Positions 1 to 64,000 of a stretch of 64,000 bases of DNA are shown in pieces. The notes beneath the pieces are model-generated. The model was not told where the DNA came from, searched no databases, and was given only the letters and a program-made list of their open reading frames with translations. Every line of letters starts with the position of its first letter. Positions within the stretch are counted from its first letter, which is position 1. The translations under genes were made by a program, and so were the position numbers. This DNA comes from Alphaproteobacteria bacterium (lineage in GTDB: Bacteria; Pseudomonadota; Alphaproteobacteria; SHNJ01): assembly GCA_004295055.1 (NCBI GenBank), contig SHNJ01000030.1, positions 62,001 to 126,000 on the forward strand, given 5' to 3'.

Positions 1-10
1 TAGGTGTTCT

Positions 11-922
11 ATGGAATATTTTCTCCAGCAGCTTATAAACGGCTTAACGCTAGGTTCTATTTATGCGCTGATCGCCATCGGCTATACGATGGTGTATGGC
101 ATTATAGGCATGATCAATTTCGCGCATGGCGATATTTATATGATTGGCGCCTTTATCGCGCTTGTCAGTTTTTTATTTTTCAGTCCCATGATCGCTTCGT
201 TTGCGGTGCTGCTGCTGATCGTGTTGATTTGCTCGATATTTTTTACGGCTTGCTATGGATTCGCGGTGGAACGGGTGGCGTATAAACGACTTCGTGGTTC
301 ATTCCGCTTGGCTCCGTTGATCTCCGCTATCGGCATGTCGATGTTCCTGCAAAATTATGTGCAAGTGATGCAAGGCGCGCGGGTAAAAACATTGCCGCCA
401 CAGTTAAATGGAACGATCCAATTATTGCAAAGCGATGAATTCACCGTATCCATCAGCTATATCCAATTGCTGATTATGGGGATGACCGCAGTATTGCTGT
501 ATCTGTTCAATCGGGCGATACGCAGCACCACACTGGGCAAAAGGCAGCGCGCGGTGGAACAAGATGCCACCATGGCGGCGATGCTGGGTATTTCGGTGGA
601 CCGGACCATTGCAATCACCTTTATTATGGGCGCTGGGCTTGCGGCGATTGCGGGCACGATGGTGACGTTATATTACGGCGTGATTGATTTTTATATTGGT
701 TTTCTTGCTGGCGTAAAGGCGTTTACCGCGGCGGTATTGGGCGGCATTGGATCTTTGCCTGGAGCGGTATTGGGCGGTATTGTGATTGGCCTGATTGAAT
801 CATTATTGTCTGCTTATTTCAGTATTGAATATAAAGATGTCGCCGTGTTTGCAACTTTGATTATCGTCTTATTGATCAAGCCAACCGGATTTTTCGGCAA
901 GCCGGAAGTGGAGAAAGTGTAG
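11..922 (+). CDS. livH: Branched-chain amino acid ABC transporter permease LivH
   Basis: This is an inner-membrane permease subunit of a high-affinity branched-chain amino acid importer. The 303-residue length and the opening, with GLTLGSIYALIAIGYTMVYG followed by INFAHGD at about residues 36-42, are typical of LivH. The protein is hydrophobic throughout, with about eight membrane segments. The EAA-like coupling region (LGKRQRAVEQD, about residues 176-186) would contact the ATPases. An AGGTG at positions 2-6 is a possible ribosome binding site. The gene is followed after 2 bases by livM and then livG and livF, so it heads a tight operon. The substrate may be branched-chain amino acids or a related amide or urea compound; sequence alone does not separate these. 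Confidence 0.93.
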   Translation: MEYFLQQLINGLTLGSIYALIAIGYTMVYGIIGMINFAHGDIYMIGAFIALVSFLFFSPMIASFAVLLLIVLICSIFFTACYGFAVERVAYKRLRGSFRLAPLISAIGMSMFLQNYVQVMQGARVKTLPPQLNGTIQLLQSDEFTVSISYIQLLIMGMTAVLLYLFNRAIRSTTLGKRQRAVEQDATMAAMLGISVDRTIAITFIMGAGLAAIAGTMVTLYYGVIDFYIGFLAGVKAFTAAVLGGIGSLPGAVLGGIVIGLIESLLSAYFSIEYKDVAVFATLIIVLLIKPTGFFGKPEVEKV

Positions 923-924
923 CC

Positions 925-2190
925 ATGCAAACGCTCAATTTCAAAACGCCGATTCGCCAGTCTTTGATTGCCGCTGGCGTCATGTTTTTGCTGGCGTTGC
1001 CAATTATCGGATTTAAATTGGAAGAATCGGATGCTGGCTTGATATTGATGACGCGATTTGATTGGGTGTGGCAATCGGTATTCGCTGCGTTTGCGCTGAC
1101 TTATCTGGCGGCAATCACCGGGCAATATATGGGCCGCCGCCATGCATCTTCTGATGCGGTCAAAATTGCCATTCAAAAAATTCAAAGCAATGGATTGTGG
1201 GTCGGGCTGCTCGCCGTCATTGGCGCAGTAGTTTTGCCATTTCTGCCATTTGCCGACCGGTATGTGATTGATCTTGCCACCACCATTTTGATTTATATCA
1301 TGCTGGGGTGGGGGCTTAATATTGTGGTTGGCTTGGCGGGATTGCTCGACCTTGGCTATGTCGCATTCTATGCCATCGGTGCTTATGCCTATGCGCTGTG
1401 CGCGGAATATTTGGGTCTGTCATTTTGGCAATGTTTGCCGATATCCGCGATTGCCGCCGTGTTATTCAGTCTGTTGATTGGCGGACCGGTATTGCGGTTG
1501 CGAGGAGATTATTTGGCGATCGTTACGTTGGGATTTGGCGAGATTTTGCGGATTATTCTGATCAATTGGCAGAATTTTACCCATGGCCCCAATGGCGTGA
1601 CTGGCATTCCGCGGCCAAATTTCTTTGGTCTGATATTTGCACGCGAGGCTCCGGAAGGCACTCAAACATTCCATCAATTTTTTAATTTGGAATATAACAC
1701 CGAACATCGCTTGATTTATCTTTATTTCCTGATTCTGATTCTGGCTTTGCTGACCAATTTTGTGGCTATGCGCTTGCGGCGTTTGCCATTGGGCCGGGCG
1801 TGGGAAGCGATAAAACAAGATGAGATTGCCTGCAAGGCGCTTGGTATAAATCCGGCCAGCATTAAATTATCCGCCTATGCGATTGGCGCGTTGCTGGCGG
1901 GAATAGCCGGCGCGTTTTTTGCCACGCGCCAAGGGTTCATCAGCCCGGAAAGTTTCAGTTTCTCGGAAACTGCGATCATTGTGGCAATTGTCGTGTTGGC
2001 TGGCGCCGGCAGCCAGATTGGCATTGTGATGGCCGCGATGTTTTTAGTTTTACTGCCGGAATTGGGCCGCGAATTTGCCGATTTCCGCATGTTGTTTTTT
2101 GGCGCGGTTATGGTGCTGATTATGTTATGGCGTCCGCGCGGACTGTTTGCGGATCGCACGCCGTCAATTGAAATCGGGGGACAGAAATGA
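925..2190 (+). CDS. livM: Branched-chain amino acid ABC transporter permease LivM
   Basis: This is the second membrane permease of the Liv transporter, 421 residues. It is of the long LivM type, with an extra N-terminal part of roughly 110 residues carrying membrane segments, as in the E. coli protein. The core motif GLAGLLDLGYVAFYAIGAYAYA (quoted in part: LDLGYVAFYAIGAYAYAL, about residues 141-158) and the coupling loop LGRAWEAIKQDEIA (about residues 289-302) are characteristic. It starts 2 bases after livH, and its last codon overlaps the livG start (ATGA), so the two are translationally coupled. Confidence 0.93.
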   Translation: MQTLNFKTPIRQSLIAAGVMFLLALPIIGFKLEESDAGLILMTRFDWVWQSVFAAFALTYLAAITGQYMGRRHASSDAVKIAIQKIQSNGLWVGLLAVIGAVVLPFLPFADRYVIDLATTILIYIMLGWGLNIVVGLAGLLDLGYVAFYAIGAYAYALCAEYLGLSFWQCLPISAIAAVLFSLLIGGPVLRLRGDYLAIVTLGFGEILRIILINWQNFTHGPNGVTGIPRPNFFGLIFAREAPEGTQTFHQFFNLEYNTEHRLIYLYFLILILALLTNFVAMRLRRLPLGRAWEAIKQDEIACKALGINPASIKLSAYAIGALLAGIAGAFFATRQGFISPESFSFSETAIIVAIVVLAGAGSQIGIVMAAMFLVLLPELGREFADFRMLFFGAVMVLIMLWRPRGLFADRTPSIEIGGQK

Positions 2191-2981
2191 CCGCGATTCT
2201 AAGCGTTGAAAGTTTGACCATGAAATTCGGCGGTTTGACCGCGGTCGACAGCCTGACTTTCAATGTTAAAGAAAATTCTATTACATCGATCATTGGACCA
2301 AATGGCGCGGGAAAAACCACGGTATTTAATTGCATCACCGGATTCTATAAGCCCACATTGGGCGAAATAACCGCGACTAACAACAATGGACGCCATGCGA
2401 TTCATGCGATGCCGGGATACGATATCGTTCGCAAGGCCGGTATTGCGCGGACGTTTCAAAATATTCGCCTATTTCCACACATGACGGTGTTGGAAAATCT
2501 GTTGGTTGCCCAACATAATGATTTAATGCATGCATCCGGTTTTTGTATCAAGGGATTGTTGGGATTGCCATCTTATCGCCGCGCGGAAAAACAAGCGTTA
2601 GATCGCGCCAAACATTGGCTGGAAATGGTTGGATTGCTGGAATTTGCCGATATTTTTGCGAGCGGCCTGCCATACGGCGCGCAGCGCCGGTTGGAAATCG
2701 CTCGGGCGATGTGCACTTCGCCGCGCATTATTTGTTTGGATGAACCCGCCGCCGGATTGAATCCCAAGGAAACGAATGAATTGAATCAGTTGCTGCTGAA
2801 AATTCGCAGAGACTATCAAACTACAGTATTGTTGATCGAACATGACATGCGCGTTGTGATGCAGATATCCGATCATATCGTGGTGTTGGATTACGGCAAA
2901 AAAATCAGCGAAGGCGATGCAAAAAAAGTGCAGAATGATCCGAATGTCATTCGCGCTTATTTAGGGGAAGAGCATGCTTGA
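2187..2981 (+). CDS. livG: Branched-chain amino acid ABC transporter ATPase LivG
   Basis: This is one of the two cytoplasmic ATPases that power the Liv importer. Walker A is GPNGAGKTT (residues 37-45), the signature region is YGAQRRLEIARAM (about 163-175), Walker B is IICLDEP (181-187), and the H-loop histidine is His219. The signature begins YGAQ rather than SGGQ, which is common in LivG proteins. Its length of 264 residues is normal. The start overlaps the livM stop by 4 bases, and the end overlaps the livF start by 8 bases. Confidence 0.94.
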   Translation: MTAILSVESLTMKFGGLTAVDSLTFNVKENSITSIIGPNGAGKTTVFNCITGFYKPTLGEITATNNNGRHAIHAMPGYDIVRKAGIARTFQNIRLFPHMTVLENLLVAQHNDLMHASGFCIKGLLGLPSYRRAEKQALDRAKHWLEMVGLLEFADIFASGLPYGAQRRLEIARAMCTSPRIICLDEPAAGLNPKETNELNQLLLKIRRDYQTTVLLIEHDMRVVMQISDHIVVLDYGKKISEGDAKKVQNDPNVIRAYLGEEHA

Positions 2982-3675
2982 AATTGAACATCTGCATGTT
3001 TATTACCGCAAAATCCACGCGTTGAAGGGATTGTCGCTGTCGGTCAAGCAGGGTGAGATTGTCACGCTGATCGGATCGAATGGCGCAGGCAAATCGACAT
3101 TGTTAAAATCTCTATTCAATAACCCGCGTGCTGAACGCGGCCACATCCGGTTTATGGACCGCGATATTACTCATGTTCCGACATCCGATATTGCATCCCT
3201 CGGTATTGCCATCGTTCCGGAGGGCCGCCGGATTTTTCCAAAAATGACGGTATTGGAAAATTTGGATTTAGGGACGACCGCGATTGGCGGAACCCATTAT
3301 GAACAAGATTTGGAATATGTGTTGACCATGTTTCCGCGTTTGCGCGAACGGTTAAAACAAAATGGCGGCACTTTATCCGGCGGGGAACAGCAAATGCTGG
3401 CGATTGCGCGCGCATTGATGGGAAGACCAAGATTGCTGTTATTGGATGAACCTTCGCTTGGCCTGGCGCCTATTATTATTCAGCAGATCTTTAAAACTAT
3501 TGAAGACTTAAATAAAAAAGGCATGACCATTTTATTGGTGGAACAAAACGCCAATCAAGCGTTGCGCCTTGCTCATCGTGGCTATGTGATGATGAGTGGT
3601 GCCATTACTCTTGCCGGGACAGGCGCAGAATTGCTGGCCAATCCCAGCGTGCGCGCCGCTTATTTAGCGGGGTAA
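2974..3675 (+). CDS. livF: Branched-chain amino acid ABC transporter ATPase LivF
   Basis: This is the second ATPase of the Liv importer, 233 residues. Walker A is GSNGAGKST (residues 34-42), the signature is LSGGEQQ (134-140) and Walker B is LLLLDEP (154-160). It overlaps livG by 8 bases. Its stop codon is directly followed by the stop codon of the opposing terC gene with no base between them, so the two transcription units end tail to tail with no room for an intergenic terminator. Confidence 0.94.
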   Translation: MLEIEHLHVYYRKIHALKGLSLSVKQGEIVTLIGSNGAGKSTLLKSLFNNPRAERGHIRFMDRDITHVPTSDIASLGIAIVPEGRRIFPKMTVLENLDLGTTAIGGTHYEQDLEYVLTMFPRLRERLKQNGGTLSGGEQQMLAIARALMGRPRLLLLDEPSLGLAPIIIQQIFKTIEDLNKKGMTILLVEQNANQALRLAHRGYVMMSGAITLAGTGAELLANPSVRAAYLAG

Positions 3676-4614
3676 TTATTGCGGCCCATGACGTACTTGA
3701 TCACGTTTATTGGCTATCACCGAAGCCAGGATTGAAACCGCCAGAATCGTAATGACCACCATCAAGGAATGGAACGTTTCGATATGATAAATCGAATGGC
3801 CGATAATCATTTTAACGCCAATAAACATTAATACGAATGCAAGACCGGTTTTTAAATAACGGAAAGCGGTAACAAGTCCAGCCAGCATAAAGAACATGCT
3901 GCGCAGGCCCAGAATCGCAAATGCGTTGCTGGTGAACACAATGAACGAATCGTGCGTAATGGCCAGAATTGCCGGGATGGAATCAACGGCGAAAATAACG
4001 TCGGTAATTGCCACCATTATAAATACCAACAATAGCGGCGTTGCAATACGCTTGTTGCCCTGCATTACGAAATATTGTTGGCCAACATATCCGTCGGTGA
4101 ATTGAAATGTTTTACGGGCAATTTTTAAAACCGGATTTTGGTTTAAGTCCTTTGGTTTATCGGATGCGACCAGCATTTTTATGCCGGTTACAATCAAGAA
4201 CGCGCCGAAGATATAAATGACCCAGGCAAATTGTTCGATCAGGGCCACGCCGGCAAAAATCAACAAAAGACGCAATACCAGGGCGAGGGCGATGCCCAGG
4301 ATTAATACACGGTTCTGCAATTCCGCAGGCACGCCAAAAAACGCGAATATCAGCACAAAGACAAAGACATTGTCGATCGACAGCGAATATTCAATTAAAT
4401 AACCGGTTAAAAATTCCAGTGCGGTCTTTTCGCCGGCAAATTCATAAATCCCGTAATTAAACAACAGGGCAAGGGCGATCCAGATCGCGCTCCACGTGCA
4501 GGCTTCGCGGAAAGTAACCACGTGCGCGGTTTTATGGAAAATACCAAGGTCGAGCGCCAGCATAATCAATATAAAGGCCATAAAGCCCAACCAAAATGTC
4601 AAACCGATTTCCAT
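3676..4614 (-). CDS. TerC/Alx family integral membrane protein
   Basis: This 312-residue polytopic membrane protein has the TerC family hallmarks. They include a first helix rich in acidic and aromatic residues (FILIMLALDLGIFH, about residues 14-27), the motif SLSIDNVFVFVLIF (about 78-91) and a second IFAVDSIPAIL (about 207-217). The two Asp-containing helices are proposed in the family to bind metal. The length is close to E. coli Alx. Alx/TerC proteins are linked to manganese or other metal-ion export and metal loading of secreted proteins; the ion here cannot be read from the sequence. The start is supported by AAGGAAAAAAT just upstream. It separates livHMGF from the binding-protein gene. 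Confidence 0.88.
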   Translation of the reverse strand: MEIGLTFWLGFMAFILIMLALDLGIFHKTAHVVTFREACTWSAIWIALALLFNYGIYEFAGEKTALEFLTGYLIEYSLSIDNVFVFVLIFAFFGVPAELQNRVLILGIALALVLRLLLIFAGVALIEQFAWVIYIFGAFLIVTGIKMLVASDKPKDLNQNPVLKIARKTFQFTDGYVGQQYFVMQGNKRIATPLLLVFIMVAITDVIFAVDSIPAILAITHDSFIVFTSNAFAILGLRSMFFMLAGLVTAFRYLKTGLAFVLMFIGVKMIIGHSIYHIETFHSLMVVITILAVSILASVIANKRDQVRHGPQ

Positions 4615-4651
4615 ATTTTTTCCTTAATCGCGAGGTAAAATGATACGGTTG

Positions 4652-4680
4652 ATTAATAAAGCCCATCGGTCATTTGTCAA
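4652..4680 (-). promoter_or_regulatory. Candidate promoter of terC
   Basis: On the minus strand, TTGACA (4675-4680) is a perfect -35 hexamer. It is followed 17 bases later by ATTAAT (4652-4657), which matches the -10 consensus at 4 of 6 positions. It lies 38-66 bases before the terC start, inside the 119-base gap shared with the divergent binding-protein gene. This is a pattern match only. Confidence 0.35.
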
Positions 4681-4733
4681 TGACATAAGGATAATTTATT
4701 GATATAGAGATATTATCAGAATGGAGTTTTCCC

Positions 4734-5831
4734 ATGCGCAGAATAATCCTAGCCCTTGTTTTTCTTGTATTCGCTACGCCAGCTTTTGCCGACACCGTAT
4801 TGGGCATTGCGGGGCCGTTCACCGGGCAGATGGCCAGTTTTGGTGAACAGTTCAAACGCGGCGCGGATATGGCCGTTTCCGATATCAATGCCAAGGGCGG
4901 CGTGTTGGGTCAAAAAATCGCTTTGGCTTATGGCGATGATGCTTGCGATCCTAAACAAGCGGTTGCGGTTGCGAATCAATTGGTGTCGAAAAAAATCGCT
5001 GCCGTGATAGGACATTTCTGCTCGGGGTCGTCTATTCCAGCATCCGAGGTTTATGCCGAGGAAAATATTGTGATGGTCTCACCGGGTTCTTCGAATCCGC
5101 TTTTTACCGAACGCGGCCTGGGTAATGTGTTTCGTTTATGCGGCCGCGACGATCAGCAAGGGCTGATTGGCGCAGAATATATCGCCAAAAATTATGGATC
5201 CGCCAAAGTCGCCATCGTGCATGATCGCAGCGCCTATGGCAAAGGATTGGCCGATGAAGTAAAACGCGTTTTGGCTACCAAGAAAATTACCCCTGCGATG
5301 TACGAAGCTATTACGCCAGGCGAAAAGGATTATTCGGCGCTAATTTCTAAAATGAAGGCCGCGCAAATTGAAATCGTATTTTTTGGCGGCTACCATCAAG
5401 AGGCCGGGTTGATCGTCCGCCAAGCCAAAGATCAGGCGATGAATTTGAAATTGATGGGTGGCGATGCGTTGGCAACCAAAGAATTTTGGGCCATTACGGG
5501 CGATTCTGGCGCGGGTACGCTGATGACCTTTAGCCCCGATCCGCGTACCATGCCCTCGGCAGCGCCGGTGGTGGAACGATTCAAAAAAGCAGGCATCGAT
5601 CCAGAAGGCTATACCCTCTATACTTATGCCACGATGCAAGTTTTGGCGCAGGCTGCACAAAAAGCAGGATCCTGGAATTCCAATGATCTGTTGAAAATAC
5701 TGCATAACGGCAAGTTTGATACCGTCATGGGCCCATTGTCTTTTGGCGCAAAAGGCGATGTAAACGCGCCAGGCTATGTCGTATACGAGTGGAAAGGCGG
5801 CAAATACGTCTACGCTGCCAACGGGTCATAA
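4734..5831 (+). CDS. livK: Branched-chain amino acid ABC transporter substrate-binding protein
   Basis: This is the periplasmic solute-binding protein for the Liv system, 365 residues. A clear signal peptide (about residues 1-19) ends in FADT. The mature part has the type I binding-protein opening GIAGPFTGQMASFGEQFKRG and the GDDACDPKQAVAVANQLV region typical of LivJ/LivK/BraC proteins. A GGAG at 4722-4725 lies 8 bases before the ATG. It is separated from livHMGF by the opposing terC gene, so it must have its own promoter and can be expressed in excess over the membrane parts. The ligand could be leucine, isoleucine or valine, or a related compound. Confidence 0.92.
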   Translation: MRRIILALVFLVFATPAFADTVLGIAGPFTGQMASFGEQFKRGADMAVSDINAKGGVLGQKIALAYGDDACDPKQAVAVANQLVSKKIAAVIGHFCSGSSIPASEVYAEENIVMVSPGSSNPLFTERGLGNVFRLCGRDDQQGLIGAEYIAKNYGSAKVAIVHDRSAYGKGLADEVKRVLATKKITPAMYEAITPGEKDYSALISKMKAAQIEIVFFGGYHQEAGLIVRQAKDQAMNLKLMGGDALATKEFWAITGDSGAGTLMTFSPDPRTMPSAAPVVERFKKAGIDPEGYTLYTYATMQVLAQAAQKAGSWNSNDLLKILHNGKFDTVMGPLSFGAKGDVNAPGYVVYEWKGGKYVYAANGS

Positions 5832-5919
5832 AGCTTAAATCTTGGGCACATAGATATCAACAGAATCTAGGGTGGTCTAGGCCCTTGGAAATGCGTGTTA
5901 GATCTGCTATTTAACACAC

Positions 5920-6366
5920 ATGACCGCAAATAAATCCATTGCCATTGGTTCAGATCATGCCGGATTCGATATGAAGGAAGCCCTAAAGGCTGAATTGACT
6001 GGCCTTGGCTATCATGTCGAGGATTTTGGCACTAACAGTATTGATTCGGTGGATTACCCGGATTTTGCCACGCCCGTGGCCAAGGCAGTAAATGCAGGCC
6101 AATTTAAAACCGGTCTTTTGATTTGTGGATCGGGGCAGGGCATGGCCATCACCGCCAATAAATTACCCCATGTGCGGGCGGCTTTGTGTCGTAACACTTG
6201 GGATGCGGATATGGCACGCAAGCATAATGATGCAAATATCCTGTGCCTGGGTGGCCGTGTGACGGGTGTTGAAGAAGCAAAATTGATTATGCGGGATTTT
6301 TTGAATACAGAATTTGAAGGTGGCCGCCACGCCAGCCGAGTTAATAAAATGGCAATTGGGTGTTAA
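5920..6366 (+). CDS. rpiB: Ribose 5-phosphate isomerase B
   Basis: This enzyme interconverts ribose 5-phosphate and ribulose 5-phosphate in the pentose phosphate pathway. The 148-residue protein shows the RpiB N-terminal motif GSDHAGFDMKE (10-20), the active-site Cys69 in CGSGQGM, and His102-Asn103 in RKHNDAN. No Shine-Dalgarno sequence is visible before the ATG. The start is instead preceded by an inverted repeat (GTGTTA/TAACAC) that would cover the usual ribosome binding position. It is 25 bases ahead of glyA, and the two are probably co-transcribed. Confidence 0.93.
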   Translation: MTANKSIAIGSDHAGFDMKEALKAELTGLGYHVEDFGTNSIDSVDYPDFATPVAKAVNAGQFKTGLLICGSGQGMAITANKLPHVRAALCRNTWDADMARKHNDANILCLGGRVTGVEEAKLIMRDFLNTEFEGGRHASRVNKMAIGC

Positions 6367-6391
6367 AGTTTCTTAAACTAAAGGATTAATA

Positions 6392-7699
6392 ATGACTGCT
6401 ATAGGCGCTAAAAAATTAGATAATAATGACAAATTCTTCACTCAAAATTTGGTGGATGCGGATCCGGAAGTATTCGCCACCGCTATGGGCGAATTAAAAC
6501 GCCAGCAAGACCTGATTGAACTGATCGCATCTGAAAACATTGTATCGAAAGCAGTTCTGCAAGCCTATTACACAGTATTTACCAACAAATATTCCGAAGG
6601 CTTGCCGTATAAACGCTATTACGGCGGTCAGGAATTTACGGACCAGGTGGAAACCTTGGCCATCGAACGCGTAACGCGCTTGTTTAATTGTAAATTCGCC
6701 AACGTGCAACCCCATTCCGGGGCGCAAGCCAACCAGGCCGTGTTTATGGCCTTTTTACAGCCGGGCGATACATTTCTGGCTATGTCCTTGGCCGAAGGCG
6801 GACATTTAACCCACGGGTCTCCCGTCAATCAATCCGGCAAATGGTTCCGCCCTATTGCCTATGGCGTGAATAACCAAGGCCTGATCGATTACAATCAGGT
6901 TGAATCCTTGGCCAAAGAACATAAGCCAAAATTGATTATCGCCGGCGGTTCTGCTTATGGCCGGGTTATCGATTTTGCCAAATTCCGCGCAATTGCCGAT
7001 TCTGTCGGCGCGATGTTGATGGTCGATATGGCCCATTTTGCCGGTCTTGTTGCCGGTGGCGCTTATCCATCGCCAGTGCCGCATGCGCATGTGGTGACGT
7101 CGACAACGCACAAGACCTTGCGCGGTCCGCGGGGCGGCGTGATTTTGTCGAATGACGAAGAAATCGCTAAAAAGATTAATTCGGCCGTTTTCCCCGGATT
7201 GCAAGGCGGCCCATTGATGCATGTGATTGCGGCCAAGGCGGTCTGTTTTAAAGAGGCGTTACAACCATCATTTAAAATCTATGCCCAGCAAGTCATCGAT
7301 AATTGCCGCGCCATGGCCGATGTATTGGTGCAGCGTGGTTTGGCGGTGGTATCGGGCGGTACCGATTCGCATTTGGCCTTGATCGATTTACGGCCAAAAA
7401 ACCTGACTGGCAAAGCGGCGGATGCGTCTCTAGAACATGCCGGGATTACCTGCAATAAGAACATGATTCCGAACGATCCGCAAAAAGCGATGGTAACATC
7501 GGGTATTCGCATTGGCTCGGCCGCCGGCACCACCCGCGGTTTTGGCGTCAAAGAATTCCAGATGATTGGCACCTGGATCGCCGATGTGTTGGATGGCCTG
7601 TCCAAAAATCCTGAGGATAATAGCAAGGTCGAAAAAGAAGTGCTGGCCAAAGTCAAAGCCTTATGCAAATCTTTCCCGATCTATCCAGATCTGGTCTAA
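6392..7699 (+). CDS. glyA: Serine hydroxymethyltransferase
   Basis: This is a PLP enzyme that converts serine and tetrahydrofolate to glycine and 5,10-methylene-tetrahydrofolate. Its 435-residue length is normal. Recognisable regions are [12 protein letters not shown] (about 41-52), the [14 protein letters not shown] motif (104-117), and the PLP lysine Lys241 in [16 protein letters not shown]. It sits between rpiB and nrdR; the glyA-nrdR pair is a common alphaproteobacterial arrangement that joins one-carbon supply with control of deoxynucleotide synthesis. Confidence 0.97.
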
Positions 7700-7708
7700 G
7701 GATTTTTC

Positions 7709-8164
7709 ATGCGTTGCCCATTTTGCGGCCATAACGATACCCAGGTAAAAGACTCGCGCCCGTCCGATGACAACGCGACGATACGCCGCCGCCGTATTTG
7801 CGAAAATTGCGGCGCGCGTTTTACCACGTTTGAACGGGTGCAATTGCGCGAATTGGTGGTGGTCAAGAAAAATGGCCGCCGCGAACCCTTCGACCGTGAA
7901 AAGCTGGCGGCGTCTTTTTCCATCGCCTTGCGCAAACGCCCGGTGGAATTGGAACGTATCGAACGGGTGATCAATTCGATCGTTCGCCGTTTGGAAAGCC
8001 TGGGCGAATCTGAAATCCCGGCGGAATCGGTCGGCGAAATGGTGATGGACGCATTGGCGAATTTGGATCAAGTCGCCTATGTGCGGTACGCCAGCGTTTA
8101 CCGTAATTTCCGCGAAGCCACCGATTTCCGCGATTTTGTCGGAAAATTGGGTACGGATGAATAA
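7709..8164 (+). CDS. nrdR: Transcriptional repressor NrdR
   Basis: This regulator binds ATP and dATP and represses ribonucleotide reductase genes through NrdR boxes. The 151-residue protein has an N-terminal zinc ribbon with cysteines 3, 6, 31 and 34 (CPFC and CENC). Its ATP-cone domain begins at about residue 47 ([20 protein letters not shown]). It starts 9 bases after glyA. A likely target is in this window: nrdA at 38.8 kb has a 14-of-16 match to the NrdR box about 150 bases upstream. Confidence 0.95.
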
Positions 8165-8300
8165 GGCTGTACTGCATAGTCTAATTTTTATCAAGGATCA
8201 TATACTCAATCGCCAATTTTGAATTCTTGACATAAGAGTTTAAAAGGGATAAAACATATCCATTAAAAATAAAATATTTTTTTGCCGGAGGATGTGGATT

Positions 8301-8852
8301 ATGACTGCTATAACGACGCCTGTTATCGAAACTTTCCTGTCTTCTCAAAGATGTTGGGTTGAAAATTTTACCATCACGCGTTGGCTAGATTCGAAGCAGC
8401 GAAACCCCGGTGATGTCGCTCCTGATAATACCGTTTACGCGGGTATATCCCCGGCGACGTATGCGCCCATGTTTATTATGCCTGATGATTACCCAGAGCT
8501 TGTTTGCTGGGGCAAGGCAATTCAAATTATGCAAACTATGGAGCGTCAATATGGATATTTGGGTAGTAAACAAACTTCCGTTATCCAATTGAACAATCCA
8601 CACAATGATGATGGCGGATGGAGGATGGGTACGCGTGAAGAAGTAATTCAAGTGTTGGCAACCCAAGCTTTACAAGCTGGATTTAAATCGGATGGAAAAT
8701 ATTTAACACTAAGCGAATTTGAACAAGAATCGGCTATTAGCATCTTAAATCATCAGCATAGACCAATGACTTCGGCTGTAAGTATGGCGCTGCCGGTAGG
8801 GGATATAAATTTGCGTTTTCTGCGTACCTTGCCACGTTGTATGTTACGATAA
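8301..8852 (+). CDS. Hypothetical protein, 183 residues
   Basis: I do not recognise this protein. The start is set at 8301 because GGAGG (8287-8291) stands 9 bases before that ATG, while the in-frame ATG at 8292 directly abuts the ribosome binding site. There is no signal peptide or membrane segment. It has Trp, Tyr, Met and Pro-rich patches in its first half (TYAPMFIMPDDYPELVCWG) and a region of alternating charge (FKSDGKYLTLSEFEQESAIS) in its second half. It stands alone, with 136 bases before it and 154 after. It looks like a genuine gene but no function can be given. Confidence 0.6.
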   Translation: MTAITTPVIETFLSSQRCWVENFTITRWLDSKQRNPGDVAPDNTVYAGISPATYAPMFIMPDDYPELVCWGKAIQIMQTMERQYGYLGSKQTSVIQLNNPHNDDGGWRMGTREEVIQVLATQALQAGFKSDGKYLTLSEFEQESAISILNHQHRPMTSAVSMALPVGDINLRFLRTLPRCMLR

Positions 8853-8893
8853 GCGCGATTTTATTTGATTAATTTAATCTGCAATTTGTTCGG

Positions 8894-8918
8894 AGTGAAA
8901 CGCCTGGATTTCACTTTT
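8894..8918 (+). terminator. Weak candidate terminator after the 8.3 kb gene
   Basis: AGTGAAA (8894-8900) and TTTCACT (8909-8915) form a perfect 7 bp stem with an 8-base loop, followed by only a short T tract (TTTT then CG). The position, 42 bases after the preceding stop codon, fits a terminator, but the T run is poor. Confidence 0.35.
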
Positions 8919-9006
8919 CGCCTGCATATTGTAGATATGCTCATTTTGTTTTAAATTATATTCTTACATTCTCAATAAACAGATCGAATATTCAACAAAT
9001 TAGCAA

Positions 9007-10107
9007 ATGCCAATTCGCCCGGCTGACTTGCAATATATGGAAGTTGCTTTAAATCTAAGCCTTTCCAACTTAGGCCATACATGGCCGAATCCCTGCGTTG
9101 GGTGCGTGATTGCGCGCGATAATCAAATCGTCGGACGCGGGGCGACGGCGCCTGGCGGTAGGCCGCATGCGGAAACGATTGCCTTGGCTAAGGCTGGCGC
9201 TGCGGCGCAAGGCGCAACCGCCTATGTCACATTGGAGCCTTGTTCGCATCACGGCAAAACGCCGCCTTGTGTCGATGCGTTAATTGCATCGGGAATTAAA
9301 CGCGTAGTGATCGCAGCGGTCGATCCCGATCCACGCGTGGTTGGGCAGGGGATTGCGCGATTGAAGCAAGCTGGTATTGAAGTCGTGGTTGGTGTTGGCG
9401 AAGCAGAAGCCAGCAATATTCACGCCGGATTTTTTAAAGCAGTAAGAACTGGCATGCCGCTGGTGACGTTAAAATTGGCAACGACCAGAAATGGATTTTT
9501 GGATACGTCCACATTGGGGCGGCGGTGGATTACATCGCAAACGGCGCGGGATCACACGCATTTTCTGCGCGCGCAATATGATGCGATATTGGTGGGTATT
9601 GGCACGGTGTTGGCGGATGATCCGATGCTAAATGTGCGTTTGCCGGGATATAAACATCGCTCGCCAGTGCGGGTGATTATAGATTCCCAATTACGTTTGC
9701 CACCCGAAAGTAATATCGTCAAAACCGCGCATGACTATAAGACCTTAATTGTCACGGTATCCAAAGATTCGACGAAAATAAAGTCTCTGCGTGAAGCAGG
9801 GGTGGATATTTTGGAATCCGATTCCATGGAGTTAGCTTGGATTTTGGTGCAATTATACCGCGATGCGGGGATTACACGGGTATTGGTGGAAGGCGGGTTC
9901 GAAGTTGCGAAATCAACCATGGGAAATGGCTTGGCAGACCGGATTTATTGGTATCGCAATCATTTAGCGGCCGGAGCAAAAGCCCGGTTTAACGTGCAGG
10001 ATTTAGGGTTGGAGCCGCAGCCTTATTTCCTTGATTATGCGCTGGATTCGGTTAAAAGGTTTCCTTGCGATGAATTGAGTCTATATAAAAAGCTGCCCTC
10101 CCCTTGA
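9007..10107 (+). CDS. ribD: Bifunctional riboflavin biosynthesis deaminase/reductase RibD
   Basis: This protein carries out the deamination and reduction steps of riboflavin synthesis. The N-terminal deaminase domain (about 1-145) has the zinc site His54-Ala-Glu56 and Cys79/Cys88 in the PCSHHGKTPPC pattern. The C-terminal reductase domain starts near residue 150 (PLVTLKLATTRNGFLD) and has the RVLVEGG motif near the end. The last codons (KLPSP) and the TGA stop lie within the left arm of a palindromic repeat element, so the native C-terminus has probably been replaced by that insertion. It heads the rib cluster. Confidence 0.93.
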   Translation: MPIRPADLQYMEVALNLSLSNLGHTWPNPCVGCVIARDNQIVGRGATAPGGRPHAETIALAKAGAAAQGATAYVTLEPCSHHGKTPPCVDALIASGIKRVVIAAVDPDPRVVGQGIARLKQAGIEVVVGVGEAEASNIHAGFFKAVRTGMPLVTLKLATTRNGFLDTSTLGRRWITSQTARDHTHFLRAQYDAILVGIGTVLADDPMLNVRLPGYKHRSPVRVIIDSQLRLPPESNIVKTAHDYKTLIVTVSKDSTKIKSLREAGVDILESDSMELAWILVQLYRDAGITRVLVEGGFEVAKSTMGNGLADRIYWYRNHLAAGAKARFNVQDLGLEPQPYFLDYALDSVKRFPCDELSLYKKLPSP

Positions 10108-10212
10108 GGGAGGGCGCAAAAATGCGTTAGCATTTTTGGGGTGGGGTTAGGCCACAGAACTTGACCCCACCCCAAAGCCGCTTCGCGTCTTTGACCCTCC
10201 CTCAAGGGGAGG
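10097..10212. repeat. Nested palindromic element, copy 1, overlapping the end of ribD
   Basis: This 116 bp element has 18 bp perfect terminal inverted repeats, CCTCCCCTTGAGGGAGGG at 10097-10114 and its exact reverse complement at 10195-10212. Inside are a 9 bp hairpin (CAAAAATGC/GCATTTTTG, 10117-10138) and a 10 bp pair (GGGGTGGGGT at 10138-10147 with ACCCCACCCC at 10164-10173). The ribD stop (10105-10107) is inside the left terminal repeat, and ribE starts 20 bases after the right end. It could act as an RNA structure between ribD and ribE. Confidence 0.9.
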
Positions 10213-10232
10213 ATAACAAAAAAAGGTAAAAC

Positions 10233-10826
10233 ATGTTTTCCGGCATTATCACCGATTTGGGTCAGATTCGCCAAATCCGCAAACAAGCGGATTGGGAGAT
10301 CGAAATTGCGACCAAATTGCCGATGGAAAAAATTAAAATTGGCGATTCTATCGCTTGTTCCGGCGTGTGCCTGACCGTGACCAAAAAAACCGCCGATAGT
10401 TTTTTTATCGAAGCATCCAAGGAAACGATTGATCGCACCACGGTGCAATATTGGGCACAGGGCGGGGCGCTGAATTTAGAAACCTCTTTGCGCTTAGGCG
10501 ATTCCATTAATGGGCATTTGGTTTATGGCCATGTGGATGGAATCGCGGAAATAAAGGCAATTATGCCGGTTGGCGCATCGCACAAGGTGACTATGCAAAT
10601 CCCCGCGAATCTGGCAAAATATATCGTGTTTAAGGGGTCGGTAACGGTCAATGGAATATCCCTGACCATTAACGAAGTCCGGGGCAATGAATTCGATGTG
10701 AACATCATCCCGCATACATGGCAAGTGACCGATTTCCGGCACTTGGCGGTTGGCGGCAAAGTAAACGTCGAAGTCGATATGATCGCCCGTTATGTCGAAA
10801 GAATTTTAAATCATAAGGCCGCGTAA
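10233..10826 (+). CDS. ribE: Riboflavin synthase alpha subunit
   Basis: This enzyme dismutates two 6,7-dimethyl-8-ribityllumazine molecules to riboflavin. The 197-residue protein opens with the family's MFSGII and consists of two tandem lumazine-binding folds, about 1-97 and 98-195. Each repeat carries the GDSIACSGVCLTV-like or GSVTVNGISLTI-like motif (about residues 44-56 and 132-143). AGGT lies 6 bases before the ATG. It directly abuts ribBX. Confidence 0.95.
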   Translation: MFSGIITDLGQIRQIRKQADWEIEIATKLPMEKIKIGDSIACSGVCLTVTKKTADSFFIEASKETIDRTTVQYWAQGGALNLETSLRLGDSINGHLVYGHVDGIAEIKAIMPVGASHKVTMQIPANLAKYIVFKGSVTVNGISLTINEVRGNEFDVNIIPHTWQVTDFRHLAVGGKVNVEVDMIARYVERILNHKAA

Positions 10827-11978
10827 ATGAACAAACCAAAAGCCAATCTGCATGTTGTTAAATCGGATGAACCCGCGATTCGTTTGCATTCGATTGATGA
10901 AATTTTGACCGATTTGAAACGCGGCAAAATGGTCGTAATCGTCGATGACGAAGACCGCGAGAACGAAGGCGATTTGATTATCCCAGCGCAGACCATCACG
11001 CCAGAGGCGATCAATTTCATGACCAAGTTCGGCCGTGGGTTAATTTGTTTGCCAATTACATCCGGCCGCGTGCGCGATCTGGGCTTGCCGATGATGCCCA
11101 AACACAATGTTGGCGAAGATTCAACCGCATTCACCGTTTCTATCGAAGCGCGCGAAGGCGTCACGACCGGCATCTCGTCCGCCGACCGGGCGCATACAAT
11201 TCAGGTTGCTTGTGATCCCGCGAAATGCCGCGACGATATCGTAACGCCAGGGCATATTTTCCCGCTGGTCGCCAAGGATGGCGGCGTGTTGGTTCGCGCT
11301 GGCCATACCGAAGCCACCGTGGATTTGGCGCGTTTGGCCGGGTTTCATCCCGCCGGTGTTTTATGCGAAATTTTGAACGACGATGGCAGTATGGCGCGTT
11401 TGCCGGATCTGGTTGGATTCGCCGCGCAGCATGATTTGAAATTGGGATCAATTGCGGATTTAATTTCCTATCGCTTGCGCACCGAATCATTGGTTGAACG
11501 TTTGAACAAAAACAAAATCGTCAGCCTGTATGGCGGCGAATTTGAATTGATTACTTATCGCAATAAAATTTCGAACGCAGAACATTATGTTCTGCAAAAA
11601 GGCGATATTACCAAGGCGCAAGCGCAAGGCGAATCGGTGCATGTTCGCGTGCATCGTTTCGATGTATTCGATGATTTGTTCGGCAGTTTGAACGAAGGCC
11701 GCGGCGGATTATTGCAAACCGCGATGCAGAAAATTTCCGATGTTGGTTGTGGCGCGCTGGTATTGCTGCGCGACCAAGATTATATGTTGGGCCCACACAC
11801 GCCGCATCAAAACAGCGCGCAAACTCTGCGCACTTATGGCATCGGCGCGCAGATTATCAAGGATCTGGGCATCAAAAAAATGACCCTGCTAACCAATCAT
11901 CCAAAATCGCTTAAGGCGCTGGAAGGCTATGATATCGAAATCACCGATCAGATTCCAATTGAAACAGGCCAGGCATGA
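10827..11978 (+). CDS. ribB: RibB with degenerate RibA-like domain (RibBX type)
   Basis: The N-terminal part (about 15-220) is 3,4-dihydroxy-2-butanone 4-phosphate synthase. It has VIVDDEDRENEGDL (about 38-51), INFMTKFGRGLICLP and the histidine-containing TPGHIFPL segment, so it should make the four-carbon riboflavin precursor from ribulose 5-phosphate. The C-terminal part (about 225-380) resembles GTP cyclohydrolase II by its RTYGIGAQIIKDLGIKKMTL end. However, the zinc-binding Cys cluster expected after FGSL is absent: the sequence there reads LFGSLNEGRGG. A RibB plus inactive RibA-like fusion is known in Proteobacteria as RibBX. GTP cyclohydrolase II should therefore be encoded elsewhere. 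It overlaps ribH by 4 bases. Confidence 0.92.
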   Translation: MNKPKANLHVVKSDEPAIRLHSIDEILTDLKRGKMVVIVDDEDRENEGDLIIPAQTITPEAINFMTKFGRGLICLPITSGRVRDLGLPMMPKHNVGEDSTAFTVSIEAREGVTTGISSADRAHTIQVACDPAKCRDDIVTPGHIFPLVAKDGGVLVRAGHTEATVDLARLAGFHPAGVLCEILNDDGSMARLPDLVGFAAQHDLKLGSIADLISYRLRTESLVERLNKNKIVSLYGGEFELITYRNKISNAEHYVLQKGDITKAQAQGESVHVRVHRFDVFDDLFGSLNEGRGGLLQTAMQKISDVGCGALVLLRDQDYMLGPHTPHQNSAQTLRTYGIGAQIIKDLGIKKMTLLTNHPKSLKALEGYDIEITDQIPIETGQA

Positions 11979-12430
11979 GTAAGCGGGTTTTAATCGTCGA
12001 AGCGCGTTTTTATGCCGACATCGCCGATATGATGTTCGACGCGGCGGCGGACGTTTTAAAAAAAAGCGCTATCCAATTTGACCGTATTTCGTTGCCGGGC
12101 TCGTTCGAATTGGCGCCGGCCATTGCCATGGCCGCGCAGACCGGAAAATATGATGGTTATCTTGCGCTTGGATGCGTGATTAAAGGCGAAACCAATCATT
12201 TTGAACTGGTTTGCAACGAAGCCGCGCGCGCGATTCAAAATTTATCGGTGGAACGGCAATTGCCCATCGGTTTTGGATTGATTACCGCGTATAATGATGA
12301 ACAAGCCTGGGCCAGAGCCCGGGTGGATGGCGAAAATTACGGCGGCCGCGCTGCGGCGGCCTGTTTACGGATGATGGAATTGAAAGCGGGTTTTCAAGCT
12401 CCATCTGCTAAATTAAAAGTTAGCAATTAA
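11975..12430 (+). CDS. ribH: 6,7-dimethyl-8-ribityllumazine synthase
   Basis: This enzyme condenses the four-carbon phosphate made by RibB with the pyrimidine made by RibD to give lumazine. The 151-residue protein shows the family's SLPGSFELAPAIAMAA, the GCVIKGETNHFELVCNEAA segment (shown in part: GCVIKGETNHFE), which contains the catalytic His, and PIGFGLIT. It overlaps ribBX by 4 bases and precedes nusB by 11 bases, a common alphaproteobacterial order (ribH-nusB-thiL). Confidence 0.94.
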   Translation: MSKRVLIVEARFYADIADMMFDAAADVLKKSAIQFDRISLPGSFELAPAIAMAAQTGKYDGYLALGCVIKGETNHFELVCNEAARAIQNLSVERQLPIGFGLITAYNDEQAWARARVDGENYGGRAAAACLRMMELKAGFQAPSAKLKVSN

Positions 12431-12441
12431 TAGTTCTTAAT

Positions 12442-12930
12442 ATGACTTTTGCATTGAAACAAAATATGACCGAATCTCCTAAAAAACGCACCTTATCGCG
12501 TCTGGCCGCGGTGCAAGCCATGTACCAACAAACCGTAACCGGAATGGTTGCAGGGGATGTCGTGGAACAATTTCAGTCGCATAATTTTAAACAAACAATG
12601 GAAGACATTTCATTGAGCGATCTGGACCGCGAATTGTTCAACGATCTGATGCTAGGCGCCAGTGCGCGATTGGTCGATATCGATAAGATGATCGAATCGA
12701 ATTTGGCTGAAGGCTGGACGATTAAACGCATCGATCCGTTGCTACACGCTATTTTACGTTGCGCCGTATACGAATTATGGTGCCGCACCGATATCCCGCC
12801 AAAGGTCAGCATTAGCGAATATGTATCGCTGACCGCCGATTTTTATGATGGTTCCGAACCCGGATTCGTCAACGGTATCCTGGATAAAATTGCCGGACAT
12901 TTGCGCGAACCAACCAAAAGCGTGAAGTAG
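12442..12930 (+). CDS. nusB: Transcription antitermination factor NusB
   Basis: NusB is an all-helical RNA-binding protein that joins the antitermination complex on rRNA operons. The 162-residue sequence has the typical SRLAAVQAMYQ opening (about 14-24), IDPLLHAILRCAVYEL and the ending FVNGILDKIA. No clear Shine-Dalgarno is visible. The ATG at 12466 is an alternative start that would remove eight residues and still keep the whole domain. It lies between ribH and thiL. Confidence 0.92.
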   Translation: MTFALKQNMTESPKKRTLSRLAAVQAMYQQTVTGMVAGDVVEQFQSHNFKQTMEDISLSDLDRELFNDLMLGASARLVDIDKMIESNLAEGWTIKRIDPLLHAILRCAVYELWCRTDIPPKVSISEYVSLTADFYDGSEPGFVNGILDKIAGHLREPTKSVK

Positions 12931-12952
12931 CCATTTTTGACTTTATCGGCCG

Positions 12953-12978
12953 ATCACGCCATATTGTTTGGGCGTGAT
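12953..12978. promoter_or_regulatory. Inverted repeat directly before thiL
   Basis: ATCACGCC (12953-12960) and GGCGTGAT (12971-12978) form a perfect 8 bp stem with a 10-base loop, ending 2 bases before the thiL ATG. There is no T run, so it is not a standard terminator. It occupies the ribosome-binding position of thiL and could affect its translation or mark a processing site in the nusB-thiL transcript. Confidence 0.5.
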
Positions 12979-12980
12979 TC

Positions 12981-13949
12981 ATGAAAGAATTCTCCCTTAT
13001 TGATAAATATTTCCGCCCTTTAACCCGTGATTTTACGGGCGCGCTGGAGTTGCGCGACGATGCGGGATATTTGACGGTGCCTGCCGGGCAGGAATTGGTT
13101 GTTACCAAAGATCTGCTGCTAGAAGATGTGCATTTTTTCGGCGATGATGATCCTGGCCTGATCGCGCAAAAATCGCTGCGTGTCAATCTGTCGGATTTAG
13201 CCGCTAAGGGCGCGAGGCCATTGGCGTACAGCCTGGGTTTGGTTTTGCCGTTGAACCGATGGGAAGGCGTGAACGATTCCTGGCTGGCGCAATTCGCCAA
13301 AGGCCTAGAAAAAGACCAGAAACAATTTGGGATTTCGCTGCTTGGTGGTGACACAACATCCGGCGATCAATTGACAATTTCTATTGCTGCATATGGATTA
13401 ATTCCTAACGGGCGGCGAATATTGCGCGGCGGCGCGAAGCCGGGCGATATTGTTTTTACAACCGGAACTATCGGCGATGCCGGCGCGGTGCTGTATTTAA
13501 AACGCAAAAAAATGAATGTGCCGCCGGAATTGATGCAACGGTATTTATTACCTCAACCGCGTTTGGGCCTGATTGAAAAACTGCGCGAGGCGGGGGCGGT
13601 CAACGCCGCTATCGACGTTTCCGATGGATTAATGGCGGATTTACGGCATATTTTGGACGCATCGGGTACAGGGGGTAAATTATATCTAAAACAAATGCCA
13701 GTCTCGCCGCAGGCACAAGATTTTATTAATCATTTTAACGTACCATTAGAGTCACTGGCCGGTATGGGCGACGATTATGAAATTGTCTTTACGTCTCCCG
13801 TATCTGTGCAAAAACAGGTACAAGAAATTGCAAACAGTTTGAATATTCCTGTTCAGGCAATCGGCGAGATTACAGTGGAAAAAGAATATCGAATTTTTAA
13901 TGGGCAAGGGCAAAAGATTCAGCCCATCAAATTAGGATACGAACATTAA
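12981..13949 (+). CDS. thiL: Thiamine-monophosphate kinase
   Basis: ThiL phosphorylates thiamine monophosphate to thiamine pyrophosphate. The 322-residue protein belongs to the PurM/ThiL family. The metal- and ATP-binding segment TKDLLLEDVHF (42-52), the SLRVNLSDLAAKGARP block (65-80), LLGGDTTSGD and AAIDVSDGLMADLRHI are all present. The C-terminal GMGDDYEIVFT matches the family. It immediately precedes the FliL-like gene with no gap. Confidence 0.94.
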   Translation: MKEFSLIDKYFRPLTRDFTGALELRDDAGYLTVPAGQELVVTKDLLLEDVHFFGDDDPGLIAQKSLRVNLSDLAAKGARPLAYSLGLVLPLNRWEGVNDSWLAQFAKGLEKDQKQFGISLLGGDTTSGDQLTISIAAYGLIPNGRRILRGGAKPGDIVFTTGTIGDAGAVLYLKRKKMNVPPELMQRYLLPQPRLGLIEKLREAGAVNAAIDVSDGLMADLRHILDASGTGGKLYLKQMPVSPQAQDFINHFNVPLESLAGMGDDYEIVFTSPVSVQKQVQEIANSLNIPVQAIGEITVEKEYRIFNGQGQKIQPIKLGYEH

Positions 13950-14483
13950 ATGAATCGTCATTTAAAAATACTAGGTTTGATATTACTGCTGGCCGTTATT
14001 GCCGCAAAACCGGCATTGGTTTGGGCGGAAGAAGCCGCGGCTGAAGCCGGTGCAGAAGGCGGCGAGGGCGGCGGTGAAAAAGCGCCCGTCGCCGAAAGTA
14101 AAAAGAACATTATCGAAGGCGATCCCGGCAGCCCGTCGTTAAAAGGCCCCTATATCGAATTGAAACAAATGAATGTCGTCGCGATTTATCGCGGCGTACC
14201 CGTGCGGCATATGAACTATATTTTGGTTCTTGAAATGCCGGATATGGAAGAATACAGGTTCGTGTTGCAAAGAATTGAAATTTTGCGGTCGGCCATGGTC
14301 GAAGAATTGCATGTGATTGGATCGTCGCAAAAAGGCGCGTTGCTCAAAGATTATGACTTTATTAAAGATAGATTGTTAAAGGTTGCGGACAAAACTGTTG
14401 GCCAAGGCCACGTAAAATCAGTTTTGATTAAATCCACCGCCGGACGAAACTTGCCTGAATTTTATACCGTTCCGAAAAAATAA
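13950..14483 (+). CDS. FliL-like membrane-anchored periplasmic protein
   Basis: The 177-residue protein has an N-terminal hydrophobic segment (about 7-25), an Ala/Glu/Gly-rich linker (about 27-50) and a C-terminal domain. That domain (about residues 65-175) resembles the FliL periplasmic domain in pattern: a strand motif with YIELKQMNV, a middle LRSAMVEELH where FliL has its helix, then IKDRLLKVADKTVG and a final strand VKSVLIKS. FliL supports the flagellar stator. The match is by pattern only, and no other flagellar gene is in the window. It abuts thiL with no spacing, so co-expression is likely. Confidence 0.55.
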   Translation: MNRHLKILGLILLLAVIAAKPALVWAEEAAAEAGAEGGEGGGEKAPVAESKKNIIEGDPGSPSLKGPYIELKQMNVVAIYRGVPVRHMNYILVLEMPDMEEYRFVLQRIEILRSAMVEELHVIGSSQKGALLKDYDFIKDRLLKVADKTVGQGHVKSVLIKSTAGRNLPEFYTVPKK

Positions 14484-14484
14484 T

Positions 14485-14742
14485 TTAAGCCGCGCGAGTC
14501 ATCGCCGCCAGTACAAGGGCTTCAATAGCTTGCGGGGACAGTACCGTACCCATGGGGGAATCGGCAGAGTCAAGCTCAACCATCCCAACGGGAACGGTGT
14601 GATCGCCAGTATTAACTTGCTGGACGAAAGTAACCGCAGCCACCTGGGCGCTGTAACCAGGTACAGCTGGATTCATGGCCACCACTTGCCCGGTTTGCAT
14701 GGCGGCAGCATCTGAAATGACCTTGTAAAACTTATTTTTCAT
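14485..14742 (-). CDS. Small hypothetical protein, 85 residues
   Basis: I do not recognise this protein. It is rich in Ala, Val, Gln and Met, with no signal peptide, ending in a short helical PQAIEALVLAAMTRAA. The gene has an AGGA about 6 bases before the ATG on the minus strand and fills the space between two plus-strand genes. These points favour a real gene, but the length and lack of a known relative leave doubt. It ends one base from the stop of the FliL-like gene. Confidence 0.5.
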   Translation of the reverse strand: MKNKFYKVISDAAAMQTGQVVAMNPAVPGYSAQVAAVTFVQQVNTGDHTVPVGMVELDSADSPMGTVLSPQAIEALVLAAMTRAA

Positions 14743-14955
14743 TTTTTTGTCCTACCTATCAGTAAAATATAAGATTAATAAGGCTTTTCGTAAATCCCTT
14801 TTTGGATACATATCTTAACGCCTCCAGGCTTGATATAAAGGTCTATTTCTGGCATAACATCCGCTTGTTTTTTAAACCAAGTTATTGAAGGTTAATAAGA
14901 ATTTAGATTTAATTCCCAAGTCTGATCCAAATAAAAAATACGAAAGGAAGATACT

Positions 14956-17061
14956 ATGTTGAATGCAGCTAATTTAGAATGGCTGGTTATTTTTTGCGGC
15001 GTGATGGCGGTGCTGTATGGCGCCATTGTCACCCGTTCGATCGTTGGCTTGCCAGTAACGGATGACCGCATGCGGACTGTTGCCGCTGCCATCCATGAAG
15101 GCGCGCTGGCTTATTTGAACCGCCAATACCGCACCATCGCGATGGTCGGCATCGTCATTGGCGTGATTCTGGCCTATTTGCTAGGCACCTATGTGGCGAT
15201 CGGCTTTGCCATCGGCGCTGTATGCTCGGCCGCTGCAGGATTCATCGGCATGCACGTATCGGTGCGCGCGAACGTACGCACCGCAGAAGCGGCCAAAAAA
15301 GGCCTCGCCACCGCATTGAATGTGGCATTCCGCGCGGGCGCAATCACCGGTTTGTTGGTGGTTGGTTTGGGCTTGCTGGGCGTTGCTTCCTATTATTTTT
15401 ACTTGAAATATAACCTGCCAGCTTCGGATGTTAAAACCCGTACCATTATCGATGCGCTGGTGGCCTTGTCGTTTGGATCGTCGTTGATTTCGATCTTCGC
15501 GCGCTTGGGCGGCGGTATTTTCACCAAAGGCGCGGACGTAGGCGCGGATTTGGTCGGTAAAGTCGAAGCCGGGATTCCGGAAGATGATCCAAGAAACCCA
15601 GCCGTGATTGCCGACAACGTTGGCGATAACGTCGGCGATTGTGCCGGCATGGCGGCTGATTTGTTCGAAACCTATGCCGTTACCGTGGTTGCAACCATGT
15701 TGTTGGCGACGATTTCGTTCGGCGTTGATTTGCAATCGACCATGATGCTGTACCCATTGGTAATCGGCGCGGTATGTATTATCGCATCGGTGATCGGTAC
15801 CGTGTTCGTGCGTTTGGGCAAAGATAACAATATCATGAAAGCCTTGTACAAAGGTTTGGTCGCAACCGGCATTTTGTCGGCAATTGCGATTTATTGGTTC
15901 ACCAACCAAATGTTCGGCGGACTGGACAGCCAGTTGATGATGGCCGACGGCACCCAAATCCAAGTGAAAAACCTGATCAGCTGTTCGTTCATCGGTTTGC
16001 TGGTCACCGGTTTGATGGTTTGGATTACCGAATATTACACCGCCAAAGAATACCGTCCGGTGAAATCGATCGCGCAAGCATCGACCACGGGGCACGGCAC
16101 TAACGTGATTCAAGGCTTGGCCGTTTCGATGGAAGCGACCGCGTTCCCAGTGATCGTTATTGCCGCCGGTATTATTACATCCTATCTGAACGCCGGTTTG
16201 TTCGGCGTTTCGATCGCTGCGACCACCATGTTGGCTTTGGCCGGTATGATCGTCGCCTTGGATGCTTATGGCCCGGTAACGGATAACGCTGGCGGTATTG
16301 CCGAAATGTCGGGCTTGCCAAAAGACGTGCGCGTGACCACCGATGCTTTGGATGCGGTTGGCAACACCACCAAAGCGGTAACCAAAGGTTACGCCATCGG
16401 CTCGGCCGGTTTGGCGGCGCTGGTTCTGTTTGCGGCTTATACCCAAGACATCAAGCATTTCTTTGGTGGCATGCAAGTGAACTTCACTTTGGAAAACCCG
16501 TATGTCGTGATCGGTTTGTTCATTGGCGGCATGTTGCCGTATTTGTTCGGCGCAATGTCGATGATGGCGGTTGGCCGAGCAGCCGGTTCGGTTGTGGTCG
16601 AAGTTCGCCGTCAGTTCAAGGAAATGCCAGGCATCATGCAAGGCAAAACCAAGCCGGATTATGGCCGCGCGGTTGACATGTTGACCAAATCGGCAATCCG
16701 CGAAATGATCGTTCCATCGCTGTTGCCGGTATTGGCGCCAGTTGTGGTTTATAACGCGGTTAACAGCTTCGCCGGTCAGGAACAAGCGTTTGCAACCGTC
16801 GGCGCATTGCTGATGGGTACGATCGTAACCGGCTTGTTCGTCGCTATCTCGATGACCTCGGGCGGCGGCGCATGGGATAACGCCAAGAAATATATCGAAG
16901 ATGGCAATCATGGCGGTAAAGGTTCGGATGCCCACAAGGCGGCCGTAACCGGCGACACTGTCGGCGATCCGTACAAGGATACGGCAGGTCCAGCCGTTAA
17001 TCCGATGATTAAAATCATCAATATCGTGGCATTGTTGATGCTGGCCGCTTTGGCTGCATAA
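14956..17061 (+). CDS. hppA: K+-independent proton-translocating membrane pyrophosphatase
   Basis: This integral membrane enzyme hydrolyses pyrophosphate and pumps protons out of the cytoplasm. The 701-residue protein has about 16 membrane segments. The substrate-binding loop runs from Asp194 to Gly231 and contains [19 protein letters not shown] and [13 protein letters not shown] second conserved region near the C-terminus has [15 protein letters not shown]. Position 473, in GNTTKA, is Lys; in this family Lys there marks the K+-independent subfamily and Ala the K+-dependent one. GGAAG lies 4-8 bases before the ATG, and a strong terminator follows the gene, so it is a single-gene transcript. 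Confidence 0.96.
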
Positions 17062-17083
17062 GCTATCTGCGATTTGCGAAATG

Positions 17084-17112
17084 AAAAGGCGGCTTTAATA
17101 GCCGCCTTTTTT
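17084..17112 (+). terminator. Rho-independent terminator of hppA
   Basis: AAAAGGCGGCT (17084-17094) and AGCCGCCTTTT form a GC-rich stem of about 11 bp around a small loop (TTAAT), followed by a T run ending at 17112. It is 22 bases after the hppA stop codon. The A run on the other side would also allow function on the minus strand. Confidence 0.9.
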
Positions 17113-17179
17113 ATTGCCTTAAAATTGTTTACCAAAAAGATATTATTTGTTATTTTAAAACAAAGGCAGGGTAAGTATT

Positions 17180-18070
17180 GTGAATTTAGACTTGCAAGCA
17201 ATAGAAGAGGGAAGGCGAACGGCTGCGCTGCAACAAGTCCAAAAATTTTGGGAAGCGGTGCAACAAGACGCCACATTAAGCCGTTTGCAAGAACTGGGCA
17301 ATCTGCTGTCTTATACGGATGACGGATTTTCGGGATTAAAGCCTGTCGATCCAGTTCAAATCGGGTCTGAAAAATATGGTAAATTAAAAGCGGCTTGCAT
17401 TGAATACGCCAAAGACCGATTTGCGTTGTTATTGCTATTTAAAGACAATACGCAAGGATTCTCCGATACGGATGCGCATAAGACGGTTAAAAAAATAAAA
17501 TGGTTATTGTATACAGCGCAGACCGATTATTCCGTTCTTGTGCAAGGGCAATCCGATGAAAATGTTAAAGCCGTTATCCAAGATGTGCTGAGAATGACAC
17601 TTGTTTATACAATTCGCGGCTGTTTGTCAGGATGTTATGCCGAAACTAATTTTGCAAAACCTTCTTGCTTTACGACTATTTTACCAAAATCTTTGGATCA
17701 GTTACAGATCGAGCATGCGGATACAGATTATCGGTTGATTGATCCTTTGGAAAAAATTCCTTCGGATCAAATGAAGACAATCGTTCATAATATAAAAGAT
17801 CGCAAACCGGATATCGCCACGCTCGATTTCATATATAGCCGTTTTTATGATCCCAAAAAACCGGACCATAAAAATTTAGCCAGATTTATGCTGCAACAAG
17901 CGGACACATTGGGATTTAGTCTTGCTCATTTGCCAAGTATGGGGGGCTTAATGGAGCCGGATAAAGCCTATGGGCTTATAGGTGACGTTATGGAATTAAG
18001 ATTTGATGCGCTGGCCCAAAAAGCAAATGCGGCGATTGGAACTTATGCCGGTGGCCGCGCTTCAAAATAA
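17180..18070 (+). CDS. Hypothetical protein, 296 residues
   Basis: I do not recognise this protein. It has a GTG start after a GGCAGGG stretch about 10 bases upstream. It is mostly helical by composition and has no signal peptide or membrane segment. There are four Cys, two of them in RGCLSGCYAE (about residues 151-160) in the middle. The N-terminal third is rich in Gln and charged residues (EEGRRTAALQQVQKFWEAVQQ region, about 9-29). It lies between the hppA terminator and the convergent bamE gene, so it is transcribed alone. Function is unknown. Confidence 0.7.
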   Translation: MNLDLQAIEEGRRTAALQQVQKFWEAVQQDATLSRLQELGNLLSYTDDGFSGLKPVDPVQIGSEKYGKLKAACIEYAKDRFALLLLFKDNTQGFSDTDAHKTVKKIKWLLYTAQTDYSVLVQGQSDENVKAVIQDVLRMTLVYTIRGCLSGCYAETNFAKPSCFTTILPKSLDQLQIEHADTDYRLIDPLEKIPSDQMKTIVHNIKDRKPDIATLDFIYSRFYDPKKPDHKNLARFMLQQADTLGFSLAHLPSMGGLMEPDKAYGLIGDVMELRFDALAQKANAAIGTYAGGRASK

Positions 18071-18077
18071 ACCGCAG

Positions 18078-18533
18078 TTATTTGCCGTTATTGACACCCT
18101 CGCGGCCGCTGAAACGGCCGATATTGCCCAACATTTGTTGCATGATTGTCAGCTGGCTTTCAGAAGACGGGGTGGTTTGATCAACGGTTTTGACGAAATC
18201 GGCATCGTTTAGATCTTTGTAATCGATAGCCTGGACGATACCGCCCTTGTCAAAATGGACGATGACAATATTCTGTTGCTTGATTTTTGGTTTGCGAAAC
18301 GCCCAGGTTTCGGTCTTCTGGCTGATGTAATACCAAGTTAAATCGCCAAAGGTACTGGTGGCGCCGGGGCTACCAAGAACAGAAGAAACATCGGTGATCG
18401 AGGATTTTCCGATTTCAATTTGCTTGATTTTATCGGGATCAACCATTACGCCGCGGTCATCTACGTTGGTCGCGCAGGCGGCCAAGGATAAGATAACAAA
18501 CAAAGCGAATAGGAAAAGAATTTTTGAATGCAT
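18078..18533 (-). CDS. bamE: Outer membrane protein assembly factor BamE
   Basis: BamE (SmpA/OmlA) is a small lipoprotein of the BAM complex that inserts beta-barrel proteins into the outer membrane. The start at 18533 gives a 151-residue precursor with a signal peptide and lipobox SLAAC, with Cys at position 19. The fold's signature IKQIEIGKSSITDVSSVLGSP (in part: IEIGKSSITDVSSVLGSP) follows at about residues 40-57, then the TWYYIS strand. The longer reading frame upstream runs through a palindromic repeat and is not credible. It is divergent from the bc1 chaperone gene, as in many Alphaproteobacteria. Confidence 0.88.
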   Translation of the reverse strand: MHSKILFLFALFVILSLAACATNVDDRGVMVDPDKIKQIEIGKSSITDVSSVLGSPGATSTFGDLTWYYISQKTETWAFRKPKIKQQNIVIVHFDKGGIVQAIDYKDLNDADFVKTVDQTTPSSESQLTIMQQMLGNIGRFSGREGVNNGK

Positions 18534-18601
18534 TGGTGTAGGGATAGACGATTTCGAAAGGCAAGGCAATCGGGTACTTTGTCCATTTGAAAAAAATAAT
18601 T

Positions 18602-18711
18602 CCCCTCCCTTTGGGAGGGGTAAGGGGAGGGTTAGGCCTGGCGGTGCAAACATTGACCGCAGCGATTACAAAAAGACCTTACCCCCACCTAACCTCCCCC
18701 AAAGGGGGAGG
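18602..18711. repeat. Nested palindromic element, copy 2, upstream of bamE
   Basis: This is a 110 bp element between the divergent bamE and bc1 chaperone genes. The left end is CCCCTCCC-TTT-GGGAGGGG (18602-18620) and the right end is CCTCCCCC-AAA-GGGGGAGG (18693-18711). Each end is itself a hairpin, and the ends are imperfect inverted repeats of each other. Inner GGGTTAGG and CCTAACC stretches form a second pair. Copy 3 at 62.5 kb has exactly these two ends in reverse order and orientation. Confidence 0.88.
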
Positions 18712-18820
18712 AATTTAAAAATATTGTTTTTACCAAACCCAGTACTGACAATTGTTAAGTTATGATTAGGAAGTATTTAACCCTATTTACTAATTACCAA
18801 TTTCTGATTACTACTGGATT

Positions 18821-19378
18821 ATGTTTTCCATAGCTATTACTAAACGTCAGCGGCAATTGCGCGACGCCGCATTCGATCTTTACTGTAAATCCGTCGATCA
18901 GGCACGGAACGAATATCTATATTCCGAATGCCAAGTGCCAGATACGGTGGATGGCCGTTTTGATTTGATCGTTTTGCATTTATTTATAATTATCCACGCC
19001 ACCCAAAAATTTTCCGACCGTAACAGTGCCGACTTACAGCAAAAATTGTTTGATACATTGTTTTGGGACATGGATCGCAATTTACGCGAAATGGGTGCGG
19101 GAGATTTGGGCGTGCCCCGCCGTATCAAGGCAATGATGCTGGCTTTCAATGGGCGTTGTCATGCCTATGCCGAAGCTTTGCAGACTGGCAATAACGAGGC
19201 TTTGATTGGAGCATTGCTAAAAAATGTTTATCGCGACGATAAGACGGTGAACCGGGCATCTGTTGAGAAGCTTGCCTTGTATTTACAGGCTCAGTTGGCC
19301 CATTTAAAAGCCTTTAATTCCGCCGATTTTTGGGATGGGACCGCCCAATTTCAGCCATTTCCCCAGAAATTAGCCTAA
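18821..19378 (+). CDS. Ubiquinol-cytochrome c chaperone family protein
   Basis: This 185-residue protein resembles the CBP3/UQCC1 family, which assists assembly of cytochrome b and the bc1 complex. The recognisable pattern is the N-terminal AAFDLYCKSVDQARN, then DTVDGRFDLIVLHLFIIIH, then LFDTLFWDMDRNLREMGAGDLGVPRRIK, quoted in part. Position beside bamE is the usual alphaproteobacterial context and supports the call. It is probably cytoplasmic or membrane associated and lacks a signal peptide. The presence of this gene implies that the cell has a bc1 complex. Confidence 0.85.
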   Translation: MFSIAITKRQRQLRDAAFDLYCKSVDQARNEYLYSECQVPDTVDGRFDLIVLHLFIIIHATQKFSDRNSADLQQKLFDTLFWDMDRNLREMGAGDLGVPRRIKAMMLAFNGRCHAYAEALQTGNNEALIGALLKNVYRDDKTVNRASVEKLALYLQAQLAHLKAFNSADFWDGTAQFQPFPQKLA

Positions 19379-19462
19379 ATCTGTTTATCCTATTGCGTTG
19401 GATAGAGTTTTCGGCTAAATAGGGCGCTTCGTTTTGCCGTACCGCAACAGGCAAAATAGTGT

Positions 19463-19537
19463 GAGTGCGTAGCTCAGCGGTAGAGCATCTGACTTTTAAT
19501 CAGAGGGTCGAGGGTTCGACCCCCTCCGCGCTCACCA
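19463..19537 (+). tRNA. tRNA-Lys (anticodon TTT)
   Basis: This is a full cloverleaf with CCA encoded. The acceptor stem is GAGTGCG pairing with CGCGCTC (one G-T wobble). The D arm is GCTC-AGCGGTA-GAGC, the anticodon arm TCTGA-CTTTTAA-TCAGA with anticodon TTT, and the T arm GAGGG-TTCGACC-CCCTC. The discriminator base is A. Confidence 0.96.
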
Positions 19538-19575
19538 CCCTACGCCCATCAAAACAAATATTAAGTCCTAGGGTT

Positions 19576-19608
19576 GTCCGGCGTAGCTCGGCACGAGCGA
19601 AGACGGAC
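19576..19608. repeat. Hairpin element 3' of tRNA-Lys
   Basis: GTCCG (19576-19580) pairs with CGGAC (19604-19608), and inside it CTCG pairs with CGAG around GCA. The unpaired inner sides (GCGTAG and CGAAGA) resemble the core of another hairpin found just after tRNA-His at 42.6 kb. No T run follows, so a terminator role is uncertain. Confidence 0.55.
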
Positions 19609-19783
19609 TGATCGGGCAAAGGCTACGGCTGGCAAGCCCCCCTATAACACACCTCTCTTTATCCATTATTTATGGGCATTTTTGGCGTTTTTTATATTTC
19701 CTATTATAATATTTCCCATCTCCACTATCATGACTAATAAAGATACAATTTTTTATAGGGCCTTATTTTTATAGAGTTTTTTG

Positions 19784-19812
19784 TTGCCTAACTGTTCTTT
19801 TTAAGATATAAA
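19784..19812 (+). promoter_or_regulatory. Candidate promoter of the envelope module
   Basis: TTGCCT (19784-19789) and TATAAA (19807-19812) are spaced by 17 bases; they match the sigma-70 consensus at 4 and 5 of 6 positions. The -10 element lies 83 bases before the ATG at 19896. This is a pattern match without other support. Confidence 0.4.
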
Positions 19813-19895
19813 TTTTCCCCAGTGCTAAATGGTAAAAATTGGCACAAAAAAATTACAGGGCAAAAGTTAATAGTCTTAAATGGAGGAAAAGGGTC

Positions 19896-20663
19896 ATGGC
19901 TAATTCGAATTATAAAGTAGTTACTGGTGCGGCAGCGGTATTCGCGGCGGCAGCGATGTTGGGTGGATGTTCTTCTGCGCCTAAAACAGAAGAGCAGGCA
20001 GGAGCCCCAAAAGTTTCTTATGCAGCCCCAAGATCCGGTGTTCTTAATACACTCGGTCAGGTTACCGATTTAAATCCTTCCAGACCGGCTTTGCAAGATA
20101 ATGGATTCGCGACTGTTGGTCCGGTGCGTGGCCAGCCTAATTCGGGTTTTTATACCGTTGATGCCATAGTATACAGCCCAGTGCAAAAAGCGGATGTGGT
20201 GTTAACTGGAACTATTAACGAAACCCAATACAATGCGCTTGCAGGCGCATATGCAGCCACCAAAGCGCGTCACCTTTTTTCGACCAATCGTGAGATTCAA
20301 TTTTCGTTGACCCCAGTTACTGGCGCTGAAGCCGAAGCAGCTAAATCTCGTCTTTTAAACAGAGTGTCCATAAGCACGGATAATTCTGTTGGTGTAGAAG
20401 CGTTTGTATTCGATGTCGGCAATGTAAAGGGCCGTGTAATTATTGACAACTTGTCTGCCAATGATGATTCGAAGATCGTTACCTTTACCAACCCGGGCCC
20501 ATTTTCCACCCCAGATCAAGTTAAGGCGGCTAAAGAACGTTTACTGCCACCAAAACCAATGACGGGAACAAATGACGGACGTGAACCCGCTCCTCTTTCC
20601 TATAGCGGAAATACACAATCTTTCTTTGTAGCTGCTACGAGACAGCGCGACGCTAGAGCTTAA
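19896..20663 (+). CDS. Lipoprotein of an unrecognised envelope module
   Basis: The start at 19896 is chosen for GGAGG at 19882-19886, 9 bases upstream; an earlier in-frame start lacks this. The 255-residue product has a signal peptide and a lipobox MLGGC with Cys25, so it should be a lipoprotein. After a linker, residues about 84-195 form a domain with the pattern FYTVDAIVYSPVQ, FSLTPVTGAEAEAAKSRLLN (136-155), then VEAFVFDVGNVKGRVIIDNL (167-186). This pattern is also seen three times in the next protein. The gap to the next gene is 60 bases with no terminator, so they are probably one transcript. I know no family for it. Confidence 0.75.
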   Translation: MANSNYKVVTGAAAVFAAAAMLGGCSSAPKTEEQAGAPKVSYAAPRSGVLNTLGQVTDLNPSRPALQDNGFATVGPVRGQPNSGFYTVDAIVYSPVQKADVVLTGTINETQYNALAGAYAATKARHLFSTNREIQFSLTPVTGAEAEAAKSRLLNRVSISTDNSVGVEAFVFDVGNVKGRVIIDNLSANDDSKIVTFTNPGPFSTPDQVKAAKERLLPPKPMTGTNDGREPAPLSYSGNTQSFFVAATRQRDARA

Positions 20664-20723
20664 GCTTGGGATTCTAGGTTTAAAAAATAATAACAAATAT
20701 TTTGCTATTTATGGAGCTTTCAG

Positions 20724-23700
20724 ATGGCAATTAAATTAAGAGGGTTATTGGCCGGTTTAGCAGTGGCAGTTGGCGGCGCAACAGCCCCAGCCATGGCGCA
20801 ACAAGATGCGGCCCCGCAACAACCAGCGGTCGTTACAACCGTAGTCGATAACGACAATGCGCCAAAATTTAATGGCGAAGATCAAGCCTATATCGGTTTT
20901 ACCGCCGATGGTCAGGCGCTTGGTTATGTCGGCGGCAATATCGGTACGTTCAATGTAACCGCCGATGCCTTGGCCAAAGAAATGGCCCAAGGCAAACAAG
21001 GCGATAACGGTTTCTTCGCGGTCGATAGCGATAACGGCAATAATTCTTTTGATGTTGGGTTTCAAGTTTTATCCGGTCAGGCTGCTGTTGATGCAGCGGC
21101 ATCATTAAAGCAAGTTGATCCGGCCAATATTTACACCTTTGAATTTGTTCAAGGCAAAACTATTGCCGGCACTTCGATGGTTGAAGGCGTGGGATTAACC
21201 CGGCCATTTGCGAATTCTTCGGCGGCTGAAAGTGCGGCGAATGAATTATCGAAAGCGACCGCGCGTGTAGCTTTGGCTGAACAGGCAAAATTGGCTGCGG
21301 CTAATCCGGCTGTCACAACAACCAACACGGCTCCTGTTGCTGCTACCTCGCCGGTAGAAAACAATAATGTGGCCACTCAACCGGCTGCGACGACATCGGT
21401 GTCTACGCCAGAACAAGTTGCCCGTATGATGGGTTGGAAACCGGCAAATGAAACCGGCGCAACTCAAGCGGCTGCGAATACTGTTGTGGCAGATGCCAAT
21501 AACAATGCCGCTGCTAATACGGCAGTGGCTTCGAATCCTACGTCAACACCGTCTGTTGCTACTAGTGTCGTGGAAGTGAACTCCGCTACCGTACTGCATG
21601 TAGAACAAGGCGATGCTGGTTTTCTGTTGATGCCGGCGCAAGGAAATCCTTTGGTGATTTTCCCAGCCAGCAAGCAAGTAGTAGAAGTAACCGTTAACAA
21701 AGCGGCTTTGGCGGAACAATTTGCGCAAAACGCCAACAATCAAGCTTCGGCTTATTTCCCGCAAGGTTCTTTCGGCAATTCGAATGCGATGAGCTATCGC
21801 TTATTGTCCGGGGCGGAAGCCAATACGGTATTGCAATCCGCTAGCCAGGTATTGACCGGGGCGTTGCAGCAAGTTGATAACCCAGAAGCGATCGCAGAAG
21901 CAAAAACCGGCGATGGTTTCACGCAATCGGATGATAAGGGCGATGGTTTTCTGTATACCTTGGAAGTTGTAAAGGTGGACGGTACGCCGAATACTATCGA
22001 AGTGAATAATCTGGTTTTGTCCGGCGACAATACTCACGGCGGCAAAGGCGATATTAATGCCTTTATTACGGCCTTAAAGGGCGCACAAACCTCTGTGACC
22101 ACGATTGCTCAGGTAAATCAGTCGCATATGACTGCTTCTTCTGTAGTTGCAGCGATGACTCCGACCGCGACCCCAGCGCCAGCCACGGCCCCAGTTTCGG
22201 TGCCAGCGGCAGCTAATGCCGATTCTGTGAATGATCCTGCCGTAGACACTGGTGTATCCACGATCAGCCCGGAAGCCATGAATGCTTTAAGCAATGTTTC
22301 GGCTTCTAATGCTGCTACACCAAGCGCCGTGACTGAGACGATAAGTGTTCCTTCGGTAAATACAGCGACAAGTAATTCTAACACAGTACCAGGAGCAACT
22401 GTAACGGCTTCGAGCGATATCAATCCAGATATGCTGAATTTTGCATTGGCATTTGCCAGTGGCGACATGGATTATTCCATTCTGCACACTTATAACAATT
22501 CCGTTTATGTTATTAATAATGACGGTGTTGTGCAGAAACTGGAATCTGATACCACCAATTTAGAAGAGTTATCTTCGACTGGTGCATCGTTGTTGCAGGT
22601 AACATCCGTTCCAGCAGAAGAGCAGGCGCAGATATTGCAAAGTGCAAAAGCTTCTGCAATCACAATGGTGGATGTGTTTAACCGTTATGATGCCAACAAT
22701 ACGGCTTCACACTTCGAATTGGCGGTTGCACAAGTAATTTCTATTTATGATGATGCTGTCTTCATTCAAACCCAGGATTTGCGCGGCAATGTCAGTGTGT
22801 TGCGGTTGGCGGCGCAAAGTGTGCAATCTCAGTTGGATTGTTTATCGCCTGTTTCGACATCAAATCCAGCGCCTCAAGCAGTTGCTACGGTAGATCTTCC
22901 TAATGGCTGGAGTGTGACTGGCGACATGGGCGATTCTGGCTCCAATTTAAATGTGTTTGGACTGCCTTCGGCGCAAGCAAGCAAGAATACTGCTCCAGGT
23001 CCAGTTGCAGCAGGCGCCGCACAATCATCGAGCGATGGCGTTTCGCAAGTTCCTCTTCCAGTAATTACCAACCCAGACGGTATTACTGCTGTAAATTCTG
23101 GAACTGTAATTATTAACAATCCAGACGGATCCGGACAACAACCTTTGGTTATCACAAATCCTGATGCCGGCAATAGCGCTACAGCTGTTGATTCTAAGCC
23201 AACAAATGTTGTGGCGGCTGATGAAGGTGTGAAGAATAATGACGCTTCTGTTCCAGCCGCAACAGTTGCCCAAACGCCAGATGCTAATAAGACACCAGAA
23301 AGTTCGGGATTGGCCAGGATATTGGCCGTTGGTTTTGGCATACTCAGTGGTTTATTAGGTTTGGGCTGGTTAAGAAATAGGTCTAAGCTGAACGAAAGAA
23401 TTGCCCAGTTAGAGACTGAGAACTATCTTCGATTGGACGAATTGGCCACAGAACGTTACAGACTGGCAGAAGTTTTACGGAAGCATAATATTGATCCGGA
23501 CACACATGGTTTAATGTGGAGCGATCCTAATACCAAAGATAAATTGGTGCCTAAACCAGTGTCAGCGGATAATTCAGTTGCGCCGGTTGACTCAGCCAAA
23601 ACTGATGAAATTGATATGACAGAGCAGCAATTTAATCAGTATGTCGCTTTAAGAAGTGCTGTAGGCAGCTTAATGGAAGACTACAACGGTACCCAAAAGT

Positions 23701-24191
23701 TTGTGGATGCAAATACAACACTTACGCAAACAGCCGGTTATGGAAAAGGCAGCGAAAATATCGGTGGGCCGATTGCGGAATTAAAAACCGCTGTAGAAGG
23801 CTTGTTGCCTGATCATCCGAACTCCGCCAAAGTCGACAGTGCTTTGAAAAGCTTGAAGGATGTCGGTATTGAAATGGTAGCTCCGCAAAGTTCGGTGAGT
23901 GGACCTAACGGCCCTGGTGTTGTAGCTGTAACAGCATTAACCTTAGCCGCAGGGTTGGGAGGCGTGGTTTTGAATGATCAAGCCGTTGCAATGCCGGTTG
24001 CAACATCGTTAGTTGCTGTTAATACATCGGCGACCCCAAGTGAAATGGTTGTTGGCATTGATTATGGCGATGGTATTGTTCATAAAGCGGTCGTTGAAGA
24101 TGCTGTGGTATCCAAAGCATCTTCCCCGTATGGCGTATTCATTGCCGGTCCTATGTTTGACCGTTTAATGAGAGTGCATACAAGAAATTAA
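20724..24191 (+). CDS. Large membrane-anchored repeat protein, 1155 residues, unknown
   Basis: GGAG at 20713-20716 supports the start. Residues 1-25 are a signal peptide ending AMAQ. The long periplasmic part alternates low-complexity Ala/Thr/Val/Asn/Pro linkers (about 160-285, 455-560, 705-860) with three divergent domains at about 54-150, 290-435 and 585-695. Each domain has a FQVLSGQAAVDAA-like or YRLLSGAEANTVL-like motif followed by a YTFEFV- or YTLEVV-like strand. Three NPDG/NPDA motifs lie at 783-814. A membrane helix at about 863-883 is followed by a coiled coil (about 886-920) and an acidic region; a second hydrophobic stretch (about 1064-1090) lies near the end. It resembles FimV-type proteins only in its general plan. 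Confidence 0.78.
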   Translation: MAIKLRGLLAGLAVAVGGATAPAMAQQDAAPQQPAVVTTVVDNDNAPKFNGEDQAYIGFTADGQALGYVGGNIGTFNVTADALAKEMAQGKQGDNGFFAVDSDNGNNSFDVGFQVLSGQAAVDAAASLKQVDPANIYTFEFVQGKTIAGTSMVEGVGLTRPFANSSAAESAANELSKATARVALAEQAKLAAANPAVTTTNTAPVAATSPVENNNVATQPAATTSVSTPEQVARMMGWKPANETGATQAAANTVVADANNNAAANTAVASNPTSTPSVATSVVEVNSATVLHVEQGDAGFLLMPAQGNPLVIFPASKQVVEVTVNKAALAEQFAQNANNQASAYFPQGSFGNSNAMSYRLLSGAEANTVLQSASQVLTGALQQVDNPEAIAEAKTGDGFTQSDDKGDGFLYTLEVVKVDGTPNTIEVNNLVLSGDNTHGGKGDINAFITALKGAQTSVTTIAQVNQSHMTASSVVAAMTPTATPAPATAPVSVPAAANADSVNDPAVDTGVSTISPEAMNALSNVSASNAATPSAVTETISVPSVNTATSNSNTVPGATVTASSDINPDMLNFALAFASGDMDYSILHTYNNSVYVINNDGVVQKLESDTTNLEELSSTGASLLQVTSVPAEEQAQILQSAKASAITMVDVFNRYDANNTASHFELAVAQVISIYDDAVFIQTQDLRGNVSVLRLAAQSVQSQLDCLSPVSTSNPAPQAVATVDLPNGWSVTGDMGDSGSNLNVFGLPSAQASKNTAPGPVAAGAAQSSSDGVSQVPLPVITNPDGITAVNSGTVIINNPDGSGQQPLVITNPDAGNSATAVDSKPTNVVAADEGVKNNDASVPAATVAQTPDANKTPESSGLARILAVGFGILSGLLGLGWLRNRSKLNERIAQLETENYLRLDELATERYRLAEVLRKHNIDPDTHGLMWSDPNTKDKLVPKPVSADNSVAPVDSAKTDEIDMTEQQFNQYVALRSAVGSLMEDYNGTQKFVDANTTLTQTAGYGKGSENIGGPIAELKTAVEGLLPDHPNSAKVDSALKSLKDVGIEMVAPQSSVSGPNGPGVVAVTALTLAAGLGGVVLNDQAVAMPVATSLVAVNTSATPSEMVVGIDYGDGIVHKAVVEDAVVSKASSPYGVFIAGPMFDRLMRVHTRN

Positions 24192-24236
24192 GATAGACTC
24201 CATAAATTAACCATAAATAGACTATAACTTTAATCA

Positions 24237-24269
24237 GAGCCTTGCTAGAAATAGCCAGGCTCTTTTTTT
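24237..24269 (+). terminator. Rho-independent terminator of the envelope module
   Basis: GAGCCT and AGGCTC, extended by GCTA/TAGC beyond one mismatch, form a stem of about 10 pairs with a GAAA loop at 24237-24262, followed by a T run to 24269. It lies 46 bases after the 1155-residue gene's stop codon and closes the two-gene unit. Confidence 0.85.
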
Positions 24270-24303
24270 ATGTCTTCGTCCGATTTTGAATCAAAGGTGT
24301 ATT

Positions 24304-25389
24304 ATGAAACGTCTTTTTGTTGTTTCTGTATTATTGCTGGGTCTTGCCGCTTGCGCCGCGCCGACCATGACGGGGCCGGGGGCTTCGATTGACCGGGGTT
24401 TGATCGATGCGGAGCGGCAGAAACAATATGAATTGGCGGTTGAGGAGAATTTGAAACAATATGAACGGCTGAACCGTGTCGGATTTCCGATTTTGCGTGC
24501 TAACGCGGATTGGTGTGGACGCGATGGCCGCACCCGGCCCAGCATAGGCGCTCTGATCGCCGGCACGGCCCACATGAAAGAACCAACCAAAGCGGCGTTA
24601 AAACGTGTTTTAGAAATGAATAATGATGGCGCGGTGATCACCGGCGTTCCATCCGGCACACCTGCAGCGGAAGCGGGATTGCGGCGTGGCGATCAAATCG
24701 TGTCTTTAAACGGCCAAACCGTCAGCGCGCAGACCAATTCAGCCGAATTGCTTGACGATATGAAAAAAGCCGCTGACGATTCTTTTGCCCATAAAAAACC
24801 GTTAACTTTGGCCATTAACCGCGATGGCAAATCCATAACCAAAAGCGTCTCTCCGGTTTTGGCGTGCGATTTTTATGTGGCAATCGACAATAAAGATGTC
24901 ATCAACGCGTTTGCCGACGGAAAAGGTATTGTTTTTACCAAAGGCATGATGCGTTTCGCGAACGAGGATGATGAACTGGCCGTGGTTATGGGCCACGAGC
25001 TTGGCCATAATTTAAACCATCATATTGATTCCAAGAAAACCAATGCTGCCGGCGGACTGTTGCTGGATATTTTGGCGGCGGCCGGCGGGGTTAATACTCA
25101 GGGAATGTTTAGCGGTTTGGCCGCCAGCGCCTATAGCCAGGATTTCGAACGGGAAGCTGATTATGTGGGATTATACTTAACCGCGCGCGGCGGATATGAT
25201 ATCGAAGATGCGCCAAATTTCTGGCGCCGCATGGCGATTGAAAGCCCGGCGTCTATCAAAGACAGCCACACATCCAGCCATCCAGCGACACCGGAACGGT
25301 TTTTGGCTTTGGAATCGACGGTAAAAGAAATCGAATCGAAACTGTCATCCAAACGCAAGCTGGAACCCGATAAGAATTTGAGATTCTAG
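24304..25389 (+). CDS. M48 family metalloprotease lipoprotein with PDZ domain
   Basis: This is a predicted envelope zinc protease. The start at 24304 gives a 361-residue precursor with a signal peptide and lipobox LAAC (Cys17). A PDZ domain covers about residues 95-175 (ITGVPSGTPAAEAGLRRGD). The M48 catalytic motif is HELGH, followed by NLNHH, and a third ligand Glu lies downstream in FEREADYVGLYL. The C-terminal SSHPATPERFLAL is also typical of M48 proteins. PDZ plus M48 in a lipoprotein suggests quality control of envelope proteins, like BepA or YcaL/LoiP in general role. Its neighbours give no further clue. Confidence 0.88.
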   Translation: MKRLFVVSVLLLGLAACAAPTMTGPGASIDRGLIDAERQKQYELAVEENLKQYERLNRVGFPILRANADWCGRDGRTRPSIGALIAGTAHMKEPTKAALKRVLEMNNDGAVITGVPSGTPAAEAGLRRGDQIVSLNGQTVSAQTNSAELLDDMKKAADDSFAHKKPLTLAINRDGKSITKSVSPVLACDFYVAIDNKDVINAFADGKGIVFTKGMMRFANEDDELAVVMGHELGHNLNHHIDSKKTNAAGGLLLDILAAAGGVNTQGMFSGLAASAYSQDFEREADYVGLYLTARGGYDIEDAPNFWRRMAIESPASIKDSHTSSHPATPERFLALESTVKEIESKLSSKRKLEPDKNLRF

Positions 25390-25907
25390 GATTTTTTGGA
25401 ATAACGTTCGATAGCGACTTTTAGCGTTTGTTTTAATTGCTGGCCCACGGTGCCGCCGTCGCCATTGATTTTTTGTATAACGACAATTTGCATCGTATCA
25501 ATATGCGCTTTGATAATCTCCAGTTGCGGTTTGCTTGCGGTTTTCAAGCCATCGGTAAAGTCAAATAAGAACGTGGCGAATTCAGTCAAAAGAGGATAGC
25601 CAAAGCTGGATCCCTGGCCGCGCAATTCGTGAACAAGGCGGTTAATCTTACGGATGTAAGGGGCTTGGGCGTCGCCTTCCGCACCGGAACACTGAACAAA
25701 AGCTTCCTGCAATTCAGCCAGTTCATCACTGGCGCTTTCGGTATAGCTTTTTGATATCTCTTCGACTTTCTTTTCAGCGCGGCTGATAATATCCGGGTCG
25801 ATACTGCCTAATTTACCCGGCATACCGCCAACTTTTTCGCGCAACTTGTTTGGCAAAATGACTTCGCGGGATTTTCTTTTCTTTGGATCGGATGGAATAT
25901 TGGCCAT
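25386..25907 (-). CDS. Hpt domain phosphotransfer protein
   Basis: The start at 25907 is supported by GGAG six bases upstream on the minus strand and gives 173 residues. The central motif RLVHELRGQGSSFGYPLL (about 90-107) matches the histidine phosphotransfer consensus H-x-L-[KR]-G, with His93 as the likely phosphorylated residue. The rest is helical. It starts one base after the stop codon of the receiver gene upstream, so the two are co-translated. An Hpt protein normally passes phosphate between receivers of a phosphorelay; the adjacent receiver is the natural partner. It overlaps the end of the convergent M48 gene by 4 bases. Confidence 0.75.
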   Translation of the reverse strand: MANIPSDPKKRKSREVILPNKLREKVGGMPGKLGSIDPDIISRAEKKVEEISKSYTESASDELAELQEAFVQCSGAEGDAQAPYIRKINRLVHELRGQGSSFGYPLLTEFATFLFDFTDGLKTASKPQLEIIKAHIDTMQIVVIQKINGDGGTVGQQLKQTLKVAIERYSKKS

Positions 25908-25908
25908 T

Positions 25909-26469
25909 TTATTCTCCGTCCTTTTTCGCGGTTGTGCGCCGGTCGGGGAAATCAATAGGGGCAACCCGCCTGCGGCGGTCAGGTCCCATGAATTTCTCGC
26001 TAATAATGAATTTACGGGGGCGGTCGATGACTGTCAGCAAATGTTCGGTCAGGCTTTTTACGGAAATTGGTTTTGCCAGAAATTCGGTGATACCGGCATC
26101 CCGCGCTTCGAAAATCCGTTTTTGATCGCTGTATCCGGTCAACATTATGAAAGGAGTGTAACGGATACTTTCTACTTTATGGGCGCGGATCCATTTCAGC
26201 AGTTCAATGCCGGAAACTGGTTCCATCATCCAATCGGAAATAATAATATCGAAACTAAAGGTCTCTTCAAAACCGCTGCTGCGGTTGGATTGCGGGTCTA
26301 TCATTTTCATGGCGCTTGCCCCGTCCGGAGCATAATTGACCCTGCCGACCCCTAATTCTCTCAGGATTTCAATAACTAAGCTGCGCATTGAACGGCTATC
26401 GTCCACAACGAGAATTTGCAGATTTTCCAGTTTATAGTGATGCGGAGATTTTTGTTTGGCGGTATTCAT
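25909..26469 (-). CDS. Response regulator receiver protein with GPDRRRR tail
   Basis: This 186-residue protein is a CheY-like receiver (about 16-148) with no DNA-binding output domain. Expected residues are present: Asp23-Asp24, phospho-acceptor Asp79 in IIISDWMM, Thr111 in MLTGYSD and Lys133 in AKPIS. A short basic tail follows, containing FMGPDRRRR and FPDRR (about 160-178), a motif repeated at the ends of several alphaproteobacterial receivers. It should act by protein contact. The downstream Hpt gene lies one base away; the kinase that feeds them is unknown. Confidence 0.88.
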   Translation of the reverse strand: MNTAKQKSPHHYKLENLQILVVDDSRSMRSLVIEILRELGVGRVNYAPDGASAMKMIDPQSNRSSGFEETFSFDIIISDWMMEPVSGIELLKWIRAHKVESIRYTPFIMLTGYSDQKRIFEARDAGITEFLAKPISVKSLTEHLLTVIDRPRKFIISEKFMGPDRRRRVAPIDFPDRRTTAKKDGE

Positions 26470-26619
26470 GAGTAATTAAAACATAACAAAATAAAAAACC
26501 TTAGTACTAATAGGTGTTTATAGGAAAACGGCTTAAATGCCAAGCAATATCCATTTTACAATATTGTAAACCGCCTATTTCTCTGGGATATACACAGAAT
26601 CCTTAATAAAGAACCGAAT

Positions 26620-28281
26620 TTAGACGCTAGCTGTTTGATCATAGCGTTGCAACGCTTGATTTAGCGTATTGGCAACAAATTCGGTATTTAATAATTTCAT
26701 TATTCCTATTTGTCTAAAAGTCCGTAACACAGGCGGCTGCAATCCGATTAAAAATACTTTCTTATTCTTGGACTGAATCTGGGCAATGATATCTTCGATT
26801 GCCAGCCCAGAAGACGTATCGACAAAATAAACTTGGCTCATATCTAAAAACACGGCATGAAATTCATCGAATTTTCCCAAGCGCTGCGCCATTCCACTGG
26901 CGGCGCCGAAACTCAATGGTCCTTGAAAGTGATATAAAACGATATGGTTCCTGTGTTTTTGCAGCAATTGCTTGGTGTCCGGGGCCAATTGTTCGTCTAG
27001 CGCATGGAAATCGACTGGCTGTATCAATTCCAATTGGGCATCGGCAAGGGATTTTACCAAATTTAAAGCGGCTAAAACGACACCGGCAAGCACGGCGGTA
27101 ATCAGATCCACAGTAACGGTCAAAACAACGACTAGCAGCATTAAAAATATTTTGAATCGAGGAGCGGATTTGAATTTTTTGATATAATGCCAATCAATAA
27201 TATCGTAACCGACTTTCAATAATATTCCGGCCAATACGGCATGCGGAATGTGGGAAGCCAGCGGGGCAAGACCTAAAACCAAAGCCAATAAAATTAGAGC
27301 ATGGAAAGCGCCGGAAATAGGCGTGCGGCCACCGGCCCGTATATTGACGCCCGTGCGCATAGTGGCGCCAGATCCGGCAAGCCCGCCGAATAGGCCGGAA
27401 ATGATATTGCCGATGCCTTGGCCAATTAATTCTTTATCCGGTTTGTGATAAATGCGGATCATGCTGTCGGCAACGGTTGCGGTCATCAGACTGTCTAAAT
27501 TGCTAAGGCAAGCCAGCATCAGGGCGGGAATCGCCAAAATGTACAAATCGTGCCATCCAATTTCCGGCAAATGCATGGCGGGGAAACCGGTAGGAATTTC
27601 ACCGATTTGCGGCGCCAACGGCCATAAAAAAACTCCTAACAAAGTTCCGAATATCAAGGCAATTAAGGGGGGTGGAACAATATCGGCTATCTTCTTTGGT
27701 GTTAATAATACCAGGCTTAAACTAATCAATCCTAAAATAACCGCGTGCCAGTTTGGGTCGGACCAATATTCCGGCATCATGCGAATTACTTTAGGCAAAT
27801 CGGCGAAACTGGTATGGCCGGTTAAAGTCGCTAATTGTAACGTTATAATGATAATGCCAACGCCGCTCATAAATCCGGAAATGACGGGATAGGGAACAAG
27901 GGATATATATTTTCCAAGACGCAGTCCGCCGCTTAGAATTTGAAAGACTCCCGCCAATATCACTGCCGCGAAACACATTTCCGGGCGGTCTGGGAACTGG
28001 GCAACGACCGAGGCCATCAACACGGTCATTGGGCCGTTTGGACCGGATACTTGCGCGGGAGAGCCTCCGAACAAAGCTGCAAAAAAACCAAGAAAAATCG
28101 CGCAATATAGTCCGGCACTTGCGCCAAGGCCCGATGCAATGCCAAATGCTAGGGATAAAGGCAATGCCACCACAGCCGTCGTCAGGCCGCCATATAAATC
28201 GCCTTTCAGATTGCCGAAATGCAGATTATAGAAAATTGGCTGGCCGATAGTGGCGTGGGAGTTTTGCGTAAAGGAAGACAT
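26620..28281 (-). CDS. SulP family anion transporter with STAS domain
   Basis: This 553-residue inner-membrane protein has the SulP core (about 20-420), with GLTTAVVALPLSLAFGIASG at the start and the GSGATMRTGVNIRAGGRTPISG signature (part: MRTGVNIRAGGRTPISG) near residue 315. A C-terminal STAS domain (about 440-545) contains FLDMSQVYFVDTSSG. SulP proteins carry sulfate, bicarbonate or other anions; the substrate cannot be chosen here. The upstream intergenic region carries a terminator for the neighbouring minus-strand gene, so this gene is transcribed separately. Confidence 0.92.
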   Translation of the reverse strand: MSSFTQNSHATIGQPIFYNLHFGNLKGDLYGGLTTAVVALPLSLAFGIASGLGASAGLYCAIFLGFFAALFGGSPAQVSGPNGPMTVLMASVVAQFPDRPEMCFAAVILAGVFQILSGGLRLGKYISLVPYPVISGFMSGVGIIIITLQLATLTGHTSFADLPKVIRMMPEYWSDPNWHAVILGLISLSLVLLTPKKIADIVPPPLIALIFGTLLGVFLWPLAPQIGEIPTGFPAMHLPEIGWHDLYILAIPALMLACLSNLDSLMTATVADSMIRIYHKPDKELIGQGIGNIISGLFGGLAGSGATMRTGVNIRAGGRTPISGAFHALILLALVLGLAPLASHIPHAVLAGILLKVGYDIIDWHYIKKFKSAPRFKIFLMLLVVVLTVTVDLITAVLAGVVLAALNLVKSLADAQLELIQPVDFHALDEQLAPDTKQLLQKHRNHIVLYHFQGPLSFGAASGMAQRLGKFDEFHAVFLDMSQVYFVDTSSGLAIEDIIAQIQSKNKKVFLIGLQPPVLRTFRQIGIMKLLNTEFVANTLNQALQRYDQTASV

Positions 28282-28374
28282 AGGCCATGCTAAAGCTTTT
28301 GACCCTTGTTATTCAAGCTTTGCTGTCTATAACGCTTTAAAAAGACCGATGGTGCGTTTTTCCGGTCGTGAAAA

Positions 28375-28404
28375 AAAAGGGGCCGCTAAGTTGGGCCCCT
28401 TTTC
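28375..28404 (-). terminator. Terminator of the 28.4 kb secreted-protein gene
   Basis: AGGGGCC (28378-28384) pairs with GGCCCCT (28394-28400) around an ATAAGTT-like loop. On the minus strand the stem is followed by a run of eight T bases. It is 21 bases beyond the stop of the gene at 28425-29003. The run of T on the plus strand is short, so it works mainly on the minus strand. Confidence 0.8.
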
Positions 28405-28424
28405 TCTAGTAGCACTCAATAATC

Positions 28425-29003
28425 TTATTGTACCGAACGGCTATAATACCAGGTTTGATACGTTGGAGCCGACCAGTTCGAAGACCAGTAATATTGTACT
28501 GGCGCATAATAAATGCCGTTTCTAGCCTGATATTCCATGAATGACTGGCGATTCAGACTGAATCCCGGATATGTGTGCTGCTGGGTCATTTCAAAATCCC
28601 AGGTCGCTTTATCGATCGCTGTGCGGATCAATGCTCTGGTTTCTGGCAACAATACGCGTGTCATGACACCAAAGCGAATATTGTAACGGGTGAATGTTTC
28701 CCCGGCCCATGTATCCAATTCATCGGTGGTAAACCGGCTGGCTAATGTATGGATGTTGCTTTTACGAATGGAATCCCAGTCGATATTGGCTTTGATATAA
28801 TCGCACAGCGTTTGGTAATTGACAGGCAATACTTGGCGTGCATGATCGTTAATCATGCTGTCGGCCAGCCATTCGACCGGCAAAACCCGTTCTAAATGTT
28901 CGGCGGAGCGCAGTCTCGTATCCTGAATGTCGGTATCGATGGCAAAGCTAGGTTGTGCAATCGCAAGAATAGCAATGGTCAAAGCAAATATAATCGGTTT
29001 CAT
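28425..29003 (-). CDS. Secreted hypothetical protein, 192 residues
   Basis: The protein has a clear signal peptide (about 1-21, ending FAID). AGGGGA stands 5 bases before the ATG. The mature part has a helical segment ASRFTTDELDTWAGETFTRY (87-106), then LLPETRALIRTAIDK. This faintly recalls DUF2059-type periplasmic proteins, in which a TxDEL motif precedes a similar helix, but I cannot confirm it. The C-terminal 40 residues are rich in Tyr, Trp and Ser (YYAPVQYYWSSNWSAPTY). It is a single-gene unit with its own terminator. Confidence 0.65.
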   Translation of the reverse strand: MKPIIFALTIAILAIAQPSFAIDTDIQDTRLRSAEHLERVLPVEWLADSMINDHARQVLPVNYQTLCDYIKANIDWDSIRKSNIHTLASRFTTDELDTWAGETFTRYNIRFGVMTRVLLPETRALIRTAIDKATWDFEMTQQHTYPGFSLNRQSFMEYQARNGIYYAPVQYYWSSNWSAPTYQTWYYSRSVQ

Positions 29004-29281
29004 TCGAATCCCCTGAATCAGTTAGAACTATAGGTTTTGCAGACAGATCCGATTAAGATACAGTGAATTGGTTAATAAATTATTACTATTTATCAATAAT
29101 TTCTAGGCTTAAATTCAAGTTATTATTTAGATGATTTTGATTGTTATCACATTATATCATTTCACTTGCGGCATAATTCAGAACGACGTCCACAGATTTA
29201 TTATCCCTGTTAATGCATAATTCACTGACACCTAATCTTTTTGCGCTATGATGAAAATATACAATTAGTGTTGAGGTAATC

Positions 29282-30823
29282 GTGACTGACTCTAACCGCA
29301 TTTTTATTTTTGATACGACTTTGCGCGATGGTGAACAATCGCCAGGCGCGGCAATGAATTTGGATGATAAGGTGCGTATCGCGCAATTGCTTGAAGAAAT
29401 GGGCGTCGATATTATCGAGGCCGGATTTGCGGTGTCCAGCAATGGGGATTTCGCCGCGGTGGACGCGGTTGCAAAAACCATTAAGAAGGCGGTTGTTTGC
29501 AGTCTGGCGCGAGCGCAGAAAAAAGATATTGATCGCGCCGCCGAAGCGTTGCAGTACGCCGTCCAGCCTCGGATTCATACCTTTATCGCAACATCGCCGG
29601 TACACATGCAACATAAATTGAACATGACGCCGGATCAGGTATTAGAAGCCGTGCGCGATTCCGTATCTTATGCCCGAAAACTTTGCGACAATGTGGAATG
29701 GAGCGCGGAAGATGCTTGCCGTTCCGATCACGATTTCTTGCTGCGTTGTGTGGAAACGGCGATTGCTAGCGGCGCAAAAACGGTCAATATTCCCGACACG
29801 GTCGGTTATCACGTCGTCGGCGAATATGGCGAATTGATCCGTTTGATTAAAAACAAAGTGCCGAATATCGATAAGGCGATTATTTCCACGCACTGCCACA
29901 ATGATTTGGGGTTGGCGGTAGCGAATTCTTTGTCCGGCATCGAGGCCGGGGCGCGCCAAGTGGAATGCACTATCAACGGTTTGGGCGAACGGGCGGGGAA
30001 TGCAGCGCTAGAAGAAATCGTGATGGCGATTAAGACACGCGGCGACCGGTTGCCTTTTAAAACTAATATTAAATCTGAAATGATTACCCAGGCGTCGAAA
30101 ATGGTGTCGGGCGTGACAGGGTACCATGTGCAATACAACAAGGCGATCGTTGGCCGCAATGCATTCGCGCATGAATCCGGCATTCACCAAGACGGCATGT
30201 TGAAAAACGCGCAAACATACGAAATTATGACGCCGGAATCGATCGGCCTTAGCCGTTCGGAATTACCATTGGGCAAATTGTCCGGCCGTAATGCGTTCAA
30301 GGCGCGGATCAAGGAATTGGGTTACGAACTTGGCGATAACGCCTTGGTCGAGGCATTTGCGCGGTTCAAAGATCTGGCCGACAAAAAACGCCATATTTAC
30401 GACTCTGATTTGCTAGCTTTGTTGCAGGGCGACATTGTCCGCGAACACGAAGCCGTCGTTTTAAAAAGCCTGCAATTGGTTACCGGCACCGACAGTATGC
30501 CAATGGCGCGGGTGGAATTATTGGTCAACGGCAAAAAACGGACTGGGCAAATGTCCGCCGGCGGCAGTCTCGAAGCTACCTTTGCAGCAATCGATTTGGC
30601 ATTCAGTGAGTTTTCGGCCGAATTCGATTCCTTTTCGATTAAGGCTGTTACCGAAGGGGTCGATTCCCAGGCTCAGGCCAGTGTTAGGCTGAAATACCAA
30701 GGCATCAATATGAACGGGGTGGGGGTATCGAACGACACTCTACTGGCTTGCGCCTATGCTTATGTCAATGCGCTTAACCGGATTATAGCCAAATTGTCCG
30801 GCAAGGCGCCGACTGTCAATTAA
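29282..30823 (+). CDS. leuA: 2-isopropylmalate synthase
   Basis: This enzyme condenses acetyl-CoA with 2-oxoisovalerate in the first step of leucine synthesis. The 513-residue protein has the HMGL-like barrel with DTTLRDGEQSPGAAM (about 11-25) and the metal-binding HCHNDLGLAVANS. The C-terminal LeuA regulatory domain (about 390-510), which binds leucine for feedback inhibition, is complete. The start is GTG, preceded by GAGG at 8 bases. No leader peptide with leucine codons is visible in the 278 bases upstream. It is not in an operon with other leu genes. Confidence 0.94.
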   Translation: MTDSNRIFIFDTTLRDGEQSPGAAMNLDDKVRIAQLLEEMGVDIIEAGFAVSSNGDFAAVDAVAKTIKKAVVCSLARAQKKDIDRAAEALQYAVQPRIHTFIATSPVHMQHKLNMTPDQVLEAVRDSVSYARKLCDNVEWSAEDACRSDHDFLLRCVETAIASGAKTVNIPDTVGYHVVGEYGELIRLIKNKVPNIDKAIISTHCHNDLGLAVANSLSGIEAGARQVECTINGLGERAGNAALEEIVMAIKTRGDRLPFKTNIKSEMITQASKMVSGVTGYHVQYNKAIVGRNAFAHESGIHQDGMLKNAQTYEIMTPESIGLSRSELPLGKLSGRNAFKARIKELGYELGDNALVEAFARFKDLADKKRHIYDSDLLALLQGDIVREHEAVVLKSLQLVTGTDSMPMARVELLVNGKKRTGQMSAGGSLEATFAAIDLAFSEFSAEFDSFSIKAVTEGVDSQAQASVRLKYQGINMNGVGVSNDTLLACAYAYVNALNRIIAKLSGKAPTVN

Positions 30824-30987
30824 TTCCCCCAAAAGGAACTGATTCGAAATATCCACAGATGGCCTGCCTTTGGATGGCCATAAAGGCGTACTATATTTGC
30901 ACAATTCTGATGACAAAAGCCTGTAAAAACGATTAAATTACGGACTCTCTGAAATTCATCCGAACCACCGAAACTATCTACAGTTAA

Positions 30988-32040
<1,053 letters not shown>

Positions 32041-32055
32041 TCAGTGGAGTATTAA

Positions 32056-32931
32056 ATGCGTCCGTACCTTTTGACGTTGGCTGCAGCGGTAATTATTTCT
32101 TGGTTTCTAATGCAGGCGGCGCAAAATCCCGTGCATCATGGGACCAGTTCTGTCAATGAAGCCGTGTTTCAGCGTGTTGCTGCAACTAAAACTATTCGTT
32201 GCGGTTATTTTACTTGGCCACCCTATATCACCAAAGATCCTAATACCGGAAAATTGTCCGGTATTAATTACGATATTATGGAAGCTATAGGGAAAAATCT
32301 TGGCTTAAAAATTGAGTGGGCAGCGGCAGAGGTAGGCGTAGGCGATGCAGCGGCAGCGCTGGAAGCAGACAAATTTGATGTTATGTGTGCGTCGATTTGG
32401 GTTAGTCCTGGCCGCGGTCGCGCCATGACCTTTACTAATCCAACATTTTATAGCGACGTTTTCGCGTTTGCACGGGCAGATGATACCAGGTTCGATGGAG
32501 ATCTCGGTAAGGCTAATAATTCATCTATTCGTGTTGTTGGTATCGACGGTGATTATAGTGCCGATATGGCATTAGAAAAATTGCCAAACGCAACACCAGT
32601 GCTTTTACCTTCTATTTCTTCTGGCAGTGAATTGATGCTTCAGTTGGCTTCTAATAAAGCCGATATATTTTTCTCGGACAAAGGATTGGTAAACGACTTT
32701 GCCAAGACTAATCCTGGTAAGATTCGTCTTGTAGAAGGAGTCGGTATGGTACGGGTTTATGGCGAATCCCTGGCAGTTCGGTTAGGCGAATATAAGTTGC
32801 GTGACCTAATCAATATATCGATTTTGCAGTTAACTAATGATGGTGTTATCGAGAAAATTGTTCGCCAGTATGCAAAGAAATATGATGCGGATATGAACCC
32901 ACCCCAAAACGCCGTGGGCAGGAATAAGTAG
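32056..32931 (+). CDS. Periplasmic amino acid-binding protein (SBP family 3)
   Basis: This 291-residue protein has an N-terminal hydrophobic signal or anchor segment (about 4-20). It then has a family 3 extracellular solute-binding domain: CGYFTWPPYITKDPNTGKLSG, GINYDIMEAIGKNLGLKIEW and the DVMCASIWVSPGRGRAMTFT segment, each quoted in part. The family binds polar amino acids or similar ligands. No permease or ATPase gene is nearby. GGAG lies 7 bases before the ATG, and only 15 bases separate it from mreB, so it is probably read with mreB. Its role in this cluster is unclear. Confidence 0.88.
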   Translation: MRPYLLTLAAAVIISWFLMQAAQNPVHHGTSSVNEAVFQRVAATKTIRCGYFTWPPYITKDPNTGKLSGINYDIMEAIGKNLGLKIEWAAAEVGVGDAAAALEADKFDVMCASIWVSPGRGRAMTFTNPTFYSDVFAFARADDTRFDGDLGKANNSSIRVVGIDGDYSADMALEKLPNATPVLLPSISSGSELMLQLASNKADIFFSDKGLVNDFAKTNPGKIRLVEGVGMVRVYGESLAVRLGEYKLRDLINISILQLTNDGVIEKIVRQYAKKYDADMNPPQNAVGRNK

Positions 32932-33028
32932 TTTCCTGTCACGCTAAACCCGCCTTTTGGTTAGAAAAGTTGCAGTATTTTTCCTAATTCATTGATTATT
33001 TACGTTTTTCTGACTAAAATTAAAAACT

Positions 33029-33898
33029 ATGAAAATCCAAAAACGCCTGCGTTTATTTTCCGCAACGCGCGTGTCCTATTGGCCGCGTGTGACGTTTTTT
33101 GCTCTGACACTATTATGTCTGATTATGCTGTCGGTGCAAATGGGCGCGCCCAATTCCTATGCCGGATTCCGGGTTTTATTTATGGATACCATCAATCCGG
33201 TTTTGTCGTTTACATCCAGCGTGACCCAAGGAATTTCCGAAACTGTTACCAATCTTACTGATATTTCCAGTCTGCGTTCCGAAAATGCGCGGCTGACGGA
33301 AGAAAATCGCCAATTGAAGACCACGGAACAGTTGGCTGAAAAATTGACGGATGAAAATGCGCAATTGCGCCGTATGTTGCAGGTCGTGCCGGAAAAACCC
33401 GTCAAATTCATCACCGCCAGAATCATTTCCGATACCAGTAATGGCTTGGTCCGTAGTTTGATTATCAATGGTGGTCGCAATCAAAATATTAAAAAAGGCC
33501 AGGCGGTTTTGGCCGAAGGCAATTTTATCGGCCGGGTGCAAGACGTGGCCGATGATGCCTCGCGGGTTATTTTGATCACTGATTTTGCGTCAAAAATTCC
33601 GGTTATCGCTGGGCCTTCGTCGCAGCAAGGCATATTAAGCGGCGATAATTCGGATGTGATCGAATTGCTGTATATCGGCCAGCCGCAGTCGGTTAATCCG
33701 GGCGACGATGTTTTAACATCCGGCAAGGGCGGTGGGCTGCCAGCCGGTATCCCCGTAGGCAAAGTGGCGCGATGGAACGGCACCGAATTCAGCGTTATTC
33801 CAAATGCGGATCTAGCCAGTTTACGTTATGTCCAAGTGGCGGACTTTGGCCTTGCCAGCATGATTGAAGAATTGTCCAAAACGGTTAAGGCGCATTAG
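33029..33898 (+). CDS. mreC: Rod-shape determining protein MreC
   Basis: MreC is a bitopic periplasmic scaffold of the elongasome. The 289-residue protein has one membrane helix (about 18-37), a coiled coil (about 78-115, rich in Glu, Leu and Arg) and the MreC beta-domain (about 120-280), with LIINGGRNQNIKKGQAVLAE and GKGGGLPAGIPVG as recognisable parts. It is followed by mreD after 38 bases. Confidence 0.93.
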   Translation: MKIQKRLRLFSATRVSYWPRVTFFALTLLCLIMLSVQMGAPNSYAGFRVLFMDTINPVLSFTSSVTQGISETVTNLTDISSLRSENARLTEENRQLKTTEQLAEKLTDENAQLRRMLQVVPEKPVKFITARIISDTSNGLVRSLIINGGRNQNIKKGQAVLAEGNFIGRVQDVADDASRVILITDFASKIPVIAGPSSQQGILSGDNSDVIELLYIGQPQSVNPGDDVLTSGKGGGLPAGIPVGKVARWNGTEFSVIPNADLASLRYVQVADFGLASMIEELSKTVKAH

Positions 33899-33936
33899 TC
33901 CTTTACCTGTGGCGATCTTCCGTCTAATTTCCTTTT

Positions 33937-34476
33937 ATGCCTTCCAGCAAGCTTTCCTTTTTCCGGCATTCGGACCAATTTTATCCATGGCTGATGTTTT
34001 TAATTTTCAGCCTATTCATATCCATTATCATGGCCGTGCCATGGCCGGTATTGAACGTGCACGTGATCATGCCAAATTTCGTGCTGATGGTTATGTTCAT
34101 TTGGATTATTCTGCGTCCTGAGATTTGCCAGTACAGCGTATTTTTTCTATTGGGACTTTGGCAGGATATGCTGCTGTCGATTCCGCTGGGCATTCATGCG
34201 GTAACCAATCTTGTTTTGCTGTATGCCATTTCACAGTTTCGCCAATATATTTTCGCTCGTAATTTTGATTTCATCGCCCTTAGTTTTGCGATGACCAGTA
34301 CGGTTTATATTTCGATGATTTACATAATCGCCTTTTTGTTTTTCGGCTATCATGCAAACCTGGCGGTTTTGACGGTTAAAATTATTTCCACTAATTTACT
34401 GTTCCCAGCCATGTTTGCAATTTTACTGCGATTGCATCGCGGGGTAGTAAATTTAACCGCGCCGAGAATCCGATAA
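33937..34476 (+). CDS. mreD: Rod-shape determining protein MreD
   Basis: This polytopic membrane protein of 179 residues has about five or six membrane segments. MreD sequences are poorly conserved; the call rests on hydropathy, length, the GLWQDMLLSIPLGIHA segment (about 73-88) and position between mreC and mrdA. Its stop codon is directly followed by the mrdA ATG. Confidence 0.88.
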   Translation: MPSSKLSFFRHSDQFYPWLMFLIFSLFISIIMAVPWPVLNVHVIMPNFVLMVMFIWIILRPEICQYSVFFLLGLWQDMLLSIPLGIHAVTNLVLLYAISQFRQYIFARNFDFIALSFAMTSTVYISMIYIIAFLFFGYHANLAVLTVKIISTNLLFPAMFAILLRLHRGVVNLTAPRIR

Positions 34477-36414
34477 ATGAGCCGCGATTACGAACGCCAA
34501 CGCCAGTTTTCCCGCCGCGCCTTTTTATTCGGCGTAGGGCAGGGCGCTATCGTCGCGGCGCTTGCGGCGCGATTGTATTATTTGCAAGTGATCGAAGGCG
34601 AGCGGTATACCGTATTATCCGAAGAAAACCGGATTAATTTGCAGCTGATTATCCCGCCGCGAGGAATTATTAAAGACCGCAATGGCGTAGTTTTGGCCGA
34701 GAATGCCCGTAATTTCCGCCTGAATTTTATCCCGGAAAAGTCCGATCGCAATCAAACCACATTGGATTATCTTTCCGAAATTCTGGATTTAACGCCGAAT
34801 GAGATCGACCGTATTTTCAATGAAATGGAAAAACGCAAGGCATTTGACCCAATTTTGGTGCGCGATAATCTGAAATGGGATGTGGTGGCCAAATTGCAAT
34901 TGAATAATTTGGATCTGCCTGGAGCCAGTATCGAAGTCGGCCAAAGCCGGTTCTATCCATATGAAGAAGTAACATCACATGTACTGGGCTATGTCGGTCC
35001 GGTATCTGAGTATGAATTGAGCAAGAATATTTTTGGCAATGACCCTATTTTACGCACGCCGCAATTGCGGGTCGGTAAAAAAGGCATCGAAAAACAATAT
35101 GAAAAATCTTTGCGCGGAGAAGCCGGATCTAGCCAAATGGAAGTCAACGCCTATGGCCGGATTATTCGTGAATTGGAAAAAGTGGATGGCCACCCCGGCG
35201 AGAGCATGGACTTGACATTGGATATTGAAGTTCAGAAATTGGCTATGGAACGTCTGACGGGTCAAAGCGGATCGGCGGTGGTAATGGACGCGAATACCGG
35301 TGGCATTATTGCGCTTGCTTCGGCGCCGGGATTCAATCCGAATTTATTCAATAACGGCATTTCAATCAAAGATTGGGAAGAATTGCTCAATAATGCGCGA
35401 GCGCCACTGACCAATAAGGCGATCGCTGGCCTGTATGCGCCGGGATCGACGTATAAAATTGTAACGGCATTATCGGCATTGGAGTATGGCACGATTGACC
35501 CCGGCTATAGGGTATATTGCGATGGTTCTACGTCATTGGGCAGTGCGCAATTTCATTGTTGGAAAAAAGGCGGGCATGGAACATTGGATTTGACAGGCGC
35601 AATTCGCGAATCCTGCGACGTTTATTTTTATGATGTGGCGATGAAATTGGGCGTGGATCGTTTGGCCGAAACGGCCCGTAAAATTGGGTTAGCCAAGGAA
35701 ACCGGCGTAGATATTCCCGGCGAAAAATCGGGATTGATACCGGACCGGCGGTGGAAACAAGCCAGATTCAAGGCCGGTTGGCATAAGGGGGAAACTTTGG
35801 TCGCCGGTATCGGACAAGGCTATGTTTTGACAACGCCGCTGCAATTGGCCGTGATGGCGGCGCATGTGGTCAATGGCGGCAGGCAAATCACGCCGCACAT
35901 CCGCGCTTTGCCAGAACTGGATCAAGTGCAGGATAAAGAAGGTCTGTTGGATCGGATTTTACGGTTCAATAAAAACAATTTGGCATTTTTGAAAGAAGCG
36001 ATGAATCAAGTCGTCAATGCCGGAAATGGCACGGCCCATGGCGCGCGGATTACGGTCGAAGGCATGGAAATGGGCGGTAAAACCGGAACGGCCCAGGTAA
36101 AACGGATTTCTATGGCCGAACGGGCGAGGGGAGTTACCAAAAACGAAGATCGTCCTTGGAAAGATAGGGATCATGCTTTGTTCATTGGCTTTGCTCCGGT
36201 CAGTGCGCCGAAATTTGTTGCGGCAGTGGTTGTTGAACATGGCGGCGGCGGATCCGCCGTGGCCGCCCCGATTGCGCGGGATTTATTGCTGTTGGCACAA
36301 CAGCGTTTATTGCCGCAGCAACCGCAACCGGAAACCGCAGAAAACAAGCCTGAGACAACGAAAGAAAAATCGTCCACGCCAGACGTAAAAGCACAAGTTT
36401 TAAATTTGGAATAA
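34477..36414 (+). CDS. mrdA: Penicillin-binding protein 2
   Basis: This class B transpeptidase cross-links peptidoglycan during elongation. The 645-residue protein has one membrane helix near residues 18-35, a dimerisation domain, and a transpeptidase domain. The active-site motif is STYK (Ser324 and Lys327), the second is Ser379-Cys-Asp and the third is KTG (535-537). A Pro/Gln/Glu/Lys-rich tail follows from about 610. It abuts mreD with no gap, and a heme oxygenase gene follows before rodA. Confidence 0.95.
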   Translation: MSRDYERQRQFSRRAFLFGVGQGAIVAALAARLYYLQVIEGERYTVLSEENRINLQLIIPPRGIIKDRNGVVLAENARNFRLNFIPEKSDRNQTTLDYLSEILDLTPNEIDRIFNEMEKRKAFDPILVRDNLKWDVVAKLQLNNLDLPGASIEVGQSRFYPYEEVTSHVLGYVGPVSEYELSKNIFGNDPILRTPQLRVGKKGIEKQYEKSLRGEAGSSQMEVNAYGRIIRELEKVDGHPGESMDLTLDIEVQKLAMERLTGQSGSAVVMDANTGGIIALASAPGFNPNLFNNGISIKDWEELLNNARAPLTNKAIAGLYAPGSTYKIVTALSALEYGTIDPGYRVYCDGSTSLGSAQFHCWKKGGHGTLDLTGAIRESCDVYFYDVAMKLGVDRLAETARKIGLAKETGVDIPGEKSGLIPDRRWKQARFKAGWHKGETLVAGIGQGYVLTTPLQLAVMAAHVVNGGRQITPHIRALPELDQVQDKEGLLDRILRFNKNNLAFLKEAMNQVVNAGNGTAHGARITVEGMEMGGKTGTAQVKRISMAERARGVTKNEDRPWKDRDHALFIGFAPVSAPKFVAAVVVEHGGGGSAVAAPIARDLLLLAQQRLLPQQPQPETAENKPETTKEKSSTPDVKAQVLNLE

Positions 36415-36492
36415 TTATAATTTAAGACAGTTCGGTTTGATATTCCATAATAAGATTCTTACCCTGGCCTTGTTCAACCAACGAGGTCCGTC

Positions 36493-37125
36493 ATGAATCC
36501 TTTAGCCACTAATTCAACCAGCTCTTTAGCAAAAACGAACAAACAAATAGCCGTACCAATTACTATTATGGCCCGGTTGCGCGAAGAAACCGCTTTGGAG
36601 CATCGCGCCGTTGAAAAAGCCTTTAATTTAAAATCGGCTATGAATATGGGGGGGTATCAAAGCCTATTGCTTAGTCTTTACGGAATTTACGCGCCGTTCG
36701 AGGATGTTTTGCGCGGTATGGACTTGCCGATATCCATGGATGGACGTTGGAAAACCGAATGGCTTATGAAAGATTTAGAACATTTTAAAATAGGCCGTAT
36801 TGCCATAGATAGAACAGGTAAAGCCAAGCCATCCTTGCCGCCATTGGAAACATGGGAACAAATATTGGGCAGCTTATATGTGCTCGAAGGATCGACACTG
36901 GGCGGCCAGTTTATTTATAAAGCATTGCAAAAAAGATTGCCGGTTAACGCGGAAAGGGGCGCCAGGTTTTTTGCCGGATATGGCCAGCAAACGCACTTGA
37001 AATGGGCTGAATTTGGACAGGAAGTTTGCGCTATCGCAAGGCTTAACAAGCTTTATCAGGAACAAGTTGTCGACGCGGCCAGGGATATGTTCGTTTTCGT
37101 AGGAAAACGTTTGGCAAAACGATAG
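36493..37125 (+). CDS. Biliverdin-producing heme oxygenase (BphO type)
   Basis: This 210-residue protein resembles bacterial heme oxygenases of the BphO group, which open heme to biliverdin, iron and CO. The likely proximal ligand is His37 in RLREETALEHRAVEKAF. A second family block is LYVLEGSTLGGQFI (about 130-143). GAGG stands 6 bases before the ATG. BphO usually sits beside a bacteriophytochrome that uses biliverdin, but no phytochrome gene is visible in the window. Here it lies between mrdA and rodA, 78 bases after one and 54 before the other. Confidence 0.85.
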   Translation: MNPLATNSTSSLAKTNKQIAVPITIMARLREETALEHRAVEKAFNLKSAMNMGGYQSLLLSLYGIYAPFEDVLRGMDLPISMDGRWKTEWLMKDLEHFKIGRIAIDRTGKAKPSLPPLETWEQILGSLYVLEGSTLGGQFIYKALQKRLPVNAERGARFFAGYGQQTHLKWAEFGQEVCAIARLNKLYQEQVVDAARDMFVFVGKRLAKR

Positions 37126-37179
37126 GCTTGCTTGCGCTTGGAACGTCAGATCTCTAATATCTGAAACAAGGAATTTATC

Positions 37180-38343
37180 ATGCGTTTCTGGGACGATTTC
37201 AAAGATACTTTTTTGCCGCGCCTGCATTCCGACCTTAATTTGGCGGAAAAATTTCAGCGCCTAAATATGATTGTGGTTGCGGTCATCATGATTCTGGCAT
37301 TGATCGGGGTGCTGTCTTTATATTCAGCCGGGGGCGGATCATTCGAACCCTGGGCAGGCAAGCATGCTATCCGCTTCTTATTATTCCTTGGCCTGATGTT
37401 TTTTATTTCGATGCTGGACGGGCGTTGGTGGCTGCATTATGCGCCGGTTTTGTATACGGGATGTTTGCTGTTGCTTGTGGCGGTAGAGATTATGGGGTCT
37501 GTTGGAATGGGCGCACAGCGCTGGATCGATTTTGGGTTCTTTCAATTGCAGCCGTCTGAGTTAATGAAAATATGCCTTATTTTAACTTTAGCCCGTTACT
37601 ATCACACGGTTAGCGCCGAACAAATGCAAAGCTGGAAAGTATTGATTGTCCCCGCCATTTTAACGTTAATGCCGGTCGCGTTGGTATTGCATCAGCCCAA
37701 TCTTGGCACCGCCGCGATATTGTTATTTTGCGCGGCGACAGTGACTATATTGGCGGGTTTGCGCACGCGCATCATTGTCATTGGCGTAACGCTGGCTTTG
37801 ATTGCCATCCCGGTTGTCTGGAACTTTATGCATGATTACCAAAAACAACGTGTTGTTGCGTTTATGAATCCCGAAGCCGATCCGCTGGGCAGCGGTTACC
37901 ATACGATGCAGTCCAAAATCGCTTTGGGATCGGGGGGGATTTTAGGAAAAGGATATTTGCAAGGCACGCAAAGCCATTTGAACTTTCTTCCAGAAATGCA
38001 AACCGATTTTATTTTTACCGTATTTGGCGAAGAATTTGGATTGATCGGTGGACTGGTTGTTTTGGGGCTGTATGTATTTTTAATTGCCTATGGATATTTG
38101 GTGGCAACCAACGCCACCAGCCAATTTGCGCGATTGGTCGCGGTTGGGTTGTCGATGAACCTATTCTTATATTTATTCATTAATGTCGGGATGATTATGG
38201 GATTGTTGCCGGTCGTTGGCGTGCCAATCCCACCTTTATCCTACGGCGGTACGTCTTTATTGACGGTTATGATTGGATTCGGTCTGCTACTAGGGCTAGA
38301 TGTCCATCGCGACGTTCGTATTCCGTTGCGCGGGACGGGGTAA
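37180..38343 (+). CDS. rodA: Peptidoglycan glycosyltransferase RodA
   Basis: RodA is a SEDS-family membrane enzyme that polymerises glycan strands with PBP2. The 387-residue protein has about 10 membrane helices. SEDS motifs include GAQRWIDFGFFQLQPSELMK (about 111-130), TDFIFTVFGEEFGLIGG (about 272-288) and PPLSYGGTSLLTVM near the C-terminus. AAGGA is 8 bases before the ATG. It ends the cell-shape cluster. Confidence 0.95.
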   Translation: MRFWDDFKDTFLPRLHSDLNLAEKFQRLNMIVVAVIMILALIGVLSLYSAGGGSFEPWAGKHAIRFLLFLGLMFFISMLDGRWWLHYAPVLYTGCLLLLVAVEIMGSVGMGAQRWIDFGFFQLQPSELMKICLILTLARYYHTVSAEQMQSWKVLIVPAILTLMPVALVLHQPNLGTAAILLFCAATVTILAGLRTRIIVIGVTLALIAIPVVWNFMHDYQKQRVVAFMNPEADPLGSGYHTMQSKIALGSGGILGKGYLQGTQSHLNFLPEMQTDFIFTVFGEEFGLIGGLVVLGLYVFLIAYGYLVATNATSQFARLVAVGLSMNLFLYLFINVGMIMGLLPVVGVPIPPLSYGGTSLLTVMIGFGLLLGLDVHRDVRIPLRGTG

Positions 38344-38629
38344 TTGCTTATCCCCAAAATCTTGCACAGTTCCACAGAACAAAACTTGAACGTAAAAAAT
38401 GCTGTGCTAGATTATGGAAATCAGTTTAGTCAAGTATTTCTAATTTAATTCTTATTTTCAATTTAAATATATTATATAAAAACATTTTATATATATAATT
38501 GATAATTAAGATACTTTTGTGCGGTATAAAATGACGCAGAAAAATAAAAAAGTCATAATTTTGTCTAAATTGACCTTGCGCATACAGGGGAAGTTGGTTA
38601 ACTATATTTAGTAGATACTAAGTTCCTCC

Positions 38630-38645
38630 ACCCAAGATATTGTGT
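38630..38645 (+). promoter_or_regulatory. NrdR box upstream of nrdA
   Basis: ACCCAAGATATTGTGT matches the NrdR-box pattern acaCwAtATaTwGtgt at 14 of 16 positions. A second, weaker partner (ACACAATATTATCCAC, 38652-38667) begins 22 bases later and matches at about 10. NrdR itself is encoded at 7709-8164, so repression of nrdA by NrdR is the expected function. The spacing of two helical turns differs from the roughly three turns common in other bacteria. Confidence 0.7.
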
Positions 38646-38679
38646 TTATCCACACAATATTATCCACAGATGTGCATAA
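38646..38679 (+). promoter_or_regulatory. Cluster of three DnaA boxes
   Basis: TTATCCACA occurs at 38646-38654 and again at 38660-38668, both perfect consensus DnaA boxes on the plus strand, 14 bases apart. TGTGCATAA at 38671-38679 is a third box (TTATGCACA) on the minus strand. Boxes 1 and 2 overlap the weaker NrdR-like site, so the proteins could compete. In E. coli, DnaA boxes in the nrdAB promoter tie reductase expression to replication. Confidence 0.75.
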
Positions 38680-38791
38680 CTTTGGGCCAAGCGTGGGAAT
38701 TAGGTTTTATCGGTGTTCGCGGCGATCATAGCCACCTTTAATCCCTGATCCAATGCCCAAGCCCGACAAAAAAACCAGGGAGTTCGGTCCA

Positions 38792-40702
38792 ATGTTAGAT
38801 AATGCGGTACAGGTCAAATCCGGTGCACCAGTCAATGTCGATCACAGCCGCGATGCGTTTTTAACCGGGTTTGGCAAGGCGACCTTGGACGATCGCTATC
38901 TGTTGCCGGGGGAATCTTATCAGGATTTATTTGCGCGCGTTGCCAGCTATTACGGCGATGACCAGGCGCATGCGCAACGCTTATATGACTATATCTCGAA
39001 ATTGTGGTTTATGCCCGCAACGCCAATTCTGTCGAATGGCGGCACCAATCGCGGTTTGCCGATTTCCTGCTTTTTGAACGAAGCCACCGACAGTTTGAAC
39101 GGCATCGTCGATTTGTGGAATGAAAACGTATGGCTGGCCGCGCGTGGCGGCGGCATTGGCAGTTATTGGGGCAACTTGCGTTCGATCGGCGAAAAAGTCG
39201 GCGCGAACGGCAAAACATCCGGCATTGTGCCATTCATTCGCGTTCAAGATTCTTTGTCGCTGGCCATTTCACAAGGCAGCTTGCGCCGCGGATCGGCGGC
39301 ATCCTATTTGCCAATCGATCATCCGGAAATCGAAGAATTTATCGAATTGCGCCGTCCAACCGGTGGCGATCCAAACCGCAAAGCATTGAATCTGCATCAT
39401 GGCATTCTGATCACGGACGCGTTCATGCGCGCCGTGGAAAAAGATGCCGATTGGGCGCTGTTAAGTCCAAAAGACAAAGCAGTCATTCGTATTGTTTCCG
39501 CGCGGCATCTGTGGATTCGCATCCTGACTGCCCGTGTTGAAACCGGCGAGCCGTATATTGTGTTTATCGATCACGTCAATCGTGCGATTCCGGAACATCA
39601 TAAACTGGCCGGTCTAAGCGTAAAAACGTCTAATTTGTGCAGTGAAATTACGCTGCCGACCGGCAAGGATCTGCATGGCAAGGAACGCACCGCCGTTTGC
39701 TGTCTATCATCCCTGAACTTGGAATATTTCCACCAATGGAAAGATCATCCGTTATTTATCGAAGACGTGATGCGATTCCTGGACAATGTTTTACAAGACT
39801 TCATCGACAAGGCGCCGGATTCCATGGCGCGCGCCAAATATTCCGCAACTCGCGAACGTTCGGTTGGTTTGGGCGTGATGGGCCTGCATTCTTTCCTGCA
39901 ACAGAACAACATTCCAATCGAAAGCGTGATGGCCAAAGTTTGGAATCGCAAAATGTTCTCGCACATTAAAACGCAATGCGATGCCGCCAGCCAGGTTCTG
40001 GCCGAAGAACGCGGTGCGTGCCCGGATGCGGCCGATTTTGGCATTATGGAACGTTTTTCCAATAAAATCGCGATTGCTCCAACCGCATCGATCTCGATCA
40101 TTTGCGGCGGCGCCAGCCCTGGAATCGAACCGATTGCGGCGAATGTGTTCACGCATAAAACTTTGTCGGGCTCTTTCCGCGTCGGTAATATCTATCTGGA
40201 AAAAGTTCTGGAGCAGTACGGCAAGAATGACGACGAAACCTGGTCTTCGGTCACTTTGCGTGGCGGATCGGTGCAACATTTGGATTTCTTGACCGATCAT
40301 GAAAAATTGGTTTTTAAAACAGCCTTTGAATTGGATCAACGCTGGCTGATCGATTTGGCGGCCGACCGGACACCTTATGTATGTCAGGCGCAATCGCTTA
40401 ATATCTTTATCCCGGCGGATATTCATAAACGCGATTTGCACCAGATTCATTACATGGCATGGAAGCGTGGCGTTAAATCATTGTACTATTGCCGTTCGCT
40501 GTCGATTCAGCGCGCGGAATCCGAAGTTACGGCTGGTCAGTTACAGGGGGACCCGTTGGCAGAAGCAGCCAAAGCAAAACAACAGATCGACAATGTCGAT
40601 CCTGTACCAGCCAACGACGATCAGATCCGCATCGACCGCCCGGTTGCCAATGACCGTGCACCACAGCCAAATAATTACGAGGAATGTTTGGCCTGTCAGT
40701 AA
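38792..40702 (+). CDS. nrdA: Class I ribonucleotide reductase alpha subunit
   Basis: This is the catalytic subunit that reduces ribonucleotides to deoxyribonucleotides. The start at 38792 is preferred because AGGGAG (38777-38782) lies 9 bases upstream; an ATG at 38753 is in frame but has no ribosome binding site. At 636 residues it is short: the N-terminal ATP-cone of many NrdA proteins is missing, and the sequence goes almost directly into the reductase barrel. The C-terminal redox pair is Cys632 and Cys635 (CLAC). Its partner nrdB is separated from it by an unrelated small gene. Confidence 0.94.
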   Translation: MLDNAVQVKSGAPVNVDHSRDAFLTGFGKATLDDRYLLPGESYQDLFARVASYYGDDQAHAQRLYDYISKLWFMPATPILSNGGTNRGLPISCFLNEATDSLNGIVDLWNENVWLAARGGGIGSYWGNLRSIGEKVGANGKTSGIVPFIRVQDSLSLAISQGSLRRGSAASYLPIDHPEIEEFIELRRPTGGDPNRKALNLHHGILITDAFMRAVEKDADWALLSPKDKAVIRIVSARHLWIRILTARVETGEPYIVFIDHVNRAIPEHHKLAGLSVKTSNLCSEITLPTGKDLHGKERTAVCCLSSLNLEYFHQWKDHPLFIEDVMRFLDNVLQDFIDKAPDSMARAKYSATRERSVGLGVMGLHSFLQQNNIPIESVMAKVWNRKMFSHIKTQCDAASQVLAEERGACPDAADFGIMERFSNKIAIAPTASISIICGGASPGIEPIAANVFTHKTLSGSFRVGNIYLEKVLEQYGKNDDETWSSVTLRGGSVQHLDFLTDHEKLVFKTAFELDQRWLIDLAADRTPYVCQAQSLNIFIPADIHKRDLHQIHYMAWKRGVKSLYYCRSLSIQRAESEVTAGQLQGDPLAEAAKAKQQIDNVDPVPANDDQIRIDRPVANDRAPQPNNYEECLACQ

Positions 40703-40728
40703 TTCTGTAAAATAATATTCTAAGAAAA

Positions 40729-40764
40729 GCGCCCGTCATTTACAAAAATGGCGGGTGTTTTTTT
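40729..40764 (+). terminator. Rho-independent terminator of nrdA
   Basis: CCCGTCATTT (40732-40741) pairs with AAATGGCGGG (40746-40755), one G-T pair included, followed by a T run at 40758-40764. It separates nrdA from the downstream low-GC gene, so nrdB must have its own promoter or depend on readthrough. Confidence 0.85.
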
Positions 40765-40871
40765 GTCTTTTAGAATCTTTACAAAAACATGGCAAAGTCT
40801 GTGGATAGGGGCGAGTGGGCAATTGCTATTATTGATAAAACAGTTACTCTAATGAAATAGAGAGTATTTTG

Positions 40872-40902
40872 CCTGATACATTTGCATAGCAAATGTATCA
40901 GG
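40872..40902. repeat. 31 bp perfect palindrome with 3-base centre
   Basis: CCTGATACATTTGC (40872-40885) is followed by ATA and its exact reverse complement (40889-40902). No T run follows. It is 77 bases before the low-GC lipoprotein gene and could be an operator, a recombination site or a repeat unit. Confidence 0.85.
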
Positions 40903-40979
40903 AATTCTACACGTAGACAAGTAAAGTGTTTTACTAAGTCATTTGTAAAGTTTTATCTATTTTTATTTTGAGGTTGAGA

Positions 40980-41333
40980 ATGAAAAAAAGAATTATTTCC
41001 CTTATTTGTTCTTTTGTAGTGTTACTAACCTTAACTGCATGTGGAGTTGCAGCAAAAAATAGAAGTGATGATGTAAGAGCTAAATTAAATGAATTAGAAA
41101 TTGGTATGACTAAAGAACAAGTATTAAGGGTGATGGGTAAACCTTATAAAAGAGAGTTGTATGGAAAATCAGAGTACTTTATTTATGAAACTGATCATTG
41201 GGCTACTGTAGATCAGGATAAATATACTCCTATTTATTTAGAAAATGGAAAAGTACGTGGTTGGGGAAGTAGTTATTATGATAATTCCATAAAACAAAAA
41301 ATAGATGCAGATATAAAAATTAAAACAAATTAA
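40980..41333 (+). CDS. Small BamE/SmpA-fold lipoprotein of low GC
   Basis: The start at 40980 follows GAGG at 40970-40973 by 6 bases and gives 117 residues. A signal peptide with lipobox LTAC marks a lipoprotein. The mature domain holds LNELEIGMTKEQVLRVMGKPYK, quoted in part (IGMTKEQVLRVMGKP), the typical start of a BamE/SmpA-like fold, then a FIYETDHW strand. By hand count the gene has about 29% G+C, far lower than nrdA or nrdB. It is probably a recent acquisition. It does not replace bamE, which is at 18.1-18.5 kb. Confidence 0.78.
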   Translation: MKKRIISLICSFVVLLTLTACGVAAKNRSDDVRAKLNELEIGMTKEQVLRVMGKPYKRELYGKSEYFIYETDHWATVDQDKYTPIYLENGKVRGWGSSYYDNSIKQKIDADIKIKTN

Positions 41334-41372
41334 GCGTATACGATTTAGAACGTGAGCAAGGAGAAATAAAAT

Positions 41373-42395
41373 ATGTCCAGACTATTAACGCCAAATCCAG
41401 TTTATAAGCCATTTCATTATCCATGGGCCTATGAAGCCTGGTTGACCCAGCAACGTATTCACTGGTTACCGGAAGAAGTTCCGTTGGCGGATGACGTCAA
41501 AGACTGGCGCAAGAAATTGACTCCGTCGGAACAAAATCTGCTAACCCAGATTTTCCGTTTCTTTACCCAGGCGGACGTCGAGGTGAACAATTGCTATATG
41601 AAGCATTATTCGCGCGTATTTTGCCCAACCGAAATTTTGATGATGTTGTCGGCGTTTTCCAACATTGAAACCGTGCACATCGCCGCGTATTCGCATTTGC
41701 TGGATACGATCGGCATGCCCGAAGTCGAATATTCCGCATTTCTGAAATACAAGGAAATGAAGGACAAATACGATTACATGCAAAACTTCACCGTCGATTC
41801 AAAAGAAGAAATCGCCAAAACATTGGCGGTATTCGGCGCCTTTACCGAAGGGTTGCAATTATTCGCTTCGTTTGCGATTTTGCTGAATTTCCCGCGCTTC
41901 AATAAAATGAAGGGCATGGGCCAAATCGTATCTTGGTCGGCGCGCGACGAATCGTTGCATTGCATTAACGTGATTCGTTTGTTCCGCACCTTTATTCAGG
42001 AAAATCCGGAAATCTGGACCGAAAAACTGAAGAAAGAATTGACCCATTCTTGCGAAACCATCATCGAACACGAAGATGCGTTTATTGATCTGGCGTTTGA
42101 AATGGGCGGGGTCGAAGGATTGACCGCGCAAGAAGTGAAAAACTATATCCGTTGGATCGGCGACCGCCGGTTGCAACAATTGGGTCTGCAGGCGATTTAT
42201 AACATTCCGAAAAATCCATTGCCATGGATGGATGAAATGTTGAACGCCATTGAACACACCAATTTCTTTGAAAACCGCGCCACCGAATATTCCAAGGCCG
42301 CGACCATCGGTTCTTGGGAAGACGCGTTCGACGACGAATTCGGGTCAGGGACGGGGCATTACATCCCCGCCGGCGCGGACGATAAGGCGGCTTAA
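41373..42395 (+). CDS. nrdB: Class Ia ribonucleotide reductase beta subunit
   Basis: This di-iron protein carries the tyrosyl radical needed by NrdA. In the 340-residue sequence Glu99, His102 and Tyr106 (ETVHIAAY) keep the E-x2-H-x3-Y spacing of E. coli R2 (Glu115, His118, Tyr122), so the radical tyrosine is present. Another iron-ligand region is QADVEVNN near residue 70. AAGGAG at 41359-41364 stands 8 bases before the ATG. A strong terminator follows. Confidence 0.95.
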   Translation: MSRLLTPNPVYKPFHYPWAYEAWLTQQRIHWLPEEVPLADDVKDWRKKLTPSEQNLLTQIFRFFTQADVEVNNCYMKHYSRVFCPTEILMMLSAFSNIETVHIAAYSHLLDTIGMPEVEYSAFLKYKEMKDKYDYMQNFTVDSKEEIAKTLAVFGAFTEGLQLFASFAILLNFPRFNKMKGMGQIVSWSARDESLHCINVIRLFRTFIQENPEIWTEKLKKELTHSCETIIEHEDAFIDLAFEMGGVEGLTAQEVKNYIRWIGDRRLQQLGLQAIYNIPKNPLPWMDEMLNAIEHTNFFENRATEYSKAATIGSWEDAFDDEFGSGTGHYIPAGADDKAA

Positions 42396-42421
42396 ATTCG
42401 TTAATATAGGCTTTGAAATAT

Positions 42422-42456
42422 GGGGTTTAGGCCAGGCGCCTAAACCCTTTTATTTT
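42422..42456 (+). terminator. Rho-independent terminator of nrdB
   Basis: GGGTTTAGGC (42423-42432) pairs perfectly with GCCTAAACCC (42438-42447) around a 5-base loop, followed by TTTTATTTT. It ends about 54 bases before tRNA-His. Confidence 0.9.
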
Positions 42457-42509
42457 ATGGTAGATTTTGCTATAACCCCAAGCTTCGGTTTTGTATAATA
42501 GACCGATAT

Positions 42510-42587
42510 GGCGGCCGTAGCTCAGTTGGTTAGAGCGCTAGGTTGTGGTCCTAGATGTCGGGGGTTCGAGTCCCCTCGGTCGCCCCA
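42510..42587 (+). tRNA. tRNA-His (anticodon GTG)
   Basis: The acceptor stem GCGGCCG pairs with CGGTCGC. An extra 5' G at 42510 opposite discriminator C at 42584 gives the G-1:C73 pair that marks histidine tRNA. The anticodon loop is GGTTGTGGTC with anticodon GTG. The T arm contains TTCGAGT, and CCA is encoded at 42585-42587. Confidence 0.96.
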
Positions 42588-42617
42588 ATTTTCTCCGTAA
42601 AATATTAAGTGAAAATT

Positions 42618-42645
42618 GCCCTTCGAAGCCTTGGCGTAGGAGGGC
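42618..42645. repeat. Hairpin element 3' of tRNA-His
   Basis: GCCCT (42618-42622) pairs with AGGGC (42641-42645), with an inner GCC/GGC pair around TT. The inner arms (TCGAAGCC and GGCGTAGG) resemble the hairpin found just after tRNA-Lys. It is in the gap between tRNA-His and the convergent J-domain gene. Confidence 0.55.
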
Positions 42646-42670
42646 TGGCCGCAACCATAATGGTTGGCTT

Positions 42671-43432
42671 TTACCGAATCGTAAAAAATCCGGTTTTTTT
42701 ATTTTTCAATTCCTGGCGGGCAAAGGAAACTGCCTGGGTCAGCAATTTCATTTGTTCGGCGCTGCCGCCTAAATCCGGGTGTGCGGCGCGGGCCAGCGTG
42801 CGGAACGAAGCTTCCACTTCCGTTAGACTGGCGTTTTCTCCAACGCCTAATACTGTCCACCATTCGCGCGGATTTACATTTTTTGTCTTAAACGCAGGGC
42901 GTATGGATTCCGGTTCTGCAACCTGTTCTTCTGCGGCCTCTGGTATTGGGATTGCAAAGGCCGACAACATAATATCCAGGTAATATGGCGCCACGGTGCG
43001 CTCGCAAGCGCGGATGTGGCCTATGGTAACGCCGATGGCGCGCAAATTGTCTTTTGGATATTCCCACCCATCGCACGCCATGACATAAGGCTGATGCCCG
43101 ACAAAAAAATAAACCGCAACGCCAGGATCGTCCAGTTTCCGGTCCAAATATTCCACGAACAACTCGCCATTCTTTTTTGCGGGAATATGGGAAGAAATCA
43201 AAATGTTGTTGGCGCGCAGACCTTTTAACTCGTTCAGAATATAATCGCGTGCCACCAGGAAATGAGTCACGTTATCTTTTGCCGGCAAGCGGTCTTTAGC
43301 GTTTAACCGTGGCCAATGATCCGGCCAGATCAAAGGATAGGGCGGAGCCTCGCTGATAAAGCTTATTTTTTTCGGCTTTTTAGACGGTTTATTCCAGGCC
43401 ATAGGCGCGGTTTTTCCTACAAGCAATCCCAA
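42671..43432 (-). CDS. Protein with C-terminal J domain
   Basis: This 253-residue protein has a DnaJ domain at its C-terminal end (about 190-245), with WWTVLGVGENASLTEVEASF, the HPD tripeptide in RAAHPDLGG, and a final helix. The N-terminal 170 residues are unrecognised: the segment with NELKGLRANNILISSHIP (about 68-85) recalls nucleases or a Rossmann-like fold, but I cannot assign it. Known J proteins normally have the J domain first. It should stimulate an Hsp70, acting on whatever the N-terminal part binds. Confidence 0.82.
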   Translation of the reverse strand: MGLLVGKTAPMAWNKPSKKPKKISFISEAPPYPLIWPDHWPRLNAKDRLPAKDNVTHFLVARDYILNELKGLRANNILISSHIPAKKNGELFVEYLDRKLDDPGVAVYFFVGHQPYVMACDGWEYPKDNLRAIGVTIGHIRACERTVAPYYLDIMLSAFAIPIPEAAEEQVAEPESIRPAFKTKNVNPREWWTVLGVGENASLTEVEASFRTLARAAHPDLGGSAEQMKLLTQAVSFARQELKNKKTGFFTIR

Positions 43433-43517
43433 TATTAGGCCATAAAATGATTAAGGAATGGGTAATAAAATATTAAAAAGAAAAGGGATTTAGGGGATAA
43501 TTCCGTCTTTACATTAC

Positions 43518-43541
43518 ATTTCCGTAACGTATATTTCCGTA
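43518..43541. repeat. Direct repeat ATTTCCGTA upstream of pepA
   Basis: ATTTCCGTA occurs at 43518-43526 and at 43533-43541, starts 15 bases apart, in the 143-base gap between the J-domain gene and pepA, 35-58 bases before the pepA start. It could be a regulator site; nothing else supports it. Confidence 0.4.
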
Positions 43542-43575
43542 TCATTATTCGAAACCTGTCAGAAAGGCCAATTTT

Positions 43576-45195
43576 ATGACCACGATTTCCAAAGTCAGTT
43601 TTTCTTCCATTAATGCAGCTAACAACTCAGATCAGTACACTGATATTTCAGGTACCGTAATTGTTTTAGTCCCAGAATCTTCAGGTGTTGCCAATGAGGT
43701 AGTTGGCGCATTAAATACCGTTACTAACGGGCAAATTGGCAACGCTATTCAAGCAAATGAGTTTAAAGGAAAAATTGGCCAGTCGCTTACGTTGAATTCG
43801 CCGCCCGGAATGAAAGCAGACCGCATCGTTTTTGTAGGTGTTGGAAAAGAAGATGATTATAAAAAGGATATCAATAGCACTGGCGGCTTAGTCGCTAAAA
43901 TTGAAGGCATTGGCGGTGAAATTGCTGCTGGAATTATGGCTCAAAATCCAACCGCTGTAACTATTCTTGCCGACCAAGATGTGCCAGAATCCTTGGCACA
44001 ACGGTATCAGCATTTGGCTATGGGATTTGCGCTTCGCTCCCATGCGTATACATTTAAAACCGATGAGGCAAGCGCAAAGGCCATGGGCAATAAATGTACC
44101 TTGGATGTGCGCATGGTAGCGGGTGTAAGCGTTGCAGAATCTGCTACAACGGAATATGCAAATATTGCAAAGGCCTTGGGTCCAGTTTTGACGGTAAGGG
44201 AATGGGTTGATACACCGGCAAATTTATTCGGCACTGGGGAATTTGTTGCTGCTGTTAATAAACAAATACAGGCTGCGGGTAACCCTGCCTTATCCGCTGA
44301 TGTTATGGGTGAAGACGAGATTAATAAATATGGCATGGGCGGTGTTTTGGCTGTTTCTAGAGGAAGCCGCCGCACCAATCCACCACGCGTTGTTGTAATG
44401 CGTTATGAAGGCGCACCCGGGCAACCGGAATCAGGCATCGCATTGTTGGGTAAAGGTGTTGTGTTTGATACGGGTGGACACTCGCTGAAACCCACCGACG
44501 GTATGTTAACCATGCAAATAGACAAAGGCGGTGCTTGTGCTACATGGGGTGCAATGCAGTTGTTGGCATTATTGGGAGCAAGAGTAAATCTTCATGCCGT
44601 GTTGGGGATTGTAGAAAATGCTATGGATGGCGAATCTTATCCACTTGGCAGCATAATTACGCATATGCCTGGAGAAAAAGATAAACTAGGAAAAACTTCG
44701 AAAATCGAAAATACCGATGCGGAAGGACGTTTGGTATTGTTCGATATTTCTTCTTTTGCGCAACGGGAATTGGATGCAAAAAAATTGATTTCAACCGCAA
44801 CATTGACGGGGGCCTGCATGTATGCTCTAGGCAATGCCACGTCGACTGGGTTCTTGGCTAAGAATCCAGAATTGAGGGATGCAGTATTAAGAGCAAGCGC
44901 AGTATCTGGCGAAAATGTATGGCAATTGCCGTATCACCCGCGATTGGACAAGCAGTTAGATTCGCCATATGCGGATATGCGCAATGTCGGCGCAGGGCCA
45001 CTTGGAGGAGCGACATTGGGCGCTTGCTATGTTGCGCGCAGTATTTTGCCGGGTAATGATTATCTGCATTTTGATATTGCTGGAACTGTGGCCGAACCTG
45101 AAGGCACCGGCATCCATAACAAAGGCGGAACCGGCGCAGGTGTGCGTTTGTTAGCCGCGCTTGTTCAGGAAATCGCTAATACCCGGACAAACTAA
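43576..45195 (+). CDS. pepA: Leucyl aminopeptidase
   Basis: This cytosolic M17 aminopeptidase removes N-terminal amino acids. The 539-residue sequence has a poorly conserved N-terminal domain (about 1-170) and a catalytic domain with GKGVVFDTGGHSLKP (about 293-307), an MQIDKGGACATWGAM segment holding the active Lys, and NTDAEGRLVLFD, the zinc-binding signature. AGAAAGG is about 9 bases upstream of the start. It overlaps the opposing repressor gene by 4 bases at their stop codons. Confidence 0.93.
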   Translation: MTTISKVSFSSINAANNSDQYTDISGTVIVLVPESSGVANEVVGALNTVTNGQIGNAIQANEFKGKIGQSLTLNSPPGMKADRIVFVGVGKEDDYKKDINSTGGLVAKIEGIGGEIAAGIMAQNPTAVTILADQDVPESLAQRYQHLAMGFALRSHAYTFKTDEASAKAMGNKCTLDVRMVAGVSVAESATTEYANIAKALGPVLTVREWVDTPANLFGTGEFVAAVNKQIQAAGNPALSADVMGEDEINKYGMGGVLAVSRGSRRTNPPRVVVMRYEGAPGQPESGIALLGKGVVFDTGGHSLKPTDGMLTMQIDKGGACATWGAMQLLALLGARVNLHAVLGIVENAMDGESYPLGSIITHMPGEKDKLGKTSKIENTDAEGRLVLFDISSFAQRELDAKKLISTATLTGACMYALGNATSTGFLAKNPELRDAVLRASAVSGENVWQLPYHPRLDKQLDSPYADMRNVGAGPLGGATLGACYVARSILPGNDYLHFDIAGTVAEPEGTGIHNKGGTGAGVRLLAALVQEIANTRTN

Positions 45196-45809
45196 AACTG
45201 CTCGCTAGAGCCCACGACGCGGAATACGTTCTTGATCGTGGGTTTCTTTAGCGTTAGTTCCTTGGCGGGGTTGAATTGATACAGGGTGATGGTTTTATCG
45301 TCCTGGCGCAGGAATTGTTTAACCAATCCTTGGCCGTCCATCAATTCGATCACCGCAAAACATCCCTTAGACAGCGGACGGTTAGGATTTACATATAATA
45401 ATTCACCGGCGAAAAATCGTGGCTCCATACTGTCGCCGATCGCATAAACCGCGAATGCGTTGGATACGCCAAGCAAATTGGCCGGGCGATTGACAAAATC
45501 GCTGACCCGGCCATTATCAAAGAAAAATCCGTGAATGCCGCCCTTGACCCCGCCGATTAAAGGCAGATCCTTTGGCGTCGATTGAATATTGGCAACCTTG
45601 GACGAGGGGGCATCGCCAGCAACAATAATATCGGTAATCGTGCAAGCCAGCCCATCGGCCAGGCGGCGCATCCAATCGAGCGTCAGCCGGCGCTCGCCTT
45701 TTTCCAATTTATCGACTTGCGATTTGCTGGTGCCGATTTTCTCGGCCAAATCCTGCAGCGAATAGCCGCGCGCCAGGCGCAAATTCCGGATACGGTTGGT
45801 TTGTTGCAT
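45192..45809 (-). CDS. XRE/S24 family transcriptional repressor
   Basis: The 205-residue protein combines an N-terminal helix-turn-helix (about 8-54, with LQDLAEKIGTSKSQVDKLEKG, quoted in part) and a C-terminal S24 LexA-like peptidase domain. The catalytic pair would be Ser127 (GDSMEP) and Lys164 (LVKQFL). Ala64-Gly65 in the linker is a possible self-cleavage site. Such repressors respond to RecA filaments or to other stress. It is divergent from the HTH gene at 45.9 kb and both probably share the operators between them. Confidence 0.85.
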   Translation of the reverse strand: MQQTNRIRNLRLARGYSLQDLAEKIGTSKSQVDKLEKGERRLTLDWMRRLADGLACTITDIIVAGDAPSSKVANIQSTPKDLPLIGGVKGGIHGFFFDNGRVSDFVNRPANLLGVSNAFAVYAIGDSMEPRFFAGELLYVNPNRPLSKGCFAVIELMDGQGLVKQFLRQDDKTITLYQFNPAKELTLKKPTIKNVFRVVGSSEQF

Positions 45810-45840
45810 ACAATGATCCTACACAATGTTTCACAGGATA

Positions 45841-45857
45841 TATACCCAAATTGTATA
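45841..45857. promoter_or_regulatory. Candidate operator O1 between divergent regulators
   Basis: TATACCCAAATTGTATA has 5-base inverted ends (TATAC/GTATA). It lies 31 bases upstream of the S24 repressor start and shares TACCCAAA with the palindrome at 45894-45912. Confidence 0.4.
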
Positions 45858-45885
45858 CTTATCAACAGGAATATTGGATACGATA

Positions 45886-46467
45886 ATGGAAAAAGTACCC
45901 AAAATGGGTACTATACGGCTTATGAAACTAGCCGACTATTTATTGCAAAACGACCTAAGCCCCGCGGAATTTACCCGGTTATTGGGCCTATCCAGCAGTG
46001 CGACCATTCGCCGGTATATGCTTGGCGAACGGTTGCCCAGGGAAGAAATACTGTTGCGGATTATCCAGGCCACAGGCGGTAAAGTAACCCGCGAAGATTT
46101 TATATCCGGCGGCGTATCCCAAGCCGTGATTGCAAAAAAGGGGCGACAAAAACGGTTTATGTACTGCAATTTCTCCGCTGGCTTTGTCCGTTCTGTCGAT
46201 GAACAGCAGTTGCAGGATTTTGGTTTAGAAGGTTGGTATATGCATGCTGCAGCAAATGAAAATATCAGCTTTCCAGTGTGGCAAGCCAAACAGGCTTTGC
46301 AATGCCGCCTGGAAATTGAATCCAATGGTAATTTAATTTTGGATGGCCGCAGGGTGGCGATGAAGCAAGCAATAATAGAAGCGAATCAAGTATTGAGGGA
46401 TTTGAACAAGCCGTCAATTTATTATCCTTGCTTAAATCCGATCCATTCCAGCCGAAAAAGCGGTTGA
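45886..46467 (+). CDS. Helix-turn-helix regulator, divergent from the S24 repressor
   Basis: The product of about 193 residues has a Cro/XRE-type DNA-binding region at its N-terminus (about 14-50, with LSPAEFTRLLGLSSSATIRRY), quoted in part. Its C-terminal part is unrecognised. The start is uncertain: ATG at 45886, 45904 and 45922 are all in frame, and the palindrome at 45894-45912 would fall inside the coding region if the first is used. A start at 45922 would leave the palindrome as an operator just upstream. The pairing with an S24 repressor recalls a phage switch, but no phage gene is near. Confidence 0.65.
   Translation: MEKVPKMGTIRLMKLADYLLQNDLSPAEFTRLLGLSSSATIRRYMLGERLPREEILLRIIQATGGKVTREDFISGGVSQAVIAKKGRQKRFMYCNFSAGFVRSVDEQQLQDFGLEGWYMHAAANENISFPVWQAKQALQCRLEIESNGNLILDGRRVAMKQAIIEANQVLRDLNKPSIYYPCLNPIHSSRKSG
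45894..45912. promoter_or_regulatory. Candidate operator O2, perfect palindrome
   Basis: AGTACCC (45894-45900) and GGGTACT (45906-45912) are perfect inverted repeats with a 5-base spacer AAAAT. The half-site ACCCAAA is also present in O1. It is likely bound by the S24 repressor or the HTH protein. Confidence 0.55.
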
Positions 46468-46623
46468 TTGACTTGGGTTTAGGCGTATGTGCCGCTTTAA
46501 CCGCTATTTCGGGCAATTTGATCGAAAACGGCAATATCTTGCCATTTTTTTGGACATAATCCGGTATACTGAACAGGTGGTTTGGTTGTGCCATAACCAG
46601 TCGGTTGTGTTGTAACTAAAGGA

Positions 46624-47319
46624 ATGACTGTGCCTAGAAAAACTTCTGCGAATGCTGGTTTTGCCATTGGAATGGTATTGTTGGTAATTCTTTTAATTGC
46701 CGCCGTTACTTCTTTTATAGCCAAAACCACAGGACATTTTGACAGCGGCAATGAAATCGGCCGCATCGATGTTATGAATTTTCGCAACAGCGCGGCGGAT
46801 TTATATGGCGGCATAAGACGCATCGCAACCAGTTGTACGGTTGTCGATAATGGCGCTAATCAAGGTCAACGCGCCACAGAGCTATATTTTAATAACTGCA
46901 TTCGTGAAATTAGGGGCTCTTTGCAGCAGACTGAGCCGAATTGCGAAAAGACCGATGATGACAGGCGGTGCCCATATAATAGTTTGTATGGCGGAGCAAC
47001 CAGGACGCTGCTTCCACTGAAAATGTTTGTTCCTGCAAATGTGAAGGAAAAGTGGGATTTGGCTTATGGTGTGCGCTCACCATCGGATACTTCAGAAAAA
47101 ATTGATATTGTTTTGTTTATTAATAAAATAAATGAAAAGGCCTGCCGGACTTTGGAGCAAGCTATTTTAAACCGTAATGATGTTACGGTTAGTATGGGTA
47201 ATCAATTAAAATTTGAAAGCACAGATCAGGATTTGCCGGTTCCACGTAAAGAAGCATGTATCAAATACAATGCGTCCGATTATCAGTATTTTTTAGTTAT
47301 TGGTAGTTTTTATGAATAA
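46624..47319 (+). CDS. Prepilin-like membrane-anchored protein A
   Basis: This 231-residue protein has one N-terminal hydrophobic stretch starting with AGFAIGMVLLVILLIAAVTS (about 11-30), preceded by a basic lead. This layout resembles type IV prepilins or minor pilins (PilX/PilV type), but the usual Glu after the cleavage site is not present, so the class is uncertain. The outer part has Cys pairs (Cys70/Cys91, Cys108/Cys116 and later Cys) and ends CIKYNASDYQYFLVIGSF. AAAGGA is close before the start. It is a paralogue of the next gene. The lead motif and tail are conserved, the middle is not. Confidence 0.65.
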   Translation: MTVPRKTSANAGFAIGMVLLVILLIAAVTSFIAKTTGHFDSGNEIGRIDVMNFRNSAADLYGGIRRIATSCTVVDNGANQGQRATELYFNNCIREIRGSLQQTEPNCEKTDDDRRCPYNSLYGGATRTLLPLKMFVPANVKEKWDLAYGVRSPSDTSEKIDIVLFINKINEKACRTLEQAILNRNDVTVSMGNQLKFESTDQDLPVPRKEACIKYNASDYQYFLVIGSFYE

Positions 47320-47944
47320 ATTCCGATTTGTTTTCGCATCTCAAGCTGGCTTCGCTATGGGTATGGTTTTACTGGTGATTATTATGATAGCCGCCATATC
47401 CGCGGCATTATCATTAACTACCGGCAATCAAATGGCTTACGTAGACAGAGACCGCATCAAATCCAGCGTTGTTGCTCTTAAATCGCACGGGGCGCATATC
47501 CGCGAAACAATCAAAAATATGGAAAGAATATACCGCACTGGAGACATTGATTATGGGTCGACTTGTACTGGCGAAAGGTGTGTAGCGGCCAAAGTAAGAC
47601 TGCAGAAAATACCGTCGAATATATTTTCTGGTAATCCTACCGGGGCTTATGGCTATAATTACTGGTCCATGGCGGATGCGGCTGTTTTTAATACATTCAC
47701 CACGCGGGTTTTTGTTTTAAAACCCAGCGTAACTTCTGATGTTTGTACCATGATTGAATCCATGAACCGGGTGAGTTCGGTAAATGACAATGATATCCTC
47801 GTAGCCACCAGTTTTGCGGTGGATAATGTCAACAATGGCGATACTTTTACGGCGCAATTTAATTGGGATCCATCTTCTCAGGACGGTTGTTTTAAATATC
47901 AAGCTAACCGATATTATTATGTAATTATAGGCACAGGAAATTAA
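47312..47944 (+). CDS. Prepilin-like membrane-anchored protein B
   Basis: The start at 47312 lies 8 bases inside the upstream gene, giving 210 residues. It repeats the plan of protein A: AGFAMGMVLLVIIMIAAISA (about 12-31), a periplasmic part with paired cysteines, and a C-terminal GCFKYQANRYYYVIIG. The two are tandem duplicates that have diverged. The overlapping start suggests coupled translation and joint assembly. No pilus assembly, prepilin peptidase or secretion gene is in the window. Confidence 0.65.
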   Translation: MNKFRFVFASQAGFAMGMVLLVIIMIAAISAALSLTTGNQMAYVDRDRIKSSVVALKSHGAHIRETIKNMERIYRTGDIDYGSTCTGERCVAAKVRLQKIPSNIFSGNPTGAYGYNYWSMADAAVFNTFTTRVFVLKPSVTSDVCTMIESMNRVSSVNDNDILVATSFAVDNVNNGDTFTAQFNWDPSSQDGCFKYQANRYYYVIIGTGN

Positions 47945-47945
47945 G

Positions 47946-48434
47946 ATGATGCGGCAATATCATTATTATGCGTGTTTTATTATATCGCTTTTAACAGCCT
48001 GCGGACAGAACTTAACAACAGAACAGAAAATGTGCCGCATCGCGATCGAAGACGTGTTTCTGCCAGCCAATAAATTGACCATAGGTGATGTTGGATTTTC
48101 GGAAACCAGCACCGATATTCAAATCCCCGTCGAATATTCGATTGTGGATGCAACCGGGAAACGGGTGAATGATATCGCTATTTGTACCTTTGACAAAGCT
48201 GGCACGGAACCAAAACAAATTAAGGCCATTATTCAATTCAATAATGAAATCCCAGCACCCTATGTGCAGTTTATCAATAAACGCGTAGCTCGCAAAATGT
48301 TGATTGCTTCTGGCCAAAAACCTCCAGCAGAGCCAGAAACGGCGCCGCCAGTCATCATTCCGCAGAATCCACCTGCTGCTGCGGAATCCCCGTCAGCAAT
48401 GCCGGCCAACATACCGCCACCGCCCTCGAAATAA
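47946..48434 (+). CDS. Lipoprotein accompanying the prepilin-like pair
   Basis: The 162-residue protein has a signal peptide with lipobox LLTAC (Cys19). The middle carries a conserved-looking pair of Cys (about 29 and 80) and beta-rich segments (IQIPVEYSIVD). The C-terminal 40 residues are Pro/Ala-rich and end PPPPSK. It starts 1 base after protein B, so the three genes are an operon. Its tail may cross the peptidoglycan or bind partner proteins. I know no family. Confidence 0.6.
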   Translation: MMRQYHYYACFIISLLTACGQNLTTEQKMCRIAIEDVFLPANKLTIGDVGFSETSTDIQIPVEYSIVDATGKRVNDIAICTFDKAGTEPKQIKAIIQFNNEIPAPYVQFINKRVARKMLIASGQKPPAEPETAPPVIIPQNPPAAAESPSAMPANIPPPPSK

Positions 48435-48444
48435 CAATCTCAAT

Positions 48445-48475
48445 AAAAAAGCGCCCATTTACGGGCGCTTTTTGT
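48445..48475. terminator. Bidirectional terminator between convergent genes
   Basis: AAAAAAGCGCCC (48445-48456) and GGGCGCTTTTT (48463-48473) form a strong hairpin with an ATTTAC loop, with A and T runs on either side. It serves the lipoprotein gene on the plus strand and the AhpD-like gene on the minus strand. Confidence 0.9.
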
Positions 48476-48488
48476 TTCTCTTTATAAT

Positions 48489-49040
48489 TTAAGCCGCTTT
48501 TTTGTTGCGTAACTCGACTTTTGGAAAATCAACGTCGTTTTGGCTTAACGAATTGAACAAATTGGTAAAATAGTTCAAGCCAATCACCGCGCACACCTCG
48601 GCGAATTCGCCATCGGTAATGCCAGCCGATTTCGCTTCATTAAATTCAGCATCGCTGATGTGACCTTTAGTGGCCAAAATCGACTTCACCAATTTTAGAA
48701 TGGCTTTGGTTTTTGGGTCGGTTGCGGTGCCTTCGCGAGCCGATGCAATATCATCCGGACTCAGTCCGGCCTTGCCGCCAATCAATGTATGTGCCGACAG
48801 GCAATATTGGCAAGAATTTGTTTCCGCCATAATTAAGGCGATCGATTCCTTGATCTGCGGAGTTAATTGCGATTCGGCCAAGGCGTTGTTGATTGCGCCA
48901 TAAGTTCCAAGCGCGGCGGGCGAATTTGCCATGGATTTAAAGATATTGGGAATCGACCCCAATTTTTTCTGCGTGGCTTCTAAATGCGGTTTGGATTTTT
49001 CAGGAGCGGAATTGAGATCGTTATATTTTAAACGGGCCAT
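48489..49040 (-). CDS. AhpD-like carboxymuconolactone decarboxylase family protein
   Basis: This 183-residue protein has the AhpD-type redox motif Cys77-x2-Cys80-x3-His84 (NSCQYCLSAH), which in this family carries peroxidase activity. It is predicted cytoplasmic. GGAG precedes the start by a few bases. It is a monocistronic gene with its own terminator, and no linked peroxiredoxin is visible. Confidence 0.85.
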   Translation of the reverse strand: MARLKYNDLNSAPEKSKPHLEATQKKLGSIPNIFKSMANSPAALGTYGAINNALAESQLTPQIKESIALIMAETNSCQYCLSAHTLIGGKAGLSPDDIASAREGTATDPKTKAILKLVKSILATKGHISDAEFNEAKSAGITDGEFAEVCAVIGLNYFTNLFNSLSQNDVDFPKVELRNKKAA

Positions 49041-49133
49041 AGGATTCTCCGTAATTGGGGATAAAGATGATTGTAATGTAGTGATTAAACCGGCCCTGGC
49101 AAGGGAAAGATATAAAAAAATAATATGTCTTTG

Positions 49134-52100
49134 TTACGACGCTAATTTATGACTGGGAAAGGGGCGGGATTGATAATCCACCAGCCTTTCGTTCGGGAAT
49201 ACGGCGGTAATCGTCGTGCCAACGCCTTCTTCGCTGCTCAAGTCCAAAATGCCTTGATGCAACTCGATCAAAGATTTGGTGACAGGAATTCCAAGCCCGG
49301 TACCGGTGGTATGTTTGTTTTGTTCGTTCGACGCTTGCATATATTTTTGCATGACTTTGGGCAATTCCGCTTTTGGGATGCCAACGCCGGTATCCTGCAC
49401 TTGCAACGCAAGGCCACGCGGTTCTACAAACGCACGCACGGTAATTTTGCCGCCGGGCAGGGTGTATTTAATCGCGTTTGACAACATATTAAGCAAGATT
49501 TGCTTGATCTTGGTTTCATCGCCGCGCACAACCGGCGGTTTTTCCGGCAGTTCAACACTGATCGTCAGCTGCCCGTTTTGCGCCGAATCGCGCATCAAGG
49601 CGACGGACGATCGGACAACTGCATCGATTGGAACCTCGGATTCATGCAATTCCAAAACGCCCGCTTCGATTTTCGACAAATCCAGCGTGTTATTAATCAA
49701 CTGCAATAAATGACGGCCGGAATCATGGATATCTTCGGCATAAGAACGATACCGTTCATGGCCCAATGGTCCAAAAATTTCACGGCGCAATACGTCGGCG
49801 AAACCGATAATCGCATTTAACGGCGTTCTGATTTCATGGCTGATACCGGCAAGGAAGTCCGACTTTGCTTCGCTGGCGGTGACGGCTTGTTCGCGCGCGA
49901 CTTCCAGCAGACGTTCGTTTTCCTTGCGTTCGGTGATATCGCGGAAAGTAATCAGCCAGTTCATGTGGCGGCCTTGCTGATCGGTCACGGGTACAACGCC
50001 GACCTGTGCCCAATATGGGGTTTGATCCTTGCGGTGCAGAATGATTTCAATATCGGCTGTCTTGCGCTGACGCATCGCCGATTGAATATCGCGGAAACGA
50101 ATATCTTCGGTTTCCGGCCCTTGGAATATTTTCAAAGTAGCGCCTAGAATATCGTTCTGTGCGTAACCGGTAATGGTGCTGGCGGCAGCATTGCAGAAAA
50201 TAATTTTAGGGCCCGGCGTATCGATTGGGCCTGGTTCGGTGATGACGATGCCGTCATGCGAATTCAACGCCGCCAATTGGAACAGTTTAAGGCTGTTTTC
50301 TATGACTTTACGTTGGGTGATATCCTCGACCGTAGTCACGCGCAACATGCTGCCATCGGCGCGCTGCAATCGGCCGGCGGTAATTTGCACATCAACTGGA
50401 CGGCCATCTTTGCGCAGACAAGTGCCTTCGCCGGGCATTTCGGCCCCGGTCTTCATAAATTGAGCATAAATTTGTCTGGCGCGCTGATGTTCGGCGAATG
50501 GCAATAAAATCGTAAATTCGCGGCCCAATAAATCTTTGGATTCATAGCCGAAAATTTTGCAGAAGGCCTGGTTTACACGCACAAAACGGCCGCTTTGATC
50601 GCTGACGCCAATGCCGATCTGTGTCGATTCCAGGATCGAGGAAACTAGTCGTTCGCTCTCGCGCAAGGCCTGTTCGGCAAGGTTGTTTTTAATCGCGCTG
50701 GCTAATGTATCCGCCGCGGACTGTAGAAAATATACTTCGTCTTCATCGTAAATAGCGGGTTCGGCGCTATGAATGCTCAGAATGCCGTATGGGCCATTCA
50801 GGCCGGAAATAACCACCGCCACGCCGCTTTTAATTTGATGTTCGCTAAGCAATGGAGAAATGGCAAACCGCTGATCTTGGTCGTAATTTTCGATCACTAC
50901 CGGATTCAGGGATTTTAAAGCAGCGGCGGCCTGGGTATTGTCCCAAATCGAACTTTTATGTGTTCCAACCAAACCGTCTTGCCAACCGATACCGGCGCGT
51001 AAAATCAGCATTTGCTCATTGGACGAGTATTCTTGAATTTTACAGAATGGCACGTTCAGGGCATTGGCAATAATTTCAACCGCCTTGCCCAGCATGATTT
51101 TTAAATCCAATTGCGTTAAGGCTAATTGGCTTAATTCCGCAATGGCGGCTTGCTGATAAATTTTTCCGGCCAAGGCATCGGCAGTGGTTTTGCGATCGGT
51201 AACATCGAACGACACGCCAACCAGTTCAACCACATCGCCGCTTTCGTCCGCCAATGGCACCAAAGTGGTTTGGAACCAGCGTTTGCCGATCGGCAGATCC
51301 ATATATTCTTCAAAAATGGTCGATTTGCGCGTTTCCAAACACTGAACATAATATTTACGGATATTCTGCGCTTGGCCGGTGGGCATAATATCTTCGGGAC
51401 GTCTGCCGGCAATAGTATCGGTAGTTTGGCCAGCCATATCTTCGTATTTTTGATTGGCGGAAATATAAACAAAATCTTTTTCCGATGTGACGGCAACGCG
51501 GAAAATTCCTGCTGGCGTGTATCGCAATACGGCTTCCAGTCTTGCATAATCTTCGTTCTGGCTTGATTCGGCATCCAGTTCTTGGGCTGGCGGACTCGTT
51601 GGCGCTTCGGCAGCGTCAGTCGGCAGCGATGCGAATGAATCTACCATTGCCGCCGGTGCTGGTGTTGGTTCTGGTGCAGGTGCAGCAGGGTAAGGGCTGC
51701 TGGCAAAAGGATCAAAAGGTTCAAATGGAATGGTAACGGGGGTTATGGATACTGGCGGCAAGGAAGGCAACTGCGGCACGGACGGCAATGAAGGTTGTGA
51801 CGGGGCAATGGTTACAGGCGGCACATCGCCGAAAATCAAACCGGTATTTGGGGCGGGGGAGCCAAGCGCGTTGCCATTGCCATTCTGGCTTTTAGCCGTG
51901 TTGCCGTCCTTTTTGATAAAACGCAAGGTAAAGAAATTTTCGCCATGATCGTGGCCTAATTTACTGACCGAGGCATCCACAGCGATGGTCGCGCTGCTGC
52001 GCGTGCGAAGGATCAATGGGCCTTGCCACGGCTCTTCCAAATCGAAATTGTAATTTTGCCAGGTGGTGTTGACCGGATCTTCAAGATCGGCAATCAATTG

Positions 52101-52334
52101 ATGCAAAGACTGATTATATAAACGGCCTGCGGTAAAGTTGATTAAATCTTCGCAGGCTTTATTTACCGATACGATCCGGGCGCGGGTATAGGGTGCGCGT
52201 GTTTCGGTTGCGACCAACATAATTGGATCGCGCACCAATTGGCACATGCCTTCGAATGCTTTGAGTGGTCCTGAAGTAGCGACCGTCACCCTTGCTCCTA
52301 AATCGTTATAATTTTTATATGGTCCATCCAGCAT
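49134..52334 (-). CDS. Multi-PAS/GAF sensor histidine kinase
   Basis: This 1066-residue protein has no membrane segment, so it should sense cytoplasmic signals. It has a PAS-like region (about 10-150), a Pro/Ala-rich linker (about 160-255), a PAS domain (about 265-385), a GAF domain (about 400-555), two more PAS domains (about 560-680 and 690-810) and the kinase core. The phospho-acceptor is His833 in GISHEIRTPLNAIIGF; the ATPase domain (about 935-1050) has DTGVGIP and GTGLGIP. There is no receiver or DNA-binding output. It could feed the Hpt/receiver pair at 25.4-26.5 kb, but that is speculation. Confidence 0.92.
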   Translation of the reverse strand: MLDGPYKNYNDLGARVTVATSGPLKAFEGMCQLVRDPIMLVATETRAPYTRARIVSVNKACEDLINFTAGRLYNQSLHQLIADLEDPVNTTWQNYNFDLEEPWQGPLILRTRSSATIAVDASVSKLGHDHGENFFTLRFIKKDGNTAKSQNGNGNALGSPAPNTGLIFGDVPPVTIAPSQPSLPSVPQLPSLPPVSITPVTIPFEPFDPFASSPYPAAPAPEPTPAPAAMVDSFASLPTDAAEAPTSPPAQELDAESSQNEDYARLEAVLRYTPAGIFRVAVTSEKDFVYISANQKYEDMAGQTTDTIAGRRPEDIMPTGQAQNIRKYYVQCLETRKSTIFEEYMDLPIGKRWFQTTLVPLADESGDVVELVGVSFDVTDRKTTADALAGKIYQQAAIAELSQLALTQLDLKIMLGKAVEIIANALNVPFCKIQEYSSNEQMLILRAGIGWQDGLVGTHKSSIWDNTQAAAALKSLNPVVIENYDQDQRFAISPLLSEHQIKSGVAVVISGLNGPYGILSIHSAEPAIYDEDEVYFLQSAADTLASAIKNNLAEQALRESERLVSSILESTQIGIGVSDQSGRFVRVNQAFCKIFGYESKDLLGREFTILLPFAEHQRARQIYAQFMKTGAEMPGEGTCLRKDGRPVDVQITAGRLQRADGSMLRVTTVEDITQRKVIENSLKLFQLAALNSHDGIVITEPGPIDTPGPKIIFCNAAASTITGYAQNDILGATLKIFQGPETEDIRFRDIQSAMRQRKTADIEIILHRKDQTPYWAQVGVVPVTDQQGRHMNWLITFRDITERKENERLLEVAREQAVTASEAKSDFLAGISHEIRTPLNAIIGFADVLRREIFGPLGHERYRSYAEDIHDSGRHLLQLINNTLDLSKIEAGVLELHESEVPIDAVVRSSVALMRDSAQNGQLTISVELPEKPPVVRGDETKIKQILLNMLSNAIKYTLPGGKITVRAFVEPRGLALQVQDTGVGIPKAELPKVMQKYMQASNEQNKHTTGTGLGIPVTKSLIELHQGILDLSSEEGVGTTITAVFPNERLVDYQSRPFPSHKLAS

Positions 52335-52444
52335 AAGCGTATCTCTACCCTAATTCAGGCCTTGCAGGTTTCGGACACAATATTCCATATGTATTCTAAA
52401 TGGATATCGAAATGGAGTCAACATATTAATAACACAGCATAAAA

Positions 52445-53155
52445 TTAACTTTTTAAGATAAAATCATCTAATAAATGATTGATTTGTAATGGTGATTCTA
52501 ATGGTGGCAAGTGGCCAGTATTTGGAATTTGGGTGTATTTAGCACCTTTGATAGACCCGCTGATTTCTCGTAAGATTTCGGGCGGGGTAATAATATCGCC
52601 TTCTCCGGCTATAATCATGGTGGGTTGGGTGATGGTGGGCAGCAAGGATCTGTTATCCGGGCGATGCATAATGGCGGTTTGCTGACGAATAAAAGATTCT
52701 TTTCCAACACTTTCTGCCATAGTTCTAACCAAACTGGTTAGCTTGTCATTGGATAAATTATGGGGATGCAGCAAGCGCGGCAACAATCGCGGAGTAACCC
52801 CGTTAAATTGGCCTTTATCGGCTAATTCTATCAATCCCTGACGGACTTGTTTTTGTTCGTCCGTATCGGCTCGGGCGGAAGTGTTCATTAATACTAAACG
52901 GGATATTTTATCGCTTGCTAAGCGCAATAAATCGAACGCGACATACCCGCCCATGGACAAGGCAACCACAGCCCAGTTCGTAGCGGTAGAAAGGTTTCTT
53001 TTAATAACCGATTCCGCCAGCGACACCGTACGGTCGAAACCGGTAATATCGGCCACCACGCAATTCGCGCCTTTATCCGTTAAATGGGCGATTTGGGCGG
53101 CAAACAGCCGCTGATCGCACAGCAGTCCCGGAATAAACAATATGTTTTTGGTCAT
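52445..53155 (-). CDS. Alpha/beta hydrolase
   Basis: This 236-residue alpha/beta-fold hydrolase has a nucleophile elbow ALSMGGY (Ser about 68), an oxyanion-hole-like FIPGLLCDQR at the start, and the acid/base residues in GEGDIITPPE and NTGHLPPLE. Its substrate is unknown. It lies between the kinase on the same strand and the divergent helicase gene. Confidence 0.85.
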   Translation of the reverse strand: MTKNILFIPGLLCDQRLFAAQIAHLTDKGANCVVADITGFDRTVSLAESVIKRNLSTATNWAVVALSMGGYVAFDLLRLASDKISRLVLMNTSARADTDEQKQVRQGLIELADKGQFNGVTPRLLPRLLHPHNLSNDKLTSLVRTMAESVGKESFIRQQTAIMHRPDNRSLLPTITQPTMIIAGEGDIITPPEILREISGSIKGAKYTQIPNTGHLPPLESPLQINHLLDDFILKS

Positions 53156-53256
53156 TTTAACCCGCCTTACGCTTTATGGCTTCACAATCGGCCATATTTT
53201 CCTTATAAGTTCGACAAGCTTAATAAAAACAATATCGAGTTGTAAACTAGAATCTC

Positions 53257-54984
53257 ATGCCATTTGCTAATTTGGGCTTAAGTGATGCGGTCTTAAAGGC
53301 CGTGGCCGAATCCGGATACACCACACCGACACCTGTTCAAGAACAAGTCATCCCCTTGGTTTTAATGGGCCGGGATGTATTGGGCTTTGCTCCAACCGGA
53401 ACTGGTAAAACCGCCAGTTTCATTTTGCCGATGCTGGATATTTTGTCCGGCGCGCGGCATCGCGCGCGTATGCCGCGTTCGATCATTTTGTCTCCGACAC
53501 GCGAGCTTGCTACCCAAATCGCCGAAAATTTCGATACGTATGGGAAATATTCCACTTTGTCTAAAGCGTTGTTGATCGGCGGCGTTGGATTCGAAGAACA
53601 GGAAAAATTATTGGATCGCGGTGTCGATGTATTGATCGCAACGCCAGGCCGGTTGATGGATCATCATCAGCAAGGCCGCATTCTACTGAATGACGTGAAG
53701 TTACTGGTCATCGACGAAGCCGACCGGATGCTGGATATGGGATTCATTCCCGACATTGAAAAAATTGTCAGCTTTGTGCCGACCATTCGGCAGACATTGA
53801 TGTTTTCGGCAACCATGCCGGACGAGATTCTGCGCCTTGCGAAAAAATTCTTGATGAATCCGAAAGAAGTCAAGGTTGAACGCGCGGTTACCAACGCGAC
53901 GCCTATCGAACAATTTTATGTCAAGGCGCCAAGCGATTTCAAAGCGAAACGCGGATTGCTGCGCGATGTGATCAATCATCTGCAGGTTAAGAACGCCTAT
54001 ATTTTCTGTAATCGCAAAAAAGACGTCGATATTTTGTGCAAATCGCTGCAAAAACATGGTTTTGCAGCCGGCGCTATGCATGGCGACATGGATCAATTCG
54101 ACCGCAACAAAACTTTCGATGAATTTAAATCCGGCAAAATTACCATGCTGGTTTGCAGCGATGTTGCCGCTCGCGGATTGGATGTTATGGATGTCAGCCA
54201 TGTGGTGAATTTCGATGTGCCGTGGAACACCGAAGATTACGTGCACCGCACCGGCCGCACCGGCCGCGCTGGAAAAACCGGATGCGCGGTAATGCTGGTA
54301 ACAAAACACGAAGATAAATCGTTCGAACCGATTAAAAAACTGGCTGGAGATTTATTGAAAGTACTGCCATTGGAATCGGCGGAAATTATGGCGGATAGCG
54401 ATGGCGAAGAAACGGGCGAACCGACCCGTCACCATAATCGCCAGCATCGCCGCAACCGCAGCCGCCATGGCCGCCGTCAGCCCGGTTCAGGCGGCAGACC
54501 CCATCATAATCGTCCGCATCATGGAATTCATGTGCATCACGGCGAATTTGAATTGCCGCGCGATGACGAACCAGCAGACAATATCGGCAATCGCATTGCC
54601 GATGACGATAATTCAATCCCAGACGATATTGGCAACCGCGCTTCGGCGGATGAAAGCCCGGCCAATTTTTCGAATGATCGCGGCGAAGGCCAATCGCGCG
54701 GCCGCCGCCGCCGCGGTGGGAGAGGGCGCAATCGCAACCGTGACCGGGATCGTGATGGTTCGCAAAGTGAAAATCGGGAGCAACGTTCGGAACAGCGTCC
54801 ACCGCGTGAAAATCAATATCCTCGTGAACGTGGCCAGACATACAATGAACGCCGCGAAAATAATCAGAATCGCCAAAATCGGGATCGTTCCGAACGGCGC
54901 GATAACCGCACGCATCGCCAAGACCGTGAGCCTTCGCCAAAGGGATTGGGCGATCACGTGCCCGCGTTTTTGGTAAAAAAATAA
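53257..54984 (+). CDS. DEAD-box RNA helicase (RhlE type)
   Basis: This 575-residue helicase has all DEAD-box motifs: the Q motif (YTTPTPVQEQ), Walker A APTGTGKT (about 45-52), PTREL, DEAD (153-156), SAT and the HRTGRTGRAG of motif VI. The C-terminal tail (about 390-575) is disordered and rich in Arg, Gly, Asn, His and Asp, with repeated RGRRRR- and NRDRDRD-like runs, likely an RNA-binding region. It probably acts in ribosome assembly or mRNA decay. It ends 25 bases before the pterin dehydratase gene. Confidence 0.93.
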   Translation: MPFANLGLSDAVLKAVAESGYTTPTPVQEQVIPLVLMGRDVLGFAPTGTGKTASFILPMLDILSGARHRARMPRSIILSPTRELATQIAENFDTYGKYSTLSKALLIGGVGFEEQEKLLDRGVDVLIATPGRLMDHHQQGRILLNDVKLLVIDEADRMLDMGFIPDIEKIVSFVPTIRQTLMFSATMPDEILRLAKKFLMNPKEVKVERAVTNATPIEQFYVKAPSDFKAKRGLLRDVINHLQVKNAYIFCNRKKDVDILCKSLQKHGFAAGAMHGDMDQFDRNKTFDEFKSGKITMLVCSDVAARGLDVMDVSHVVNFDVPWNTEDYVHRTGRTGRAGKTGCAVMLVTKHEDKSFEPIKKLAGDLLKVLPLESAEIMADSDGEETGEPTRHHNRQHRRNRSRHGRRQPGSGGRPHHNRPHHGIHVHHGEFELPRDDEPADNIGNRIADDDNSIPDDIGNRASADESPANFSNDRGEGQSRGRRRRGGRGRNRNRDRDRDGSQSENREQRSEQRPPRENQYPRERGQTYNERRENNQNRQNRDRSERRDNRTHRQDREPSPKGLGDHVPAFLVKK

Positions 54985-55009
54985 TTCATAATTTCATAGG
55001 AGAATTTCT

Positions 55010-55336
55010 ATGGCAGATAAAATGGATGCCCGGCAAATTAAAGAGGCTTTAGCGTCTTTGCCGGGTTGGCGTTTAAATGAAGCTTATACAGGGATTAAAG
55101 GCGATAAGTCCCCTCATGATGCTATTGAAAGAGCATTTGATTTTCCCGATTTTTCTGCTGCTTGGGGATTTATGAATCGTTGCGCTCTTGAGGCAGAAAA
55201 AGGCGATCATCATCCTGATTGGAGCAATTGTTATAATCAAGTTGTTGTGCGCTTGACAACGCATCATTGTGGTGGTGTATCAGAGTTAGATTTTGCGTTG
55301 GCTAGGAGAATGAACGCATTTTGTAATCAGCGATAA
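55010..55336 (+). CDS. 4a-hydroxytetrahydrobiopterin dehydratase (PCD/DCoH)
   Basis: This 108-residue protein has the PCD family pattern: LPGWRLNEAYTGI, FPDFSAAWGFMNRCALEAEK and the histidine cluster KGDHHPDWSNCYNQVVVRLTTH, quoted in part. It recycles pterin cofactor. AGGAGA lies before the ATG. Its last 35 bases overlap the opposing UDG gene, a long convergent overlap for bacteria. Confidence 0.93.
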   Translation: MADKMDARQIKEALASLPGWRLNEAYTGIKGDKSPHDAIERAFDFPDFSAAWGFMNRCALEAEKGDHHPDWSNCYNQVVVRLTTHHCGGVSELDFALARRMNAFCNQR

Positions 55337-55964
55337 TTAAGTTTTTGCTGATTAATTCCACTACACCCTCAAACATCTCTGTCGTCAGGCGTTTGGTTTG
55401 CGTGTTGTACCGGGAACAATGATAGGAATCGTATAATTTGATTCCATTCGGCAGCTCATGCACCGCGCCATGGGCGAATTTATATGTGGATTTTTTTACG
55501 CCAAAAGTATCCAGCGCCGCGTTATGAGCGATCAATCCCAGAACTAATACAAATCTTAAATTCGGCATTGCCGCGATTTCGGCGCGGATAAATGGCTGGC
55601 AGGTTTTTTGTTCTTCTGGCGTCGGTTTATTTTCCGGCGGTACGCAACGAACCGAATTGGTAATGCGGCAATTGACCAATTGCAACCCGTCATTGGCGGT
55701 TTTGCCGTAATGGCCCTTAGCAAATCCGAATTTCAATAACGTCGCGTACAATAAATCCCCGGCGTAATCGTTGGTAAACGGCCTTCCGGTCGCATTGGCG
55801 CCTTTTAATCCAGGAGCCAGCCCCACAATTAAAAGTTGTGCATCCAATTCGCCAAAAGATGGCACCGGACCGTTATAAAACTGCGGAAACTTATTCTGGT
55901 TGGCGCAACGGAATTCCACTAATCGGGGACAAAGAGAGCAACTTTTGGTTGGTGGATTGAACAT
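55302..55964 (-). CDS. Uracil-DNA glycosylase, family 5 (UDGb)
   Basis: This repair enzyme removes uracil and other deaminated bases from DNA. The 220-residue protein has GLAPGLKGANATGRPF (about 48-63) and the family 5 tail HCSRYNTQTKRLT. Cys9, Cys12, Cys107 and Cys122 are likely ligands of the [4Fe-4S] cluster. Family 5 enzymes lack the catalytic Asp of family 1. Its C-terminal end overlaps the PCD gene by 35 bases. Confidence 0.9.
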   Translation of the reverse strand: MFNPPTKSCSLCPRLVEFRCANQNKFPQFYNGPVPSFGELDAQLLIVGLAPGLKGANATGRPFTNDYAGDLLYATLLKFGFAKGHYGKTANDGLQLVNCRITNSVRCVPPENKPTPEEQKTCQPFIRAEIAAMPNLRFVLVLGLIAHNAALDTFGVKKSTYKFAHGAVHELPNGIKLYDSYHCSRYNTQTKRLTTEMFEGVVELISKNLIIADYKMRSFS

Positions 55965-56062
55965 GGGGTTTATGCTATACAGGGGTTTAAATGACTGATG
56001 TTTTTTGGTTGTGGTTTTACAATTAACAATCAGATTATAACCGGGGGAGGTATAATCGCATC

Positions 56063-56494
56063 ATGATTCTTATCGGTCTTGGAGCAAATCTGGCAAGCGA
56101 AAAATACGGCTCGCCACAGCAAACATTGGAAGCCGCGATTGCGGCAATGCCCCAATACGGCATTCACGTTATTAAAAAATCGCGCTGGCATCAAACGGAA
56201 CCCGTACCCAAATCCGATCAACCCATGTTCACCAATGGCGTTATTGCCGTGGAAACGGAATTGACGCCTTATCAATTGCTGGATGCATTGCGGCAGATCG
56301 AAAATGATTTTGGCCGCATCCGCAATGGGGTTAGAAACGAGGCGCGTTGTATCGATCTCGATCTTTTGACCTATAACCATGAACGGATCAACGATCCGCC
56401 ACGTTTGGAATTGCCGCATCCGCGCATGCTGGAGCGGCCTTTTGTGATGCAGCCATTGCTGGAAGTCACGCTCGAATGGCGCTTGGCGGGATAA
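56063..56494 (+). CDS. folK: 2-amino-4-hydroxy-6-hydroxymethyldihydropteridine pyrophosphokinase
   Basis: FolK pyrophosphorylates the pterin precursor in folate synthesis. The 143-residue protein has IGLGANLASEKYGSP, SRWHQTEPV and the catalytic region RCIDLDLLTYN, followed by LPHPRMLERPFVMQPLLEV. It is a typical single-domain FolK. It is followed 27 bases later by a membrane-protein gene, then rpoZ. Confidence 0.94.
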   Translation: MILIGLGANLASEKYGSPQQTLEAAIAAMPQYGIHVIKKSRWHQTEPVPKSDQPMFTNGVIAVETELTPYQLLDALRQIENDFGRIRNGVRNEARCIDLDLLTYNHERINDPPRLELPHPRMLERPFVMQPLLEVTLEWRLAG

Positions 56495-56521
56495 TTGTTT
56501 ACATTTAGGATATGATGTGTT

Positions 56522-57034
56522 ATGTTCCCTTTTATGAAAAAGGGCAAAACAACCATATTTGGGCCGGATGTACCTAAATGGCAGCAGAAATTGCTGACAT
56601 GGATGGATGATACATTGTCCAGTGCCAAGAATATTTTGAAATGGACGTTTGGCTTTGGTGCGGTATGTGCAATCGGCGCGGGTTTGGTGGGGCTGGCAGT
56701 CGGTGGAATTACTGCTATGGCCGCCGCTATTCCAGCTGCTGCTGCGGTAGGGTGCCAATTGGGGGGCTTAATAGGCTTAGGTATATATGCCAAATCGGCA
56801 ATTCGCTCTTATTTTTCAATCAATAATGGCACTAATTTAAATTTAAACGCTAAGGCTAGCGGCGATACAGCCGGGGCTAAAACTATCGATTTGGGATTGC
56901 CGATAATCAAGGCATTTGGCTTGCCGGTTGTTTGGCAAGGAATACCCTTGAACGGCGGAGTTTTAAGAGCGACTCAGTCCCAGCCGGATGGTCCGATTTC
57001 ACTGCGATTATTGGATCGTTCCGTAACGAGATAA
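56522..57034 (+). CDS. Hypothetical small membrane protein, 170 residues
   Basis: I do not recognise this protein. It has one long hydrophobic hairpin-like region (about 38-95), consisting of Ala/Gly-rich stretches with possible two membrane segments. An amphipathic N-terminal segment precedes it and a soluble C-terminal part of about 70 residues follows. It lies 27 bases after folK and is probably read with it. Confidence 0.6.
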   Translation: MFPFMKKGKTTIFGPDVPKWQQKLLTWMDDTLSSAKNILKWTFGFGAVCAIGAGLVGLAVGGITAMAAAIPAAAAVGCQLGGLIGLGIYAKSAIRSYFSINNGTNLNLNAKASGDTAGAKTIDLGLPIIKAFGLPVVWQGIPLNGGVLRATQSQPDGPISLRLLDRSVTR

Positions 57035-57087
57035 ATAATCATATCTTTTTACAATACGCCGCAATTTCTGACTTGCCGATTAAACTA

Positions 57088-57115
57088 TTGCAATTTCACA
57101 ATTTTTGATTATATT
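57088..57115 (+). promoter_or_regulatory. Candidate promoter of rpoZ
   Basis: TTGCAA (57088-57093) and TATATT (57110-57115) are separated by 16 bases; they match the consensus at 4 and 5 of 6 positions. They lie 73 bases before the rpoZ ATG. This is a pattern match only. Confidence 0.3.
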
Positions 57116-57188
57116 TTTGTTCCCCCTATATTTATTTTAAGGGATTTATACGATCCGTTGATATACTGAATTATTGAAAGGATGAGGC

Positions 57189-57656
57189 ATGGCTCGCGTT
57201 ACTGTTGAAGATTGCGTGGAAATTATTCCAAATCGATATGAATTAGTGATGGTTGCGGCGCAGCGCGCGCGGGATATTTCCGCCGGCGCGGTTCTGACCA
57301 TTGAACGCGACAATGACAAAAATCCGGTGATCGCTTTGCGCGAAATCGCGCAAGAATCTGTGACCCCGGCGGATTTGAATGAATCTTTGATTAAAGGATT
57401 CCAGAAAACTCCGCAAATCGCACCGGAGCCTGAAGAAGAATTAACCGATTTAGTATTGCCGGATCCAAAAATGGGCGACGATGAATTGATCGGCGCCGCT
57501 GGCATTCGCGACGTATCTGAAGAAGACGACGAAGAAGGCGACGAAGCATTGGAAGACATGGACGGGTTAAGTGTCTATGACGATGCGAACGCGGCCTTTT
57601 CCGACGCCGATACCTCTGCCGAAGACGCTGGATCTGGCAGTGGTGAGGACAGCTAG
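57189..57656 (+). CDS. rpoZ: RNA polymerase omega subunit
   Basis: This small subunit helps assembly of RNA polymerase. The N-terminal [20 protein letters not shown] (1-20) is the omega signature, and the core covers about 1-60. The protein is 155 residues, longer than the E. coli form, because of an acidic C-terminal extension (about 70-155) rich in Asp and Glu. AAAGGA precedes the start by about 9 bases. The rpoZ-rsh order is typical. Confidence 0.93.
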
Positions 57657-57676
57657 GACTTAGCTGATCGAAATCC

Positions 57677-59821
57677 GTGATCCGTCAATATGAACTGGTA
57701 GAGCGCGTCAAATCATACGATCCTAATGCGGATGAGGACGCGCTAAACCGGGCATATGTGTTTTCTCTGCGCGCGCATGGATCGCAAAAACGCGCTTCCG
57801 GCGACCCGTATTTTTCTCATCCACTCGAAGTCGCCGCGATTCTGACCGATATGAAATTGGATGCGGCGTCGATTATTACCGCGCTTTTGCACGATACGGT
57901 CGAAGACACGCAAACCTCGCTCGAAGATATTCAAAAACTGTTTGGCGAGGAAATCGCCCGCCTTGTCGACGGCGTAACCAAACTTTCCAAAATTGAATTG
58001 CAGAATGTGCAAAACAAGCAGGCGGAAAATTTCCGCAAGCTGGTTATCGCCATGTCCGAAGATATCCGGGTTTTGCTGGTGAAATTGGCCGACCGGGCGC
58101 ACAACATGCGCACGTTGCATTTTTTCAAAGATCCGGAAAAACGCCGCCGCATCGCGCTTGAAACCCTCGAAATCTATGCGCCGCTGGCCGAACGGATCGG
58201 CATGCAATCGGTCAAGGATGAATTGGAAGATTTGGCGTTCGCAGAATTATATCCGGATGCGCGCGATTCGCTCATTGCGCGGTTGAATTTCCTGCGCGCC
58301 AAGGGCGACAATGTCATTGGCCGCATTATCGACGAATTGAAAGAATTATTTAATGCTGGCGGAATTCCGTGCCATATTTCCGGCCGTGAAAAAACGCCTT
58401 ATTCGATTTGGCGTAAAATGCAGCGCCGCAATGTCGAATTCGAACAGCTAGCGGATATCATGGCTTTCCGCGTAATCGTCGATAATATCGAACAATGCTA
58501 TCAATGCCTTGGCATGGTGCACAGCCAGTATCCGGTCGTGCCCGGAAGGTTCAAGGATTATATCTCGACGCCAAAACCGAACGGTTACAAATCGTTGCAT
58601 ACGGCGGTGATTGGTCCGGAAAAAGAACGTATCGAAATTCAAATCCGCACCCATGAAATGCACGAGATTTCGGAAATGGGCGTTGCCGCGCACTGGAATT
58701 ACAAGCAGGGCGAAGGATTGAAGGAAGGCAAGCATTTCCGCTGGCTGCGTCAATTGCTGGAAATTTTGGAACAAGCCGAAAGCCCGGAAGAATTCCTGGA
58801 ACACACCAAACTGGAGATGTATCAGGATCAAGTGTTCTGCTTTTCGCCAAAAGGCGATTTGGTGGCCTTGCCACGCGGTGCCACGCCGGTCGACTTTGCT
58901 TACGAAGTGCATTCGGCCGTGGGAGATGCTTGTGTCGGCGCGAAAATCAATGGCCGTATCATGCCATTGCGTACTTTGCTGAAAAATGGCGATCAGGTGG
59001 AAATCATTACCTCGAAATCGCAAACGCCATCGCCGACTTGGGAAGAATTCGTCGTCACCGGAAAAGCCAAATCGCATATCCGCAAATTTGTACGCAGCCA
59101 AAAGCGTGCTCAGTACTTGAATCTTGGCAAGCAGATCATGCAAAAAGCCTTTCGCCATGAAAACAAGCCGCTTAACGATAAGCTGGTCGAAGGCGTGATT
59201 AAAAAATTCAACGCGACCAATGTCGACGATGTTTATGCGTTGGTGGGCGAGGGGATTCATACCGCAAAAGAAGTTTTGCTAAGCATTTATCCCGAAGAAA
59301 AAACCGCCAATCAACCATTGCCGACGCCGCAAAATATGATCAAGCCGGCGAAGATTGCCAAATCCAGCCATTCTTTGCCAATCAAAGGACTTATCCCAGG
59401 TATGGCGCTGCATTTCGCGAAATGCTGCCATCCGTTGCCGGGAGACCGGATTGTCGGCATTGTTACAACCGGCAAGGGCGTTTCGATTCACACATCGGAT
59501 TGCGATGTATTGCAGAATTTCGCCGATCAGCCGGAACGCTGGTTGGATGTGGGTTGGGATAACGACCATATGGAAGGCGAAAAACACGTTTCCCGCATGA
59601 TGGTGGTGATTGCCAATGAACCCGGTTCTTTGGGCAGTTTGTCGACCGTCATTGGAAAGTGCCAGGGCAATATCACCAATTTGCGCATCACCAGCCGCAG
59701 CACCGAATTTTTCGAAATTATCGTGGATGTAGAGGTAAAAGATTTAACTCACCTTACCGAAATTATGGCAGCACTGCGCGCCACATCCGTAATCAATTCT
59801 GTTGAACGTATTTCTTCCTGA
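57677..59821 (+). CDS. rsh: Bifunctional (p)ppGpp synthetase/hydrolase Rsh
   Basis: This 714-residue stringent-response enzyme has an HD hydrolase domain with YFSHPLEVAAIL and ALLHDTVEDT (about 56-78), a synthetase domain with RFKDYISTPKPNGYKSLH, then TGS (about 390-450), a helical and zinc-finger region, and a C-terminal ACT domain. The HD motif is intact, so both hydrolysis and synthesis are expected. The GTG start is used. It lies between rpoZ and pdxJ. Confidence 0.95.
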   Translation: MIRQYELVERVKSYDPNADEDALNRAYVFSLRAHGSQKRASGDPYFSHPLEVAAILTDMKLDAASIITALLHDTVEDTQTSLEDIQKLFGEEIARLVDGVTKLSKIELQNVQNKQAENFRKLVIAMSEDIRVLLVKLADRAHNMRTLHFFKDPEKRRRIALETLEIYAPLAERIGMQSVKDELEDLAFAELYPDARDSLIARLNFLRAKGDNVIGRIIDELKELFNAGGIPCHISGREKTPYSIWRKMQRRNVEFEQLADIMAFRVIVDNIEQCYQCLGMVHSQYPVVPGRFKDYISTPKPNGYKSLHTAVIGPEKERIEIQIRTHEMHEISEMGVAAHWNYKQGEGLKEGKHFRWLRQLLEILEQAESPEEFLEHTKLEMYQDQVFCFSPKGDLVALPRGATPVDFAYEVHSAVGDACVGAKINGRIMPLRTLLKNGDQVEIITSKSQTPSPTWEEFVVTGKAKSHIRKFVRSQKRAQYLNLGKQIMQKAFRHENKPLNDKLVEGVIKKFNATNVDDVYALVGEGIHTAKEVLLSIYPEEKTANQPLPTPQNMIKPAKIAKSSHSLPIKGLIPGMALHFAKCCHPLPGDRIVGIVTTGKGVSIHTSDCDVLQNFADQPERWLDVGWDNDHMEGEKHVSRMMVVIANEPGSLGSLSTVIGKCQGNITNLRITSRSTEFFEIIVDVEVKDLTHLTEIMAALRATSVINSVERISS

Positions 59822-59829
59822 GGTTTAGA

Positions 59830-60588
59830 ATGTCTTCCATCCCGCCTGTCCGTTTAGGGGTCAATATCGATCACGTGGCCACGTTACGCAATGCGAGGGG
59901 CGGACAATATCCGGATATTTTACGCGCTGCCGAAGCATCTATTCAAGGTGGCGCGGATTCGATTACCGTGCATCTGCGCGAAGACCGCCGCCATATCAAA
60001 GACGCCGATGTGGTATTGCTGCGCGAGAAGACTCGCGTGCCGATGAATTTGGAAATGGCCATGACGCCGGAAATGCTGGATATCGCTTTGCGCGTAAAGC
60101 CGCACGCCGTGTGCTTGGTTCCGGAAAAACGCGCGGAACTGACAACCGAAGGCGGACTTGATTTGGTTAATATGGATTTGGAATTTTCGGATATGGTGAT
60201 GCGATTGCAGGCGGCGAAAATCCAGGTATCCGCCTTTATCGATGCGAATGTCATGCAAGTCAGCAGCGCTAAGGATTTGGGCATAAAGGTGGTTGAATTC
60301 CATACCGGCCAATACGCGCACTCAAAACCCGAACAGCAGCAAGAATGGGCGGCCGAAATTGCGCGAGTCGCGGATCATGCGGTTAAAATGGGGGTGACGT
60401 GCCATGCCGGTCACGGATTGAATTACGATAATGTCGGTTTAATTGCCGCGATTCCGCAAATCACCGAATTGAATATCGGCCATTTTCTGATGGCGGAATC
60501 GATGTTCATCGGGCTTACTGGTGCGGTGCGGCACATGAGATTCGTAATGGATCAGGCGAGAGCCGCCAAACAAGTGGCCAGCACATGA
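59830..60588 (+). CDS. pdxJ: Pyridoxine 5'-phosphate synthase
   Basis: PdxJ makes pyridoxine 5'-phosphate from 1-deoxyxylulose 5-phosphate and 3-amino-2-oxopropyl phosphate. The 252-residue protein opens with RLGVNIDHVATLRNARGG and includes HLREDRRHI, LEMAMTPEML, CLVPEKRAELTTEGGLD and CHAGHGLNYDNV. It overlaps acpS by 4 bases. The pdxJ-acpS pair is conserved in Alphaproteobacteria. Confidence 0.96.
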   Translation: MSSIPPVRLGVNIDHVATLRNARGGQYPDILRAAEASIQGGADSITVHLREDRRHIKDADVVLLREKTRVPMNLEMAMTPEMLDIALRVKPHAVCLVPEKRAELTTEGGLDLVNMDLEFSDMVMRLQAAKIQVSAFIDANVMQVSSAKDLGIKVVEFHTGQYAHSKPEQQQEWAAEIARVADHAVKMGVTCHAGHGLNYDNVGLIAAIPQITELNIGHFLMAESMFIGLTGAVRHMRFVMDQARAAKQVAST

Positions 60589-60986
60589 TTATTGGGGTCG
60601 GCACAGATATTGTTAAAATCGACCGAATTGAGAAAGTATTAAGTCAATTCGGGCCGCGGTTTTTGAATCGTGTCTTTAGCGCGGAAGAACGCGAAAAAGC
60701 ATCGCGCAGCCATCGTCCGGCGCGTACCTTGGCCAGCCGTTTTGCCGCCAAGGAAGCGGCGGCAAAGGCCCTTGGGATTGCCATCCGCTCGGGCGTCCGT
60801 TTTTCGGATTTTAGCGTTTCCAACGATAAAAACGGCAGACCAATCCTTAAAATTGCTGGAAAAGCGGCGGAATTGACGGCTTCTTGCGTGCCGAAAGGAG
60901 CGCAATTGCAGGCGAATTTAAGCCTGGCGGAAGAAGACGATTACGCTGTGGCTTTTGTGGTTCTGTCCGCCAATACCCCCGTTTAA
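60585..60986 (+). CDS. acpS: Holo-[acyl-carrier-protein] synthase
   Basis: AcpS transfers phosphopantetheine from CoA to ACP. The 133-residue protein has GVGTDIVKIDRIEK (4-17) with the metal-binding Asp8, and FAAKEAAAKALG with the conserved Glu. It overlaps pdxJ by 4 bases. Confidence 0.95.
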   Translation: MIIGVGTDIVKIDRIEKVLSQFGPRFLNRVFSAEEREKASRSHRPARTLASRFAAKEAAAKALGIAIRSGVRFSDFSVSNDKNGRPILKIAGKAAELTASCVPKGAQLQANLSLAEEDDYAVAFVVLSANTPV

Positions 60987-61067
60987 ACCAAAGCAAATAT
61001 TTGATTGGGCGCGCTTAATCCCCTATATTATTTTCTTTAATTTCAGATGAAAATCCAAGGCTTTTTG

Positions 61068-61847
61068 ATGACCGATATCGCGCAAAACACCAAAGCAAAA
61101 TCCCCGGCCGGCGAATGGCTGGAAACTATCAAGACCATCGTGTATGCGGTATTGCTCGCCTTGCTGATTCGCACTTTTATTTTCGAACCGTTCAGCATCC
61201 CATCGACATCGATGTTGCCATCGCTTTTGGTAGGCGATTACATTATCGTCAGCAAATATTCTTATGGGTACAGCAAGCATTCTTTTCCGCTCAGTTTGCC
61301 TTTGTATGATGGCCGCATCAGCGAAAAAATTCCGGAACGCGGCGATGTGATTGTTTTTAAGCTGCCGCGCGATAACCGCACCGATTATATTAAACGTTTG
61401 ATTGGCCTGCCTGGCGACGAGATCCAGGTTAAAAAAGGCATTTTGTACATCAACGGCAAGGCCGTTACGCGTTCACGGGTAGAAGATTATATAGATCACC
61501 CCAATAATCCAATTCCAAACGTTTCGCCGTCGCGATTTATGCAATATCGGGAAACTCTGCCGGATGGCGGTTTGGTTCACCCGATTTTGGAATTGAGCGA
61601 CGAGGCGCGTTTGGACAATACGCCAGTGTACAAAGTTCCGGACGGCCATTATTTTTTCATGGGCGACAATCGCGACAACTCCATGGATAGCCGCGTTGAA
61701 AGTTCGGTTGGATTTGTTCCGGCGGAAAATTTGATTGGCAAGGCGCAATATGTATTCTTTTCCATGAAGGGCGGATCGCCCTGGTGGCAGATTTGGAACT
61801 GGCCGTTTTCCATCCGCTATGACCGATTGTTCGTGAAAATTCGCTGA
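61068..61847 (+). CDS. lepB: Signal peptidase I
   Basis: This membrane serine protease cleaves signal peptides of exported proteins. The start at 61068 follows AAGG at 61057-61060 by 7 bases and gives 259 residues; an earlier ATG at 61047 is in frame but has no ribosome binding site. One membrane helix lies near 20-38. The catalytic Ser48 is in FSIPSTSMLPS and the general base Lys109 in TDYIKRLIG; GDNRDNSMDSR follows. The stop overlaps the rnc start by one base. Confidence 0.93.
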   Translation: MTDIAQNTKAKSPAGEWLETIKTIVYAVLLALLIRTFIFEPFSIPSTSMLPSLLVGDYIIVSKYSYGYSKHSFPLSLPLYDGRISEKIPERGDVIVFKLPRDNRTDYIKRLIGLPGDEIQVKKGILYINGKAVTRSRVEDYIDHPNNPIPNVSPSRFMQYRETLPDGGLVHPILELSDEARLDNTPVYKVPDGHYFFMGDNRDNSMDSRVESSVGFVPAENLIGKAQYVFFSMKGGSPWWQIWNWPFSIRYDRLFVKIR

Positions 61848-62524
61848 TGGACGATATTTTACGACCGCTGGAACAAAAACTGGATTATCAATTCCGGGAC
61901 CGGTCGTTGTTGGAAAAGGCGCTGCGCACGCCTGGCTCCATAGTCAAAAAACTGCAAAGTTATGAACGGCTTGAATTTTTAGGCGATCGCGTCTTGGGCC
62001 TGATTGTCGCGGAAATGCTGTATCATCGTTTTCCCGAAGAACGACAAGGCGATTTATCGAAACGGTTCGTGGCGTTGGTTCGCCAGGAAACTTTGGTGGA
62101 AATAGCCAAGCAAATTGAATTGTTGGATTTCACCAGCAGCGTTGCGGATGTTCCGGCCAAAGACATTACGCCATCCATGCTGTCGGATGTGATGGAAGCT
62201 TTGATCGCGGCGATTTATGTCGATGCGGGATTTGTCAAATCGGTGGAAATTATTGGCCGGCTATGGCAGCCGATGATTGACCGCCATGCAGCTCCGCCGC
62301 GCGATGCGAAAACAGAATTGCAAGAATGGGCACAAGCGCGGGGACTTGGCTTGCCGAAATATGACGTCACGCAGACCAAGGGCCGGGCGCATCAGCCGAC
62401 CTTTACGGTGCAAGTTTCCTTGGCGCAATATCCCGTAAAAAGCGGTACCGGAAAAAACAAACGCATCGCCGAACAAGAAGCCGCCGGTCAATTGCTGGAA
62501 TATTTGGAAAAGAAAGATGGATAA
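61847..62524 (+). CDS. rnc: Ribonuclease III
   Basis: RNase III cleaves double-stranded RNA in rRNA processing and decay. The 225-residue protein has the signature ERLEFLGDRVLGLIVAE (about 41-57) and an intact C-terminal double-stranded RNA-binding domain from about 155. It overlaps lepB by one base. A palindromic repeat element lies between it and era. Confidence 0.95.
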   Translation: MDDILRPLEQKLDYQFRDRSLLEKALRTPGSIVKKLQSYERLEFLGDRVLGLIVAEMLYHRFPEERQGDLSKRFVALVRQETLVEIAKQIELLDFTSSVADVPAKDITPSMLSDVMEALIAAIYVDAGFVKSVEIIGRLWQPMIDRHAAPPRDAKTELQEWAQARGLGLPKYDVTQTKGRAHQPTFTVQVSLAQYPVKSGTGKNKRIAEQEAAGQLLEYLEKKDG

Positions 62525-62541
62525 AAATTATTGATATAATT

Positions 62542-62638
62542 CCTCCCCCTTTGGGGGAGGGTAGGGAGGGGGTTAGGCATGGTATATATATCAATAAAGC
62601 AAAACCTATCCCTCCCCAACCCCTCCCAAAGGGAGGGG
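62542..62638. repeat. Nested palindromic element, copy 3, between rnc and era
   Basis: This 97 bp element has CCTCCCCC-TTT-GGGGGAGG (62542-62560) at the left and CCCCTCCC-AAA-GGGAGGGG (62620-62638) at the right. These are the exact reverse-complemented ends of copy 2 at 18.6 kb, in opposite order, while the inner core differs. It begins 17 bases after the rnc stop and ends 17 bases before the era start, so it fills the gap. Confidence 0.9.
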
Positions 62639-62655
62639 AATTTTAAGGAATGGAA

Positions 62656-63561
62656 ATGAATTCCCAAAACACTAAATCCCAACACTTCGGCTATGCCGCC
62701 ATTGTCGGCGAACCCAATGCGGGAAAATCGACGCTGGTCAACGCGTTGTTAAAACAAAAAGTAACGATTGTAACGCCAAAGGTGCAAACCACCCGTTTCC
62801 GCGTACAGGGCATTTATGTCGAAGGTAATGCACAAATGGTGCTGGTCGACACGCCCGGTTTATTTGCGCCAAAAACGCGCTTGGATAAGGCGATGGTCAA
62901 ATCCGCGCGCGATGGATTCGACGCGGCTGATATCGCCATTTTTCTGATCGATTTAAAAAGCAAACAATCGGCGCAGCAGATTTTCGACGTTCTATCCAAA
63001 ACCCGCGCGCCGGATAGAAAATTATATGTGCTGAACAAATCCGATATCGTTAAACAAGATGTTATCGATGCTGTAAAACAAGCAATTGTAGCGCAAGATG
63101 CCAATGCCGAAATCCATGTTATTTCCGCGTTGCGAGGAATGGGCGTTGATGAACTTCGTTCGCGCGTTATGCAATTACTCCCGCAAGCACCGTGGCATTA
63201 TCCCGAAGATCAATTGACCGATATTTCCGAACGCTTGCTGGCCGCTGAAATCACACGGGAGCAAATATTCCTGCAATTGTCCCAGGAATTGCCGTACGGC
63301 ATCCATGTCGATACCGAAAAATGGGAAGATTACAAAAACGGCAGCGTGAAAATCGACCAGGCGGTGATTATCGCGCGCGAAGCGCACAAGCCCATTGTTT
63401 TGGGCAAGGGCGGCACGCAAATCAAAAAAATCCGCGAAGCAGCCCAGGCGGAAATGCAAAAAATATTCGATCGCCCGGTGCATTTATTCCTGTTCGTCAA
63501 AGTCCGCGAAGATTGGGCAGAAAATAAGGCTTTTTATAAGGATATGGGGCTGGAGTTTTAG
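62656..63561 (+). CDS. era: GTPase Era
   Basis: Era is a GTPase that binds 16S rRNA during small-subunit assembly. AAGGA at 62645-62649 favours the start at 62656 (301 residues); ATG 62650 is an alternative only one base after it. It shows the G1 motif GEPNAGKST, a DTPG motif, the NKSD guanine-specificity motif and a C-terminal KH domain with GKGGTQIKKIREAA. It follows rnc across a palindromic element. Confidence 0.95.
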   Translation: MNSQNTKSQHFGYAAIVGEPNAGKSTLVNALLKQKVTIVTPKVQTTRFRVQGIYVEGNAQMVLVDTPGLFAPKTRLDKAMVKSARDGFDAADIAIFLIDLKSKQSAQQIFDVLSKTRAPDRKLYVLNKSDIVKQDVIDAVKQAIVAQDANAEIHVISALRGMGVDELRSRVMQLLPQAPWHYPEDQLTDISERLLAAEITREQIFLQLSQELPYGIHVDTEKWEDYKNGSVKIDQAVIIAREAHKPIVLGKGGTQIKKIREAAQAEMQKIFDRPVHLFLFVKVREDWAENKAFYKDMGLEF

Positions 63562-63617
63562 CCACCAATCGCCACCATCTTGTTTACATTAAGGAAATAG
63601 TGTGTTAAGGTCTCGGT

Positions 63618-63884
63618 ATGGTTACAAGACGCAGAAAAACCGTCCAATCAACGCCCGCACCAAGTCCCCTGGCGCGCGAATTGGCTGCGGCTAAATTCCG
63701 GGATGCTATAGATGAAATTCGTCTGCGACGCTGTTCCTTAACTTTTGTATCTTGTGAGCCTGGTGGAAACCGTTTTTCTGTTACTTATGATCCTAATGAT
63801 TCAGAATCCGTTGCTAGAGCCGAAGACACATTTTCTCGGATGCTGCAATTTCATGATGTACAAAAAGGCAGAACAAGGTCCTAG
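63618..63884 (+). CDS. Small hypothetical protein, 88 residues
   Basis: I do not recognise this protein. AAGG is 7 bases before the ATG, which favours a real gene. It starts with a basic, Thr/Pro-rich lead and has an internal strand-like SLTFVSCEPGGNRFSVTYDP. There is no signal peptide or membrane segment. It lies 56 bases after era and may be co-transcribed. Confidence 0.5.
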   Translation: MVTRRRKTVQSTPAPSPLARELAAAKFRDAIDEIRLRRCSLTFVSCEPGGNRFSVTYDPNDSESVARAEDTFSRMLQFHDVQKGRTRS

Positions 63885-63927
63885 AGCTGCCCTTTAAGGC
63901 AAAATTTTTCCTCGCAACATAAGTTTA

Positions 63928-64000
63928 TTATGGCTTGGACAAACGCTCTATTTCCTTGACCCTTATCCGTTCTTCTTGCCACAATAAATCATGCAACTCT
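63928..64000 (-). CDS. C-terminal end of a minus-strand gene, partial
   Basis: Read on the minus strand from the window edge, the frame gives 23 residues (ELHDLLWQEERIRVKEIERL then SKP) and ends in TAA at 63928-63930. The charged helical character and stop position look like the end of a real gene whose body is outside the window. The family cannot be told. Confidence 0.5.
   Translation of the reverse strand, partial: ELHDLLWQEERIRVKEIERLSKP

Follow-up and report, generated by a model that had tools for sequence, protein, structure and literature searches.

Two adjacent genes for undescribed envelope proteins in an alphaproteobacterial genome: a candidate periplasmic scaffold or tether

Introduction

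Pal and TolA are the familiar example of a lipoprotein and an inner-membrane protein that, as a pair, span the periplasm, and any lipoprotein gene lying next to a gene for a large membrane-anchored protein raises the question of whether their products are partners of a similar kind. Two such genes are found in the window examined here, which is a stretch of 64,000 nt from contig 30 of a 1.95-Mb alphaproteobacterial assembly that is 99% complete. The original prediction described them as a two-gene envelope module built on one undescribed repeat domain, occurring once in the lipoprotein and three times in its neighbor, and proposed that the pair may bridge the periplasm. Here, we report that an envelope unit of undescribed proteins is supported, whereas a domain shared in four copies is not borne out, and we weigh what the pair might do.

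The Gene Pair and Its Expression Signals

Both open reading frames were recovered exactly where they had been placed, on the forward strand, as are all the features of the pair described below. The first (19896–20663) encodes a lipoprotein of 255 aa without family match, and the second (20724–24191) a membrane-anchored protein of 1155 aa; 60 bp separate them, and each has a Shine-Dalgarno-like site, GGAGG upstream of the ATG at 19896 and GGAG ahead of 20724. The GC content of the pair equals the window mean, with a lower GC at third positions (0.36 and 0.41).

A common promoter and a strong terminator had also been proposed. The sigma-70-like candidate TTGGCG-17-TATAAT (19682–19710) is present, with 10 of 12 matches, but shuffled sequences yield about as many such sites in this region. 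The intrinsic terminator (24236–24269) was confirmed by folding energy: an 11-pair stem (24236–24263), followed by a T run, has –16.7 kcal/mol and a z-score of –4.0, and it was overlooked by a pattern scan because the stem contains one internal mismatch. Besides a tRNA-Lys upstream of the pair, no Rfam element was found. Taken with the sorting signals described below and the absence of family matches, the spacing and the terminator support reading these undescribed proteins as an envelope unit of two genes, which would be transcribed together.

Architecture of the Two Proteins

The assignment of the first product as a lipoprotein holds, as its N-terminus reads MANSNYKVVTGAAAVFAAAAMLGGC-SS: the signal peptide (19896–19970), with a hydrophobic core at residues 8–26, extends up to Cys25 of the lipobox (LGGC, within MLGGC), and a Ser directly follows at position +2. 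According to the sorting rule of Escherichia coli, lipoproteins with Ser after the lipobox Cys are sent to the outer membrane, and on the strength of this residue the protein is probably sorted there.

The large protein begins with a signal peptide of the cleavable type (residues 1–25, cut between AMA and QQ; 20724–20798), followed by three denser modules, at about residues 41–160, 286–455 and 571–712, which are separated by linkers rich in Ala, Thr, Asn, Ser and Pro. The low complexity ascribed to these linkers is reflected in their entropy, 3.3–3.6 bits against 3.8–3.9 in the modules. The linker ahead of the membrane helix carries the expected short repeats, NPDG, NPDG and NPDA at 783, 799 and 812 (23070–23168). 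The helix itself was found by hydropathy at residues 862–880 (23307–23363) and is followed by RNRSK, so that, by the positive-inside rule, the part beyond it is probably cytoplasmic. There, a charged helical stretch (residues 886–920; 23379–23483) corresponds to the coiled coil of the original prediction, and its heptad pattern is weak, with at best 44% of the a/d positions hydrophobic. The hydrophobic stretch predicted near the C-terminus was found by hydropathy at residues 1065–1083 (23916–23972).

Is There a Shared Repeat Domain?

Four segments were compared: the lipoprotein core (residues 71–182; 20106–20441) and, in the large protein, B1 (residues 52–159; 20877–21200), B2 (residues 290–455; 21591–22088) and B3 (residues 568–696; 22425–22811). 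The motif by which the four copies had been recognized, F-x-L-[LT]-[SP]-[GV]-x2-A, occurs literally once, at residue 136 of the lipoprotein (FSLTPVTGA), and nowhere in the large protein, where its counterparts are FQVLSGQAA (113), YRLLSGAEA (358) and LQVTSVPAE (624). A relaxed pattern, defined post hoc, also matches these three places, with 0.02 matches expected in shuffled sequences and none in the 15,674 residues of the other window proteins; its rarity is no independent test because the pattern was fitted to the same four places. As for the motifs said to close each copy, Y-T-[FL]-E-[FV]-V is present in B1 and B2 and FVFDV in the lipoprotein, but neither is found in B3.

Pairwise comparisons gave a graded picture. 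Smith-Waterman scores against shuffles reached p of about 0.04 for B1 and B2 and about 0.08 for the lipoprotein and B2 (0.02–0.09 across all tests), while every pair involving B3 gave p of 0.65 or more. When long gaps were made cheap, the lipoprotein–B2 pair reached 0.024–0.028 and B1–B2 0.11–0.17, and in these alignments the proposed motifs were not consistently paired; nor were they in register in MAFFT alignments of the four segments. Comparison of single sequences by hhalign ranked B1–B2 as the best of 28 pairs, collinear over 68 columns, with an E-value of 0.02 that is not significant once all 28 pairs are counted. When the segments were scored against unrelated window proteins cut into 167 chunks, the best score of B2 was 50, which matches its 48 with B1, and the maxima of the segments ranged from 44 to 50. 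A block common to all four segments was, at four widths, no better than in shuffles (20–24 of 60 reached the same score), and a profile of B1 and B2, searched against its own genome with E-values up to 10, recovered these two segments alone and neither the lipoprotein nor B3.

Therefore, the five repeat tests allow an old duplication that gave rise to B1 and B2, perhaps together with the lipoprotein, and offer nothing for B3. The significant similarity among all four segments that the original prediction implied did not emerge from the pairwise, profile or block tests; of the two outcomes named in advance, significant profile alignments and unrelated folds, neither was obtained. All these tests rest on single sequences, have little power and are compatible with a distant common origin. 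The similarity of B2 to B1 and to the lipoprotein is suggestive, and it is plausible that B1 and B2, and perhaps the lipoprotein core too, share an origin.

For the mature lipoprotein, structure prediction with AlphaFold2 without homologs reached a mean pLDDT of 35.4, and for residues 41–715 of the large protein one of 36.0; both values are too low for claims about folds. At this very low confidence, the predicted order of elements is alike in the four segments: two to three strands, a helix, further strands in B1 only, a helix starting near the motif and two or three strands (in the lipoprotein core, three strands, two helices and two strands), with an additional helix afterwards in the lipoprotein, B1 and B2. 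This similar order agrees with the earlier description, as a weak signal that may also derive from local composition.

Relatives and Genomic Context

Searches of Pfam, NCBIfam, PHROGs and the PDB with full-length and segment queries returned at most sub-threshold chance matches. For neither gene was a convincing relative found in G001, the second genome of the order (same family, 57% complete), or among same-class genomes, of which as many as 385 were searched, and none in two scans of GTDB contigs with exact short peptides, which miss distant relatives; likewise, no relative of the large protein was found among plasmids and viral contigs. Some of the genome collections may omit records very close to the genome of the window. 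Three weak matches were rejected: one in G015 (E 0.005) falls in the Ala/Thr/Pro linker, one in G195 (E 9e-4) spans only some 55 residues close to the lipoprotein C-terminus and has a stop in its frame, and one in G090 (E 0.005) contains two stops.

In G001, the genes that flank the pair are found in other contexts and the pair is not seen beside them. There, the genes for BamE and a cytochrome-c chaperone are followed by an ORF and by a gene that we take, from reading its translation, to be plsX-like, and the ORF upstream of the M48 protease gene is, by the same kind of reading, presumably isocitrate-dehydrogenase-like. The pair thus occupies a place at which the two genomes differ in gene order, and is not within an operon conserved in G001.

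The tRNA-Lys (19463–19537) immediately precedes the pair, at the point from which the gene order is no longer that of G001; a check for insertion at this tRNA found none of its sequence repeated, over 12 bases or more, elsewhere in the window. Just past the terminator, a gene at 24304–25389 encodes a lipoprotein with PDZ and M48 metallopeptidase domains, with a 38% identical relative in G001. Further ORFs of the window, at 17180–18070 (E 1) and at 13950–14483 and 28425–29003 (E 0.01), have no Pfam match. Beside BamE in G001 there is an ORF whose 5' end is open (L021, 2485–3471, minus strand); its C-terminus looks flagellin-like and is preceded by a repeat-rich part.

Possible Roles of the Pair

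At its most cautious, the pair reads as lineage-restricted envelope proteins whose internal repeats are hypothetical. We consider a lineage-restricted envelope unit in which the two proteins act jointly as a periplasmic scaffold or tether to have a probability of roughly 40%. In its favor are the two ORFs and their spacing, the hydrophobic segments and the composition of the linkers, the terminator, the lack of relatives in the searches above, the weak resemblance of B2 to B1 and to the lipoprotein, and the similar element order predicted, at very low confidence, for the four segments. The lipoprotein would carry its lipid anchor, probably in the outer membrane, and the large protein would be exported and held in the inner membrane by helix 862–880, displaying three compact modules of alpha/beta type on disordered linkers in the periplasm and a helical part in the cytoplasm. 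The lipoprotein would meet the extracytoplasmic modules, forming a structural scaffold or tether, which we infer to be the role that best fits this topology. Against it, neither a conserved partner nor a known binding domain was found, and the pair is absent beside the flanking genes in G001. An equally probable account is that two unrelated orphan envelope proteins are adjacent by chance and that the common pattern is the by-eye look of Ala-rich alpha/beta sequences; the failure of the four-way block search to exceed shuffles, the chance-level scores of B3, the comparable scores of unrelated window proteins and the inability of the B1–B2 profile to reach the other two segments all fit this account, whereas the collinear B1–B2 match, the lipoprotein–B2 p-values and the similar order of predicted elements speak against it. 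By comparison, a homotypic trans-envelope bridge, built from one undescribed alpha/beta domain with a single copy in the lipoprotein and three in the inner-membrane protein and restricted to one sparsely sampled order (two genomes), appears unlikely.

Known systems offer partial parallels. As in Pal-TolA, an outer-membrane-type lipoprotein adjoins an inner-membrane protein that has much of its length in the periplasm; unlike in that system, contact between the two proteins is what we infer, and no sequence relation of Pal-TolA to the pair was found. SPOR-domain proteins such as FtsN and RlpA are likewise lipoproteins or membrane-anchored proteins in which a small alpha/beta module is joined to a linker of low complexity. 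From the b-a-b-b-a-b order predicted for B1, and from how the stretch VVLTGTINETQYNALAG...FSLTPVTGAEAEAAKSRLL of the lipoprotein looks, we suspected that the modules are a diverged peptidoglycan-binding domain of this kind, by which the pair would bind the cell wall. This is quite improbable, since the Pfam profile (PF05036) matches neither protein even at an E-value of 10 but detects, above the cut-off, three proteins encoded elsewhere in this genome and separate from the pair, and hhalign against their SPOR domains came back empty (the best alignment, to B3, has E 0.03 and covers 19 columns). Still less credible is that the large protein is a polar landmark like FimV/HubP, with a periplasmic wall-binding part, one membrane helix and a cytoplasmic recruiting part. 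The order of compartments is the same, with the helix at 862–880 between an exported periplasmic region and a cytoplasmic C-terminal one, but FimV/HubP has a periplasmic LysM-like domain, a membrane helix, a C-terminal FimV/TPR domain and an extensive cytoplasmic part (PMC12918733), whereas Pfam scans of the pair found no LysM, neither Pfam nor NCBIfam found a FimV/TPR domain, and the large protein has a long extracytoplasmic and a short cytoplasmic part.

Should the domain prove to be shared, it would count as a new building block for connecting the two membranes, and its presence in each of the partners would point to self-recognition. For now, this is an orphan envelope pair in a poorly sampled lineage, which is a common situation, and it will mainly serve as a target once relatives are sequenced.
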